From Lasiosphaeris hirsuta (Eukaryota; Ascomycota; Sordariomycetes; Sordariales; Lasiosphaeriaceae): DNA of 64,000 bases. The notes under the pieces were generated by a model, which saw only the letters and a list, made by a program, of their open reading frames with translations, was not told where the DNA came from and made no database searches. The position numbers and the translations under genes are program-made. The stretch is taken from NCBI GenBank assembly GCA_030549175.1, contig JAUKUA010000002.1:1178001-1242000 (forward strand). Reading direction: 5' to 3'. The stretch's first letter is position 1, and each line of letters begins with the position of its first letter. This document shows, in pieces, positions 1 to 64,000 of this stretch.

Positions 1-867
1 CACTGACATTGACTACCAGTACCTTACCTACCATGACCTTACTATGCACTTCAACTGCATAGTTTCGAGTCGTCAATAATGGCAGTACACGTCGCTATGG
101 CTTAAGGTCAGCCCTTCCATGTGTTTGAAATCACGTATCGCTGTACTCCGGTCCTCAGGGCTCCCTATCCGTCTCCTCGATTCCCTCCAGAACCCCTATT
201 TCCCTAACATCAATTCCCCCACTGCAGAGAGCCAACATTAGCTAGACTCAGATGAACCACGTGAAATACATCCTGTCCGATTCCAACTAATGTAAGGTCA
301 CCAACGGTCCACGGCCTTTACCCCGCGCCCATTCAGCTTCCTGAGAGATCGCCGACCAACACGAAAGAATAGATCGCGTCGTTAGCTCGGCCTGCAGCCC
401 AGGCTGCAGGACAAGACCCTATCTTGACGGTAATTCCGGTGCTGTCTTCTCACTCTTACCCTTGGGCGACTTGATATTTCACCTGTCTCTTGGGAGAGAG
501 ATCTATGAGTGTTCGGGTAGTTGAGATGAAGGGGTGCTGGGTCGATTAAGGGCGGAAATATCCCTTTGTCCGATTTTGCTTCCATGTGTCACCGAGCATC
601 GAGACCAATGGTAACCCCCTCGAGCCAGAACAAAGGTCGAGGCTTGTTCTATCCCCCAGAGATTATCACAGGGGTCGATGGGATTATCATATCACAACTC
701 CCTGACCCTCACCCTCACCTCAACCCCACAGTTTTACTTGTGTGAAAGAGCAGGCACGGCATCACAAGAATCTCGGATCACAGGACGAGTCGAAAGAAGC
801 AAGTTCTCGAGCACAAGCACCGTTCCAGTCCCTACTTGCTAGCACAGACCCTTCATCATGCCATTCC
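1..867. other. Intergenic, no supported gene
   Basis: Only short chance reading frames occur on both strands. I see no domain, splice pattern or RNA gene here. Confidence 0.5.
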
Positions 868-1229
868 CTAAGCCTTGTTCACCTCCTCATTGACAACATT
901 GTTGGTCTCCGCGTCCAGTGCTGCAGGAACACCCTCCTTGTTGGCTTCCTCGTCGACGACTGCTTTGGATGCCGCGTCAGCAACATAATGTCAAGCCAAT
1001 GATACCCCCCGACTAGATCAATTCCGTGAAATGTGTAAGGAGTAAACTCACGAGCGTCAATGGCAGTATCCCACTGGGCGTCCTTGCCGGTCTTATCGGC
1101 GGCGGTTTGGTCGGCGGCTCTGTTGTCGAGAACGTTAGTATTCCACAAGGGGCGGATGGTCAAAGGGTGGACATACTCCTGGCCGTCAACGGTGCTCTCA
1201 ACGTCTTGGACTTTATCCTCGAAACCCAT
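868..1229 (-). CDS. Small acidic hypothetical protein (2 exons)
   Basis: Proposed join is 1229-1052 then 959-868, with a 92-nt intron (donor GTGAGT, acceptor GCAG). The phase closes exactly, giving 89 residues. The start ATG at 1229 follows a purine-rich context, and the stop TAG is at 868-870. The product is hydrophilic, rich in Asp, Glu, Ala and Asn, with no Cys, signal peptide or membrane segment. I do not recognise a family. An in-frame 5' extension to 1352 is open but reads like non-coding sequence. The good splice signals and closing phase are the main evidence; a fortuitous reading frame remains possible. Confidence 0.45.
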
Positions 1230-2752
1230 CGTGAATGCTGCGATTGCCAAACAAATTCGGACTGAAAATTTCGTTATGGTGAATTCTTGATGTCGATACC
1301 AGGACTTCAAACTCGGCAGGTTCGAGGCCCATCTTATACTTCCCCGGCCCACTCCTTTTCAACTCCTGTTGGGGCTTTGTGGTGGCGCCATTCGCAACCT
1401 CAATGCCCAAAGCAACACGATAATATCAGGGCATCATGGTCAAACCTCACCACCCCGTAACACGCCATCCCTTGAACTTCTGCGCTGTCAACCTGCTCGC
1501 TCCAAAGACGAGTTCTACAACACATCATAATCGTCTTATCCCCTCCTCCATCCCCAAAGTCCCGCTTCACACCGCCCCCGCCACCACGGTATGGCAAGCG
1601 AGCCTCCGTACCGACTGACACTAGCCGTAGGACAAGCCTGGCCACGGTAGTGCACACAGGCAGGGCCCTTACACAGAGCTCCCGCTCTCCACGAATCAAA
1701 CTCCCACATCAGGCGATTCGACGCCAAGATTTGCGGCTCAGATTCACGGCAACGGGTTTAATTTCGGCAGGGCTACGCCGTCTCTTCGCTACATACACCC
1801 GACTCCGGGCCCTCGTTGATGAGCGTAGAGCTTCAACTCTATATAGAATTAAACCCGCTTTGCCGAACTGATTCACATCCCAACCAAGTTCAGTCGTTGA
1901 AGCCTATGCACATTATGGAATGAATGGCTTGAATTGGCTGTCAAATTGTCTGATCTAGGCCGAGGGTCCCTGGAGTAGGGGGGTTGCCCTTTTTTATCCT
2001 GGCTATCAGGTGCTGGTTTGTATCACTTAATAGGCTAGGAGTAACCTTTGTTGCCCCTGCTGGGAAACAAGCTCTGCTGAGGCACTGGTGGATTTGACAT
2101 CAATAATAAAGGCCCATCTTGTATGTCCTAACACAAGACAGCTCACCTTTATCGGACCTCTTTTTCAAGTGTTCAATTGGCCTCTTCAAATGCAAAATAT
2201 AAATCTCTAGACATCACATATCCCTTTTTACATGCCACAAAAGTAAATCAGGCAGGGGCATATCCATGGTGTCCTATGCCAACAAATAAGCAGGGATAGG
2301 GCTGTAAACTCAAACAGAAGGACACATTGATGTCATTTTCGCTATCTCAGCAGGGGGGGTCGGTCCCGCGAGACCGCCCTGCCATGCTACCTAATGTATT
2401 CCGATGATCGGCCAGCCCAAGATCCGACCAGTTGCCAACTGGTCCATTTTTGTTTTCATGGCCTCGTGAACTACCATACCAAAAAGCAAAACCCGTCAAC
2501 CACGAAGGTGGGCCCGTATAATGCTTGAATCAGCCCTCTAAGGAGGCCCAGAAACCGACCCAAAACCAACCAGCACCCCCAATGCGTGAGCATAGCCTTC
2601 CGTAAAGCACACCCAAATACATTAACATCGAAGTGAAAGGGTATATGTACCGTGCGTCATATCTCATAACCCGCAGCGCGGGCAGGCGTGATGTTCCCAT
2701 AGGCTGCTGCTCTTGCAGGCAGACCTATTCCAAAGCCCCCTTGAATTGCTGT
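1230..2752. other. Intergenic, no supported gene
   Basis: Several overlapping reading frames of 60-100 codons at 1,400-1,870 show no domain or plausible splice signals. From 1,870 to 2,640 the sequence is AT-richer with nothing recognisable. Confidence 0.5.
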
Positions 2753-4370
2753 TTAGCAGACCTCGAGTGGATTTGCAGGGCGCGCTGTCCGTCTCCTCTT
2801 AGCGTCCGGACTCAGCACAGGACAGTCCTCAGAACTATTGGATGTCTCCTCCTCGAAGCTGCTGTTGAGAACTTCGGAAAGTGGGGCCCGCTCGGTGCGT
2901 CTCCGCTTGAGATTTGTTGCGGGGTACACCGGGGCCGGGGCCGGTTGGTCCACCAGCATATCCCATAGGCCGATGTGATCGGGATCTCCGTACAGTGGCT
3001 CTCCGGCAATCTCGTGACCAAGCGCCTTGGCGAGACGCTCTTTCAGGCCAAGAATGGGCCAGAAAGTCACGGGCGTGTGGGTGATATGGATGCCACCGTT
3101 GACATTTGCGTCGTCGGTGGAGGTCGGCGCCTTATGGGGGTCCATGAAGCGGCTCAGGAACGCAGCTGACACGACAGCCGTGTAAACAATGAAATTGGGG
3201 CTGCTGTCATTACCCTCATCGTGGGTGATGATTTGGACCTTGACATCGTGGAAGTTGGGCGTTGGCATGCGGACCGACTTCTGACTGCTGCGGGAGCCAT
3301 TTGATGACTGCGATGATGACTTGGATGAAGATCCCTTGTGGTAGAAATGGGCCTGGGCCATAGCGAGCAGGATGCCGATTAGGTACGGGTCGTGGTCGAG
3401 GTTTGCTGGGATCAGAAGCTTTGACCGAAGGCGCTGCAGCCGGGCAACAGGCTCGTTGGGGGTGTGGTTGGGTCCGAGGACAACGCGGAAGAGGTTCTCG
3501 CGGATCATAGCCAGCTGGCCGCGATTGACGTATGCTAACACTGGTTGGTTCGGCGCGTAGCCAGAGCTGGATTCGGGACTGCTGGCAGGAGGTAGATTTT
3601 TAAATGATGTCGCCGGTATTGTTGGGGCCGAGTCAAAGGAGGTGTCAACACCACTGGGCGACTTCCACATACAAGGAATCCGAATAGCCTTTCTGAAGAT
3701 GCGTTGGCCGAAGAAAATGTCGAGTTCGGCGCCAGTCTTGGGGCGCGACAGGGTGCCGGAAAACAGAGTTGCCATCACATGCTTGATAGCCCGGTTCTTG
3801 GAGAACATGCGCGCGGGCTGCGAGTCGTGCTTGACGAGGATGTGCAGCTCGGCGGTCAGAGCGCGGGCCAGGTTGGAAGGCTCTAGGAATCTGCCCGGAA
3901 CGAGTTCGGGGACGGGCTTGACGATGGCGGGGCACTCGGAAAAGCGGGCACCGAGCAGTTGGGTGTGGAGGTCGGTCCAGCAGATGGGCAGGACGTAGAG
4001 TGAGGTGCCGGCATGCTCGAACATGGTGTCATAGATAGAGCCTGGCTCGGGCCGGGTTATGTGCAGGTTTCGGCGCGCGGGCCGACGACTTGTCTGAGGG
4101 CCGGTGCCCTTTTCCGAGTCGTCAACCATGACGGGTTGTTGTGTGCAGCCGGGGCTGAGTGTGTCGCGTGAAGGCGGCATGTGGATGATGGAGCGCAGCT
4201 GACCGAGGAAGCTGCTGCCGAAAAAGGTACTGAAGCGGGAGGCGGGCGCGTTAGCAAAGCTGGACTTTGAGGCGAGCGATGGCAAGTTATAGCAATTGAG
4301 AGTTCCTGCCCAATCGATAGAAAAGTGAAATGAAGGCATATGAAGACGCGACTTACTCAATCACAAGCAT
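2753..4370 (-). CDS. Conserved fungal protein of unknown function, basic clusters
   Basis: The long exon 4229-2753 is preceded by a proposed 14-nt first exon (4370-4357, ATG plus four codons) and a 127-nt intron (GTAAGT donor, CTAAC branch, TTCAG acceptor). Phases close to give 496 residues. If the short exon is wrong, the first internal Met of the long exon would be the start. The protein has a globular middle, a Ser-rich low-complexity stretch around two thirds along, and Lys/Arg clusters near the C terminus (KRRRTER and KRRRTAR) that look like nuclear localisation signals. I do not recognise a catalytic motif. A nuclear role is inference only. The exon is clean, so it is very likely a real gene. 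Confidence 0.75.
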
Positions 4371-5994
4371 CGGTCGGGTGCACCTGGTTCACTTGCCAGG
4401 GGGGTGGACTGACACCCTGGATCGCGATCAGCCCCGCAAAATAAACGCCAACGCGAAAATCAAGGGCGCCAAATAACATGGAACTTACCGAAATTCGCGG
4501 AATGGCCCGGTCAATTGCGCGTAGTCGAAATACGGCGCAGAATGTGTACAGAGTACGGTTTCGCAGGAGCAGAATCGAGAAATCGAGGGCCACGGTCAAC
4601 AAAGGTTGCGACAAGTGGAGGAATGTATTTGTGGTCGAGGTAAGGAAAGGACCAAGGGCTGGGCAGAAATGGTGGGTTTAAGAAACGCGACCGACTGGGG
4701 GAAGCCGGGACCCCTCACCTCTTGGTTCCGCCTGCTTTTGGTGTGGCGACTAAAAATGCGCCAACAATCTACTTTTCTGCCGGTCGCAGGACGCGCTAGC
4801 ACACGAGCTCACCTGACAGACCCAAGGAGCGCAGGCACCAGTCGTGTCACAGCCCCAGCCACCAGCCAGAAGCGTCACTCTTCCGCGATGAAATTTCTCA
4901 TGATTTTTCGAGACTTCTGTGCAAATTCCGGTTCGGTGGACACCAAAATGCATTTGGCGTTTTCTTTTCCTTAGCTATTTCTTTTTCCCCTTGCCGCAAG
5001 GAGTAATTCCGATTACATTTCCACATGCACGTAGTGCAACCGGTGTTTGGTGCGACCGGAATCGGATCAAACAGGGTTTGCGGTTTAGGTGCTGGGCGTC
5101 ATCCGACCCACTTTTGATTTAGCCAGCCTTGGGCCGACAGGTGCGAATACCCTCCTGCATTTGTTAGCGCGCAACACGCAAAGTGATGTCTACCTACCAC
5201 CTGATGGTACTGAAGCCTTGAGAAGGCCTCTCCAGCACCAAAAAAAAAAACAGGCATCTTGAGCTTTTTACACACCCTCTGCTACTATTGAGCGCTCCCA
5301 TTGATTTTAAATAAATATATAGAGCTGGATCAGAAATGGTTGCTACGACATCATTGATGTGAAGTCACTCGCTAACGGGCAAGTGAGGCAAGAGAAGAGG
5401 AAACTGGCAGATGGTTTCAGTGAACCATGATCTCCGTCCTGAAAACAGCCCAAAGCTCTCCAGTATCAAGTGGAAATGTCCAGAACATTATCCCAGTATT
5501 ATCCCAGTAGTCTCTTTCTGCGCCTAATGTGCTCCATAGATGCCGCACCATCTTGCTCTTTCCTACTTGATGGTAAATTAATATCATGATGTCTTGCAAA
5601 AGCGTTGCAAACGGGCAGTCAGCAAGGAGTGATTTGACGGTGCATGTGTTCGCCGATTATTGGCACCACGCCCCAACATTAGGCCGGACCAATTAAGCCG
5701 CTGCAAGCCAGATGTGGCTGCCTGCGATGACTGTGCCATTCGCCCCAGGCAGTCGCCACTTTTGGCAACTCCCTCAGCCACAATTGAGAACCCCCCCCCC
5801 TTCAGCCACATCCCCATGAAACTGATTCGACGTCGAGCAGGGGCGCAAGCACAGGTCCACCGACCCAGTCTAGCAACCCCGCAAGGCTGAGAGTGCGACA
5901 GCAACCGCGGACAAGTTACATCCCGCCTCCACGATCCCATCACGCCCGCATCCCAAGCAACCAGCCTTGAACCTGCAAGGAGGTCGCCGTCAAG
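4371..5994. other. Divergent intergenic region
   Basis: It separates the minus-strand gene ending at 4370 from the plus-strand ARPC3 gene. It probably holds both promoters. A run of ten C lies at 5791-5800. No gene is supported. Confidence 0.5.
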
Positions 5995-6746
5995 ATGCCG
6001 GTATGCAGTTGCCTTTTCCAGCTCCTCAATCTCCCGCTACGCCCTCCAAATCCCAAACGCCCGCAATCATTTCCTGGCGAGTGTCCCCGTCGCTGACTGA
6101 ACCCCCTCAGGCCTACAACTCCATCTTCAACGAAGACCCCAACCCGCCGCGGCTGGTGGGCAACTTCCCCCTGCTGCCGCTGCGCACCAAGATCCGCGGG
6201 CCCGTCTACCCCCTCCCGTTCCCGGAACCGCCCCTGCCGGCGTCCGAGTCCCCCGACCCGGACTCGGGGTCGTACGACATCCTCGATGAGGTCCTCGCCC
6301 TCTTCCGCGCCAACACCTTCTTCCGCAACTTTGAGATCCAGGGCCCTGCCGACCGCCTGCTCGTCTACGGCATCTGGTTCGTGTCCGACTGCCTTTCCAA
6401 GATCAAGCCGAACGCCAACGTGCGCGAGGCCACCAAGGAAGTCACCAACCTCGCGCTCGACACGCATTTTGCCATTCCGGGTGACCCGGCGTGGCCGTTG
6501 AATCAGGTATGAATAAATTAGAAGAGGGCAGAGGGGTCGAGGAAGGTGCTAACGGACGGCAATTAGATGTACGAGCCCCCCCGCGACCGGCAGGACGGCG
6601 AGATTCTCCGCCAGTACATGTCACAGGTGCGGCAGGAGCTGGCGACGAGGTTACTCGCGCGCGTCTATGATGAGGGCGGCGACGGAAAGCCGAGCAAGTG
6701 GTGGCTGAGCTTCACTAAGCGGAAGTTTATGGGCAAGGGGCTGTGA
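5995..6746 (+). CDS. ARC18: Actin-related protein 2/3 complex subunit 3 (ARPC3, 21 kDa)
   Basis: Join 5995-6000, 6111-6506, 6567-6746, giving 193 residues. The first exon is only six bases (Met-Pro), and the second starts Ala-Tyr-Asn, restoring the conserved family N terminus. Recognisable family blocks include LVGNF.LLPLRTK, a FRAN.FFRNFEI.GPADR segment, an ALPGDP-like block (IPGDPAWPLNQ), and the C-terminal PSKWWL.F.KRKFM.K.L. Introns are 110 and 60 nt; the second has a GCTAAC branch site. ARPC3 is a structural subunit of the Arp2/3 complex that nucleates branched actin filaments at cortical patches and endocytic sites. The length is close to the yeast protein (178). It is convergent with TRM6, 215 bp away. 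Confidence 0.96.
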
Positions 6747-6961
6747 GGAGTGGGAAATACAAAAACCAAGGAGCACGAGATACCATGCACTTTGACATTT
6801 AAAACAGCTCGGCGTGAGGAATAACGGCTCTATTTTTATAGTGGTATCTACGTCTTCACGTCTATAATGCAGAGTGATGCTGTGCTCTCGTCCCCATGAT
6901 ATCCATTCCCGACCGCGCCTCTAACCCAGGGAGCCGTAACGCCTCGGTCGCGTCTAGCCGA

Positions 6962-8866
6962 TCATGCCTTTGGGGTGTCAGCAGCCTCCGACTCCGCCGC
7001 TGAGCCCGTCTCAAGCTTTCTCCGCTTGAACTTGCCCTTAGCGGCCACCTTGCCCGCGGCAGGCTTCGCCCTCCACGCTGTGAACACATAGCCGTCGGTA
7101 CCGCCGCGCTCAGTCATCAGCGGGTGCGTCCTACCCGGCAGAACCTGCCAGCGGCGGGCGCGGCTCGTCTGGATCGACGTGCCCAGCAACAGCGTTGGGT
7201 TGAGCGGGAATTGCTCGCTGCCCTCCCAGCGCTCCAGCTCCTCTACCGTCTTGGCTACCATCTCGGGCAGCGTGCCGCTGGTCCACGCGGTTCGCCGGCT
7301 CACGCTGAAGCAGTCAGCGAGAGCCGCAAGCGGCTCAAGAGTGGGCGAATACATCGATACTGGCGCACCACCGGCCAGCAGGGGCAGGGTGTGCTTGAGG
7401 ATGCTAATTGGGTCCATGGTGCTCGCGCACACTAGACCTGAGAAGCCACCTGCGCGCGTCGCCTCGACGACGTGCCTGGTGCGCGCGAACCTCCTGCGCT
7501 TGCGGTGGAAGTTGCCCCGCCGGCTGGGTTTCCACGAGCCCAGTAACTCGGGCGATGCAGTCAGTGGTGGGGTCGAGTAGGCCGTGTCGAGCTCGGGCTT
7601 GAGTAGTTGCAGCCAGGTGAGACACATGAGATGCCTGCAGAGGGGGTGTTCGGCGTGACTTGGGGCCACGGCGTCAAAATCCCAGTAGCCGAGGAACGGC
7701 AGACTCGGTTGGCTGGCGCTGTGGACGACCGTGATTGTGTTGGTTTGCGAGTAGGGGATCGCAAAGTCGGAGGAGCGAACTTTCTTGGGTCGCGCCCCGT
7801 CAATTGCCCTGTTGGCCGGGTCGTCAGCATCCGCCATGTCGACGTCGCCATCTTGGTTGTCCTCTGCTTCCTTCTCGGCCTCTCGTCTCTCCCTCTTCTC
7901 CCTCCTTGCCTGCTCGTCCAAGCTGTCTTCGTCCTCATCCAATTCGGGGAACAGGACGCCCATCCTCTCGGCAATCGCCGCGACCAAAAGGCCACCTGTA
8001 TCGTCCACCACAAGCCATCTGCCGTTCAGCAGATCCCCCTGGAGAGGGGCCAGAGCCTCTTCGCCCTGTTCACAAGTTGCCATTGGATCGCCGAGATAGA
8101 CGCTATCGCCGCCGTAGTGCACATTTCCCCACGAGCCCACAAGAGCAATCATCTCAGCGCGCAAATCCAGAATCTTGCTAGCATCCCTCTCCTCGAGCTG
8201 CCAGTGCGCAAGGTTCGGCACGTCGACGGGCAGTATTTGGAAGCGCCGGATGTACTTTTTGGTCTTCAGCAGCTTATACTTTGCCAGACTGAAACTTGTC
8301 TTTTGATCAAGCGCCGTGTGCGACAGCATCAGCTTGGCGATCACGTCCTTGCCCGCATTGCTGCCCTCCCGCTTGAGCTCCTCGATCTCTTCCTGTGTCA
8401 ACGTCTGGCGGGCGTTCTCGTCGATAACCTCCCCGCTCGACCGCGTTACGAGCTTGCCGCTCTCGGCATCAACCAAGGTGAACTCGACACCATCTTCAGC
8501 GGATATGACGGGCTTAGCGGCATCGACTGTGGGCGCGGAGCAGTCTGGCGATTCCTCGTCGGCAAAGATCTCAGCGTACAACTCGGAGGCGGGGACTATG
8601 CGGATGCGGGAGTACTTCTCGTCTGGGCGCTGGTCCTCGATCTCGAAGGTAACGTGGTAGGGTCGCTCGATGATTAGGTTTGCGGGAAAGGAGCCGTATT
8701 TGCCTAGCGAGATGGTGCTGGGGCTGTCAATCGAAGGGTTCTTTGTCTGCACGCACTCGGGACGAGGGCTAACTTACGCGTTTGGTGTAACGAGGATGTT
8801 CCTGGTGACACCTGAGGGCAGTCTGATGGCGACCCAGGTATTGGGGCGGATGATGGAGGAGTACAT
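6962..8866 (-). CDS. TRM6: tRNA (adenine-58-N1)-methyltransferase non-catalytic subunit TRM6/Gcd10
   Basis: Join 8866-8778 and 8723-6962 with a 54-nt intron; phase closes for 616 residues. The first exon encodes a start typical of Gcd10 (an N-terminal segment with W.AIRLPSG). Exon 2 continues with the SLGKYGSFP block and the region T..EIE.LK that marks the family. TRM6 binds tRNA and partners with catalytic TRM61 in the nucleus to make m1A58, needed for initiator tRNA stability. An acidic/basic charged linker sits in the middle, and a Lys/Arg-rich C terminus (KGKFKRRK) could bind RNA or act as a nuclear signal. It is longer than the yeast protein (478), through the linker and tail. There is no catalytic SAM motif, as expected. 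Confidence 0.93.
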
Positions 8867-9660
8867 CTTGACGCGATCGTCCGGACAGCAGATGCGTTGG
8901 TTGGTGCAAGGCCTTGCAAACTGCAGTTGCTCCTAACCTCTGAAAAAATTTCGACGAGCAAACAATGCGATTGCAGCGTATGCGGGACACTGCGGGGTAG
9001 CAGCTCGAGCTCTGGGGAAAGCTAGAGCCTGCGCTGGGGTGCTCGGGGGGAACCTTGATGGATGGGTGCCCGGGCTCAGAATTTGGGACCCACCCCAACA
9101 AAGTTCACGTCCACCACTGACGCCCCAAGAAACCTGACCGAGGATTGATTACTTGGACATCATGTCAAGAACGACATTAGGAAAAACACATGATGCCATT
9201 CACAAAATTGATTGAATTCTCTAAAGGACACTAGATGCGCCTTTTTATTTTTAAAAAGGCAAAATATATGTTGCGAAATCTACAGGACACCACCCTCCCC
9301 GGCCCGACAGGCCTGGCTCGGTCTTTCGGATTTGCATCCGTCCGAAATCCTGAGATGCCGAGGTACATTTCGCGACGGGTTTGGGACACCAAAAGGAGAT
9401 TCCTAAACAACATCGTTGGTCTTTGGCGCGCGTCGAGGTGCGGTTGCTCCTTTGGCTGCCCCATTTTCCGGCACTCGGTCAGCGATGAAGACCGGGTCCG
9501 GCAGGCGGGGTTCATCAATGGCGTGCTTTATAAGTCGATATAATTATTAAGCGCTGGTAAGCAGAAACATTCGTTGTCCAGTATAAAGTTCAAGTGTGTC
9601 GAGCATCTTTGAGAGGTTGCATACATACCTTCATCCCTACTCATCATCTCGATATCATTG
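8867..9660. other. Divergent promoter region of TRM6 and the reductase gene
   Basis: This lies between two divergent genes. Sequence from 9,130 to 9,660 is AT-rich with short chance frames only. I see no gene or clear TATA box. Confidence 0.5.
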
Positions 9661-9678
9661 ATGCAGCCAAACCGGTGA
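9661..9678 (+). promoter_or_regulatory. Minimal upstream ORF before the reductase start
   Basis: ATG followed by four codons and TGA, ending two bases before the main ATG at 9681. A uORF this close would require leaky scanning or very short-range reinitiation. Whether it lies in the transcript depends on the unmapped transcription start site. Confidence 0.4.
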
Positions 9679-9680
9679 AA

Positions 9681-10794
9681 ATGGCAAACAACCTAGATGG
9701 CGCCGGCAAGGTGGGCATCCTTCTCCGCAGATAAATGCAACGAAACTGACATATTGGCAGCCTTACCAGGAGGGCGGGCACTTTGTGCGCCCAGCCAGCT
9801 CATTCCGCGACTTTGTCTCGCCAGATCCGAACTCAAAATTCGCTGCTGAAAAGGGGCGATATGCCCTATACCTCGCCCCAACTTGTCCTTGGGTGAGATA
9901 TACCACTCGAACCACACCCTAGTCACGACTGACCTTGTTAAGGCCCATCGAACCATCATCGTCCGCGTCCTAAAGGGGCTCGAAGACATCGTAGACTTCT
10001 ATCAGCTCCACGCCGGCATGGGCAAAGATGGCTGGTACTTCAGCGGCGAGGGCGACTCCCTGCCCGCGGATCCCCTTTATGGGTTCACTCTCCTTCGTGA
10101 CCTCTACAAGAAAGCCGACCCCGAATTCTCAGGCCGCATCACGGTGCCCGTGCTCTGGGACAAAAAGACACACACCATCGTCAACAACGAAAGCTCAGAG
10201 ATCATCCGCATGTTCGGCCCCGCCTTCGACGCCCTGATCCCCGAGCACCTGCGCGAGGCCAGCAAGCCAGGGGGCGGCCTGTACCCTGTCCAGCTCCAGC
10301 CACAGATCGACGAGCTAAACGACTGGGTCTACAACCTGATCAACAACGGCGTGTATAAGACGGGTCTCGCCGCCAGCCAGGAGGCCTACGACGCCAACCT
10401 CTACTCGGTATTCGATGGGCTCGATCGCGTTGAGGGAATCCTTGCAGCCGATGGGAGGAAGTACCTCTTTGGCGAACACATCACCGAGGCCGACGTGCGG
10501 CTGTACACGACCATCGCTCGCTTTGATGTTGGTTACCATCCTGTGTTTTTGTGCAACCTCAAGATGATTCGACACGATTACCCGGCCATCTACCAGTGGT
10601 ACCGTCGGCTGTTTTGGGACCGGGATGAGAGTGAGACGAGTGAGACGCGGGGCGCGTTTTATAAGACGACACGGCCGTACTTGCATCTGTACGTGAAGGG
10701 GTATTCGCAAGCGCGACATAAGATTGTACTGAATGGCAATGGGCCACTCATCGTGCCCCGAGGGCCGAAGGTTCAGTTTCCCGAGGAGATATAG
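9681..10794 (+). CDS. Glutathionyl-hydroquinone reductase-like GST (ECM4/YqjG/Gto family)
   Basis: Join 9681-9710, 9761-9892, 9943-10794; both introns are 50 nt and in phase 0. The product has 337 residues, typical for the family. The catalytic CPW motif (Cys52) is at the end of exon 2 and joins directly to AHRT in exon 3, giving the family signature CPWAHRT. The thioredoxin-like half contains VPVLWDKK and NNESSEIIRM; the alpha-helical half contains GEHITEADVRLY and a Tyr-Pro-x-Ile-Tyr-x-Trp-Tyr-like region. These enzymes reduce glutathionyl-hydroquinones to hydroquinone with GSH, via a Cys-glutathione intermediate, usually in the cytosol. No targeting signal is visible. A tiny uORF precedes the start. 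Confidence 0.94.
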
Positions 10795-11040
10795 GTCACA
10801 AAACTTTGGTACCTAGTGTCGATGCTAAACCATCACCCACAATCGGTGATGGGATGTACCCATTTTTATCACCTACAAGCCACACCGTGGGGGAGTCTAA
10901 TTCAACTGCTCATAAAGGCACTGGGGTGTCAACTTGGCTCGCACTTCCAGTCCCAATCCTTCGCATGCCTGCCTCATGCAGCAATTAACCCCTTCTCCAA
11001 TATCTCCGTCTCCATCTAGCAAGACCTCCTCCCTAGAGCC

Positions 11041-11908
11041 TCAGATTCCAGCAACCTCGCCACAAAAAGTCGCGATAGCCTCAACCACCTCCCCAGGAAT
11101 ACTCAGGAATGGCGAATGTCCCGACTCTAGCCTAACTACCTTGTCGAACTTTCCTACCTTCACCATGGACTCCTGAAACGCAGGCGGCATCGTCTGATCC
11201 CTCTCACAAAGGAGATACAGCTTGGGAACTGTGATCTCCGACTCAAGAAACTGCGGGAACGTGTTCATACTCTTTTTCGACTGGAATTTGCACAGCGATG
11301 CGAATGCCACATCTGCCGTCTCCGCGGGAAGGTCGTTATAAAACTGGGGTTTCGCGCCCTCGGTGAGGGAGATGAGTCCGTCCTAGGTACTCAGAGTTAG
11401 CATCTGCCCCTTCGTGTCTATCTCCAAATTCTCGGTACTTTGAAGCACTCCATGGGTTGGGGAGGGTGAGACAAACACACACCTTCAAAATACGATGCTC
11501 CCTCAGCGGCATCTCCCCCTCACCCCCCTGTACATTCCTCCCCCTCACGGGAAACGCAAACGCCGCCGCCCAAATGGCGCCGACCACACCCCCAGCTAGA
11601 TTCCTTGCGCTCCGCTCGGCCTTGGTCTGCCCTTGAATGCACACCGTCGCTACCATGGAGCCATAGCTATGCGCGAATATGACGGCCTCATTCCCGGCAT
11701 CAAGGAGCGGGAGGAGCTGTGCGTGGATGGCCTTGGCATCGTCCGCCGGGGTCGCAGAGGGCGAGACGTCGGTGTCGCCTGCGGCGACAAGGGGGACGCT
11801 GAGGACCGTGTAGCCGAGCGATTGGAGGGGCTGAATCACGTCGGCATAGTGGCTTGGCCGATGGAAGGCGCCGGGAATAACGACGATTATGGGTTTGACC
11901 TGTGTCAT
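11041..11908 (-). CDS. Alpha/beta hydrolase fold protein
   Basis: Join 11908-11483 and 11382-11041 with a 100-nt phase-0 intron; 255 residues. The core starts with VVIPGAFH (oxyanion strand). The nucleophile elbow is AHSYGS with Ser81, the acid is probably Asp204 in CERDQ, and the base is His231 in SGHSP, so the triad is complete. It resembles the small esterase/methylesterase-like branch of the superfamily. Substrate is unknown. No signal peptide is seen from ATG 11908; an in-frame ATG at 11962 would add 18 residues. It is convergent with the preceding reductase gene (246 bp). Confidence 0.88.
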
Positions 11909-12027
11909 TGTCGGATGGGGAGGTGAAGGTTTGTAATCGAAACGGGAAAGTCTCCTCGACATTGACTCAGGTCAAGAGTGACGATCAGTCGCTGAGAGGG
12001 GTTAGATTTGGTTTTGTGTTGCCTTTC

Positions 12028-12368
12028 TCACATGACTTTGTCTAAGCTGACAAATGGGTTTTGAGAAGGGCTAGGAATGACCTCTGTGGCTTTCTGGGCC
12101 CCGGCGTAGAATTTGTTGAACGTTTCAGTGACCTTCTGATGCGGTTTCAATTTCTTGTCCTTGGGATCTGTTATAATGTCGCCTCTCAGGTCACCGACAC
12201 ACAATCGCCAGCAATCTTCCACCCATCGTACGCCGTCTGGGAGAAGTCTATGTCTTCAAGCACATAAACACAGTAGTAGAGAGCCCTCTCGGCGGCACCG
12301 CGCACCCAGTATGCCGAGGTGGTATAGACGCAGATTGTGAGCAGTGCGGCAGTCCAATGTATCTTCAT
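12028..12368 (-). CDS. Putative small secreted protein (intron or frameshift uncertain)
   Basis: From ATG 12368 the frame starts Met-Lys-Ile-His and is followed by a hydrophobic stretch (about residues 6-18) ending near Thr-Ser-Ala, a good signal peptide. It runs into a stop at 12186, while the next frame stays open to 12028. A 65-nt intron with a weak GTGTCG donor and CATCAG acceptor would join them in phase 0 to about 90 residues; a one-base frameshift is the alternative. The mature part has few Cys and no recognised domain. If spliced it could be a small effector-like protein; if not, it is a pseudogene. Confidence 0.4.
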
Positions 12369-13348
12369 GCTTGCAATCGGGCGGCTCCGGCGGGGCCCGT
12401 CAAGAGGTGGCGTGTATAAAGGGGCAACAAAACAAGAAAGAGAGACAGGTTATAGGACGTAGGGTGCAGCAGGGCCAAGACACACCATTATCAGGATGCT
12501 TCTTCTCCAGTCTCAGGTTCCATGCCCAGAACACAGGCCGAGCATACAATCTTTTTCTGCCGAAGCAACATCAAGCGTCCCTCCACACGGAGTCAGGCGG
12601 CCATAATATACCTTGCGGCGCAGCTTGCATTGAGACTCGCCGCGGTAACTATTCCATGAGCTTGGTCTATTTACCGTGAAATGAATAGCCTTTTTTTTTT
12701 CCCCTCCCGCTTCTATCGCTTCTGAAGGAGAGGGGGACACTACGTAGGTGCCTGGGTTAGAGTACCAAGGGTAAGCGTTAGGCTGTACGGGATGCCTACC
12801 ATAAACTGATGATATCTTGGCATTGGATACTCCACTGTAAGGAAGGGCAACCCAACTCAGACGACGGTGATAGTTTTTGCTTGGTATATTTACAATATAG
12901 TCGGCTCATGATTGGCTAATCCCGAGACATCCGAGACGCAAGTCAGTGTCCGAGCTACTCAGCCCAGCACAAGGCACATACCGTAGTAATTACCTATCAT
13001 GTCCTAGCAAAAGAGCCGCCCCTTTTATTAGCCCTAGGGCAGCCATTTTCGGGCACTCTCTAGTTAACCCCCCAAGTAAATTTTGTCGCCTAGGTACGTA
13101 CTTGTCCAGAATTGCCTCCGTCAACATGCATGTTGGATTTCCATTGTAATTGAGAAGTCGCTGTCGCGCGCGCCGGGTTTAGCGCCCTCTCCTATTTATC
13201 GCGCCGATTCGCCCTGATTGGCCGCACGCTCCCCGCCTCACCACGCCCGCCCATTTTCAACAAGCAACAAGCTTGAGCACCTTGTACCCCTCCAATGGCT
13301 TCCCCACGCATCCGGCTTCACGGATCCCAGCTCTAACAACGCTTCGCC
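12369..13348. other. Intergenic, edge of accessory island
   Basis: No supported gene. Contains a T run near 12,690 and AT-richer sequence up to 13,150. It borders the block of broken genes that follows. Confidence 0.5.
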
Positions 13349-14300
13349 ATGGCGTCAATCATATCGAGGCCGCCAACGGCCGTATCCGAATCAGCTGTAT
13401 CTACGTCGGCATCGGCATCCACCATGCCTACTTCGATAGGATCGAAGCAAGGTGACGATCCCAGCACCGTGCGTTTTACCAACGTGCAAGATCTGTTCAA
13501 TGTGATGGATCGTACTACAAGGGATTCCCTCACCGTCATAAGTACAGTATCACCCTACCATTTCTATATAATATAGTAATTATTTAGATGTATCTCTTGA
13601 TCGTCTCACCGAAATTGATCATATTCTAGAGGAGGAACGGCGTAAGTTACGCTTTCGTTATTTCGATACCAAATCCCGGATCCTCATCATTACTATCACA
13701 ACTACCCTTCATGAGGAACTCCACAAACGGTTATACAACAAGTTGGTCGGGCAGATTCGCGATATGGGTTTAAAGAAGAGTTGGAGAGATATCGGCAGTC
13801 CTACACTTTCAGTACAAGGTTATGCTGGACGAAGGGGTAAAGAGGGTGATTCAAGCGGTGGCCCAAAGCCTGAACGAGCTGGTAAAGGTGCCTGGCCAAT
13901 ACTTGTCATCGAGGCAGGAGTCTCTCAGACGTTGGCATAATTACGAATAGGTATGCGGCAGTGGTTTTCCATGTTAAACCACGAGGTCAAGATTATTCTT
14001 CTTGCCAAGTTTGACGGTACTACAATCCTTTTAGAGAAGTAGGAGGAAGAGATACCAGTTCGCCCTAGAGCTACCACAACGCGACACTCTCTTCAACACC
14101 AAGAGCCTATGCTCCGACAAGCTGTCACCATCACCCGAGATACCACCACCGACTCGATCTCGTACCATGTCATTAACGGTACATTGGGACTATCATTCCG
14201 GCTTCTCTTCCTTAGAGATCCCGGCCCTGGGGAGGGAAACTTGGCTTTTGGCGTTCAAGAACTGGAGGAGTATGCCGAAGATGTCTGGGCTCAAGTGTAG
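13349..14300 (+). pseudogene. Broken member of a fungal multicopy family, possibly PD-(D/E)XK-like
   Basis: Proposed exons 13349-13541 and 13588-14300 (46-nt intron). The frame is continuous but has two internal stops: TAA at 13938-13940 and TAG at 14040-14042. The order of blocks is FRYFDTKSRILII, LHEELHKRLY, a GDSSGGP.PERA loop, WPILVIEAG, then after the first stop MRQWFS and EVKIILLAKF, and after the second a C-terminal LFLRDPGPGEG and ELEEYAEDVWAQ. I know similar proteins as a dispersed family of unknown function in Sordariomycetes. The pattern P.LVIEA..S followed by D/x-x-WW and VKI-LL-VK resembles a restriction-endonuclease-like core; that is inference. The TAG fits TGG to TAG. Confidence 0.75.
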
Positions 14301-14332
14301 TTTAAGAATTGGATGAGTACGCGGAAGATGTT
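14257..14332 (+). repeat. Near-tandem duplication of the family C-terminal tail
   Basis: A 29-bp segment coding for the E-L-x-E-Y-A-E-D-V tail (14257-14285) is repeated 47 bp downstream at 14304-14332 with 24 of 29 bases matching. The second copy lies after the stop codon and in another frame. Confidence 0.75.
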
Positions 14333-14457
14333 ATACCCTAGGTCTTCTCGATACGATATCACTTCGAGATTTCCATAAGGTACCCCTTTTCATTTCAGTC
14401 CCTCTATCTCAAGGACGCTGCATCATCTCAAACTTTCGGCTCCTCCCGACACCTATT

Positions 14458-17400
14458 ATGTGCCTAGTAGTCGCTGGCCGCCTGCGGACGGCTCTCGCCG
14501 CGTTCACATTCACCTTCCTTTTCACGCGTGAGTCCGCAGCTCAGATTCAAGACGAAGCAGACATTGAAGGGACGAGCAACTATGATAGCAACTACTACAC
14601 CGACCTCCACCCATGCCCTCTTGGCCGTGGTGTCGGTCTCCTTCCCATTGGACTGTCTATAGCTTCTATTCCCGACTCCAGCGTTGCAATGACACATTGC
14701 TGTTTGATTTTGCCTTGTACAACACGATTTCAGATACAAGCGCGCCATCTAAACTCCGTGTCTGCAACGCTGGGAATATAGGTGGCTCGGCTGCAATTAC
14801 GCCGAGGATACGAGATGGTACCGTGACATCCATCACAAATAATACCAACGGCAGTATCACGGCTGTTCAGAGCATTGTCAGAGATTGGAACGAGGCCAGA
14901 TGCGTTTCTGACTTTGAGTCCAAGATAGAGCTCGAGGTCGTGACAGTTTGGGAAGAGCTTGACCGAGGCCGCCGTTTGCCAGACGAGCCTTTTGGGAGAA
15001 ATGGCACTATTCACCCGAATGTTACACGCCGAGCCGAGCTGATGGCCACTTGTCGAACTGAAAAGGTGGTTTCTGGCGACGGGTGCGCTGCCCTGGCGCA
15101 GCGTTGTGTGGCATTTCGGGTGCCGACTTTACCAAGTATAACCCTTCGTCGAGTCTTTGCTCGAGTCTAGCCCCTAGCCAGATCGTCTACTGCAGCTCCG
15201 GGGACCTTCCCGACATTCGGCCCAAGCCCACAGACGACGGAACTTGTGCTAGTCAGCTCGTCAAATCGGGGGACTCGTGTTCGGCGCTAGCGGCGGCGAA
15301 TGGACTGAGTGTTTCCGACATTGACAAATTCAACAATGGGACGACCTGGGGCTGGTACGGCTGCAACAAACTTCTCGCCGACATGTATATCTGCCTGCCA
15401 AAAGGCAAACCACCCATGCCCTTCCCAATCCCCAACGCCGTATGCGGTTCCACTAAGCCCGGCTCGAAAGCCCCGGCTGGCAAGGAAGCCATCAAAGACC
15501 TGAGCCCTTGCCCGTTGAATGCGTGCTGCAATGTATGGGGGCAGTGCGGTGAGTCAACAACCCTTTGTGCTTCAACTTGCTTTTTTATGACTTTTGGCTG
15601 ACCGCATTATCCCCACTACCCAAGGTATCAGCGGAGACTTTTACACAGAGAAGAAAAGTCCCTCGGGCAATCCCGGCACATCTGGACTTCAAAACGGCTG
15701 TGTGTCTAACTGCGGCATGGAAATTAAGAATAAAGGCTCGCCTCCCTCATGGTACGGGCGTATTGGTTACTACGAATCGTGGAACTTTCAGCGCAAGTGT
15801 CTCCGCCAGCATGTCGAGAACGCCAACACTGATGGCTCTTACACCATCATCCATTGGGCTTTTGCCGAGGTCAACACGGCTGATTGGACCGTCGGTATCC
15901 GTGATGAGTACAACCAATGGGAAAGGTTCAAGAAGATCACGGCGAAAAAGGCCGTTTCATTTGGCGGCTGGGGATCGGCTGGGGATATTCAACCCTCCCA
16001 GCTACCTACGACGTATTACGCCAAGCCATGAGCCCAGCACATCGGGAAACATTTGCAACTAATATTGCTAACTTTCTGAAGAAGGAAGAACTGGATGGTG
16101 TTGACTTTGACTGGGAATATCCAGGGGCAGGTCACTCCATGCTCCAGCCGCGGGATTGGCCAAGTTAACGTATCGTCTTGCAAAGGCTATCGATATCCCT
16201 GGAACACCATCTGGATTCGCATCTGACACGGCCGATTACTTAAAGTTCCTGACTCTCATGAAGTCCAAGCTTTTGGCGGGAAAGACAATGTCAATTGCGG
16301 CTCCAGCGAGTTTCTAGTATCTCAAGGCTTTCCCCATCAAGCTGATGGCCGCGGTTTTAGACTACATTGTCTTCATGACGTATAACCTACATGGTAAGTG
16401 ACTAAAAAATGCATCGCAAAAATTACCAGTGACTTATATCTCATAGGGCAATGGGATTCCGGAAATCAATACTCGATAGAAGGCTGTCCTGCTGGGAATT
16501 GTCTTCGAAGCCACGGTATGATTGAAAAGTCCCCCCCCCCCCCTTTCCTTGAGACAGGGGATACTGATAGCATTCATGCAGTAAATCTCACCGAAACTAC
16601 CACTGTATTAGCCATGAGTGAGTAGTGCGTATTATGGTGTTTGGCAGGCACATTATTCTGCGGTGCTTGCGGTATCCCGATATGCTGCTGACCTTGCACT
16701 TTAGTCACCAAGGCCGGTGTGGCTGGCTACCAACAAGATATATGTTGGCGAGTCCAGCTACGGCCGGAGCTTCAAAATGGCAAAGGCCGGATGCACTGGT
16801 CCGACGTGTACATTCCTGGGTGACAGGCTCAACTCCGAGGCGAAAAAGGGGCGATGCACCGACACCCAGGGCTACATCTCCAACGCCGAAATCTACGAGA
16901 TCATTGCGACTATTGACCCGGATCCGGATTCGGATGCAGGCACCATTGCAGGCAAATCATGGCATGATAAAGAGTCAAACTCGGATATTCTGGTTTACGA
17001 AGGTGTGTCCCCCCCGCCACCAGCAGCGTCTCCGTCTCGGTTCTAACAAGGCGTCCATGCCAAAACAGAAACCGAATGGGTTGCATACATGAGCAAGATA
17101 ACCAAAGAAACTCGCCGCAAGCATTGGATGGGCTTTAACTTTGCGGGTACCATTGACTGGGGTAGGTAATCTCGCTCGAATATCATATTCCATTCCCCCT
17201 TTTGTCTTGATGGAGCTAATCCCTGGTCGAAAAGCCGTCGATCTCCAATCCTTCACCATTGACGACTTCAAGGACCCCAAAACCGGCGAATTCCCTGATA
17301 ACCACGACGACGACTGGCAGCCACCGCCAGTTCCGTCCGCGTGCAAGGGGTCATACGACAGACACCCTAAAAAAGATCCTCAATGACAAGTCCATCCCAT

Positions 17401-18408
17401 CCCGCTGGTGTCCCAATCTACATGATCGAAGTTCTGTCCAATACGCTGAAAAACTCCATGGCAACCTATGATAAGGTCATTTCCGACGGCTACGACAAAA
17501 ACTTCAACACATACGCCGATGCTATCGTCAAAGGAGGTAAGAAAGCTGTCCGGGACTGGACGTACAAGAACGGCAACACCTACTTTACTTGCGACGTGGT
17601 CGAGCCCATCGAGTGTTGCGATTGGTGCTACAACTATTACCATGTGAACGAGAAGAGGCAGTGCAAGTACTGCGACAAGAAGTACTGCAACGGATGGAGC
17701 ACCATCTGCGACCAACCCGAGGTGAACTGTGACGGCTTGGAGACGGGCTGGCTCAACATGACTGGCCCCTGCACGTCGACTCGGCATACAAGAATCTGAA
17801 GGACATTATCCAAGAACTACCAACCGCCATCACCAAGCTGAAGGCCGGCACCTACGACGGCACCGCTGCCGACCTCGTGGATGCCACCGCGCTCCCGGTC
17901 TTCATGATTGAGGAAGCCGTGACCAATATCAAGACCATCTCTGACACAATCGACGAGATGGAGGAGGAAAGACGCAAAGAACATAATCCTGGCCTTCCTG
18001 TCCGCAATCCTGTTCTTCGTTCCGGTCATCAGCGAGATAGCCAGCAGCATCGCAGCCCTGGCATCCATCGGGAGGGTGATTGCCATCCTGGGCACAGCGG
18101 GCCAGGTGGCGCTGGATATCTACAGCGTGGTGGACAGCAAGGGCAACGATCCGCTGGACATCTTCGGCTTGGTTCTGGCGCCGCTGGCGGTTTTTGACGT
18201 TGTTCGTATCGGCAAGGCGGCGGCGAGGGCGAGAGGCACGACGGACCAGGATATTGGGAAGCTGGCCAAGAATGTAAAGGCCAAGATGGATTTGGTTAGG
18301 AAGGCCAATTCCGCGTGTGAGCTGCCCAAAAGAAATGTGTTTCCGATGGGGGCGCTTCAAATGACAGGGCTGAATGGGGACCCGGTTTGGTCACAGGACT
18401 TCATGTAG
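14458..18408 (+). pseudogene. LysM / chitin-binding / GH18 class V (subgroup C) chitinase, multiply frameshifted
   Basis: Order along the gene: signal-peptide-like start (14458), N-terminal Cys-rich domain, two LysM modules (about 15,030-15,420), a hevein-type chitin-binding domain split by a 76-nt intron (15549-15624), a GH18 domain with intact DGVDFDWEYPG (catalytic Glu codon 16115-16117), a Cys-rich domain (17,580-17,760) and a hydrophobic C-terminal domain. This is the layout of secreted killer-toxin-like subgroup C chitinases, thought to permeabilise fungal walls. Several lesions break it: frame change near 14,630; a 2-bp TG expansion near 15,105; an 11-bp tandem duplication at about 15,965-15,986; a frame change near 16,135; TAG at 16315-16317 (fits TGG to TAG); and more frame changes near 16,715, 17,365, 17,775 and 17,975. 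It cannot make the full protein. Confidence 0.88.
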
Positions 18409-19002
18409 GAGAGTGCGGCGAGAAGAGGAGATACGGGAACGCAATTTGGACTTGCCCCGGCGTCGAGAAGCATCTGGACGGAATCTAGAGCAACCGTCTT
18501 TGTTGACTCGATGAGCGAAAGAAGGGCCTCGTCGCGCGCGTCTTGGCCAAGTTGCCGAGCCAGCCCTGCAGTCAAAAATAGGCCTAGTAGGTCGGCGTGG
18601 GCTGGCCGGCAGAGTATCGTGACAAAGGCGTGTACCGTGTGCCGATCGACGCTTCGGTCGTCAACTCGTGCACCGTAGTTCAACTAAATGGTGGAACACA
18701 TCCGAGTGGCCGTGCTTAGCTGCCCAATGAAGAGGCAAGGTCTTGGAGTTGCTGGTACTGGTACTGGTACCAATGGAAACGACGCTGGGGGACGAGCCAA
18801 AGGAGATAACCACGTCAACAGTGCTGATGAGACCGCTCTGGCAGGCCCACTTCATCGCCAGATTGCGATTGTTTTCGGGCTCGAACAAGTAATGTTGCAT
18901 GCGATGTTGGAGGCATCGGCTACTTCGGCCAAGACGGGCGATTTCGGTAACTGTCAGGTAGAACATCACCTTATCCATGATCTCCGGGACGAGCGACTCC
19001 AT
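18357..19002 (-). pseudogene. F-box / ankyrin-repeat protein, frameshifted
   Basis: From ATG 19002 the N terminus is F-box-like (LVPEIMDKVMFYL, then ARLGRSSR) followed by an ankyrin-type unit LPLHWAAKHGHSDVF. The first frame stops at 18661. The next frame continues with NYGARVDDRSVD and further ankyrin-like sequence ending MLLDAGASPN to 18357, so a one-base indel near 18,670-18,680 separates them. Such proteins are accessory in Sordariomycetes and probably act as SCF-type substrate adaptors or partners in recognition systems. The 3' end overlaps the 3' end of the chitinase pseudogene by 52 bp, suggesting that at least one original end was lost. Confidence 0.75.
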
Positions 19003-19005
19003 TTT

Positions 19006-19039
19006 TCTCTTCCTTAGAGATCTGGCCCCTGGGGAGGAA
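19006..19039 (+). repeat. Relic of the 13.3-kb gene family next to the F-box start
   Basis: 34 bp matching the region coding LFLRDPGPGE at 14204-14237 in 30 of 34 positions, same strand. It lies only a few bases upstream of the minus-strand F-box ATG at 19002. No other part of the family is recognisable around it. Confidence 0.7.
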
Positions 19040-19694
19040 TGTGCCTTTTCTTAATTCTGGGAGGCCTTTCTAGGACTGCGGCATCTCCCTTGGGGCTTTG
19101 TTAAGGGAAGGTCGCGCGCGCGCGACACTCCCACTAAGAGGCCCCGACAGCGCCTTTACGGCTCCAGAAAAAGTACACAGTATCTTTATATTTTATCAGG
19201 CCTTTCTAGGATGGGGAACGGCCTTCTAAGATACCAGATAGGCCTTATCAAAACTAAAATCCCCCCCCCCCCCGGAAGGCCGGAATGCCATTCTTCTATG
19301 CGAAAAGGCCTTGTCAGAGCTTCGATATCCTTCTTAGCGGGAGTGTTCCGCGCTAATAAACAAACTCAGGGTTGGAGTGTACCAAAATGTTGAGAAAAGA
19401 GAGGAGAGGTGGCGGATAAATGGAAGCCGCATGTTCAGGGTTTATGCCACTTGTATGATTACAGTAGGAGGTACCAGGCACCGGGGCCTCAGGCTTAGCA
19501 CGCAACTCGAGTTTCGATACGATGATGCCAAAGATGCCAAAGATACCCAAGTTCGATTGTGTTGGTTCGAGTCCTGTTGAATCCTCTACAATGCCGCCTC
19601 AATCCTGGTATATGCAAATGAATCCCCCGTGCGCCCAACTCCATGCTACTAACCATGATATGCCAAATTCCATGCCTCTCGGATCTGAGTCCTT
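19040..19694. other. Intergenic with C tract and short repeats
   Basis: Contains GC-alternating bases near 19,115, a C run at about 19,261-19,273 and several AGGCCTT-type words. No gene supported. Confidence 0.45.
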
Positions 19695-20662
19695 TTATTT
19701 CGCTCCAGTCGTGCTTGGCTTTTCAACAGCAAACCCAGGCGAGACTGACTGGGTAGAATCCGAATTCTCCGCCTCTGCTCTCGACCGCGACCTCCCGGCC
19801 GGGGAAGAACCCCCCCGATCTGACGCTTCCCTTCTCGTATAAGGGGGCAAGCCGATGACCTCCGGCACATCATCGCTCAGAGGTCGCGCCGTTCCAATTG
19901 GCCCAACGCCATCGTAGCGAACAGTGACAAACGTCGTGTGATTGACGGCGTTGTCCTTTTTCCTCAGATCCTGACATGCCAGGATGGAGAGCAGGAAATG
20001 TACCAGTCTTTTTCATCGTTAGAAGCAAATTCGACTTGGAACCTCCAAACGGAAGACTCACAATAACACGGCCGTGACAATAACAATCACGATTCCGATG
20101 TGATACAGTGGTGAATATGCCATCGGATGACCATGGACCTCAACGGACTTCCGGCGGTCTCCCAAGGACACCCAAAAGCACATGTAGCCCAGGGTAGCGA
20201 GACAGGCGAAGCAGAGGCAGACGTGCACACCGACATGGGCGCCGGCGTAGATTCCACGACGGTTGCGGCGGGCGCACCGGGCAGCAAACTCAAAGCTCTG
20301 CCATGCTATGGACGTTGCAGCCTATCAGAGACACTGTCAGCGGATTTCTCGGTGCGTGTCCATCAAGGGGAACTCACCGTGAACCCCACAAACGCAAACG
20401 ACACATGGATGAGCGGCGCATCGTCATACGTGACCGACATCTTGATGCCAAGACCCAATAGCGCAACCGACAGCATGATGGAGAAGACGCCCAGGATTGT
20501 TCGGGCAGTGTACCAGGGCCTCGGTGCTGGCAGTTGTCCTCTTTGGGCCTGGCGCTCCCTGTCGTCGGCCGCCCTGGCGGCCATGATTTCGGAGGCGCTC
20601 GTCGTCTCGACGCTGAGAATGTTGTTGCGAACTTGGACCCTAAAATTCAAAACCGCCTGCAT
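19695..20662 (-). CDS. MARVEL-like four-helix membrane protein
   Basis: Join 20662-20378, 20321-20062, 19962-19695, giving 270 residues; the three phases (0, 2, 0) close. Introns are 56 and 99 nt with GTGAGT donors. Four hydrophobic helices are visible: after PWYTARTILG, in HVSFAFVGF plus exon 2, in AGAHVGVHVCLCF, and in HIGIVIVIVTAVLL. The N-terminal tail is charged, and the cytoplasmic C-terminal tail is Ser/Arg-rich. The pattern matches fungal MARVEL/SUR7-like integral membrane proteins, usually of plasma or vesicle membranes. A later start at 20584 is possible. The second intron acceptor (CTGAG) was chosen because the alternative CAG eight bases earlier gives an immediate stop. Confidence 0.72.
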
Positions 20663-22121
20663 CGTCTTTCTGCAACTCCACTGGGGCAGATCTGGCCTGA
20701 ATATCCCGTGCGCGGTCCCAGCAATCACATCATTTGCGGGGGCAATTCCCCTCTCAATCGCATTGCGGTGCGCGGGTGAATTTGTTGACTGCCGAGATCA
20801 ATTGGTGGTGATGTAAATAGACGGCAGAGAGAAGGGAGAGTATGTGAGAACGGGCGAGAGCGACAGGCCATTTTAATAAACCACAAACACGTTCCAGGTG
20901 CTGGGTGTTGTTGCGCGGCGCCGAGCCTTGGCCCGAATGTTGGCATGCCCAAGAATGATCCCAAGAGCCTTGGCGCCGGCTTGGCTAAGTAAAATTGCGT
21001 CTCGCAACGGGCAGCATTGTCGAAGCCCTCCCTTGGCGGCGGCGAGTCGGCCTTGGCTGGCTTTTTGCTCTGGTGGGAAATCGCTATCTTGTTTGTCAGT
21101 TGTCCTTGGGGTCCTCTCGACAACAAGCGCAAACGGTTGCTGCGGGTCTAGTGTCGTCTCCGCAAAAAAAGAAAAGAAGAAAAAAGACGAGACATTCAGG
21201 AAGCGGGGGATCGTCCATGGCTTGTTGGGGAACTTGTCACGTTTTTTGTGCCTGTTTCAAAGTGATTTTGCAACGTGCTCTGGTTCCAGGCGGGGGCTTC
21301 TTGGCCAAGAGCTCTGATACGGGAGAAAAGCGACAAACAGCCGCAAATAACATGGGAATACGACACAATGTTTTGCATTGACTCAACAAACTCACTCAGC
21401 AAAGACTCAGTGCGGCTCGGGCTTGGCGTTGGGAGCCCAGCTCAAGACTGACTGATACGACCCAAACGCCCAGGCAGCCCTTTTCCGCTCATGAAAAGTT
21501 GCCAGGTTTTTTTTGTGTTTTTTTTACGGGCATTTACGGGCTGCCCAGAGAGCATGGCGCTTCTGTGGTTGCTTGGTATCTTGGCGGGATTGGCATCAGG
21601 AGGTCAGCCGTTTTGTTTGCCGCTTTCTATTCGCCGAGTCGCCTTGGCAAGAGGCATCGATTCAAATCCGGAAGGCGCGGCCAAGTTCTGACACCAATTT
21701 TCGACTGTTGGTGGCATGGGGATTGAAAGTGAATTGGGAGCGAGGAAGTGCAGCAGAAGAAGAGCCTCATCGGAGGGTAATGCATTCAGCATCTTAAGCT
21801 CTAAACACACTTTGCTCGTTCAGGGATGGATGCTAATGTATGTACCTTACTTACATGTGCTACTAGTTTGGGCCATCAAGTCATGGGTTCAATGTCCATT
21901 GACATCATCTCATTGGGCGAAGCTTCTTGTCTTGTTCACACCCACAACTCAGACCCCCAAAAGTTAAGCTTAGACACGCAAAGCGTCTTCAGTTCCTAGG
22001 TGTTACACCAGCATCCGAACTCCACCTAATTCTCGCCCGCCGACCCCTTACATTTATCCAAACTGTGGCGCTTCTAGACCAGGCAAAGGGACAATTGGGC
22101 TGAGACTGCCGCACCAAAGAC
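20663..22121. other. Intergenic
   Basis: Short chance frames only, with A- and T-rich runs at about 21,165-21,185 and 21,507-21,530. I see no gene or RNA. Confidence 0.45.
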
Positions 22122-22772
22122 TTAAACCTCTCTCTTATCCCAATTATTCTTGATGACATCGTAAATGACGCCGTGATCCTCCTCTTGAGCAACTCCACTC
22201 ACAATGACAATACCCACAATCCCCTCAACGCCTGGCACACGGATTGGAATGGCCCCGCCGTGGATAGAGTACTTGCTCGCCTGTTCGCCACTGAGCTGGA
22301 ACTTTCGTCTAAACGCCTCCTCGTCCCCAGCGTACTTGCAGCTCAGATACCAAGTAATACGCCCCCACCGAAGGACAGAATTCCGCTTCCTCGCAACCCA
22401 ATCCCAATTGTCCGGCATGACCCCCGGGCCTGTGACGCACTGGAATACCACCTGCCCGCCATTCGCAAGGGAGATGGAGATCAAAGGCCGGCCGGCCGGC
22501 CGGCAAGTGCCATCGGCCGGAGCCGGGCGTGCAGGAGGTGGCCTAGATCCTAGGCGTCATCCGCTGTGAATGTGGCAGGGTGGCGGAGTCGCTTTCTTCC
22601 GAGGTGGCAGCGAGCTGTAAAGTGTTGGTTAGAAGAACGTTTATCATTTGTGCACATAGCCACTCACCTAGAGAGGTGAGTGTGGGATTTTGACCAAGCC
22701 GTCTTGAAGCTGTGGCTCCGCCGGAACGGGAGCGTCGGTCCGTCGGAACTAGACCGCTTTAGTTGGGCCCAT
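22122..22772 (-). pseudogene. UPF0303 / YBR137W-like protein with stops and frame changes
   Basis: The C-terminal exon (22484-22122) is clean and has the family blocks SLANGGQVVF, PDNWDWVARKRNSVLR and IHGGAIPIRVPGVEGIVG followed by GVAQEEDH. Upstream, the expected N terminus is recognisable, but from ATG 22772 there are in-frame TAG codons at 22749-22751 and 22668-22670 (the latter just before a GTGAGT donor), a third TAG at 22550-22552 in the next exon, and frame changes around 22,560 and at a GGCC-repeat (22486-22504). The proposed intron is 22615-22667. The family, related in fold to heme-binding GlcG/HbpS-like proteins, has a role in tail-anchored protein handling in yeast. If translation began inside the last exon a truncated product is possible. 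Confidence 0.65.
22486..22504. repeat. GGCC microsatellite
   Basis: About 4.75 units of GGCC inside the decayed UPF0303 coding region; its length is not a multiple of three and coincides with a change of reading frame. Confidence 0.8.
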
Positions 22773-23456
22773 GATATGATGATGGCAGGTTGGAGTTTTG
22801 TCCAGGGTGAGTAAAGGAGATTCAAAGAAGACTCGAGCTCTCAGAGAAAGCGCTCAGGTTATTGATGAGAGGAGAGGGGTTGACAAGGTAGGTAGGTACC
22901 TTCGTTATGAGATAAGATTCGAGTCAGGCATTAGGTTCCACATGTTGGGTTCGTATCTGACAAGGCAGATCCCTGCATTGATGGACCTGTTTGGTCCGAT
23001 CCGGTTATTTCGGCTTCCGATGCAAAGTGTCTAGACGTACATCATGGTCTACTATGATGAAGATGGTGTCAGATTACCCTTCCCAGAAAGCAAAAGGCAC
23101 TTCGGCTATTACACATGAGATTTAGTATATGGCGACCTGACGCATTCCCTCCATGACGAGGACCTGCCTCTATCACTCCTCCACCCCGTGTGTCACCTCG
23201 TATGTCATAAGGATAGTAACTGCCAGTATTATCTGGCAGTAATCACCAAGCCACCCTCTGAATGTGCGCCTCAGATTTCAACAGTCTGCATCGGTCATTT
23301 TCCTCCCAGATCTTCTCGGTGCATACCGGGAGAAGACCCCTCCCTGCCGTGCAATGATGAGCACCATTTACACACGACGTGATGGCACACCCAGCCACCG
23401 CGCGGGCCATAATCTCCTCAGCGGAAAGAATTTGAAGTAATCCCCGGCATTCAGCA
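22773..23456. other. Intergenic / decayed sequence
   Basis: A minus-strand frame of 82 codons at 23243-23488 contains several Cys residues but no recognisable domain. Otherwise nothing supported. Confidence 0.35.
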
Positions 23457-23879
23457 TCATAACCCCCTTTGGAATTCCAACAGAACATATCCCACTACTC
23501 CAACAACATCTGTATAGGCCCCATTTGAAGGATATCCCGGCGTCTGCCCGAGCCCGCCACCACTCCAGACCGCCCAAAATCTCGTACCGCGCGCATCACT
23601 CAACCGTGAAAAAGCCCCCTCATACTCCCGCGCCTCGCACTCAAGCTTGTTATCGCTATAACTGAACCTTGCCAAGCACCACCGCCTCAGATGCTCCCCG
23701 CCTTAAGCCTCCAGCTGCCAGCTCACACCGCGGTACTGCCTACAGCGGACGAGCTCGTGGAGGATGAGGTCGACAGTGTCGAAAAAGTATGGTGAGGTTG
23801 GGCTAGCCGAGGCCGCATCGCTGTTGATATACACATTGCGGCGCTTGGAGAGGATGCGTGGTGAGAGGATGGTTGGTGT
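23457..23879 (-). pseudogene. Unrecognised coding remnant with one internal TAA
   Basis: A minus-strand frame reads protein-like from about 23,870 (ILSKRRNVYINSD, then FFDTVDLILHELVRC) to a TAA at 23703-23705, and continues in the same frame with LRRWCLARFSYSDNK to 23457. The two halves fit one globular protein, and the stop fits CAA to TAA. I do not recognise the family. A Ser/Thr/Pro-rich frame starting at 24222 may be part of the same former gene. Confidence 0.35.
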
Positions 23880-25050
23880 CACGGCAGGTCAGGATGAAGA
23901 GAGACAATGCTGCAATAACCTATCCTTGATTGTGTAAAAACAAGCTGAGAAAAGAGAGGAGGAGGAAGAATGAGTGGTGTGGCCGGGCTCTGGACTTCTG
24001 TAGGAGTCCTAGGCAGCTCGGGCCACTCGTTCTTCGAGTGAATGGTCTCCATACTGACAGTGAATGGCTATCTTCGAGGTAGGAGGAGTTTACGTGACGG
24101 TGTGTGGCATGCGTGCCAGCCGTCACAGTCGGGGGCGAACGCGCACTGAGACCGCCGGGGATGGTGGTAGAGTCGGGCTGAGGCGGGTAGTGTGTTGTGA
24201 AGGCGAGATGGGGGCAGGCCATGGCGACAACTAGTATTCTAGGAATCGGCTAAGGCTTCATTGCGCTGAATTTTGGAAGCAAATGAGGCTAAATGGGTTG
24301 GAAATAAGTTTGGATGCGTAGTGCCTCTCTCATAGTCAGATAGGGGAGATTGTAAGCAAACCTACGTGCTATTTGTAGCAAAAATCACAACATATTTCCC
24401 CGGGTACTCTCTCAGCGAACCTCGTGGCTTGTTTATTGAGCAGCCCTTGGTTTATTCGTAGTATCCATGCCATTTACTCCTTGTGCAACTTTCGTCCAAA
24501 AAAAGATTTCGCTGCGGAAACGGACCAATTGCTATGTGAAAGAGGCAACTCTGAGCTCTGTCAAGAAGAACTACTGGTACCGGATTAGGTACTGGAGTTG
24601 TTGATGTCCATCCCACTTGAGAAGCAGGCTAAGTTAATTCAGCTTTAATAGTTCCTGCTTGTCTTTGCTCGGCCGCTCAAGATAATCGTGGGGACGCTAG
24701 TAAGCAAGAGGTAGATGATAGTTCAAGGTGGCGCAGCTTTGCTAGCAAAGAGACTGAACACGGTAAGTTGAACGGCTGAGGTCTTGGTCTGAATGAAGAC
24801 ACCTAATTGGCGAGTCTGAACCTGAGAATAGAGCGGTCTGATCACAACCCCTATTGATCATCCGACTAGAATTGCCTTTTTGTATGGGGTGTACCAATGA
24901 GCTATTAACTGTGACACGGAACCGGAGAGTCGCAGGGACCTTGAGGATTTTGGCAAGGGGCCAAGCAGACATGTAGATTTTCTGCGACAGGTGGGTACTA
25001 CAACTTCCAAGGGCAAAAGTGCAAAAGTAAACAAACATTGTGTTATTTCA
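23880..25050. other. Intergenic
   Basis: Apart from the possible 5' remnant at 23,920-24,222, no gene is supported. AT-rich between 24,250 and 24,700. Confidence 0.45.
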
Positions 25051-25144
25051 TGCCCAATAACAGGATTGAACTGTTGACCTTCGCATTACCAATTATATCA
25101 GAGATATATTAGTACGACGCTCTAACCAGCTGAGCTAATCGGGC
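25051..25144 (-). tRNA. tRNA-Ile(AAU) with a 20-nt intron
   Basis: Read on the minus strand from 25144. The acceptor arm GCCCGAT pairs with ATTGGGC and is followed by discriminator A. The D-arm region TAGCTCAGCTGGTTAGAGC is canonical, the anticodon stem TCGTA/TGCGA encloses loop CTAATAA (anticodon AAT), and the T-arm ends AACAGTTCAATCCTGTT. The intron sits between positions 37 and 38, starting TATCTCTG, as in other fungal intron-containing tRNAs. Confidence 0.93.
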
Positions 25145-26489
25145 TGTGTTATTGTTGAGAAACACAGCTTCAGTTGTGACTCATGGAAGGAGGATTGTGG
25201 ATACCGTCGAAGTTGCAGTGATGGGGCGGCGAGCGATGCAGTCGCGAACTTGGTCTATCCATGTCGGTAGCGGCTTTCGGCGGCAAGATTTCCTATCCGA
25301 TGCAAATACCGTAAAGTGCTCTCGCGCTGAGAATGCTGACTCGACTAATAGACCCTGGAGTTCACTATCAGCAAGTTCAACTGGGTGGTGGTGGGTAGGA
25401 AGTGTGGCAGCAGAATTAGGTGGATTGCGCTTCATGACAATGGCACTGCTAGCACTCGGCCCTGGCGATTCAGCGTGCGATCGGGGCTGCTGTTGGCTGG
25501 ATGAGCTGCCATCCAAATGCTCGGAAGCCGCGAGGCCACTTTGAGGAAGAAGCTGTGACGGGAGATTGCGTGATGCATATCTTGATGCACAACTTGTGAT
25601 ACAGTGTGGTGCAGTTGACAGGTCAGTGGTCAGGTTGGACAGACCAAGAGGTTGATAGCATCTGACGTGATGAAGGCGCTCGAGCTCGAAATTGAAACAG
25701 TGACTTGACGCCTCTAATCTTTTAGTGTAGTGTGCTAGGCAGAATCGTGGCGGTAGGTAGGCCCGGTAGGCTCCATCTCGAGCTTGGGCCCGTCCGCAGA
25801 TGTCAGCTCCAGGGCGATCTTGCCGCGCTAACGCATGGCGGGTCAGTCCCCTGCCAGAACCGTTAGGGCTCACGAGGGCTTTTGCCACTATCGATAAGCG
25901 ACCGACACAATCCACACACTAATGGGCAAGAGAGGCTGGGGAGGGGCGAGCGCGGCTGCTTTTGGCTGGTTGTTTTCGTCATCAGGATTCCCCAGCCTTC
26001 CACGGGCAGTCGCATCATTGTGTTTGTGTCAGCACAATTCCCATCCCTCGCTCCCGCGATCCCGTAGAGGGCAAACAGCTCCAGCCCAATTGCACTGCAG
26101 GTGCACCCCTCGCTCGCGCCTGCTTCTCTTCTCCGACAGCAGTTCTCGTGGTCCGTTCTTTTCTGATGCTTTGAGACTGTCGAGGCTTTGGTGTTCTTCG
26201 ACTTCTCTTCTCGAGTTCTCCAAGTTCCCCGACGCACGCCTCTTTGTTTGGGCCCAGCGCCCTTTCCTGCGCTCATTCGCCACCCTCCGTTTCAGCCCAC
26301 GCGCTTGTTTCCTCGTCTGACGCATCGTCAACACGCCCACAAGACACCGTCCGCGTGTCGCATGCCCGTTGCTTGCTCCATGGGATAAACATCCTTCGTT
26401 CCCCTCCCACACCGCTGTTCCCGCATTATTCATCCCGCCATCCTCTCAACGCCTGCACGCTGCAAATAGCAGAGACGCGACAAATCGCA
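25145..26489. other. Upstream region of the Tcp11-like gene
   Basis: A 244-codon minus-strand open frame (25,915-25,181) is Ser/Pro/Arg-rich with no domain; I could not support it as a gene. From 25,920 to 26,489 the plus strand is C/T-rich, like a long 5' UTR or promoter of the next gene; the frame is open upstream of ATG 26490 back to 26244. Confidence 0.4.
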
Positions 26490-29400
26490 ATGCGGCGGGC
26501 ATCCCTAGACCTGACCGAGCCGTCTCGGAATCTCGAAGAATCCGTCGGCTCGCCATCCCCAACAGCCCCCGATCCTACCCTCGACCTCTCTCTCCCTCCG
26601 CCCAACGAAGAAATCGAGCTTGCCGACGGGGACGGCGATGTCGACAATGACGACGACGCCAAGATCTACACCCCGCCCCCACATATTGCCGCCCGGCTGT
26701 TTTACGGCCGTCCCACAAACCAGACACGGCGCAAGGATAGCGCTGCCTCATCGCGTCGCAACAGCATCTCTTCCGTCCAATCTCGCTCCTCGCATGGCTG
26801 CACTCGCGACATTGGCGTGCAGAGCAAGCATGTCGCTCAACATCTCCGTCGAGCCTCGATCCTCGAGGACCGCAAGGCCCGCCTCGCCGACCGCGCAGCC
26901 CATGCCGAGAAGGTGCGCCTTCGGGCCGCCCTCGCCAAGTCTGCCCCTAGGGATATAAGTGTCAGCGAGGAAAGGGCCTTGGCTGCTGCCCAGGCCCGTG
27001 AGCGGAACCTGGCTGAGATTGCCGCCGCCTGTGCCGAGGAGGTGAAGCGGGCCAAGGCCATCGCCGAGAATATGAAGGAGAAGCGTGAGCAAGAGATTCG
27101 CAAGATGCGCTCTCAGATGGAGGAGCGTCTCGCCGAGGCCGAAAGGAGGCGAGAGGAGTTGCGCAGCCGGAATGCTGCAAAGAGCCGTGGGAGAGAGCGC
27201 GGCCACAGCCTCGGGACACCGAAGCCTACTTTTGTCGAGGTGATGCCTCAAGTCAAGGAGGTCAAGGAGCGCGACACCAGCCCAATCCGCGAAGACGTCG
27301 CCGTTGCCAAGATCCAGTGGTGGTGGAGGGCTTCCCAGCGGAAGCAAGCCGTGGCCGACTTTGTGGCCTTGGGATTGTCCATTGATGCTGTTCGGGAGAC
27401 CTCGTTTGAGGAGGTGACTCGGCTGCTCTCCCAGGAAAAGGTGTTGTCGGTAACCGCGCGAGCCCTTCGCATATGCGGCTTGAATGAAGGTGCTGCGGGC
27501 TCTGTTGAGGAGATCGCGGCCGTACGATCGTTCCTAAGTGCCTTCCTCATCCTCGGACACCCGTCCCAGGTGCTGAGCAACAAGGAGGGCAAGGGGGAAG
27601 AGGAGCAGGTCGGCTCCCTTCTAGCGAAACCCATCCCCAGGGACGATCTAGCTAATCCGCAGTCACAGGAGCTGGTGGGCAAGGCTAGAGATTTGCTCAT
27701 TTCGTTCGAGAACATCCTCGGGCGATTGACGTCGTTCAACAGCTACACGCCGCCGCCGGCCCTTTTCGATGCGTTCCCCGAGGCATACGCGACCTTTTAC
27801 AATGCTTTTATCGCATGGAAAGCGCGTGACTCGAGTTCTCTAGTCGAACTGATGGTGATGCAGTTTGTCGAGCTGGACGCGATCTGGGAGTCAGTCAAGG
27901 ACAGCACCGACGGGTCCGTTGACCAGGTCTATAAGGAGAGTATTCGCAACAACCAGTTGCTGCTGCTGGTCCGGATCAAGAAGCTGGCCGGTCCTACCAG
28001 GGGCAAGCAGATGGTCACCGAGGCCGTCAGAGCAGCCCGCAAGGCGAAGGCGAAGAAGCCGACGGGAGACACCAGGCCCCGATTCGCCGATGACTCCACC
28101 ACCGAGACGGCGATGGGGGTTCTCAGCGCGGAAGATGGTGACGGGGACACTCAAATGCAGGCCCCAACGCCGCCGGCTACACCACCACGGAAGCGCGAGA
28201 CTTTCAGGGTCAACGTCGTGATTCCCAATGCCAAGAGTCTTTTGCCCGACAACCGGGTTGTTGTGCACGAGCTTGCCATTAACAAGGAGTTCCGTACCGA
28301 GCCCCATGAGTATCACGAGCAGCAGGAGCATCTGCTTGCGCCCATATTCCAGGATATGCGGGCGACAATGCAGGCTGACCACCAGGAGGCCCACTTCTTT
28401 CTATTGCTGAAAGTTGCCGACTCCATTCGGGAGAAGCTGCAGCGTCTGGTGAAGCCGGGTAACTCGATGCACACATTCATCGGGGAGATGCTAGACACCG
28501 AGGTCGCACGCCGCCAGTTTACAATGGGAACCTTTTCTTATGAGAAATTTTTCCAGGCAATGGGGTCTCTGCTCCCGAGGCTCTGCGCCCCGGTCCGCGA
28601 TGAAGAGGTCACGGCACTCATCGAGGAGAAGCTTAGCCAGGGTAACTATGTGGACCGCATTGAGGCACTCAATGGGTTTATCGACGTCATGCTTAGCGAT
28701 TACGCAAACTACTTGCTGCAGTTGGCGGCCCCTCGGCTTATTGAGGAAGCGCCTACCTACGAAGCAAAGGTTTTCGCGTCCAATATTGAGTCGGGGAAAT
28801 ACGATCTGTCGGCAGCGACTACCGCGTGGCGAACATCGCGACGGAAGCTCCTGGCCGAGGCAGCGCGGCGCGACCCTGAGGGTATCAATCTTGCGGCTAA
28901 CCGTCCGGCCGCAAACCGCATCTACAACCAGATGCTCGTTGACTTGTTCACGCAGCTCTCTCTGGTCCCGGTTGGCGAGGTTCCCGAGATGCTGCTGCTC
29001 GACCATAAGCGGGCTCTTGAGGCAGGCCGGCTGACGAGGAGGATCATCACGACGGGAGCAATTCTGTTGCAATGCAAGAACCTCCTGAAGCGAGATGTGC
29101 GTGCGCCCTGGAAGAACGAGGCGCAGCGTATCCTGCTCGTGCTCGAGAAGAGCGAGTCACAAGGCGACATGACGCTTGATGCAACGGTGGACGGCATCAT
29201 GGCGGCCCTCGAAGCGGGACGTTCGATGCCGGCCGCGACCAAGGTGCATCTCAGGGCGCTCGTCAACAAGTTTGTCGCTGCCAGCGACGAGGCGGCCACG
29301 CGACGTGAAAGTGAACCGCGTGAGCCGGTGCTGCGTCTCCTTCTGAACCGGCTGCGCGGGTATATCTTGGCGCGGCTGGCTACGGCTTCAGCGAGTGAGA

Positions 29401-29615
29401 AGGTCAAGGCTACGAGCACAGCCGGCGAGAAGCTGGCAAGCTTGGGCCTGGCGGAGTTCTTGGACAAGATCCGCGATATGGTTGAGATGATGAGCAAGGT
29501 ATCATCGGTCGACCGCGATGCGCATAGCGGGTGGTGGGATCAGGTTGGCGAGGTTGTTGAGAAGGAGGGCGATGTCTTTGCTGCAGGTTCGGTATCACCT
29601 GCTAGGTCGTCGTAG
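26490..29615 (+). CDS. Tcp11 / Sok1-like protein
   Basis: A single exon of 1,041 residues from ATG 26490 (MRRASLDL). The open frame extends to 26244, but that part has UTR-like composition. The N-terminal third is disordered and acidic, then Arg/Ser-rich. Residues about 120-270 form a long charged, Ala/Glu/Arg-rich coiled coil. An IQ-like segment AKIQWWWRA follows, then the large helical Tcp11 domain to near the C terminus (blocks such as ARDLLISFENIL, EMLDTEVARRQFT, MLSDYANYLLQL, RIYNQMLVDLF). In yeast, Sok1 is a high-copy suppressor of loss of PKA; animal TCP11 interacts with cAMP/PKA signalling in sperm. It lies among housekeeping genes and is clean. Confidence 0.93.
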   Translation: MRRASLDLTEPSRNLEESVGSPSPTAPDPTLDLSLPPPNEEIELADGDGDVDNDDDAKIYTPPPHIAARLFYGRPTNQTRRKDSAASSRRNSISSVQSRSSHGCTRDIGVQSKHVAQHLRRASILEDRKARLADRAAHAEKVRLRAALAKSAPRDISVSEERALAAAQARERNLAEIAAACAEEVKRAKAIAENMKEKREQEIRKMRSQMEERLAEAERRREELRSRNAAKSRGRERGHSLGTPKPTFVEVMPQVKEVKERDTSPIREDVAVAKIQWWWRASQRKQAVADFVALGLSIDAVRETSFEEVTRLLSQEKVLSVTARALRICGLNEGAAGSVEEIAAVRSFLSAFLILGHPSQVLSNKEGKGEEEQVGSLLAKPIPRDDLANPQSQELVGKARDLLISFENILGRLTSFNSYTPPPALFDAFPEAYATFYNAFIAWKARDSSSLVELMVMQFVELDAIWESVKDSTDGSVDQVYKESIRNNQLLLLVRIKKLAGPTRGKQMVTEAVRAARKAKAKKPTGDTRPRFADDSTTETAMGVLSAEDGDGDTQMQAPTPPATPPRKRETFRVNVVIPNAKSLLPDNRVVVHELAINKEFRTEPHEYHEQQEHLLAPIFQDMRATMQADHQEAHFFLLLKVADSIREKLQRLVKPGNSMHTFIGEMLDTEVARRQFTMGTFSYEKFFQAMGSLLPRLCAPVRDEEVTALIEEKLSQGNYVDRIEALNGFIDVMLSDYANYLLQLAAPRLIEEAPTYEAKVFASNIESGKYDLSAATTAWRTSRRKLLAEAARRDPEGINLAANRPAANRIYNQMLVDLFTQLSLVPVGEVPEMLLLDHKRALEAGRLTRRIITTGAILLQCKNLLKRDVRAPWKNEAQRILLVLEKSESQGDMTLDATVDGIMAALEAGRSMPAATKVHLRALVNKFVAASDEAATRRESEPREPVLRLLLNRLRGYILARLATASASEKVKATSTAGEKLASLGLAEFLDKIRDMVEMMSKVSSVDRDAHSGWWDQVGEVVEKEGDVFAAGSVSPARSS

Positions 29616-30872
29616 ATAAGGACGAGGCAGTGCCGGACGGCGGTGTGCGCATTGACGGATATGACGGGATGGACGGACGGGATTCTCATTTCTTCTTTTT
29701 CGTGATGCATTGGGCATTTTAAGGGCGATACACAGACTGGTCACTTTTCTTTCCGGAGGCATTGCGATTGCAACAAGGCATGGTATACGTATGGGCTCTG
29801 CTTCTGCTTTCTTCTCCTTTTTTCTGTCTGCCTGGCTCGGCATCTGGGTTGCTACGTTGCTTCGCTTCGCTTCGATTGTTGTCTTGTTCTGCATCATTGC
29901 GCTATTCACCTTGGCGTTTGGTGGACCGACTGACTTCCCGTACTTTAGGTACGGGATGGGATTTTCTCTTTCTTTCCAGGGGAAGATATTCTGCCAGGGA
30001 CGACTCAGCGACATTGCTTACTGCGTTGTGTTTGCTTGAGGGAATGGGGGGCTTTCTGTTGTATGTAATGTGCTTGCATGCATGCATAGGTATGATGAAT
30101 GAATGATCAGCGGGACGAGGGTCTTCTGGACCTTCTGCGTGCCTGTATTTCTGATGACTTTCTTGGCTGTGGATCTGGTCTCCTGTGGGTGGTTTGCCCG
30201 ATGAACGTGCACTCTGATCCCGGGCTGTCTGCTTGTTAGCGTGAGTCCTGTGACTGTGACCTTGGAATACCTTTTTGCCATTTGCAAACTTGGAAGGCAA
30301 TCCGCATTTGGGAAAGGGCCTCGGGGTTTTATGCTGCGACATTAGAAATTTCACTGAGCCCCCGGTAAGTAAATCCATGACGTTAAGCAAAAATAATTTT
30401 CTCTCCATGGCCCAGATGAGAGCTTTGACTAAACGCGCGGGCCGCTGACAGACAAAACAGAGTTGCGATGGCCGTGGAGGACAGGCGCTCTCGACCCATG
30501 AAGGTCCCGCCGCTCCTTGGCACTGAGCTAACGTCGATGCGGCAATACCGAGCACCAAGTACGAGTCTCACTGTGGGGAAATCACCCCTCATCAACCCCC
30601 CCAACGGGCACCCAGCAAGCTATTGGAACGCCCGTCTTTCTGCCTTTCCTCCCACCTTCTGCTTGGGCACCACTGGCACTACTGGCGCCGTTGAAGACGG
30701 CAAAACGGCAACCCGATCTGGAAGCTCGCCTACATTCCCGATTTCTTCCCAATTGCGCCCCGCTGCGCCTATCTGGTTGCCCTTGTCCTTGTCGTCATTG
30801 GCGCGGAAGGCGGGGTCGGCCCTGATTGCTGACCCGACGTCTCGAGCTTCTATCATCTTGATCTCGCGTCTG
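29616..30872. other. 3' flank of Tcp11-like gene and 5' region of aminopeptidase
   Basis: Pyrimidine-rich sequence downstream of the stop; no independent gene supported. The plus-strand frame is open from 30468 into the aminopeptidase exon, but I place its start later. Confidence 0.5.
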
Positions 30873-33800
30873 ATGAATCTTACCGTCGCCAGTTGGAGAT
30901 TGAGCTTTGTTTTTGCCCGAGCGCCTCCTAGAGCAACAGTTTCACCTTCAGCGTCGACGCCTTCAAATATCGCCCGCGCCTGCCTCCCTCGATCGGCTAG
31001 AGTGCTCGCCCAGCGGTTCCACACCCCATCCACTTTCCCCAGATCTAGACCCATAGCTCTATCTGCGCGTCAAAGACTGCGCGCCACAGCTTTTCAAGTT
31101 ACCTCTCTCTCCACCTCCCAACGGCACTGTTCTATGGCATCTAAGATCGCAATCATGGTAGACCGAGACACCCTCCCCAGCGACTTCAAGCCGGCCCACT
31201 ACGACCTGGCCATTAGGGATCTTGACTTTCCAAGCTGGGCCTACAAGGGCACTGTTAGGTGAGTTGTCTGAACATTATTCCATGACGCCTTCCTGACACC
31301 TCCAGGATCGACGGAGAGCTCATCAAGCCTACCGCCCAGATCGTGCTAAACACGCTGGAGCTCAAGCTCGTCAGCTCCAACATTGTCGTCAGCCAGAACA
31401 AGAGCGACCAGTCATGGCAGGCTTCCGGCTTCACCGAGGACAAGAAGTCCCAGCGCACTACCATAACGTTCCCTGAGGAGCTGCCCACGTCATCCAAGGT
31501 CTCCCTGCTCATTGAGTTCACTGGTGAGCTCAACCACGATATGGCTGGCTTTTACCGCAGCCAGTACAAGCCCGTGGCCCCCCCTGCCGCTAGTGTCCCC
31601 CACGACGATGAGTTCCACTACATGCTCAACACCCAGTTCGAGGCCTGCGATGCCCGCCGCGCATTCCCCTGCTTCGATGAGCCGAACCTCAAGGCCACCT
31701 TTGACTTCTCCATTGAGATCCCCGCTGACCAGGTCGCCCTCTCCAACATGCCCGTCAAGGACACCCAGACCGTCGGCGACAAGAAGCTTGTTTCCTTCGA
31801 GCGCTCCCCCGTCATGAGCACCTATTTGCTCGCCTGGGCCGTGGGTGACTTTGCGTACGTCGAGGCCTTCACCGATCGCAAGTACAACGGCAAGCAGATC
31901 CCCGTGCGCGTCTATACCACCCGCGGCCTTGAAGAACAAGGTCGGTGGGCCCTTCAGCACGCCCCCAAGATCATCGACTACTTTTCTGAGCAGTTCGAAA
32001 TCGACTACCCTCTGCCCAAGAGCGACATCCTAGCCGTCCACGAGTTCACCCATGGCGCTATGGAGAACTGGGGACTAGTCACCTACCGCCTCACGGCCAT
32101 TCTGTTTGACGAGAACCTGTCTGAGATCAAGTACAGAAACAGGATTGCTTACGTGGTTGCCCATGAGCTCGCGCATCAGTGGTTTGGTAATCTTGTTACC
32201 ATGGACTGGTGGGATGAGCTCTGGCTCAACGAAGGCTTTGCTACGTGGGCTGGATGGCTGGCGACGGACCATTTGCATCCGGAGTGGGAAGTCTGGGCGC
32301 AGTTTGTCAATGAGGGCTTCGACCAAGCATTCACACTGGACAGCGTCCGCTCGTCACATCCGATCCAGGTTGCGGTTAGGGATGCTCTTGACGTCAACCA
32401 GATCTTTGACAAGATCAGCTACCTCAAGGGATGCTCCATGATTCGCATGCTTGCGTCAAACCTGGGTATCAAGACGTTCCTCCAGGGCGTCGCTATTTAC
32501 CTCAAGAAGCATGCCTACGGTAACGCAAAGACAACGGCGCTGTGGGAATCCCTGAGCGAGGCTTCGGGTGTCGATGTCAACACTATTATGGGCGCCTGGA
32601 TAGAGAAGATTGGCTTTCCTGTACTGACAGTCACCGAGGGCCCGGGATCGCAGGAGATCTCGATCAAGCAGTCCCGCTTCCTATCGACGGGCGATGTCAA
32701 GCCCGAGGATGATGAGACTACTTGGTGGGTCCCTCTTGCGCTCAGGGGCAAGCTTAACTCGCAGGGCGTTGAGTCGCTGGCTCTCACCACAAAGGACTCC
32801 ACCATCAGCGGTGTCAGCGATGACTTCTACCAGCTCAACACCGACGCGACTGGCTTTTACCGCGTGAACTACCCCGAGTCGAGACTCAAGAAGCTCGGCA
32901 CGCAGCTCGGCCAATTGAGCACTGAGGACAAGATCTTCATCACCGGCTCCGCGGCCGATCTCGCCTTCGCAGGATACAGCACAACCGCGGGTCTGCTATC
33001 TTTTATCCAGGGCATGAAGGCCGAGACGCACTACCATGTTCTGAAGCAGGCTCTCGATGCCATCGGAACCCTCAAGTCAATCTTTGCCGACGACGCACAG
33101 ATCAAGGCGGGGCTGGAGAAGTTCGTCCTGGAGCTGGTCGAGAGGCCGCTGAAGGAGGTTGGCTGGGAAGCCAAGTCCGGAGAGGACTACAACACGAGCC
33201 TGCTGCGGACCCGCCTTCTTACCAGCGCTATTGCAAACGGCCACCAAGAGTAAGTCTTTTTTTCTGCATCCGATGATCCAATGCTCACCTGTCACAGGAC
33301 CACCGAAGCTAGCTTCGCCCGCTGGACTGCCTTCCGCGCCAACCCCGCCGAGAACCCTATCCCAGCGGACCTTCGCGCCCCCATTTACCGCGCCGCCCTG
33401 CGCGCCGACCCTGCCGGGACTGTTGCCGCCCTCAAGCACGAGTGGTTCACCACTCCGGCAATTGATGGAAAGGAGATCTGCCTCCAGAACCTCGGCCACG
33501 CCACCGACACTGGCATCATCTCGGATATCCTTCTGCCATTCCTCTTCAACATTTCCCCCCCGGCTGCCGCCACCGAATCCATCCCGTCGGGTGATATGCA
33601 CATCCTGGCGAGCAGCCTGTCGGGCAACCGCGTGGGACGCCTGCTGCTGTGGGCGTATCTTCGCGATAACTGGGATCAGGTAAATGCGAAGTTGGGAGGG
33701 AATCCGATCTTGATCGACCGGTTGGTTGGTCGGAGCTTGGGCAAGTTTGCGGATAGACAGGTCTTGGCGGAGATTGAGACGTTCTTTGCGGGAGTGAGCA

Positions 33801-33919
33801 CCAAGGGATTTGACCGCACGCTAGAGACAGTCAAGGACAAGATTAGAGGGCGGGCGGCGTATAAGGAGAGAGATACTGAAAGTGTCAAGGGATGGTTGAT
33901 TGGGAATGGATATGCCTAG
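30873..33919 (+). CDS. APE2: M1 family zinc aminopeptidase (Ape2/Aap1, puromycin-sensitive type)
   Basis: Join 30873-31258, 31306-33249, 33298-33919 (introns 47 and 48 nt), giving 983 residues. An in-frame ATG at 31134 (residue 88) would give the cytosolic length of 896. The extra N terminus is rich in Arg, Ser and Ala with no acidic residues, like a mitochondrial presequence, so two products from alternative starts are possible, as in yeast Ape2. The substrate motif GAMEN is at 32054-32068. The zinc site HELAH (32162-32176) is followed 18 residues later by NEGFA (Glu codon 32231-32233). The C-terminal ERAP1-like helical domain is complete. It removes N-terminal residues from peptides. Confidence 0.96.
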
Positions 33920-34710
33920 ATGCTACAATGGAGATGTACTACGCAGAATGGGGGGTGTCTCTCGGAATACCTATTCAACTCCTTTTGGGCCTCGTGCCCA
34001 GTCGCAACAACGCCCCGCTCCCGATGGGAAGCAAAACCCTCGCGCAGCTGTCTCTTTTCCGCGGCCGTCCTCAATTAAAGATGGACAAAATACACGTAAT
34101 CGCATCACGCGACCAAGAGTCGGTATCGAAATGCCGGGCTCTCTCATCAGAGGCTGCTCAGGCTGGAGATTACGGGGCCAGGGGATAGCGCAGCAGAGCC
34201 TCATCGTGCCGGGGGACATGCAGGGTCTCCGAATATTTGCCTTAGTAGCTGTCTTGGCGCTGTGGAAATGTCACGATTTTAGTGATGTTTCGGCTTCTGG
34301 CTAAATTCGGGTTCGTTGTTGCACAGCAGCCGGGGGACACCTTACATGACAAGTTACACCACGTCTTTGTCTTGCGAATTACCGCTGACAGACATCAACA
34401 AGGTTTCTACGGCATATTCCACCCGACTCATAGCCTGGAGCTCAATGTGGTGAGCAGCTGAAGCAGCGCGACATTCGATATCCGACGTCGACAGCGGCTA
34501 GATGTGGCCCCTGGTCAAGCCGCTGGCTGCGATAATTGGATCGGTGACCTTTTGGGACATAAGCTGAACCCCTGAGCGACGCCGACAAAGTACGCACATG
34601 CAGCGTGACAACACCTCCTGGCCCCTGAATTCAGAGCCTCGTAAAAAGGGAAGCGCTCGGTATCGGCTCGCCATGGATAGAGCTGGTACATAATTTTGAC
34701 ATTACCCTCC
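33920..34710. other. Intergenic
   Basis: No supported gene; short chance frames only. Includes the upstream region of the next plus-strand gene. Confidence 0.5.
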
Positions 34711-37362
34711 ATGGAGACCCGAGTAGCCTCTCGCACCGCACTCAACCTCGACTTGGACAACCAATTCATCGCCGCCATGGCCAGCCTCAGCCAATCGCGC
34801 CTCCAGGAGGAACTGGTGCGTCTAGTGACGACCCATCCAACCGACGCCGAGCTGCGTCCGGCGCGGTCCGCGCTGATGTGGCTCTCGGTCGCCCAACGCC
34901 CTCTCCGCGCCCACGAGCTATGGGTAGCCCTTCAGGTTGAAGAGTCCAAGGACATGGAGCACATCGAGCGCCTCCTCACCCACCCCTCCTATGCCGACGA
35001 AGCCAAAGCTGCCTCGGCACTGCAATCCCTCCTCGGCACCCTCATCACCGCCACCCCCGATCCCAGTTCCAGCGCCGTCTTCATCTCGCTCCGTGACCCC
35101 TCCCTCAGCACCTTCCTCAACCACATCGAATCGGCCAACCCCAACCCCCCGGCCCGGATCCTCCAGCTCGCCTTCTCCACCTCCCAGGCCCACATCTTCG
35201 CCGCCAGCATCTGCATGGCCATCTGCGCCGCCACCCCGCTCCACCTCGCCCATGTCCACAGCCCGGCCACCGCCGGCGGGCTCGTCCTCTACGGCTGGGC
35301 GCACTGGCGCGCCCACCTCGCGCTGTCCGGGTACGGCCTGGACAACGCCAACGCGGCCGGCCTCGCGAACTCGATGATCTTTGGCGTGTGCGCAGACGTG
35401 CTAGTGTTCTTGCTGGCGCTGAACGACTTCGTCACGGGGCCGGTCACGTTCGCGGCGGGCCAGGGACGGACGCGGGCGGCGGCGCTGGTCAGGGCCGTCC
35501 AGGAGGCGCTCGAGAGGCCCATCTTCGTGCTGGCCGGCGTGGTGCAGGGCCAGGAGTATGCGCGGACGATGCAGGGCGCGAGGGACATCTTTGAGGGGTC
35601 CAAATTCTCTGGTGGGGGCAAGGGGTCGGGCGTGCCGCTGGTCGCTGCTGGGTCCAAGGTTGAGACGCTGAGGATTGATGGGCTGCTGGCGGATACCCTG
35701 CCGCTCTTTGGGGATGTGGAAAGGCGGGTGGTGAAGAGCTTTGCTGAGGTCGCTCGCGGCCTGAGGGCTCTGGCCATGCTCGTCGCGCAGCCGGCGCTGT
35801 ATGATGAGTTGAGGAAGGAGTATGCCGAGGGCTGGTCGCCGCTGGATATCCTCGTCAATGCCGCCGACTGGATGGAGTCGGTTGCGAGCTACCCCTACTG
35901 GCACGAGATCTCCGACTCGGCATCGTCTAACCCGCTGGTTGTCACCGACACCAGCGATCCTAACTATGATACGGCGCTGCTTGTGCTGAGCAGGGCCAGA
36001 AAAGATGGTACCGCCCCAGCAGCCAGTAGGAGAAGCGAGGCGGCGGAGTCGCAGCTGGCTGCCCGCGCCAACGTCCCTCTGAAGCTTTCTCCTCTGCGAT
36101 GGAAGGCCGCATCCGCCCTCGACAAAGTCAGGGCTTTACGAGAACCGACCTCGGGAGCGACCTTCACGCTCAACGACCCGCGGTTCCTCCAGCAGCGGAC
36201 CTGGTCCTTCGCCACCTTCCCCTCCGAAATGCAGGGTTCCTCCGATGTATCCTACCTCACCCCCTTCATCCCCTCGGCCCTGCGCCGCTTCTTCCGCCGC
36301 CGCATCATCCCCCTTCTCAAACCCGTTCTCTCCTCGGGCATCTGGGACTCGGTCGACGCCTTCGCATCGGGCGCCTTCACCGTGGGCCTCTCCAACGCCT
36401 GGCCCAGTATCAAATCGGGCCTCCTCTCCGCCGGCTACCCAGCCGCCCTCTTCTACTTCCTCTGCGCCATCCTCCTCAACCACATCCGCCGTATCCTGTT
36501 CCCCTGGCTCAACGCCTACATGTGGTACGACCCAATGGAAGACTTGCGCCTAGCACTCTCCAACCCCGACGCCTTTCTTTCCAAGACCCTGTCCACCTCG
36601 TATGGTTGGATGGCCTTCAGCTACGCCCAGAAGTGGGTCACAGACATCGTGACGGCCATCGCCGTGGGCTTGATTATCTCCAACAATGGAAACATCCCGG
36701 CCGAAAGCCTCGCTTCCCTGGGGCCCAATCCGGACCCGACAGTGTTCGCCCTGGTCAGCCGGATGATGGACGCTGCTAAGATCGGGTACATGGCCTGGAT
36801 ATTCTCCAGCATCGAGTACATCTTCGCGCGCACGGTAAATACCTTTGCGTTCGTGGCCGCGTACTACAAGCTGCTGTCGGGGGGCGACGCAGAATACGTC
36901 GTTCTCGGGCAGATCCTCAAGCAGCATTGGCCCATGGTCCTCTTTACCGGGTTCCAGCTCTTCTCCTACATCCGCCACGGCCTGTGGACGCTGCTGTGGT
37001 CGAGCGTCGTGTGCGCCCTCGCCGGGCAGCCGGGACTGCTGCTGGTGTTTGCCGGCGTTGCCGGGGGCGTGACAGCCGTGATCAAGTGGAGGAGCGTCTT
37101 CTTCATGGCGCTCGAGGTCAGCGGGGTGTTTATCGCGGCGGGATTCCTGGTATCGGCGGTTGTCTTGTTGGGTGTCGAGTTTGTTGAGGATCCCCTGGGG
37201 CTGCAGGCCAGTACGGCCGTTGCGAGGAAGCGCGGGGCCAGGGCCAGGGCGGTGTTGCCCCGTGGCGCGGGTGGGAGGGTGGGGATTTTGAGCCGGAAGG
37301 GGGCGGCGCCTGTCATCAGGAGGGGGGTTACGGTCGAAGAGGTCGAGGGTAGTGACATTTGA
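34711..37362 (+). CDS. Large multi-pass membrane protein of unknown function
   Basis: A single 883-residue exon from ATG 34711. The N-terminal part is soluble and helical; residues about 40-75 (ALMWLSVAQRPLRAHELW) resemble the helical segment that follows NACHT domains in fungal NLR proteins, but no NACHT or P-loop is present. A central linker leads to a membrane half with about six hydrophobic segments, near residues 575, 640, 690, 740, 775 and 800 (for example ALFYFLCAILLNHIRRI and FFMALEVSGVFIAAGF). The tail is Arg/Gly-rich. I do not recognise the family. The NACHT-like resemblance could reflect descent of the N terminus from an NLR, but that is inference. Confidence 0.85.
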   Translation: METRVASRTALNLDLDNQFIAAMASLSQSRLQEELVRLVTTHPTDAELRPARSALMWLSVAQRPLRAHELWVALQVEESKDMEHIERLLTHPSYADEAKAASALQSLLGTLITATPDPSSSAVFISLRDPSLSTFLNHIESANPNPPARILQLAFSTSQAHIFAASICMAICAATPLHLAHVHSPATAGGLVLYGWAHWRAHLALSGYGLDNANAAGLANSMIFGVCADVLVFLLALNDFVTGPVTFAAGQGRTRAAALVRAVQEALERPIFVLAGVVQGQEYARTMQGARDIFEGSKFSGGGKGSGVPLVAAGSKVETLRIDGLLADTLPLFGDVERRVVKSFAEVARGLRALAMLVAQPALYDELRKEYAEGWSPLDILVNAADWMESVASYPYWHEISDSASSNPLVVTDTSDPNYDTALLVLSRARKDGTAPAASRRSEAAESQLAARANVPLKLSPLRWKAASALDKVRALREPTSGATFTLNDPRFLQQRTWSFATFPSEMQGSSDVSYLTPFIPSALRRFFRRRIIPLLKPVLSSGIWDSVDAFASGAFTVGLSNAWPSIKSGLLSAGYPAALFYFLCAILLNHIRRILFPWLNAYMWYDPMEDLRLALSNPDAFLSKTLSTSYGWMAFSYAQKWVTDIVTAIAVGLIISNNGNIPAESLASLGPNPDPTVFALVSRMMDAAKIGYMAWIFSSIEYIFARTVNTFAFVAAYYKLLSGGDAEYVVLGQILKQHWPMVLFTGFQLFSYIRHGLWTLLWSSVVCALAGQPGLLLVFAGVAGGVTAVIKWRSVFFMALEVSGVFIAAGFLVSAVVLLGVEFVEDPLGLQASTAVARKRGARARAVLPRGAGGRVGILSRKGAAPVIRRGVTVEEVEGSDI

Positions 37363-38471
37363 GAGGGGGTCGTCTGGTTGGGCATTTCAACACCAGAGTT
37401 GTAATTTCTCTCGGCCCGTCCATGTTAACAGTTTCGAGATAGGTCCGGTACGGTACAATTGATATTTAGAACCCGAAACTCTGAAAACACAAGTTTGAGT
37501 ATATTTCAAAAAGATGGAGCGCTACTACTACCAGTTCTGGGGCGAGTGTTACATCGAGGGCATGATGGATGGCTACGCGGTGCAGCTGCAAAACGACTCG
37601 ATAGACCCAAAGTCGGATATCGAGCGGATGCCGAATATGGTGTTTGAGTTGCACTGATGGGGTAAAGGGGGTATTCCAATCCATCGATAGTGATATCCGG
37701 GCTTAAATGGAACGTGACAGCTAGCATGTACACTAGGTAGGAACTAAATGCATCACAGCCGTGTTACACCCCATCTCGGTAATGCGCACATCAGCGCCAA
37801 CCGAGCCAGCCACGGCATTGAGAACGCGGCACTCAACAATCCTCCCGAAAGGCCCAGACTAAAACTGCATGGGCGACATGCAAACATACCTCAGAATTGT
37901 GCAATCCATATATATATCCCCAAGGCATAGGACCCCTGACATGCTTAAATGGTGCCAAGGATCTAGACCAATCCGGCCGGCGAGGCGATACGTCCTGTCT
38001 GGGCTATAGTGGACGCGTCATTCGAACCCTGACCCGACTACGTCTTGTGCCTGTATATCTTGGTGCCGGCATCTAAAGCCGAAGGACAAGGGGTATATCG
38101 CGGCGGCTAAGGGACGGGCTTCCTTATCATGGCGAACGGCGGGCCAAGTTCCGGAAAAACCACGACGATTTGGTTAACCCGGATATATCACGGCGTCGTT
38201 GGGCCCAAAAAATACAGAGATAAAATGATTTGCCCTTATCGTTGCGGCCTGGACAACGAAACGTAGCGTTGGGTGGGGTTAGTTCCCTCGCGATGTTCCC
38301 GGGATTCGGTAGGTAGGTATATATATATAAATGGGATATATATCTGGGTGGATGATCTCGTAGAGTTTCTTGGCGATTTGGCGATTTCTGCTCTGTATAT
38401 CTCTTTGACTCGTCTGGTATGTGTCTGTTATTGACGTCTCGCTCCTAAACTTGGTTCAAGCCCAGGTAGCA
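37363..38471. other. Intergenic
   Basis: AT-rich, with a TA microsatellite near 38,320-38,345 and GTAGGTAGGTA words. No gene supported. Confidence 0.5.
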
Positions 38472-39926
38472 ATGCGCCTCCTCGGCGAGCTCCCCTTTCA
38501 GGGGCTACCCCTTCTGGGGCTGCTCCTAACCTCCTCGCTCATCCTCGGCGCTCCCAGCAGACCCGGGAGATCAACCCTCCAAAACTTGCCCTACATTCTC
38601 GGCACCTCCCCACCGCCGTCCAACACGTCCACCAACACTACCAGCCCCCTCTGGCCCTGGACGCACTACCTCCCCCCGCCGTCCCTAGATCCATGGTACG
38701 CCCCACCCTCGAACTGGACCTCGTCGTCACCGGGCACGCCCCTGAAGATGCGCGCGCACGCCTACCCGACCATCGCGATCCGCAACGCCCACGACACCTT
38801 CCAGATCCTGTACCGCTCCTCCGACACCAACGGCGCGCCCTCATGGGCCGTGACGACCGTCTTTATCCCAACCTCGCACGCCACCTGCCCACAATCGACC
38901 CTGAACTGCTCCCACGCCATGGTGTCCTACCAAGTCCCAACAGACTCGGCCTTTGTCGACGCAGCCCCCAGCTTCCTTCTGCAGGCGCGTGAGCCCTACG
39001 GCGAGATGCGCGACCTGCTCGCGCGCGGCTGGTTCGTCGCCGTGCCCGACTACGAGGGGCCCAGCGCGAGCTACTGCGCCGGCAAGCAGGCTGCGCACGC
39101 GACGCTGGACGGGCTGCGGGCCGCGCTCGCCGTGGCTGGCGAGTTTGGGTTCCGCTCGGCGGACGCGCGGGTTGGGTTGTGGGGGTACAGCGGCGGCGCG
39201 TTTGCCACGGCGTTTGCGCTCGAGATGGCTGCGAGTTATGCGCCCGAGCTCAAGATCAGTGGCGGTGCGGTGGGTGGGCCGGCGCCGAATTTGACTACGG
39301 TCGGGCAGTTGATGAATGGGCGCGATACCGCGGGCTTGGTGGTGGCGAGTGTGGTGGGCGTGACGAAGCAGCATCCGCATGTCGTGGAGTTTCTGAAGGG
39401 CCGGTTGAAGGATAGCGGGCCGTTCAATGAGAGCGCCTTTATGGCCGTGGTGAATATGACGGGGGTGGACGCGCTAGAGAAGTACGCCAAGCAGAACGTG
39501 TATGACTACTTTGAGAATGGCGCCGCGGACTTGTGGCATCCCATCGTCCAGGACGTCATCGATGGGGACGCGGTCATGGGACGACACGGAGCGCCGAGGA
39601 GCGACGTGCCCGTCTTCTTTTACAAGGCCGTGGCGGATGAGATGAGTGTGATCGGGGAGACGGATGCGCTGATTCAAAGGTACTGCGAAAAGGGAGCCAG
39701 TGTGTTGTATCATCGTAACGAGCTGGGTGGCCACAATGACGAGCTGTGGAGCGGGAGGTTGAGGGCCCTGGATTTCTTCTCTCATGTTCTCGAGCTGGAT
39801 GACGGGAGCAAGAAGATGGTGAGCGGCATCAACCTGACGTTGCCTGATAGGGGGTGTCTGACGCAGAATGTGAGCGTCCCGCTGGACGTGCTGGAATTGT
39901 TGCCAGACTGGTGGTGGACTGGCTGA
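38472..39926 (+). CDS. Secretory lipase (LIP family)
   Basis: A single exon of 484 residues from ATG 38472 (MRLLGELPF). A hydrophobic segment at residues about 10-26 (LPLLGLLLTSSLILG) is a signal peptide. The mature protein has many N-glycosylation sequons (NTS, NTT, NWT, NCS, NLT, NES, NMT, NVS) and the nucleophile GYSGG with Ser240. An Asp in the VFFYKAVADEM region and His in LGGHNDEL probably complete the triad. The layout matches Candida-type secretory lipases, which are exported and hydrolyse triacylglycerols. It lies among intact genes, divergent from nothing close. Substrate is inferred from the family. Confidence 0.92.
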   Translation: MRLLGELPFQGLPLLGLLLTSSLILGAPSRPGRSTLQNLPYILGTSPPPSNTSTNTTSPLWPWTHYLPPPSLDPWYAPPSNWTSSSPGTPLKMRAHAYPTIAIRNAHDTFQILYRSSDTNGAPSWAVTTVFIPTSHATCPQSTLNCSHAMVSYQVPTDSAFVDAAPSFLLQAREPYGEMRDLLARGWFVAVPDYEGPSASYCAGKQAAHATLDGLRAALAVAGEFGFRSADARVGLWGYSGGAFATAFALEMAASYAPELKISGGAVGGPAPNLTTVGQLMNGRDTAGLVVASVVGVTKQHPHVVEFLKGRLKDSGPFNESAFMAVVNMTGVDALEKYAKQNVYDYFENGAADLWHPIVQDVIDGDAVMGRHGAPRSDVPVFFYKAVADEMSVIGETDALIQRYCEKGASVLYHRNELGGHNDELWSGRLRALDFFSHVLELDDGSKKMVSGINLTLPDRGCLTQNVSVPLDVLELLPDWWWTG

Positions 39927-40079
39927 TAAGAAGCACAATACCTGGGTTAGAAAACACAAGGTATTGATTGCGTTGGATTGGGATACTAGATCAGTATATA
40001 AAAGTGCAAAGATTGTGCTGTGAGTTGTGCATTTGCATGTAGTTAAGGGGTAGGTGGTATTACATGGGGTTCAGTACAT

Positions 40080-41716
40080 TCAGATGGGCTCCTCCTCAGC
40101 TGACTGATACCCAATCCCACCACCACCATCATCATCATCATCCTCCACCACCACAGCATCTTTTACCGGAGGCTTCCGCACAAACGCCAACGCCGCGAGG
40201 GCAAAAGACAAGAGGCCGGCGACATAAAACCACGGCAGCCCAATCCAAAACCCTCGCCTAGCCAGACCGATACTGAAGAGCTTGGCGAGAACTGGACCCC
40301 CTAATATGGCACCGCTCGTTTCCAACATGCTCATCAACGAGTATAGCCTCGATGTCTGGTTCGGCTCAACGTACGACGTGGAGATGGCCCGAAGTAGCGG
40401 GCCGTTGGCAGACCCCAAGGTGCTGATGCCAAGACCTACTAGGAAGAGGGCGATTTCCTGGCTGAAGCCCTCTAGAAGAGCACCCAGCACTTGGAGGCCT
40501 AGTGACACTCTGGTGAGAAGCAGGTCCTTGGAGAAACTTGACAGGCGGAACCGCCCCGTAGGTGTGGTAAGGACCTTGGAAACCTGTGGAACGAGTAGAA
40601 TGATAACGAGATGAAGGATGCCGAGGGGAGGTGAGAGGAGATAGCTTGTTTGGGCGAGGGTCCAACCAAAGTAATTGCTCACGTACTGCGAGAGGGTGGC
40701 GGAGTATGCGGTGAAGATGGCAGGCTGGATGAAGAATGTGACCATGCACAGGAGAATGTTGATGTTTTTGAGGAGCGCGAATGAAGTCTTGAGCTCAGTC
40801 AGGCCCTCGCTGAGGCTCTTCCTCGCCGTCTCGGCGAACGGCAGTGACACATCCGGTGCTGTTTTGAGCTTTATCGGTAGCGTTTCGGGAATGAACAGCA
40901 GCATGCCAAAAACAACAAACGGAGAGAAGCCAAAGACCAGGCAGATGGGCAGCCAGGGACTGACCTTCTCCATCAGGATGCCAGCAGTGAAGGGTCCGAT
41001 GAGGCTGCCCGAGACGCCGCCAAAGGAGAGATGGAGAAAGCTCGCTGATTTGTCGGCATCGGAGCTGACGTCGGCAGCCATCGCGTTCAGCGAGTTCATA
41101 GCCACGGGGAGCCCCCCGCCAATCAGGAAGAAGAAAGAGCCGATCATGACCAGGTAGAGGTTGGTGGTTCTCACAACACCCAGCATGAAGGGCCCCCAGC
41201 CAAACGCCAGAATAATGCCGCAGTATGAGATAATAAATGTCGGTTTACGCCCGATCCTAAACAGCCAGTCAGACTCAAACTAGTCTTGGTTTTTAAAATC
41301 GAGACACACCTATCAGCCAGGACGCCGTATGGGAGTGCGGCGACGAAGCCGACAAGAGAACCGAGCATGGCTCCCAAACCTCCCAGGTATGCCAGCTCCC
41401 TCTGTACCTCGTCGACTTTGCAGAGAAGCTCATCAATCTTTTCGGACCGGTCTATTTTGTAGTAAACATGGCAGACGGTGTCCTCGATGATTCGGAACAG
41501 GGGGACCATCAGCAGCATGCCGCTTAACGCGATGGTGAAGAGCATCACGGCGAGTAACCGGACGATGATGGTCTTTTGGTTTTTGGCCTGAAAGCGCGCT
41601 GCGAACCCTGAAGCGAGGGGTGGGACCGCTGGAGCGTCAGGCTCCAGCGCGTCTTCTAGGTCGCGTTCATCGTCGGCAAGAAGGGGCTCGCCCTCGAAGT
41701 CGTCGTCATGATCCAT
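40080..41716 (-). CDS. Major facilitator superfamily transporter
   Basis: Join 41716-41310 and 41256-40080 (53-nt intron, phase 2), giving 527 residues. The N-terminal tail is acidic (DHDDDFEGEPLL). The first membrane segment begins near VRLLAVMLFTIALSG. The intron falls exactly inside the MFS signature after transmembrane segment 2: GVLADR joins to IGRKP, completing the GxxADRxGRKP motif. About twelve hydrophobic segments follow, with a cytoplasmic loop in the middle. The C-terminal tail has a run of Asp and Gly. Substrate is unknown; the closest I can say is the proton-coupled-folate/tetracycline-like solute group seen in fungi. It is convergent with the lipase gene. Confidence 0.9.
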
Positions 41717-42614
41717 TGCGGTTGCGTCTTTAAAGGGAGTATGCTGCCGTCCACGACCACTAACTAGTTCGCCTCACCATTAGACCATATAGATCATGGC
41801 AAGTTCAGAATACGGTCAACAGATGGAAGCGATGCACTTTATGAGAGCTGAATTGTCTCTCTGGAGTCAGCAGGATCAGCTCCGGGACGATTCGACCCGA
41901 AATTCGGCGCCAAGACTGATTGCGCGGCAGAAGATTGCACTAACAGATGATTTGCCAAAGTGTACGAGTATCCGTTAAGACGGCCTCGCAAGCTTCCTTC
42001 ATCAGGAAAGGAAAGCCCCGCGAACACGGATTTCAAACTTGGCTTCATGGACAGGTAGGTTGACGCGTCAAATGCCAATTCGACCCCAATGATGTGCTCG
42101 GCGCCTTTGCCCTCATGGCGAGGCTCAAGTCGCACCAGACGGCTCTGCCAAAACTTAGTCCCAAGATCTGCACCCCTCCTCCACCCACCATTTCCAGCTT
42201 TCCAATGTTTTTTTTTTTGGCGAGCGGCACGCCCGCACACCATCTCGGCTGCGGGCCGCTACTGCTAGCACGGGGCTCAGCCCCTCCGGTACACCCAACG
42301 CGCCTATCAAGAGCATTCTTAGAGGGCGGTTTCCTGAAACCAGAGAGCTTCCTGCGCGCCTGCCTGCGTCAGAATGCTGTGCACACCGAACGGGGTGGTG
42401 GCTATGAGGCCACCTGAGGAGGGCTCTGACTGCTCTGACTGCAGCTAGTGGTCAGGTACAGCCTCCAGCGAGCTGGTTAAAAGCCAGGCCTCCCCCCTCC
42501 CCCCCCTCGAAAGAATGGGGTAGTCCCGTGCAAGAGATTTTCGAGATTCAATCACGGATTCACCAAAAACACCAACCACACCACCCACTGAACACCCTGA
42601 TATCACTCACAACC
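41717..42614. other. Intergenic between divergent genes
   Basis: Lies between a minus-strand transporter and a plus-strand gene. A T run at about 42,207-42,216 and C-rich stretch near 42,490. No gene supported. Confidence 0.5.
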
Positions 42615-43895
42615 ATGGCGTCCAAAAGAATGCTCCCAACCGTCAAGGAACCCCCCACAACCACCTTTCAGACCCGGTGGCAGCCCACCTCCTCAGCCCT
42701 TGTCCCAACCAACAACGAGACCCAACTCCAGCAATACGCTCCCCCTTCCAACACCCCCATTGTCACCCTCAACAATGCTTCCACCTCAGCCCAAAAGCCC
42801 CCCGGCCACAATTTCCTCGACTGGGTAACCTTCACCGAAACGACGCTCCCGCCCCGGCCGAACCTCAAAAAGTCGCGTCGCTCCAAGATCTTTGCCCCCC
42901 TCGGCAAGCTCAAGCTCGGGCTGCCGGGCGAGGTCGAGGTCGAGGGCCTGGACGGGCTGGTCGAGGTGGCGCACAACATCTTCCGGTCCGACATCCACAT
43001 GGATTTTCTCGACTCGGAGCGCGAGCTGCTCCTGCCCGCGGGCGGCACGGAGCTGTCGCGGAAGGAGATGGAGCGGCTGGAGGTGGAGCTGTTCAGCGTC
43101 GCCAAGTATGCCGCGGATTCGGATTCAAACTACCTGACGGCCATGGCGTGGGCCGAAGACGGCGACTACGGAGCCATCACCCTGTATGAGGTGTTGGACA
43201 AGGGAGGGAATGCGGTGGGGATACGGCCCGTCGCGGCGATGCGGGAGGTGCCCAAGCAGATTTTGGTGGATATGCGGAAGCATGAGAAGATCAAGAAGGT
43301 GGTTTTTGTCGATGGGGATGCGGATGAAGATGTTACCATCTTCAAGTGGAAGGCGAATCCGAGTCAAGGGCCGACCTATGCGAAGCTAGGAGCGGGGGAC
43401 GAGGACGAGGGCGAGGGCAGGTATGGAGGGAGGCTGGCGGATGCGGATGGGATCCATGCGACGATTCCCCAGTTTGTGGCGCTGTTGCACGCGAACAGGG
43501 CCATTCTCGAGGAGGTCAAGTCGACCCATGTCATCCCGCTGGAGACGGAGGCGGGTGTAGTGCCGCATGTCAAGATGCATCAGCCGCCGAGGGATAACGC
43601 TCACAAGGGAGACAATATCCATGTGGCCGTGTTGATCCCCGGCGACGCATCCTGGGCGGACGAGCAGATTTACTGGACAGATGGGAATGGGTTGGTCGAG
43701 TTTCGACGAAAGAGGTACTGGGGTTTGATCGAGCGGGAGCGTCGCAGGGAGCGTGGGAGCCGGAGCCGGAGTCGGCATGGCTCGCACTCGGGCGAGGGAC
43801 GGCAGAGGAGTCGGAGCCGGAGCCGGAGCCGCAGCCGGCATGATGAGCGGAGTCGGAGTCGGAGTCGGCACCTTTTGTTGCATACACGTCGCTGA
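42615..43895 (+). CDS. Hypothetical protein with RS-rich C terminus
   Basis: A single exon of 426 residues from ATG 42615. The first 70 residues are Pro/Thr/Gln-rich; the globular part (about 75-370) carries no motif I recognise. The last 50 residues are Arg-Ser/Ser-Arg dipeptides with Glu and His, coded by repeats of GGAGCC/GGAGTC. RS domains are typical of splicing-associated nuclear proteins, but the rest of this one has no RRM or zinc knuckle. The repeat could simply reflect hexamer expansion. The exon is clean and GC-rich, so it is very likely expressed. Confidence 0.8.
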   Translation: MASKRMLPTVKEPPTTTFQTRWQPTSSALVPTNNETQLQQYAPPSNTPIVTLNNASTSAQKPPGHNFLDWVTFTETTLPPRPNLKKSRRSKIFAPLGKLKLGLPGEVEVEGLDGLVEVAHNIFRSDIHMDFLDSERELLLPAGGTELSRKEMERLEVELFSVAKYAADSDSNYLTAMAWAEDGDYGAITLYEVLDKGGNAVGIRPVAAMREVPKQILVDMRKHEKIKKVVFVDGDADEDVTIFKWKANPSQGPTYAKLGAGDEDEGEGRYGGRLADADGIHATIPQFVALLHANRAILEEVKSTHVIPLETEAGVVPHVKMHQPPRDNAHKGDNIHVAVLIPGDASWADEQIYWTDGNGLVEFRRKRYWGLIERERRRERGSRSRSRHGSHSGEGRQRSRSRSRSRSRHDERSRSRSRHLLLHTRR

Positions 43896-44566
43896 TTAAT
43901 TGTTGGAGCTTGGAATAGTGCACATGGCGAAGGCTTTGCAAGACTGGTTTCCACTACAAACTGCTACCTGCAAACATGTTTTTCTTCATGACAGTGGCGA
44001 TTCTGAGTCGCTGAGCGCGACCTTTCCTTCAGAAATATACTAACTAGCTATTTGTGATTCAAACTATACCAACTTCAGCACCTCACCGTACCTCACCTTA
44101 CTCATCATGACTTAACGTAGTCAGTTCGTCGACCGTAGGTCGAGGTGAGGTTACTTGGGTAGCCACGGTACTGGGGGGTGGTTAGTACCATGTCTATGGA
44201 TTTTTCTGAGAGCTTCGCAGATCAAGGTTCTTTTAGGAGACGTAAGTAACGTGTTACAACCTGTACACTGGGTACCTGAGTATCTAGTGTTGAATTGACA
44301 GATCGTAAGGCTAAACGCCAAGTTCGACTATGGTATAAGAAAATTGATCGTAGGGAGGTAAGTCTCTTGGGAAGGATGTCACACTCTGTCAAACAGATTG
44401 CTATCACTGAAGTGGTTTACACTTTAGGATACAACAGAATGTAATTGCTTACGTAAGGGACAGGAGTCCTTACGCTCCAAGGTATCTAACACGTTGGCTA
44501 CTTATATCTAGCTATCAAGGAAAGTACCTATGTATCTTTCTAGTGTGTACTGTCCTTGATCTGTGT
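43896..44566. other. Start of the second accessory island
   Basis: AT-richer sequence without long open frames from 44,000 on. No recognisable gene or complete mobile element. Confidence 0.4.
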
Positions 44567-44632
44567 GCTCTGTGACAGAGCGAACAGATCGCTGTCCTGG
44601 ATCTATGTGATCTGTCACAGATTACATAGATC
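44567..44632. repeat. Two adjacent palindromes
   Basis: 44567-44581 is a perfect 7-1-7 palindrome (GCTCTGT, G, ACAGAGC). 44600-44632 is a 16-1-16 palindrome with arms starting GATCTATGTGATCTGT and one mismatch. Both contain the CTGT/ACAG core and sit in a run of GATCTGT-like words. Confidence 0.85.
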
Positions 44633-44708
44633 ACTCAAGATCTGTCAGGTCTGTTAAGGATTGTACAGATGATCACTTATTGGGTATAAGTGGGTCCACA
44701 CAACCATC

Positions 44709-44716
44709 TATAAAAG
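44709..44716 (+). promoter_or_regulatory. TATA-box-like element
   Basis: TATAAAAG on the plus strand, about 360 bp upstream of the ATG at 45076. Plausible core promoter of the former gene at 45,076. Confidence 0.4.
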
Positions 44717-44883
44717 CAACATACTGGGGTGCTGACGGCCGAAGGCCGACAGCAGAAACAACAGAGCGCCGAGTCTCTGGCACAGAACAGGAACTTCCCG
44801 CACCACTTGTCAGTCACTGCGTCATAATCAGGCCCGCAGGGCCTGCAGATCCTGACTGCCACAGACAAGAGGCCAGGTTTGAA

Positions 44884-45004
44884 CTCTCTTTGGCACCGCT
44901 TTTGGCACCTCTTTGGGCACCTCTTTGACACCTCTTTGACCTCTCTTTGACCTCTCTTTGACTTCTCTTTGACCTCTCTTTGACCTCTCTTTGACCTCTT
45001 TGAC
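44884..45004 (+). repeat. CTCTCTTTGAC tandem repeat
   Basis: About ten units with an 11-bp core (CTCTCTTTGAC), the central ones nearly perfect and the outer ones diverged (GGCAC variants). It lies between the TATA-like element and the start of the next gene. Confidence 0.85.
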
Positions 45005-45075
45005 AGATACCCCTGACCCAAGCGCCCTTGGTGAGCCCTTGTCAACTACAAACTATACCCACCCAAGCAATCATA

Positions 45076-46004
45076 ATGACCCGTTCAGTTCTCCAGGTAA
45101 ACCCAGCATACCTCATGTCTTGTCGTCGCTCCGCTCGTTTGGCGGCGCAGACGCAGCCGTCTTTGGAAGCTAACAATGCGGTAGCTAAACGGTTTGGTCT
45201 CGCTGGCTTGGCCGTCCTCCCGATCCCGAAAGTCAAGGGCATTGCTGCCGCCGTCTCCAAACACGCCAAAGACCGCCTCATCCAGCTCGACCAAGACACT
45301 TTCCAAGATACCCTCATCTACTACGGTACTACCACGGCTCACATCAACGCCATTTGTTCTGCCGATCGAGGCAAACCCTACCCGGGCCGCATCACCTTCT
45401 TTGGCAACGACAGCGGCCTTCTCTTCTTTAGGATCCCGCTGCCAGTTCATGAAACAACCCATCTCTTTCTGTTCAACAACATGATCCTCGATTCCGTCTT
45501 CCAGATGCGCTTAAAGGGTCAAGTCCGGAGTTTAGGCTCATCCGACTACGGCATGGGCACAAAGAAGAAGCAGGGAGACAGCGGTATCCGGCCCAATCCC
45601 CCTCGTAACGCCAGCAACGATTTCCCACCTTGGTCATCGAAGCTGCAGAATCCCTTCAGGTACTTCACATGGACAAGAATTGGTGGTTCGACAACTCGCT
45701 CGGCCAACCTCGAGGCCATGTCAAAATTGTCCTCCTCGTCAAGGTGGAACGTCGAACAAAGCTCATCTTGGTAGGGCAGTGGTATCGTGGCCAGTCTTTG
45801 CCCTCTACCGTTACCATCATGCCACACCCGGATAAGCCGTTTTCTGTTCATGACAGCAGCCATTGGTTAGTAGAGGGTGCCCCCATGAATATTCCTTTTG
45901 AGCATGTGCTTTTACGACCCAAGAAGGGGATCGAGACGGATCTTGTTTTTGATGAAGCACATTTTGCTGAGTTGGCATGCCAGTGCTGGGAGGAAAAGAG
46001 ATAG
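45076..46004 (+). pseudogene. Second member of the 13.3-kb gene family, frameshifted
   Basis: From ATG 45076 the frame runs through blocks FRIPLPVHETTHLFLFN, GSSDYGMGTKKKQGDSG and then, at about 45,625 (cds phrase coding N-D-F), shifts to the frame that carries PTLVIEAAESLQVL, MDKNWWF, HVKIVLLVKV and the C-terminal half ending CQCWEEKR at 46004. One missing base explains the change. The block order (HE..H helix, GDS loop, P.LVIEA..S, D..WW, VKI.LLVK) equals that of the 13,349-14,300 copy, though overall identity is low, so the two are ancient paralogs. The Glu/Asp/Lys arrangement is compatible with a restriction-endonuclease-like core; this is inference. No intron is apparent. Confidence 0.7.
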
Positions 46005-46337
46005 CTGGCGTTGTAGATACTGGTTGTGGGAGCCGGTGATGTATTTAGAAGAGACTGACCTCCGTAATGTCCCAAGTCAGTTGAAGCCTCGTGACCTCCG
46101 TCATCTCTCGCAAGTCAGTTAAAGACTCCGTCGTGGCAGGGCAACATGGCATCGCCCGAGATAGAGTGGGATAATGCGTCACCGGCAGTCAGCGTCCAGA
46201 GGAGCCGACGCAAGAGATCAACTACATGGGCAATGGGACGGCTGCATGAGGTTTCATTGACGTTCTACCGGCTGACCACGATTCTTGAGGCCAAATGCTC
46301 ATACTCCCCCCTCTTCCCTCTAAACCGTTCCCTCATT

Positions 46338-46413
46338 CAGCTTCCCTTCCCCCATTTAGCTTCCCTTCCCCCATTCATCTTCCCTTCCCCCGTTCAGCTT
46401 CCCTTCTCCATGA
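46338..46413 (+). repeat. 19-bp tandem repeat
   Basis: Four units of CAGCTTCCCTTCCCCCATT with small changes (third and fourth diverged). Pyrimidine-rich; not in a supported gene. Confidence 0.8.
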
Positions 46414-46486
46414 CCTATCCGATCTGTAGGGCTAGGACTGGCAGAGTCAGCAGTGCAATCACAGGTTGGCTTAGCAACCTACCTCT

Positions 46487-46765
46487 CTAGGTTTGGGATC
46501 TGATGCAGGATGCACACGGCTTGGAGATCACAACGTTTGGGACGACGAAAGTCTGCGGCGGAAAGGTGCAGAGGCAAACCATGCGGGTACCCGGAAAGCA
46601 TGTCTCACCACATCTGTGCTGATACTCAAGGACGAGGTGGCCGCAACACGAGTACACGTGGTATATACCACATGAACAGAGGGTGACTGCGGCCAGCTGG
46701 GCTTGCGACCAGCTTACAGTTTCCTGTTGGGTGAGCTGCAGAGGTGGTACCGAGGTCGACGACAT
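46487..46765 (-). CDS. Small Cys-rich protein of a fungal CGH-type family
   Basis: An uninterrupted 92-codon frame from ATG 46765. It contains a Tyr-x-x-x-x-C-C-G-H core (HVYSCCGH) with flanking Cys (TLCSC; QHRCGETC; VCLC; CASC), nine or more Cys in all. I know many short Sordariomycete proteins with a Y.CGH...C...C pattern and terminal C..C, plausibly zinc-binding, of unknown function. There is no signal peptide. It is intact in a region of broken genes. The Cys spacing is the main evidence; length alone would not be convincing. Confidence 0.5.
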   Translation of the reverse strand: MSSTSVPPLQLTQQETVSWSQAQLAAVTLCSCGIYHVYSCCGHLVLEYQHRCGETCFPGTRMVCLCTFPPQTFVVPNVVISKPCASCIRSQT

Positions 46766-47310
46766 TGCGTAGGAGAGAACTTGGACAAGTATTCAAGGCT
46801 TGGGTTTCGAGAGTGCGCGTGTTTGGCGGAGAAAGGTTGGTTGAGTTGGATTTGTGTATTGGAGCTGCTGAGAAGAGGCCACGATGGCAAGTAAAATACT
46901 CAGCACGGCGAATGGCGCAAGCTCGGGCGCGAGCCTGGGCTTGGTGAAGAGCTGATTCATCATAGAAACCTCAGCAGATTCCAAATTTTCGACTTGCTTC
47001 AGCTTTACATTTCCACTGAGCTCAACCTGGTTTGATGGGTGACTGGGGTTGCAATCTTCTGATTCCTGACCGACTCTGACCTATGACAAATGTAATATCA
47101 CGGAAAATGATCACCGCCCTTTGTTCACAGTTCGCTAGTGGTAAACACCTCAAGCACCAAGAGAAAGACAAGGTACTTTCTTTCTCTCCCCCTGTGTCAG
47201 ACTACTCCCTCTCTCCCTCTCTCTCCCTCTCCCTCTCCCTCTCATCACAGCTTCCCTCTCTCTCTCCCTCCCTTTTCCTATTGCAGATCAATTCCCTTCA
47301 GACCATTACC
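46766..47310. other. Upstream region of kinase gene with CT microsatellite
   Basis: CT-rich simple repeat (CTCTCC/CTCTCT) at about 47,203-47,275, just before the kinase start. Likely 5' UTR/promoter. Confidence 0.5.
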
Positions 47311-48822
47311 ATGGAAGCAGCCGAGCTGCGGTTCACGCAATTTCCCACCGCGTTTTCTCGTCAACCAGATGGACTGCGGTCTGTTTGCTTCCCGATTCAC
47401 GACGGCGACTCAAGGCGCTGGCTGCGACTGAACATTGTGGATGTGGACGATGCAACCCATCAGTTGTGGTCCACGTCACGCTCTTACTCGCCCTGGGCGC
47501 CCATCCACAATGCTTTAGCCGCCATGATTGACAGCGGGCGAGCACCGGACGCTACCGGTGTGGTTATGACGGCAGATGGCACCATCATATCCATATCGTC
47601 AGACGTATCAAAGGACGTCACTCCGGGCACATACTACGCTCCACTCGACGATTACCAGCTGTCCAGCAGCAGCAGCAGCACCACCTCCACCACCACCACC
47701 AAGATTGCCACAATCCCCCGCGACCGTCTCATCGAGCTAGGCCGCCTGGCGCCGTTCACCGACGTTGTCGCTCCCATCTCGTCTCCTTCGGAACGGCTGG
47801 TGTTTAAACACTACGAAGACGGCCAGGTCATGACGGACGTGTGGTACAGCATCCAGATCATGGCTGGTATGCTAGGCCACCCCAACATTATCCCTATCCG
47901 ACACGTGGTTCTTCACGAGCATAGCGGTGGTGTTGTTGGCTTCACCATGCCTTTCCTCGCCGGGGGCAACCTCGAGGCAACAAGGGCGAGCCGGACCTTT
48001 AAGCTCAAGTGGGCCAAGCAGCTTTTCCAGGCCCTCGATGACCTCAACCTCCAGTACGGCATTGATCACCGAGACATCCGGCTCCGTAACCTGATGGTCG
48101 ACCCTGTGACTGACAACCTGGTGATTATCGACCTGGGTATAGCACGAAGGCGTGGGCTGTCAGGCGGCACGTGTGTTCCGCCCACGGCATCGCATCCTCT
48201 GATCTTTCTGCCCTTGCAGTCTCCGAAGCCCACCTTACAGTCTCCAGAGCTCCTGCTCTCACAGCCTCCGGAAAAGCAAGCTGTCGCCACAATCAAGATG
48301 GAAAAAGACGCCGACGTCAACGCCGCCATCATAGCCGTGCATGACCTTGTCACACGCAGCCCGACGGACCGGAGCTGGGAGACGGATTCCAACCTGTGGA
48401 ACGGTGAAGGCATCGACACCATCACTGCAGGTCCGTGGACCGCACACCCGGATGCCCGCCTCGACAGCCCGGCTGAAAGCTACCACGCGGCCCTTGATGA
48501 CTGGCTCCGCCGGCGCCGCGCCGACCCACGGTACCGCCACGGGCTGTCAACGCCCCTCGACTTTCCCAAACACATGCCCATCCCCCGAGGCGACAGTGTC
48601 CGCATGCTGGATTACCAGTGCCCGCTTGACACGGCTGGCTACAAAGCAGTGACCCAAGTGCTTGTAAGCGGCTACGATTTCTTTCGCCGTGATGCCGTGT
48701 GTGCCGGTCGCGCCGTTGTCGATTGGACACGCCCTCTTACCACCACTATGGACCCTGCCCGTATGCTCCTTGCCACGGGCCAGTACACCGAGGGAGTGCC
48801 GGCCTCCAGGGAGACATCTTGA
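47311..48822 (+). CDS. Atypical protein kinase-like protein
   Basis: A single 503-residue exon; ATG 47311 has a good context (ACCATGG). The frame is open to 47083, but that part is simple repeat. The N-terminal 150 residues are an unrecognised domain, followed by a Ser/Thr run (SSSSSSTTSTTTT). The kinase part has a beta-3 Lys in RLVFKHYE, a gatekeeper region with MPFLAGGNLE, the catalytic loop IDHRDIRLRNLMVD (HRD and Asn intact), and IIDLGIAR in place of DFG. No Gly-rich loop or APE motif is visible, and the C-lobe is short. It could retain activity or act as a pseudokinase. It is the only large intact gene in the second accessory island. Confidence 0.8.
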   Translation: MEAAELRFTQFPTAFSRQPDGLRSVCFPIHDGDSRRWLRLNIVDVDDATHQLWSTSRSYSPWAPIHNALAAMIDSGRAPDATGVVMTADGTIISISSDVSKDVTPGTYYAPLDDYQLSSSSSSTTSTTTTKIATIPRDRLIELGRLAPFTDVVAPISSPSERLVFKHYEDGQVMTDVWYSIQIMAGMLGHPNIIPIRHVVLHEHSGGVVGFTMPFLAGGNLEATRASRTFKLKWAKQLFQALDDLNLQYGIDHRDIRLRNLMVDPVTDNLVIIDLGIARRRGLSGGTCVPPTASHPLIFLPLQSPKPTLQSPELLLSQPPEKQAVATIKMEKDADVNAAIIAVHDLVTRSPTDRSWETDSNLWNGEGIDTITAGPWTAHPDARLDSPAESYHAALDDWLRRRRADPRYRHGLSTPLDFPKHMPIPRGDSVRMLDYQCPLDTAGYKAVTQVLVSGYDFFRRDAVCAGRAVVDWTRPLTTTMDPARMLLATGQYTEGVPASRETS

Positions 48823-48959
48823 TGGATTTGCCAGAGGTTTTTAGTTTTAGATAATTGAATGGGTCTTGTTATTGATGTTATTGCACGCGGTGAACATGCC
48901 GGAGGCTCTCACGACTCACTGGCTGCCCTCTCTCCACCATGGGACGTCGCCCGCGTCCC

Positions 48960-50648
48960 GGACAGCTCCGATGACGAATTCAGCGGGGTCGTGCACCGTA
49001 GGGCTCCAAGCCCTGCTCTCACACCCACCCCGGACGCCGTCACGGGGGTGGGATAAAGCGCCAAACCCCACGACGTATGCCTCGTTCGGCGCCGACGGAA
49101 TGACGGCCAGCGTGAACGCCTACGGCGACCTCATGCAATTCGCGCGCTATCTCGGCGCGGGGCGATCCGGCATGTTTTCTGTTGACCACTATGAAACCTC
49201 GGAGCCGTGCTATGTCCGGGACCGGGCAGAGGACCTACAGAACCTGTGCACGGAGCGGAATAAGCGGTCGTATGGGTTGGTCTTGGGCTGGCGCCGGCGC
49301 AACCGCCGAGCTTGCGGTTTGTGCATGACAGGTGGCTGAGGTTCGAGTATGAGGTGGAGGGGGCGGGGGTGGTGGTGCAGTGGATGGTGCGCACGAGGAG
49401 ACCGTGGTTCATCAGGTGAAGGTGGGAAATCTGAGCGAGGGAGAGGAGAGGACGGTGAATTTTGGGTACCACCGCCTCTGCACCTCGGCGAGCTTGTAAG
49501 CCCCGTCTCTTTGCTAGTGATACTCTGGGGATCCGATTCCTTTCCGACATGCGACTGACAGTCGATTTAGCTTTGCCCTTCATTTCCTCCTCGATACTAG
49601 AAAGCGTTTGGCTATGGTCACACCTTCACCCCACATCGATGCTCTTTGCCAGAGGATTGACGCTGTCTGTCGAGGGCACATCGTGTGACTTTCCAAGGTC
49701 TTGGATCAGGCGGAAACAAAGTATTTCAAGGCAAGCTACTGGGTGACAGGCCAAGAGATGGGTCGCTCCGCCGACGAGACATGCACCCCATAGGATGCTT
49801 TGACCGACACGCCTTTCCAGCTCATCAAGATTGCCGAGTTCACGGACACGTACAAAGACAAGGTTAGCCAGAAACTCGCCTAGACCGTCATGGCCAAGGT
49901 CTGTGTGCCATGGGGCACGACTCTGACGGATCAGAGGGTGGACAAGCGTCGTCGATATGCCTGGCCGCATGACCTCGATGAGGGCGTGAACCTCTTCCGC
50001 TTGGACGACCACATCTGGGTTTGGAGGGCGCTGAAATCCCTCGAGGACCTGGATGCGTGGGGTAAGCTGGCATCAGTGACCGGGGATTTCGACGAGACGC
50101 CTGACTTGGCTAAGCAGCTGCGCTCTGTGGAAGTCTAGCGAGAGGTTCTTGGACGCTTCACCACGGTCAACGATGTGTCGCGCCGGAGGATGCTTGCGGT
50201 GACGCGCTCTGCCCGAGAGACCCGTCTCATGTTCCATGCGCGAGATACTGTCTTGTTTTACAGCATGGACTGGGGCTTCCCTTTGAATGATGGCACCCTG
50301 TTTGACGTGTGGGAGGACACCGTCGACGCCCAGTCGCGTCACGACGGCAATCAGGAGACGAGCTGGGACAATGCGATTCGCTACGCCCTGGCCGTTCTGA
50401 TGGGCTCTCGCGGATATCGAATCAATAAGCGCCAGCCCGAGGATCTAGCTACGTCTGCTTTCAAGACGCTGCTGCGGTCGACAGGCCGGAACCCACACAA
50501 CCCAGCGCCAGAGCGCTACCACGTCGTCGATCGCCCACTCCCAGGCCTTTTACAGCACCATCCAAAGCCACAACACCACCAGCCACACCACGACACCAAA
50601 CCACCAGATGGCCCGAAGACCAACCTGGTATGCCAGGGCGGCCAGTAA
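48960..50648 (+). pseudogene. Decayed large fungal protein of unknown function
   Basis: Successive blocks on the plus strand fit one former protein: TTYASFGADGMTASVNAYG and LMQFARYLGAGRSGMF (about 49,070-49,180), RFVHDRWLRFEYEV after a frame change near 49,280, a third frame from about 49,390 (VKVGNLSEGEERTVNFG), then QLIKIAEFTDTYKDKV near 49,830, DQRVDKRRRYAWPHDLDEG near 49,940, and RRMLAVTRSARETRLMFHA near 50,190. In-frame TAG codons lie near 49,792, at 49,881 and at 50,136; the last two fit C-to-T changes at CAG. I recall this as a long multicopy Sordariomycete family of unknown function. It may have been linked to the adjacent kinase. Confidence 0.65.
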
Positions 50649-51551
50649 ACTTTGCGTAATCGCTGAAACTATGAAATGATCTTGTTAGCCGACGTCCTCA
50701 AGCGCGAGATGATGGCATGCGAAAGGGGTTGGAGGTAAGGAAAGTTAGGCAGATGCCGTCAACATCTGTCCAACGTATTCAACGGGGAATTTGGGAACGG
50801 GAACCGATGCTCGTAGTCGGAGAAGAAGGTGGATAATAGGCGATAAACTGAACATACGCCACGAAACATGCGTCGTCGTCTCTTCCGGCATTTTCTCGGG
50901 CGCGGGACGAGACATCTTGCCGATTACTGGTGACATTGTTTCGATATCTGGAGAGGAAAGAAATTGGGGGAACGGACGAGAACACATTTCGACAAGTTTC
51001 GAGTGTCCCGCAGATGCTATCTAGAGAGAGGAAGGAGCTCTTCTCTACCGTCCAGATGACGAGCAGGAGGTCACTGAGGACCTATCGCTCACGGAGGAAA
51101 GTCGCTATACAACCATCGCTCAGGGGGGAGGTTACCTCAAAAACTTGAAGACGCTGTTACCTCCTTCGTAGCTGGCGGTCTCAGGCACGCCATGGACCCG
51201 CAAGCATGCAACGATCGAATCATGAACGCCGCGCAACTTCTGTGAAATGAAATTGATTGAACTTCGCTTGGTCATTCCGATTCTGCCTCGGATCTAATCA
51301 TTGATGGGTGTCATTTCTGTGACGCTACTCTTCCGCTAGATAAGTGAACCGCCATGATTTACCACAATTTGAACAGTGGCTCTAGCCATCCATTATCGAA
51401 CAGGATCGGAACGATTAATACCTACGTACCTGGCTGTCTTTAGCTATATGTTTAAGGTAGGTACTAAGGTACACATCTCGGGTGCTCCCAAACAAGGCGC
51501 CTTATTCTCCTCGATTGTGCACTGTTGAGACTTCCCTCTGTAATATCGAGC
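50649..51551. other. Intergenic / decayed
   Basis: No recognisable gene. AT-rich with GTAGGTAC words near 51,430-51,470. Confidence 0.45.
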
Positions 51552-52599
51552 TCACCAGGCACCTACACAGTCGACATTAATTCTGGCACTGAATGCAACA
51601 ATAGTCACGGCAGCCATAGCATAGACGGTCGCCATCTTAAGTGCCTCGGCCTCCCAGTCCGAGGTGTCGTCTTGGATAATACAGAGGGAGTCGACCCAGA
51701 TGTACTTCCGACCGAGACGGCGAGTAACCCACACGGCTTGCCTGATCGTCATGGGCAAGTCACTGATAGGGGTACCCGCAGTCCTAATATTATATGTCTC
51801 TTTGGTCGTCGTAAGATTCCGCTTCTGTCCAAGCTCTCCCGTGCTGCCCCAGAATAGCTCAAGGCAGTGTAGTGCCCCGCCATGGTGAAGGCATCAAAGC
51901 TGACAAGCTGAACATGGTCTGATCCTTCGGAAATGCTCAATATCCTCTTTGGTCATTTGTTGCCCTCAACTTCATGTCGAGACTGACAATCATGGGTTGG
52001 TGTTGCTCAAGCAGTTTTCCAGTTGCCTCCGAGCAAAAGCCATACCATCCAAAGCTGTGTTCAGCAATTTGACGCGTAGCAGCGTCGATAGATGTTCCTC
52101 CAACTAATAGGCCTTAGTATAATATTATCACACTTGATTGAAATATTTTCTGACCTTTTCTGAGTGAGATGGTGCAGATTTGAAATATGCCGCTATCAAT
52201 TTGCAAATCGGATGGACCTAAGGTTTTGATCGCTATGGGCATGGAGTCCTTATTGGACAGCCAGAGACCTTTCCGATCAACATAATCCACTATAGTTTGA
52301 TAAAGTACCCTACAAAGCGGACATTCCGACGTCTGAGCAATCCGAAGATTCTTAAAAGTGCCCCACGCAGAGGCTAAGAACCCACGCTTGGTGTCCCATT
52401 CGGGCCCAGGTGGAGCGGTGAGCCGGTGACAGGTCTCGCATAGGCCGCCGAGGTCGCGGAATATCGCCCAGGTGGCTCCGTCCTCGGATGGGAAAGCTAG
52501 AAGACGACTCCGCAGCTTCTCGGTGTCCCTAGCAACCCAAGGACCGGAATAGGCTTCCATATTGGGATTGCTGGGCTGCAGGCGGCTGGGTGGGTTCAA
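51552..52599 (-). pseudogene. HET-domain (heterokaryon incompatibility) gene, frameshifted
   Basis: Exon 1 (52599-52155) ends in a phase-1 GTCAGA donor, and exon 2 starts at 52103 (51-nt intron). The N terminus has a Cys-rich module (LCETCHRL, then ECPLCRVLY). Exon 2 loses frame near 51,945, regains it for HYTALSY, and shifts again near 51,862 at the point where HET proteins have a W-G pair. The remainder includes LPMTIRQAVWVTRR and YIWVDSLCIIQDD, followed by DW, hallmark HET motifs, and the frame stops at 51552. HET domains are related in fold to TIR domains and trigger cell death on non-self fusion. The C-terminal part of a usual HET protein is missing. Confidence 0.82.
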
Positions 52600-52881
52600 A
52601 TTAACTCACAAGCCGCCATCGCCACCAAACCCGAGCACCATGGGACGATCCAACACTACAGCCGGGTAGGGGTTGATTTGTATGAAGGAGGGCAGCAGTG
52701 GCACTTGCCCATGGAGACCAAGGGTAATAAATACTGTGTAACGAGATATTCTCAATTTAGGTGCCTAATTAGTAAAGTAATACGATAATCTCAGGCTGCA
52801 GCTACTTTTACTTTGCTTTATTTTCTCCTTGTGCAGCAGGTATAAACAAAAGGAAGCAAAAGAGAGAGAAACCAGCGGCCC

Positions 52882-53690
52882 CGTCACATCACATCACCGC
52901 GGCTATCCAGCCAGTCCTGCCGCGTCTTCACCCACGTAGCATGCTCCTTCTTAACACTATTAAACAAGCCCACCTTCTAGTCAGCCTCCACCCGCTTGAC
53001 CAGCACACACGACTTGGGCGTGCCGCCGCGGTACAGCCCCGTGTTGCGGGAAAAGTTACACGCGACGCGGCACTCGGGCCGGCACCGACAGCCGGCCCAG
53101 TTCCCAAAGGCCTTAAGCACCTCGCGCCGCTCGGAGACGAGGCTCGCGACGTCCCCGCCGCCACCGCCACCGCTGTACGGCGCCTACTGCTCCACGTACA
53201 GCATGTACAGCGTCGCCATGACGAAGCCCTTGGGGTGGCGCGACGTGCCGACGGCTACCGCCACGGGCCGCTGCCGGAACAGGCGTAGCCACGTTTCCTT
53301 GATACTATTACGTACCGGCTAAGAGGAGGGGTTAAACTGGCCGATAAAGCTAGAGTCTACCGAGCTCTAGTGTTAGTACGAGGGACATGGTGGAGATACG
53401 TCTCTTAGGAAGTACCTACAAGGTGCCGAGAGGGGAAGCCGACTTATAAGAGACGGTGCCCTTGTCGTCCTTACCGTGACAGCTGTCGTAAGTCTTTTCG
53501 TAGATCTCATAGGTGTCCAACGTTAGGTACTACCAATACTCCTGACTCGGAGACATGTAGTCATAGGTACCATTTAAGCTGTCGAAAAGGCATTACTACA
53601 GGGATAAATTAAGGGGTTAATTGCTGAAGTAGAAGAGGTCTCGGCCGGGGAGGAAATACCGGCGTACTTCCACATACCTTGTAGAGGTAA
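52882..53690 (-). pseudogene. Decayed reading frame downstream of the SERAC1-like gene
   Basis: The minus strand still reads protein-like, in mostly one frame, from about 53,660 to TGA at 52882-52884: YDYMSPSQEYW, YEIYEKTYDSCHGKDDKG, SIKETWLRLFRQRPVAVAV, HPKGFVMATLYMLYVEQ, LKAFGNWAGCRCRPECRV. It is broken by about eight TAG/TAA codons (for example within EQ-stop-APYSG near 53,188 and EAD-stop-KVGL near 52,980) and a frame change near 53,430. I do not recognise the family. It may be the C-terminal part of the SERAC1-like gene or a separate neighbour. Confidence 0.5.
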
Positions 53691-55094
53691 TAGAGGACTA
53701 TATGGTACTTGTTACTATAGTTTATAAACTTAACTAGGTCCGGGTGTGTTCGTTCGATTAGAAAAGTATGATCTTTCTAGAGCCGATGAGGTAGACAGTT
53801 AATAGCAGAAGGGCAGGTAACGATATATCGGAAAGTACCATTTATCTTCTATTACATATTGGACAGGTCTTACCACGGCATCAACTAGTACCGCCGTCTC
53901 TAAAACCTATGGTACCGTTAGCTTACTAGCTTCAGCGCTAGTAATTTTAACATCTCATAGAAGTAGTATATATTTAATATTAGCCAGTTCTTAGTTACTT
54001 TATTAAACCGCATTTACTACGCCTCTAGGTTATTTAGGTTCTTCTTATCCAACGATTCTAGAAGATTACGGTTTAACTAATCCTTAACCAGAGGGATAAG
54101 CTGTTCGATGTCCATGCCGTAATTAAAGACTCCGAAGAAAAGGATACTCGAGATGAACTCTAAAGGATTTAACAACTAGACGTTCTTATACATCCAGCTC
54201 AATACCTCCTTAATTAAAAGACCACCGAGGCTATGCCCGATGAAGACGAGGCGCCGTCTAAGTTATCACCCCGGCCCGGGAGTTGAGAGCTGGCATAGAC
54301 TACTTAGTAGCGATTTACTAAAATCTTCTAGCTAAGTAAAACTAGCGCTGCCCTATAGCTTGCTATCATAGCCGTAGATCATCACTCGGGCAAATGCTAT
54401 ATCACGAGGTAAACTATCGCCAAGCTACATGTGGCCAGACTTCTTATGGACAAATAATCCGAATACATAGCTCCCTAAGCCAGAGACGGCGAGGATATCT
54501 ACAATATGTTTTTCATCCGGAGGCGGCGCCGAGAGGACCGTAATTCCGTTAAAGTGTCGATCAATGGCAATATTGTCCTTCGAGTTGGGGGACGCTCCAT
54601 CTCGCGCGCTTCCCAGCAGGGGATAATGGCCGGTTCGCTAGGCCCGAGTTGGCCAGCAACGTGGGCAGGCGGCCGAAGCAGACTGTCACGACCTGGAAGG
54701 CCTCATATCTGATGTCGGGAGCAAGTGTGTCGACTTGAACATCGCTCCGCTCGCCGCTCGAGGTTTGTAGAGCTAGGTGCCAATAGAGAAGATCGGTCAG
54801 GCTCTGTTTACTAAAGTGCGCCGGTCCTGAAACGCCGCGGACTCGCCATCTCTGACGGTTGGGAGTGATGTTCGCATCTCCCCTGGAGTTGGCGTGATCC
54901 GTGGCCATTTCCTACCTGCTATTAGGCCGAGTTTCGATGTGTGGAATTGCGGTTACTGGCATTTGAAACCGACAAGATCTGCAGTCGTTTTCTGGGAATT
55001 TGTGCCCGATCAGGCCATGGGGAGGTTGGGCTTCTCCTATCACGAGAGCCTGAGGCGTCTCCATTGAGCTAATCACTGCTGAAGAAGGCGTCAA
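53691..55094 (-). pseudogene. SERAC1/LipA-like alpha/beta hydrolase (NLR-effector type), heavily decayed
   Basis: From about 55,094 the minus strand reads an N-terminal module (RWRVRGV, then TLAPDIRYEAFQVVTV) typical of these proteins. It is followed by the hydrolase domain: DILAVSGLGSYVFG, SLPRDIAFARVMIYGYDSK, RRRLVFIGHSLGGLLIKE (nucleophile Ser in GHSLGG), FFGVFNYGMDIEQLIPLV and ERTHPDLVKF. In-frame TAG/TAA codons include 54,912-54,914, 54,425-54,427 (in the family's HMWLGD position, so TGG to TAG), one after YDSKL (fits CAG to TAG) and others downstream. A TGA/TAA pair follows the GPG loop. Sequence from 53,700 to 54,500 is distinctly AT-rich. The domain is found alone or as the N-terminal effector of fungal NLRs. 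Confidence 0.78.
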
Positions 55095-55860
55095 CTCTAA
55101 CCCTTGTTTGTTCGATGGGGCGTGACACCCTCGCTAAGAGATATTAAAGCCCGACAAGGCCTTTGCAGCATGAAAAAGGGCATCTCTATCATTTCTGGGG
55201 GCATTTCAGTATTTAAAATGCCTTTCTGGAATTCTCAAAGGCATACTATTTACCAGTTGGCTCAAAAAGCTTTTCCCACATCCATTACGAGGCACCCCTT
55301 TTCACCACTATTTTAGCTGTCAAGGACCAATCTAAGAAAAACAAACGGCGTTTCAATTTGGACTTGCGGCTTTTGAGAAGGATCGGGATGCTTAGATGTA
55401 GTAACTTGAAGAACGGCTTGTCTCGACCAAAGTTGCCATCCGGGAATTCTGGTGCATTCCTCGATTTTTGAGTTATGCTAACTATACCGTACAGGCTGCT
55501 GCTATGGCCGTTCAAGCTATCCGGTCGAGTGCGAAAGGGTAGCTCTCCATTTTCGGGCCTATCCGTCGTGTGGGGTGGGAAACAACCCTCCAAGCTGTCT
55601 GTGGGATGGGCCGTAGCGATGGTGTCAACAGGCTTCCTTGGTAGATGTCAAACATGAGTTATCCGCCCAGGGGAGATGAGGGATCCAGAAGAACTCCTCA
55701 GGGTCTGCGTTGTCGGAAGCAAAAGCAGAAAAAGGGGGGGGACCGTCGAAACACGTACCTGAGCTACTTCTTTCTGTATATCCGCCTCTGCAGGAGTCAT
55801 GTTTGACGCTGCCGTTTTCCCCAGCGGTCAATGGACGCGTGCTTTTCCTCGGTCTCCCCC
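55095..55860. other. Intergenic, no supported gene
   Basis: Short frames only. A hairpin (GGCATTT/AAATGCC) lies near 55,200-55,225, and a G run near 55,735. Confidence 0.4.
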
Positions 55861-58710
55861 TCAATAGCCATCGTGGAAGTGCCTTCTGATCTCTCGAACT
55901 AGGTCACAGAAAGCAGTCTGGACGTTGGAGCCCGTCGTCGCATCGGCCTCGACAAACCGGCACTTGAACGACTCGGCCAAGGCTTTCCCCTCCTCCGTAC
56001 TCACTTGTATTGCCTCTGTCTGTTCACAGTTGTTGTCGACAACCACCATTGGGAAGTAATCATCCGTGTCTTTGGCTCGAAGGATTTCCTGGTGGAACGT
56101 CATGACATCTTCGAAAGAACCGCGGTTGGTGGCGCTATAGACGAGCAGGAAGCCTTCACCCGCCCTCATGTACTGCTCCCTCATCGCCGAGTACTCTTCC
56201 TGGCCGGTTGTTTCGAGGATATCGAGCTCGCAATGCTCACCGTCAACTGTACATCGTTTCCGGTTGTCGTAGTCGTCCAGTCTCCAGTCTGTAGAATCGT
56301 ACATCTCGGCAGAGTGAGGAACCAGAAACTTCCTGAGGTCAGAGCTGGGGCATGACGGCGATCGTGGTGTTGGACATCCAACTGAGACACTAACCTGGAG
56401 CGTAAATCTTCCTTTGTCCGACCCCATTCCTCCAATCACGGCAATTCTGTACTCCAACGGGTGCATGCTGGAAGGAGTCCCGGGTATCAGTGGTGCAAGG
56501 AGACCTCTTCTTCTGAGGTTTTGACGTTTTGTCCGCGTTTCCTCGAGTGCTTTTTCCCATTCTCTGCGCCGCGCCTTAATCGGCAACCTCACAAAGAATT
56601 TGCGCGTCGACCAAGAAGAAGAGGTGGACCTGTTAACCCAATTGATCTCGAGGCTATCACCATATGCGACTGGGAGAAATGTCAATCTTTCGGCATGCCA
56701 ATTCCATCGTGTTTTCCTTCATCCCGTGCACACTCACTATAGCTTTTCTGGATGTCTGGAGTTATCCGGAGGATAGTTCGCATGTCTTAGCCTTGTATTA
56801 TTTGGGCAATGTAAAGTTTCGCCGGTTGGTTCCCTGTTCGGCGGGAATCCCTTTGCTGATTTGCCGGAGAGACAAGAATGACGGCCCTTGCGAAAAGGTA
56901 CAACTGCGCGAGAGGCTAAATGACACAGCCTCAGTTAGAAAATAATCAAAATGGCAAGCAGGTGTGAGGCCGGAGAATTCGTACGTTTTTCTGAGCTGTC
57001 CTCTCGATGCTGGCGGTGGCGGTGTCTTCGCAGAGAAGCAACTCGCCACACATGTGGACCAGAGCTTGATCCGATGCATCCAGTGCTGCAAGCAGTGCCA
57101 CTTTGGCATCATCGCGGTCTCGAGACTCTTTAGCGATGCGGGCCTCTTCAAGCACCGTTTCCACTGCCGCCATCGCTGCTTTGATCGATTTGCCATCTTC
57201 GTCTTGCGCAAGCTCCTTTTTGCCGCATGTCAGCATAACCCTCGCGGGGTCGACAACGCCCTTACCTCCAAGAAAGCCTTGTACTTGTCCAAGCGATGCG
57301 CTAGCAGTGGGAGAACTCCTATTACATCTCCAATCGGATCTCGCAGCCCATCTAGAACACATGATGACGGTGAAACTGCTCCCTTGAGCGTTATTGCTGT
57401 TTGCAATGCTTTCTTTGCGCGTTTCTCTCCAGAGACGAGCTGGGCATAGGAGGCTCTGGCTGGCTCTGCCCACATTTCAAAGAGCCGAAGCTATGGCGAG
57501 TCGAACCGCCGATAATTCCCCAAAGCTAGTCCCTCTAATCGGATAAGAAATCGTCTTTGTGTATCAATGAGTTGGCGAGACTGTTGCAAGAAGTCGTCGG
57601 CAGCTTCCATATCTCCTACCAGCACAATTCCGTGTGACCTCACCATTTCATCCCGGGATCCAGCGAGGTATTCCAGTCGAGCGACGTAGACTCTTTCCTG
57701 ACGGACAAGTTCCTCGACAGCGAGCGTCTGTGGCGACAGCGGATTCTTGAAATCGTGTAACCCGGGTAAGGAACCAACGTCGACAGCTTCGATCACCCCC
57801 GCATCAACCAGCTTAGAAAGGATTTGGTTAACGAGTCGAATGACCTGGGGTAGAATCGAAGTCAGCTGCTGATGATCTGGGGCGCTGGATGACTCTTCAC
57901 CTTGACATGACCTGTGGTGTCGTCATACAATAGGTCGGTTACCGTGAAACAATCCTCTATTGGTATCCCCTGCCGGGTGGAACAGGCTTGGATGAACTCG
58001 ACGATGGCAAGTTTGGTCGAAGGCGTGGGTAGCTCATGGGACAGGAACTCTTGCCATGTGTCGCGGTAATGGTTATCCAACTGGTCGTAAAGCAGCAACA
58101 GAGGTCCGCCGCGTCGAAACACCCATATCAGAATTGTCAAAGGATCCGAATCCGGACGCACGGAGCGCTCCCGTGCGATGATCTGATTCAACGAGCATTG
58201 CGTCAACTGTGACAGCAGGGCTTCTGTCTCGACACAGTCGTGAAAGATTGATCTCAGGTGTACGCTGGCGGGAAGAACGGAGAGCTTTCCTGCTTTCTGT
58301 GGTTCTGGTCCGTCAACGTAATGCTGCTGGTTATGGATATCGCCGGGGTGTATGGGTAGCGCCAGCACTGAGATGTCGGAGATATCGCTGAGGCTCATTC
58401 CTGAAAAGATTGACCACCCATGACTTCGAGCGACCGATGAGCGCATGGAGAAGTCCATTGTGTCTCTCTTGATCCTGCGGTACACTCTTGAGGCCTTAAG
58501 GTTCTTCTCAAACGGCAATTCGAAGAGCGAGCGGCGGTTCTGCACGGATTGTTCTTGCAACCCACCGGTCTCGGGGCCGCCATGCGAAGGGGAAGACTGT
58601 ACCGATACTCTCTGCTGAGATGGATTGGCAAATGCTTGGTCGGCATCTGTGCCGAGAAAGATCTGGGCCAGTGCTTGATTGCTTTTGAGCAGGGCGTCCA
58701 TGTTCGACAT
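55861..58710 (-). pseudogene. Cdc24-type RhoGEF (CH-like, DH, PH) fused to a Ras-like GTPase domain, two nonsense codons
   Basis: Exons 58710-57901, 57844-57266, 57215-56985, 56915-56738, 56669-56395 and 56328-55861; introns 50-69 nt, one with a TTCTAAC branch, and every phase closes (846 codons). Residues about 190-285 match the Cdc24 N-terminal region (LTILIWVFRRGGPLLLLYD; VEFIQAC; TVTDLLYDDTTGHVKV). About 310-540 is DH (VEELVRQERVYVARLEYL; RRFLIRLEGLA; LAHRLDKYKAFLE). About 541-645 is PH (QLYLFARAVILVSP; SLEINWVN; RREWEKALEETR). Residues 668-846 are Ras-like (LDILETTGQEEYSAMREQY). One exon carries both the PH end and the Ras start. TAG at 57491-57493 (residue 388) and TAA at 56787-56789 (residue 583) interrupt it. 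GTPase motifs are degenerate (GGMGSDKGR, no GKS; VVDNNCE for NKxD), and there is no CAAX box. Confidence 0.85.
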
Positions 58711-59930
58711 GAGCTGCTTCTGATGATCTTCAGCACCAGTGATTATGCGATAGTAAGATGTTTGGGTACTATGTATGGGCCCCGGCTACATAGCCACTTT
58801 ATAAACGCTTTACGAACTCGGCCATATTATTACATATGCCGACCCCATCTGTAGATATCTCTGGTGGGAAGAGGAATATCCTTTTCTTATCCTACACATG
58901 GCGAGTTTTAGCGTCTACTAGTACGTACTTTCCCGAAAGTGAAGCCTGCCAGATTTTCTCCTTCTTACTTCCCATAGCTACCTTGTCGTAGATGACTGAC
59001 CCCTTATTATCGAGCAAGGTACACATGTATAAGCGGCTTTAATGTGCGCTTTTCCACCTAGTGACCTCTACGTGTTACGACAGTATCGCATTTAGCGCCG
59101 TGTATGTACTTGCCCCCCCCCCCCCCCCCCGTCCCTCCTGTCCGGTACGGGGGAACAGCCACATACCAAGCGTAGCCGTAGCAACCCCTCCGAAGTACAA
59201 GGCCACAATGGACGTCCTGGCGGATACCTAAGCCGCCTGGTCACCAGAGGACTGGCCGGTGGGCGAGGGGGTGGGAATGGTCGACATTTTACAGCTTCAA
59301 AATAACAAAGACAGCTGAATATAATCGTTGACGACACCTGAAGAGAAGAGAGAGAGAGAGGGAATAGGGATGGGAACAGACGTGAAAACCCTTTTGCTTA
59401 GACATCTTGGTTTGTTGGAGGTGGTGCCCCACCTCGAGGGTGCAGGGCGCACACGCCACCTCACCTGGCTAGTGCCCTTTGGGCCACACCTAGATAGCTG
59501 TTGCAGGCCAGGGAAATCCTGGCCCGCAACACCACAGAATCGATCACCGTTTCCCATTGCTCTGTCTCGCCCACATGGTTCCTTCCTCTATCGTGGTGGG
59601 AATTCGAATGGTTGCCAGCTATGGCAGCCACGCCGGGCGGCCGCACGGCCTACAGCGTTGAGGGGAATTGAGGCAAGTACGAAGGCTCTAGTTAGAAGAG
59701 AGACTTACCTATTTACCCTTGCTCTTAGTGGAGTAGTAGAAAGAGTGACATAGGCATAAACGTAATATCAAAGCTATCTTGACCGCCTTACGCTCTTAGT
59801 CCGATTTGCTATCTTTTATAACTAGATATACTAAATACCTAACAATCTAGTCATCAGGATTGTGTCTCGGAAGAATCTTTTACTTGAGGGCGTTAAGGTT
59901 GGCCGATATTGTTCGGAAAGAAACTCCCGT
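58711..59930. other. Intergenic with long C run
   Basis: A run of about 18 C near 59,113-59,130, a GA-rich repeat near 59,345-59,360 and a GGCCAGG/CCTGGCC hairpin at 59506-59524. No gene supported. Confidence 0.45.
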
Positions 59931-59936
59931 CTCTCC

Positions 59937-60440
59937 CTAGTAGTAACTAATTACCGTGTAGCTGAAGCAACTTATCATAGCTACATGGGTCTTGGTGTTG
60001 ACTAGGCGTGAATCTAATCGTTGATGGTCGAAGCTCGGAGGCATTCCAGAACGGATTGTTATTAAGAAACCCTGCCTAGCTTGAGAGAGGGCTAAAAACT
60101 CTACATTGGAGGGAAGACCAACCGCTAGCCCTGGAGATAAGCCGATAACAGTACTTTCCGACGAAGATACGTCTCTGGTGGGTGAGATAAGAACAAACTC
60201 TGGTCTAATCATGTCTTTCTCCGCCTTAAGTAGGCCTTTTGGACTCACCGCCAGAAGCATTGCTCTTATTCGGATACCCTGCTTCGCGACATGCTTAAAC
60301 TAGCTGAGAGTTTGTTTTTTGAACAACGAGAGGAAATAACGACAGAGGGGACAACTTTCTGCCGAGGCGATGAGCTGTTGTGGCCACCGTGCACGCGCTC
60401 TTACCTCCTGCTACCTGAACTCCCATGCCATCCATCACAG
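59937..60440 (-). pseudogene. Fragment of a second HET-type gene
   Basis: One minus-strand frame reads WPQQLIASAESCPLCRYFL, FKKQTLS, then TAG at 60300-60302, then FKHVAKQGIRIRAMLL, LISPTRDVSSSESTVIG and QGFLITIRSG, ending at 59937. The C-P-L-C-R module preceded by A-S-A-E resembles the N-terminal Cys module of HET proteins, including the one at 52.4 kb. The TAG fits TGG to TAG. No HET core motif (LSYxWG, CIIQDD) is present, so the domain itself is lost. The assignment rests on the N-terminal module only. Confidence 0.45.
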
Positions 60441-62510
60441 TCTGGATGATAGCCTTCGATATGAGTAAGATCCGGTCGGCGTACTGGGAGAGGGGTTACC
60501 TATCTTAGCTGCTTAATGTTCGAAAATGGGAATGGTCGAATGGCATGACCTATCCAATCTTCATCGTTCTAGGAGCCGAGAACTGTCGCGATGCAGCGCT
60601 GTCCCGGGCCTTCTTCCTTTGCTTACCGTTGTGCTTCCACTTTCCAACCCCACTTACTACTCTCTCCGATGCTCCCTTTCGACAACACAGTTAGTCTATA
60701 TCGGTAAACGTTATATCTGTAGTTTAGAGACTTAGAATTTGACTCGGGTCATTGGAGTTACGTTCTGAGAACGAGTGGTAGTTTCAGTGGGTCTATTAAC
60801 GATGGTTGTTTGTATGGGCAAAGGAAAACGGTAGTACTTGGCGGTGGACTGGTGTCCCAAAACTGGGTCTAGGAGCGGATCCTTGCGACGTACACACGAT
60901 TTTAAATCACGGTAATTATAGCCGAACTCACCTCGGCTCAGGGAGGTACTCGCTTTGCCTCACCCCCTGCTCAGGCTGTGCGACTAATCCGGACTTGGTC
61001 AGAAAAATGTTGTGGGAGGTAACTAAAGAGGTAGGTACATTGTTTGGGGATGTTGGACTGATGAATTAGGGGTGGACGCTCAACACTAGTGCAGGTGAGC
61101 CTGATGGCTTTTTGCATCGTCTCGTGTAACTTGACAGACTTGAGTCAACTACATGTAGTAAATGCATCTAAACTAGTGGCAACTCTATGTTTGAGCATTG
61201 CATTCCGTCATGACAAGGGAAATAAATGATTCCCAGCAGAATGCCCAGAGGTTCCCCAATACTGGAAGGCATGGAGCGAGCCGACCGCCTGGTGACAGAC
61301 AGTAGCCGCCACGAACTGAGCAAGGATATGTAAACTAATGCAAACACGCCCAACTAAACACCTGGCGATGCAACATGGATGCGGAGATCGGGGCTCAAAG
61401 TAAAAACCGACGGATGTGGAGCCGGCGCGCCCTGCATCACATTCACGGCACGAAATTGCCGGCCGCTGGGTATCTCAAACAACCAGCATAACAATATCGA
61501 CCTGGTATATTTCCGCTTCGGCGAGGCAGCCGTGGCCTGGGATTTCATTTTGCCAAGATGACGCCCCAACTCCCGCTGCCTTCTCGAAAATCTTTCAATA
61601 TTTGGTATCAGGCCCTGCTACAAACCCCAGCTGTAAAGTAAACGGCCCAGTTCCTTGGCGGACGTGTTACTTCTTATCAGGGCTGGACTGTTACACAGAG
61701 CTACCCAGACCGTTACACAGACCTGCTGGGTCAATCAAAGGGTTCGGTGATGTGCCGGCTATTGTGACCATAGGTAATCAAATGCTCGGCAGATGTGATA
61801 TCAGGTTGGGGCCATCTCCGTTTACCCCGCGTGGGAGTTAGCCAGCTCCAGGGCACTGAGAGCGGGCCATGTTTCGATGGGTGCCATTGACCGCCGCCAT
61901 ATCGTGCTTGAGGACTTTGGCCCTGTCAAGATGAAATTCCTGGCCAGCAAAGGAGAGTGGGTAGACCACCGGGTGCTAGTGGGACAATGTGATATGTGAG
62001 ATGGGATCCCGAGTCTTGGCAACAAGGTTGAAAGCTCCCAGTCCCCTCGGCTGACGCACGGCACATGCGAGCGCCATGCATCCCATGGGGGAGTTTTTGG
62101 GGACGGCACCCATTGAACCCCAAATATGAGGTTGATGTCGGGGTCTCAAACTCGGCGCCCCGGCTGACGTCTGGCGTGTGAAAGCCGACTTTAAGGCTGT
62201 TCGGCTTTGGTACCCCACTCGCTCCAGTGTTTCCCAACTCGAGCAAGACAAATACAAATACCAGAATGTCGTCGATCTCACCCCACCCAGGGGCCATCTC
62301 TTCTCCCACACCCTTCCGCATCTAGTTCCTAGTTCTCACCCGTACCGCACGGGGTCGTCACTGCCACCATGCCTTTTGGAATCCTGGATTGCAAGAAGAT
62401 GGAAGTCGTGCCTGGCACGGGTACGCTCCCCTTCACTCAACACCTGCCGGGGTGTCATTACGGTTCTTTTGTACACGCTAACACTTCGGCTCCTGCCGTG
62501 CCCAGCTTTC
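60441..62510. other. Long stretch without supported gene
   Basis: Short, overlapping chance frames on both strands. AT-rich to 61,200, then mixed. The last 300 bases are probably promoter and 5' UTR of the transporter that follows. Confidence 0.45.
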
Positions 62511-64000
62511 ATGACCGACCAGGATGACCTGCCGCCCGAGCTGGCCGACATCCCTCGTGAACGACTGAAGCATGGAACAGGGCGATTCAAAGACGTGATC
62601 CTGGTGCCTCAGCCATCTGACAGCCCAAACGACCCTCTGAACGTGAGCATACCTTCCCACGCCCCTCCCCCCCCCCCCCCCCCAAAACTCCCCCTAATCC
62701 ACAACAGTAACTAACATCATCTTCAGTGGCCCCAATGGTTCGCGTAACCCCGCTGCACCCCTGAAAGAAAAGAAAGAAAAAAACAACTGACACGACACAC
62801 CCTCCAGGAAAAAAGAACTAATCCTCTTCATCGTCGGCCTCTCCGCGGCCGTGGTGGGGGCCTACGGGCCGATGCTCTCGCCGGGCTTCGTCGAGATCGC
62901 CGACAACCTCCACATCACGGTCGAGGTGCTAGCGCAGTCGACGGCCTGGCTGATCCTGTGCATCGGGCTCGGCCTGTTCCTGACCAACCCGCTCGCCAAG
63001 ATCATCGGGCGCCGCCCCGTGTACCTCCTCGCAATGGTAATCATGTTCGTGACGAGCGTGTGGGGCGCCGCTGTGACCGAGTACAACTCGTGGCTGGGGA
63101 GTCGCATCCTGGCCGGTGTCGGCATGGCGCCGTATGAGGTCTTGGTGCAGTGCACCATCGGGGACATGTACTTTGTGCATGAGCGCGCGACGCGGATCGC
63201 CGTGTGGAATCTGTTCTTGTTGACGGGGATTAGCGGGGGTGCGTTAATCGCCGGGTACATCATTGAGCGGGATGGGTATCGGTGGACGTTTGGCGTGTGT
63301 GCGATTTTGTTTGGCATTCTACTGATTGCCGTCATCTTCTTGGTACCTGAGACGGCTTACCGAAGAGACTCGGTTCTGCCGGTGCCGGTGAGTGACCAGG
63401 AGGAGAGAGAGGGCGAGGGCAGTGTCCACAAGATGAAGCTGGGCCATGATCACGATGTTCAGCACGTCAACGAGAAGGAGATGCATACGACGTATGACGG
63501 GGAGGGCGGCACCGCGGAGAAAAAGCACACCTACCTCCAGTCGCTGCGCGTCTTTACTGGGCGGTACTCGTACGCCCCTGGCTGGAAGGTATTTGCGCGG
63601 CCAGTTATCCTCTTGTTCTACCCCGCCGTCTTCTGGGGGTTTCTGATCTACGGTAAGCGTCTCTTATCTCATCCCTTCACCCTCGTCCCTGACAGCAAAA
63701 GGCACCACCCTCACTTGGATCGTCGTCTTCTCGGTTGTCAACGGCGTCATCTTTGTCGGCCCGCCCTATAACTTTAGCATCAGCCAAACGGGCCTCATCA
63801 GCTTGTCCCCCTTCGTCTTGACCATCATCGGCGAGCTAATCTCGGGCCCGCTCAACGACTGGATCTGCATCCATCTGACACGCAAAAACAAGGGCGTCTA
63901 CGAGCCCGAATTCAGGCTACCCCTAATGATTGTTGCTACCATCCTCGGAGTGGTCGGGTTCTTTGGCTTCGGTGCCACCGTGCAGTACCAGACGCACTGG
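62511..64000 (+). CDS. MFS transporter, DHA1-type, cut by window end (partial)
   Basis: Exons 62511-62642, 62727-62737, 62808-63652 and 63696 to the window end. The second exon has only 11 bases; with phases 0 and 2 it restores the conserved segment DPLNWPQWKKE found before the first membrane helix of this family. Its donor (GTTCGC) is weak. The membrane part shows GAYGPMLSPGF in helix 1, LAKIIGRRPVYL as the loop 2-3 signature, and VPETAYRR at the end of helix 6. A long hydrophilic loop rich in Glu, His and Lys lies between the halves. A poly-C tract lies in intron 1. Such transporters export drugs or toxic compounds or move small nutrients; the substrate is unknown. Confidence 0.9.

What the first reader, a model, noticed from the sequence alone, without database searches (positions are those of the whole stretch)
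55861..58710. GEF-GTPase fusion: Cdc24-like CH/DH/PH continuous with a Ras-like domain
The splice phases of six exons close and join a Cdc24-type exchange-factor body to a full-length Ras-like domain. The exon 56669-56395 is one uninterrupted frame that begins in the last PH strands and helix and ends in the Ras G1 region, so the fusion does not depend on a guessed intron. Known Cdc24 proteins end in PB1; I know of no described protein that carries a small GTPase instead. The GTPase part lacks GKS, has T-T in place of T-A before the G-Q pair, altered NKxD and SAK motifs and no CAAX box, so it may be a regulatory pseudo-GTPase or a decoy held next to its exchange factor.
Basis: partly seen in the sequence, partly recalled or inferred. 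Interest (0 to 1): 0.92.

Follow-up and report, generated by a model that had tools for sequence, protein, structure and literature searches.

The report
Broken fungal GEF and Ras fusion
The sequence is a broken copy of an undescribed fungal gene family in which a Cdc24-type switch activator carries at its tail a Ras-shaped domain that has lost the parts needed to hold GTP; an intact copy lies in the same genome and relatives occur in other fungi.

Summary
The fusion is real. Six exons with GT-AG introns (58710-55861, minus strand) join Cdc24-type CH, DH and PH to a Ras-like domain in one frame. 21 database proteins carry Ras behind such a body: 5 Sordariales, 2 Dactylonectria, 14 Fusarium. 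One, P0021, maps exactly to a second locus of the window's genome, which identifies it as Lasiosphaeris hirsuta. The window copy is a pseudogene: exon 1 (a helical bundle weakly like PF17111/HeLo-like) is missing and two in-frame stops are present, one at an otherwise invariant position. The Ras part is a pseudo-GTPase by motif in every row: of 22, Asp119 is kept in 0, Ser145 is Asp in 22, GK[ST] is kept in 4, CaaX in 0. In the two cross-order pairs compared it is better conserved than PH and DH. The N-terminal module also sits directly on a pseudo-Ras (Clohesyomyces) and on a G-alpha (Xylographa). I read the family as modular, possibly immune-type, signalling proteins; the mechanism is inferred. 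Nine literature searches found no description.

The parts
57901..58710 (-). exon 1 of the window model (homologous to exon 2 of the intact C2 copy): conserved segment + CH domain
   Evidence: model; CDC24 PF06395 6.8e-13; 66% identity to P0017 aa 156-426
58324..58539 (-). conserved 72-aa segment (SRVYRR..DTMDFS.RSSVAR..WS.FSG.SLSDIS..SVLALP), 90% identical between the two copies of this genome; low confidence in both structure models
   Evidence: pLDDT; same segment in P0068 and P0015
57266..57844 (-). exon 2: DH domain, first part
   Evidence: 56% identity to P0017 aa 423-620
57491..57493 (-). in-frame TAG at a position that is tryptophan in 20 of the 20 other rows with a residue there (21 others, one gap)
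56985..57215 (-). exon 3: end of DH
   Evidence: 40% identity to P0017 aa 591-701 for C7:1234967-1235296
56738..56915 (-). exon 4: first PH strands
56787..56789 (-). in-frame TAA in exon 4
56395..56669 (-). exon 5: last PH strands and helix, linker, Ras beta-1 and degenerate P-loop, one open frame
   Evidence: same exon content in the intact C2 copy
55861..56328 (-). exon 6: rest of the Ras-like domain, TGA at 55863-55861, no CaaX
   Evidence: Ras PF00071 1.3e-33 for window:55861-56334
55882..56475 (-). pseudo-Ras domain (with intron 56394-56329)
   Evidence: phmmer with the P0003 Ras part, model aa 665-840
58711..60700 (.). sequence standing where the family's first exon should be: no N-terminal coding match, TpA/ApT 1.18 against 0.51 in the gene
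59413..59575 (.). dispersed repeat, about 165 bp, at least 40 further matches in the genome
   Evidence: 40 of 136 candidates scored

Best explanation
The locus is a decayed member of a conserved family, found here in Sordariales and Nectriaceae, of the order: helical bundle (weakly PF17111/HeLo-like), conserved unstructured segment, CH, DH, PH, pseudo-Ras. Shown by sequence: the fusion, its orthologs, the loss of nucleotide-binding motifs in all rows examined, and the loss of the first exon plus two nonsense codons in the window copy. Inferred mechanism for the living members: DH-PH acts on a Rho-type GTPase and is restrained by CH (as in Vav1 and Cdc24, recalled). The C-terminal domain is a Ras-shaped docking surface that GTP cannot switch. 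It keeps much of switch II and would bind a Ras partner (exchange factor, GAP, effector, or a foreign protein that attacks Ras). That binding would gate the GEF and, through the N-terminal bundle, membrane localisation or oligomerisation. My probability is about 0.9 for what it is and about 0.35 for this mechanism.
For: 21 fused predicted proteins from 7 genera. Exact mapping of all 1011 residues of P0021 to G000:C2 in 7 exons; of the 5 window junctions four fall within one residue of a C2 junction and one within three. Motif losses in 22 rows: D119 kept in 0, S145 is D in 22, K16 kept in 7 of 18, T35 in 5 of 20; in 11 comparison Ras rows: D119 11, S145 10, K16 10 of 10, T35 11. P0003-P0021 identity 50% in Ras, 36% in DH, 17% in PH; window-P0003 55, 32, 27. 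AlphaFold models of P0017 and P0003 show a helical bundle, CH, DH, PH and a Ras fold; the P0017 model matches Vav1, Dbs DH/PH with Cdc42, and K-Ras in the PDB. Invariant position turned to a stop; first exon absent.
Against: The Ras trees do not prove one origin of the pseudo-Ras: open in the careful tree; in the quick tree the 23 rows are one side of a branch with support only 71. On the body tree, presence of Ras needs 13 changes, because rows without Ras nest among rows with it; I read most of those as cut gene models, unproven. PF17111 shows at E up to 0.1 in only 6 of 15 fused rows scanned, always under its cut-off, and a PF17111 search of this genome (11 matches) did not pick up exon 1 of the C2 copy. 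Ras identity is lower than DH identity in 6 of 11 pairs compared. The window copy's departures at conserved columns (DH 5/35, Ras 5/40) lie within the range of the five other Sordariales rows, so it died recently or its status could be wrong. No binding, interaction or expression data exist here.
Confidence: 0.7

Rival explanations
1. Two neighbouring genes, a GEF and a Ras-like gene, wrongly joined by the exon model.
For: Some family members in databases end before Ras (for example P0038, P0039, P0043). The window model has a methionine just before the first Ras strand.
Against: 21 database gene models join them; PH end and P-loop share one exon in both L. hirsuta copies; in the models the PH helix and Ras beta-1 are 4 (P0017) and 10 (P0003) residues apart.
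Confidence: 0.04
2. The window copy is a working gene: the stops are assembly errors or are spliced out or read through, and translation starts at 58710 without the N-terminal domain.
For: The rest of the frame is open, all five introns have GT-AG ends, and departures at conserved columns lie within the range of the other Sordariales rows.
Against: Two separate stops, one at an invariant position, plus loss of the first exon beside repeat-bearing sequence. No protein of this locus appeared among the hits, though short annotations would have been out of the length range.
Confidence: 0.1
3. The Ras-like domain still binds a nucleotide in an altered way: the acid lost from NKxD is replaced by the new Asp in the SAK loop, a swap of the base-recognition acid.
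For: Loss of D119 and Asp at 145 go together in 22 of 22 rows and also in P0015; 4 of 22 rows keep GK[ST].
Against: K16 is lost in 11 of the 18 rows that have a residue there and T35 in 15 of 20, so most members could not hold phosphate and magnesium in the known way (inference).
Confidence: 0.1
4. The pseudo-Ras is a useless passenger that is decaying everywhere.
For: P-loops differ from row to row; several gene models lack the G1 part; Ras identity is below DH identity in 6 of 11 pairs. Ordinary Ras is among the most conserved proteins (recalled), so 38-68% between members is a strong relaxation.
Against: Ras identity equals or exceeds PH identity in 10 of 11 pairs, and exceeds both PH and DH in the two cross-order pairs; switch II residues are largely kept (D57 17/22, G60 17/22, Q61 18/22).
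Confidence: 0.15

Closest known systems
Cdc24/Scd1 (fungal Cdc42 exchange factor)
   Same: CH (PF06395), DH and PH in the same order
   Different: helical bundle and conserved segment in front; pseudo-Ras in place of PB1 (PB1 in Cdc24 recalled; no PB1 hit)
p190RhoGAP with pG1/pG2 pseudo-GTPase domains (recalled; Pfam PF19518 weak hit E 0.031)
   Same: pseudo-GTPase domain in the same chain as a Rho regulator
   Different: there a GAP, here a GEF; the pseudo-GTPase here is Ras-type and at the C-terminus
Roco proteins that join a Roc GTPase and a RasGEF, such as Dictyostelium GbpC (recalled, no call)
   Same: GTPase-type and exchange-factor domains in one chain
   Different: CDC25-type GEF and Roc-COR; here Dbl-type GEF and degenerate Ras
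Fungal NLR proteins with HeLo-like N-termini (PF17111 listed as Helo_like_N in PMC9815663, passages only)
   Same: weakly related N-terminal domain (PF17111 5.2e-5 in P0003; 7.7e-8 in P0068)
   Different: no NACHT or NB-ARC hit in the scanned rows; signalling domains instead

Membership tests
Cdc24/Scd1 | CDC24 calponin domain | tested here: met
   PF06395 6.8e-13 in window; 8.3e-16 in P0021
Cdc24/Scd1 | DH (RhoGEF) domain | tested here: met
   P0021 4.1e-8, P0003 3.9e-9, both over the cut-off; under it in P0017 and others; window DH not hit by Pfam in pieces but 56% identical to P0017
Cdc24/Scd1 | PH domain | tested here: met
   PF15411 9.4e-8 in P0012, 2.2e-7 in P0028; no PH hit in P0017, P0020, P0021, P0003; strands and helix in the models
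Cdc24/Scd1 | C-terminal PB1 domain (recalled) | tested here: not met
   no PB1 in Pfam scans of window pieces and 15 fused rows; Ras there instead
Ras small GTPase | P-loop GxxxxGK[ST] | tested here: not met
   window GGMGSDKGR; GK[ST] in 4 of 22 rows, 4 rows without any residue there
Ras small GTPase | NKxD | tested here: not met
   window NNCE; Asp kept in 0 of 22
Ras small GTPase | SAK | tested here: not met
   Ser replaced by Asp in 22 of 22
Ras small GTPase | CaaX end | tested here: not met
   0 of 22; 7 of 11 comparison rows end in CaaX
Ras small GTPase | Ras fold | tested here: met
   Foldseek of the P0017 model: Ras chains shown with TMt 0.72-0.79; this is the ortholog, not the window copy
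pseudo-GTPase | no nucleotide binding or hydrolysis | not testable with these tools
   motif loss only
fungal NLR | HeLo-like N-terminal domain | tested here: inconclusive
   absent in the window; PF17111 in 6 of 15 fused rows, 5.2e-5 to 0.086, all under the cut-off; C2 exon 1 not found by PF17111; over the cut-off in P0068
fungal NLR | NACHT or NB-ARC domain | tested here: not met
   none in Pfam scans of 15 fused rows
pseudogene | in-frame stops or lost coding exon | tested here: met
   two stops, first exon absent

The most novel reading that the evidence does not exclude
A fungal immune-type receptor family outside the NLRs: a HeLo-like, cell-death-type N-terminal module with a conserved segment is grafted onto copies of the cell's own G-protein machinery (Cdc24-type GEF with pseudo-Ras, pseudo-Ras alone, G-alpha). 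The dead Ras copy works as a bait or guard for attacks on Ras signalling, and the genes turn over by birth and death, of which the window copy is a recent death.
Probability: 0.22. Interest if true: 0.88.

Novelty: new variant of a known kind. Interest (0 to 1): 0.64.

Why it matters
An exchange factor of the Dbl/Cdc24 type with its own Ras-type pseudo-GTPase would be a new way to couple Ras and Rho signalling in one chain. The strict pairing of two changes in the base-binding loops (Asp119 lost, Asp at 145, in 22 of 22 rows) is a clean, testable case of how a GTPase becomes a scaffold. The same N-terminal module on a GEF, on a pseudo-Ras and on a G-alpha suggests a modular receptor family, possibly linked to fungal cell-death domains, that NLR surveys would miss because it has no nucleotide-binding NLR core.

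Tried and rejected
Clustering with immunity genes: I listed HET (150 scored of 380 candidates), NB-ARC (14) and NACHT (55) matches in the genome. By these capped lists the nearest HET match to the window copy is about 95 kb away (C7:1138820-1139116) and the nearest NACHT match about 177 kb. The C2 copy has a NACHT match under the cut-off about 16 kb away and a HET match about 31 kb away. A gene with the conserved segment at C2:516346 lies 2.5 kb from a HET gene. HET genes are dense here, so I draw no conclusion.

RIP as the cause of the stops: the gene itself shows no RIP-like bias (TpA/ApT 0.51), only the upstream sequence does (1.18); rejected as a general cause.

Single origin of the pseudo-Ras by tree: not shown.

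PF17111 as a firm label for the N-terminus: under the cut-off in the fused rows, and a search of this genome with it missed exon 1 of the C2 copy; kept as weak.

dN/dS: not done, since no DNA of close relatives was at hand.

Literature: nine searches in the held open-licence library. Seven aimed at the fusion or the pseudo-GTPase and two at HeLo-like domains, NLRs and PF17111. Several demanded many terms at once and so were narrow. None listed a paper that I recognised as describing this architecture; papers not opened were judged by title and start of abstract only. PMC12258605, PMC9815663 and PMC5870968 were seen in passages only. The last lists a 'pleckstrin, CDC24 calponin' gene in a population-divergence outlier of Fusarium graminearum; whether it belongs to this family was not tested.

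Full report
What is there. On the minus strand of the window six exons (58710-57901, 57844-57266, 57215-56985, 56915-56738, 56669-56395, 56328-55861) with five GT-AG introns of 50-69 nt join into 2541 nt divisible by three, with two inner stops (codons 388 and 583) and a final TGA. The open pieces match CDC24 calponin (6.8e-13) and Ras (6.1e-33) in Pfam, and Ras proteins in the PDB at down to 1.2e-37. The DH part gave no Pfam hit in pieces but aligns at 56% with P0017.

Where it comes from. The window lies in a 44.4 Mb assembly of 14 contigs. Protein P0021, named as from Lasiosphaeris hirsuta on a contig of 602,790 bases, maps exactly, all 1011 residues in seven exons, to contig C2 of this assembly, which has that length. 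The window is therefore L. hirsuta (Sordariales), and C2:477411-473970 is an intact second copy.

The fusion is real. Searches with the window frames found full-length relatives: one search gave P0003 and P0012 (among 14 hits); one search gave P0017, P0020, P0021 and P0022 (among 12 hits). A profile of these six gave 52 proteins at E up to 1e-10 (7995 candidates scored, a capped set), of which 20 list PF00071. Of the 20, 19 also list CH and/or RhoGEF, and the last, P0042, shows RhoGEF weakly (7.5e-5). With P0012, which one search did not list, that makes 21 fused rows: five from Sordariales (Schizothecium vesticola, Podospora conica, Podospora didyma, Apodospora peruviana, L. hirsuta; placement other than L. 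hirsuta recalled), two from Dactylonectria macrodidyma (Hypocreales), fourteen from Fusarium. Some of these gene models lack a part (P0056 and P0042 the CH, P0012 part of DH). The last PH strands and the Ras P-loop share an exon in both L. hirsuta copies. Of the five window introns, four lie within one residue of a C2 intron and one within three residues in gappy columns.

The window copy is dead. Exon 1 of the intact gene (aa 1-150) has no match in the window next to the gene, and in the genome its matches lie elsewhere. The sequence that stands there has TpA/ApT 1.18, against 0.51 in the gene and 0.69 in the whole window, and holds a repeat of about 165 bp at 59413-59575 with at least 40 other matches. 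The stop at 57493-57491 falls on a position that is tryptophan in the 20 of 21 other rows that have a residue there. At columns conserved in the others, the copy departs in 5 of 35 (DH) and 5 of 40 (Ras) cases; the five other Sordariales rows range from 3/36 to 10/37 and from 3/39 to 9/42. So the loss looks recent. By the body tree the window copy groups with the Schizothecium and Podospora conica genes and unnamed relatives (SH-aLRT 94, just under the star threshold), and by the Ras tree with P0017 and P0020 (96/85); P0021 lies outside.

The Ras part is a pseudo-GTPase by motif throughout. Of 22 rows (21 plus the window), Asp119 of NKxD is kept in 0, Ser145 of SAK is Asp in 22, Lys117 is kept in 3, Lys16 in 7 of 18 with a residue, Thr35 in 5 of 20, GK[ST] in 4 of 22, CaaX in 0. 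Of 11 comparison Ras rows (hits with an ordinary-looking Ras domain) the same positions are kept in 11 (Asp119), 10 (Ser145), 10 (Lys117), 10 of 10 (Lys16), 11 (Thr35), and 7 end in CaaX. Residue numbers are those of H-Ras, from recall. Switch II is better kept: Asp57 17, Gly60 17, Gln61 18 of 22; the window itself has Glu at 57. P-loop columns are unsure in rows whose gene models lack the G1 part (P0031, P0035, P0036, P0037 have no residue there; P0032, P0033, P0040 align poorly).

It is probably not simply decaying. In the two cross-order pairs compared, identity in Ras, DH and PH is 50, 36, 17% (P0003-P0021) and 55, 32, 27% (window-P0003). Over all 11 pairs Ras equals or exceeds PH in 10, but exceeds DH in only 5. 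Against this, ordinary Ras is far more conserved than that (recalled), so the domain is clearly relaxed.

Anatomy of the intact protein. AlphaFold models of P0017 (mean pLDDT 72.3, pTM 0.53) and P0003 (72.6, 0.50), each on an alignment of 39 sequences, show an N-terminal helical bundle (about 1-183), a low-confidence stretch (192-308 and 181-304), CH, DH, PH with its C-terminal helix, and a Ras fold starting 4 and 10 residues later. Foldseek of the P0017 model matches autoinhibited Vav1 (4.8e-9), Dbs with Cdc42 (9.9e-9) and K-Ras (1.9e-7). The N-terminal bundle matches PF17111 weakly: 6 of 15 fused rows scanned, from 5.2e-5 (P0003) to 0.086 (P0012), all under the cut-off, and the same profile run over this genome gave 11 matches, none at the C2 copy. 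This Pfam entry is called Helo_like_N in PMC9815663 (passages). The low-confidence stretch holds the best conserved segment: 90% identical over 72 aa between the two L. hirsuta copies, against 58% over most of the first window exon. In the DH part the ER.Y of the first conserved region is kept in 22 of 22 rows, and the Lys of the KY in the third in 18 of 22 (lost in P0021, P0046, P0056, P0033); the role of these residues is recalled.

Other architectures of the same N-terminal module. P0015 (Clohesyomyces aquaticus, Dothideomycetes) has the module (43% identity to P0003 over 287 aligned columns) followed directly by a pseudo-Ras (55% over 170) with no CH, DH or PH hit, also with Asp at position 145 and without Asp119. 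P0068 (Xylographa pallens, Lecanoromycetes) has it (33% to P0017 over 306 columns, 1e-35) in front of a G-alpha (7.5e-50), with PF17111 over its cut-off. P0023 and P0025 (Fusarium) have it with CH-DH-PH and no Ras. P0030 adds a subtilase behind the Ras, which may be a gene-model merge.

Mechanism. Best supported: a Rho-type exchange factor held in one chain with a Ras-shaped, non-switching docking domain and a HeLo-like end. What binds the pseudo-Ras, and whether it restrains or aims the GEF, is inference. Against a simple history: Ras presence needs 13 changes on the body tree, which I put down mainly to cut gene models without proof, and the Ras trees do not settle a single origin (with P0015 in, one side of a branch at support 71; with P0015 left out of the group, p-AU 0.162, not rejected).

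Known or new. Database entries with this architecture exist under automatic names. Nine literature searches, several of them narrow, listed no paper that I recognised as describing it. The kind, a pseudo-GTPase in one chain with a Rho regulator, is known from p190RhoGAP (recalled). I found no description of the combination with a Dbl-type GEF or of the shared N-terminal module.

Noticed in passing
59413-59575: Dispersed repeat of about 165 bp with at least 40 other matches in the genome at 79-99% identity; possibly a short mobile element.
   Followed up: partly
L023 (G000:C2:511500-521000), ORF 4640-5179 +: A separate gene with the same conserved segment (51% over 63 aa), 2.5 kb from a HET-domain match; its downstream domain was not identified.
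   Followed up: partly
P0030 (Fusarium sp. NRRL 52700): GEF-pseudo-Ras protein extended by a subtilase (PF00082 3.2e-21); a true fusion or a merged gene model.
   Followed up: no
P0068 (Xylographa pallens): G-alpha subunit carrying the PF17111-type N-terminal module and the conserved segment.
   Followed up: partly
59113-59130 (minus strand): Run of 18 G near the lost exon.
   Followed up: no
6965-8773 (-), 26175-29612 (+), 31286-33250 (+), 38409-39923 (+): Ordinary neighbours: Gcd10p, Tcp11, peptidase M1, secretory lipase.
   Followed up: no
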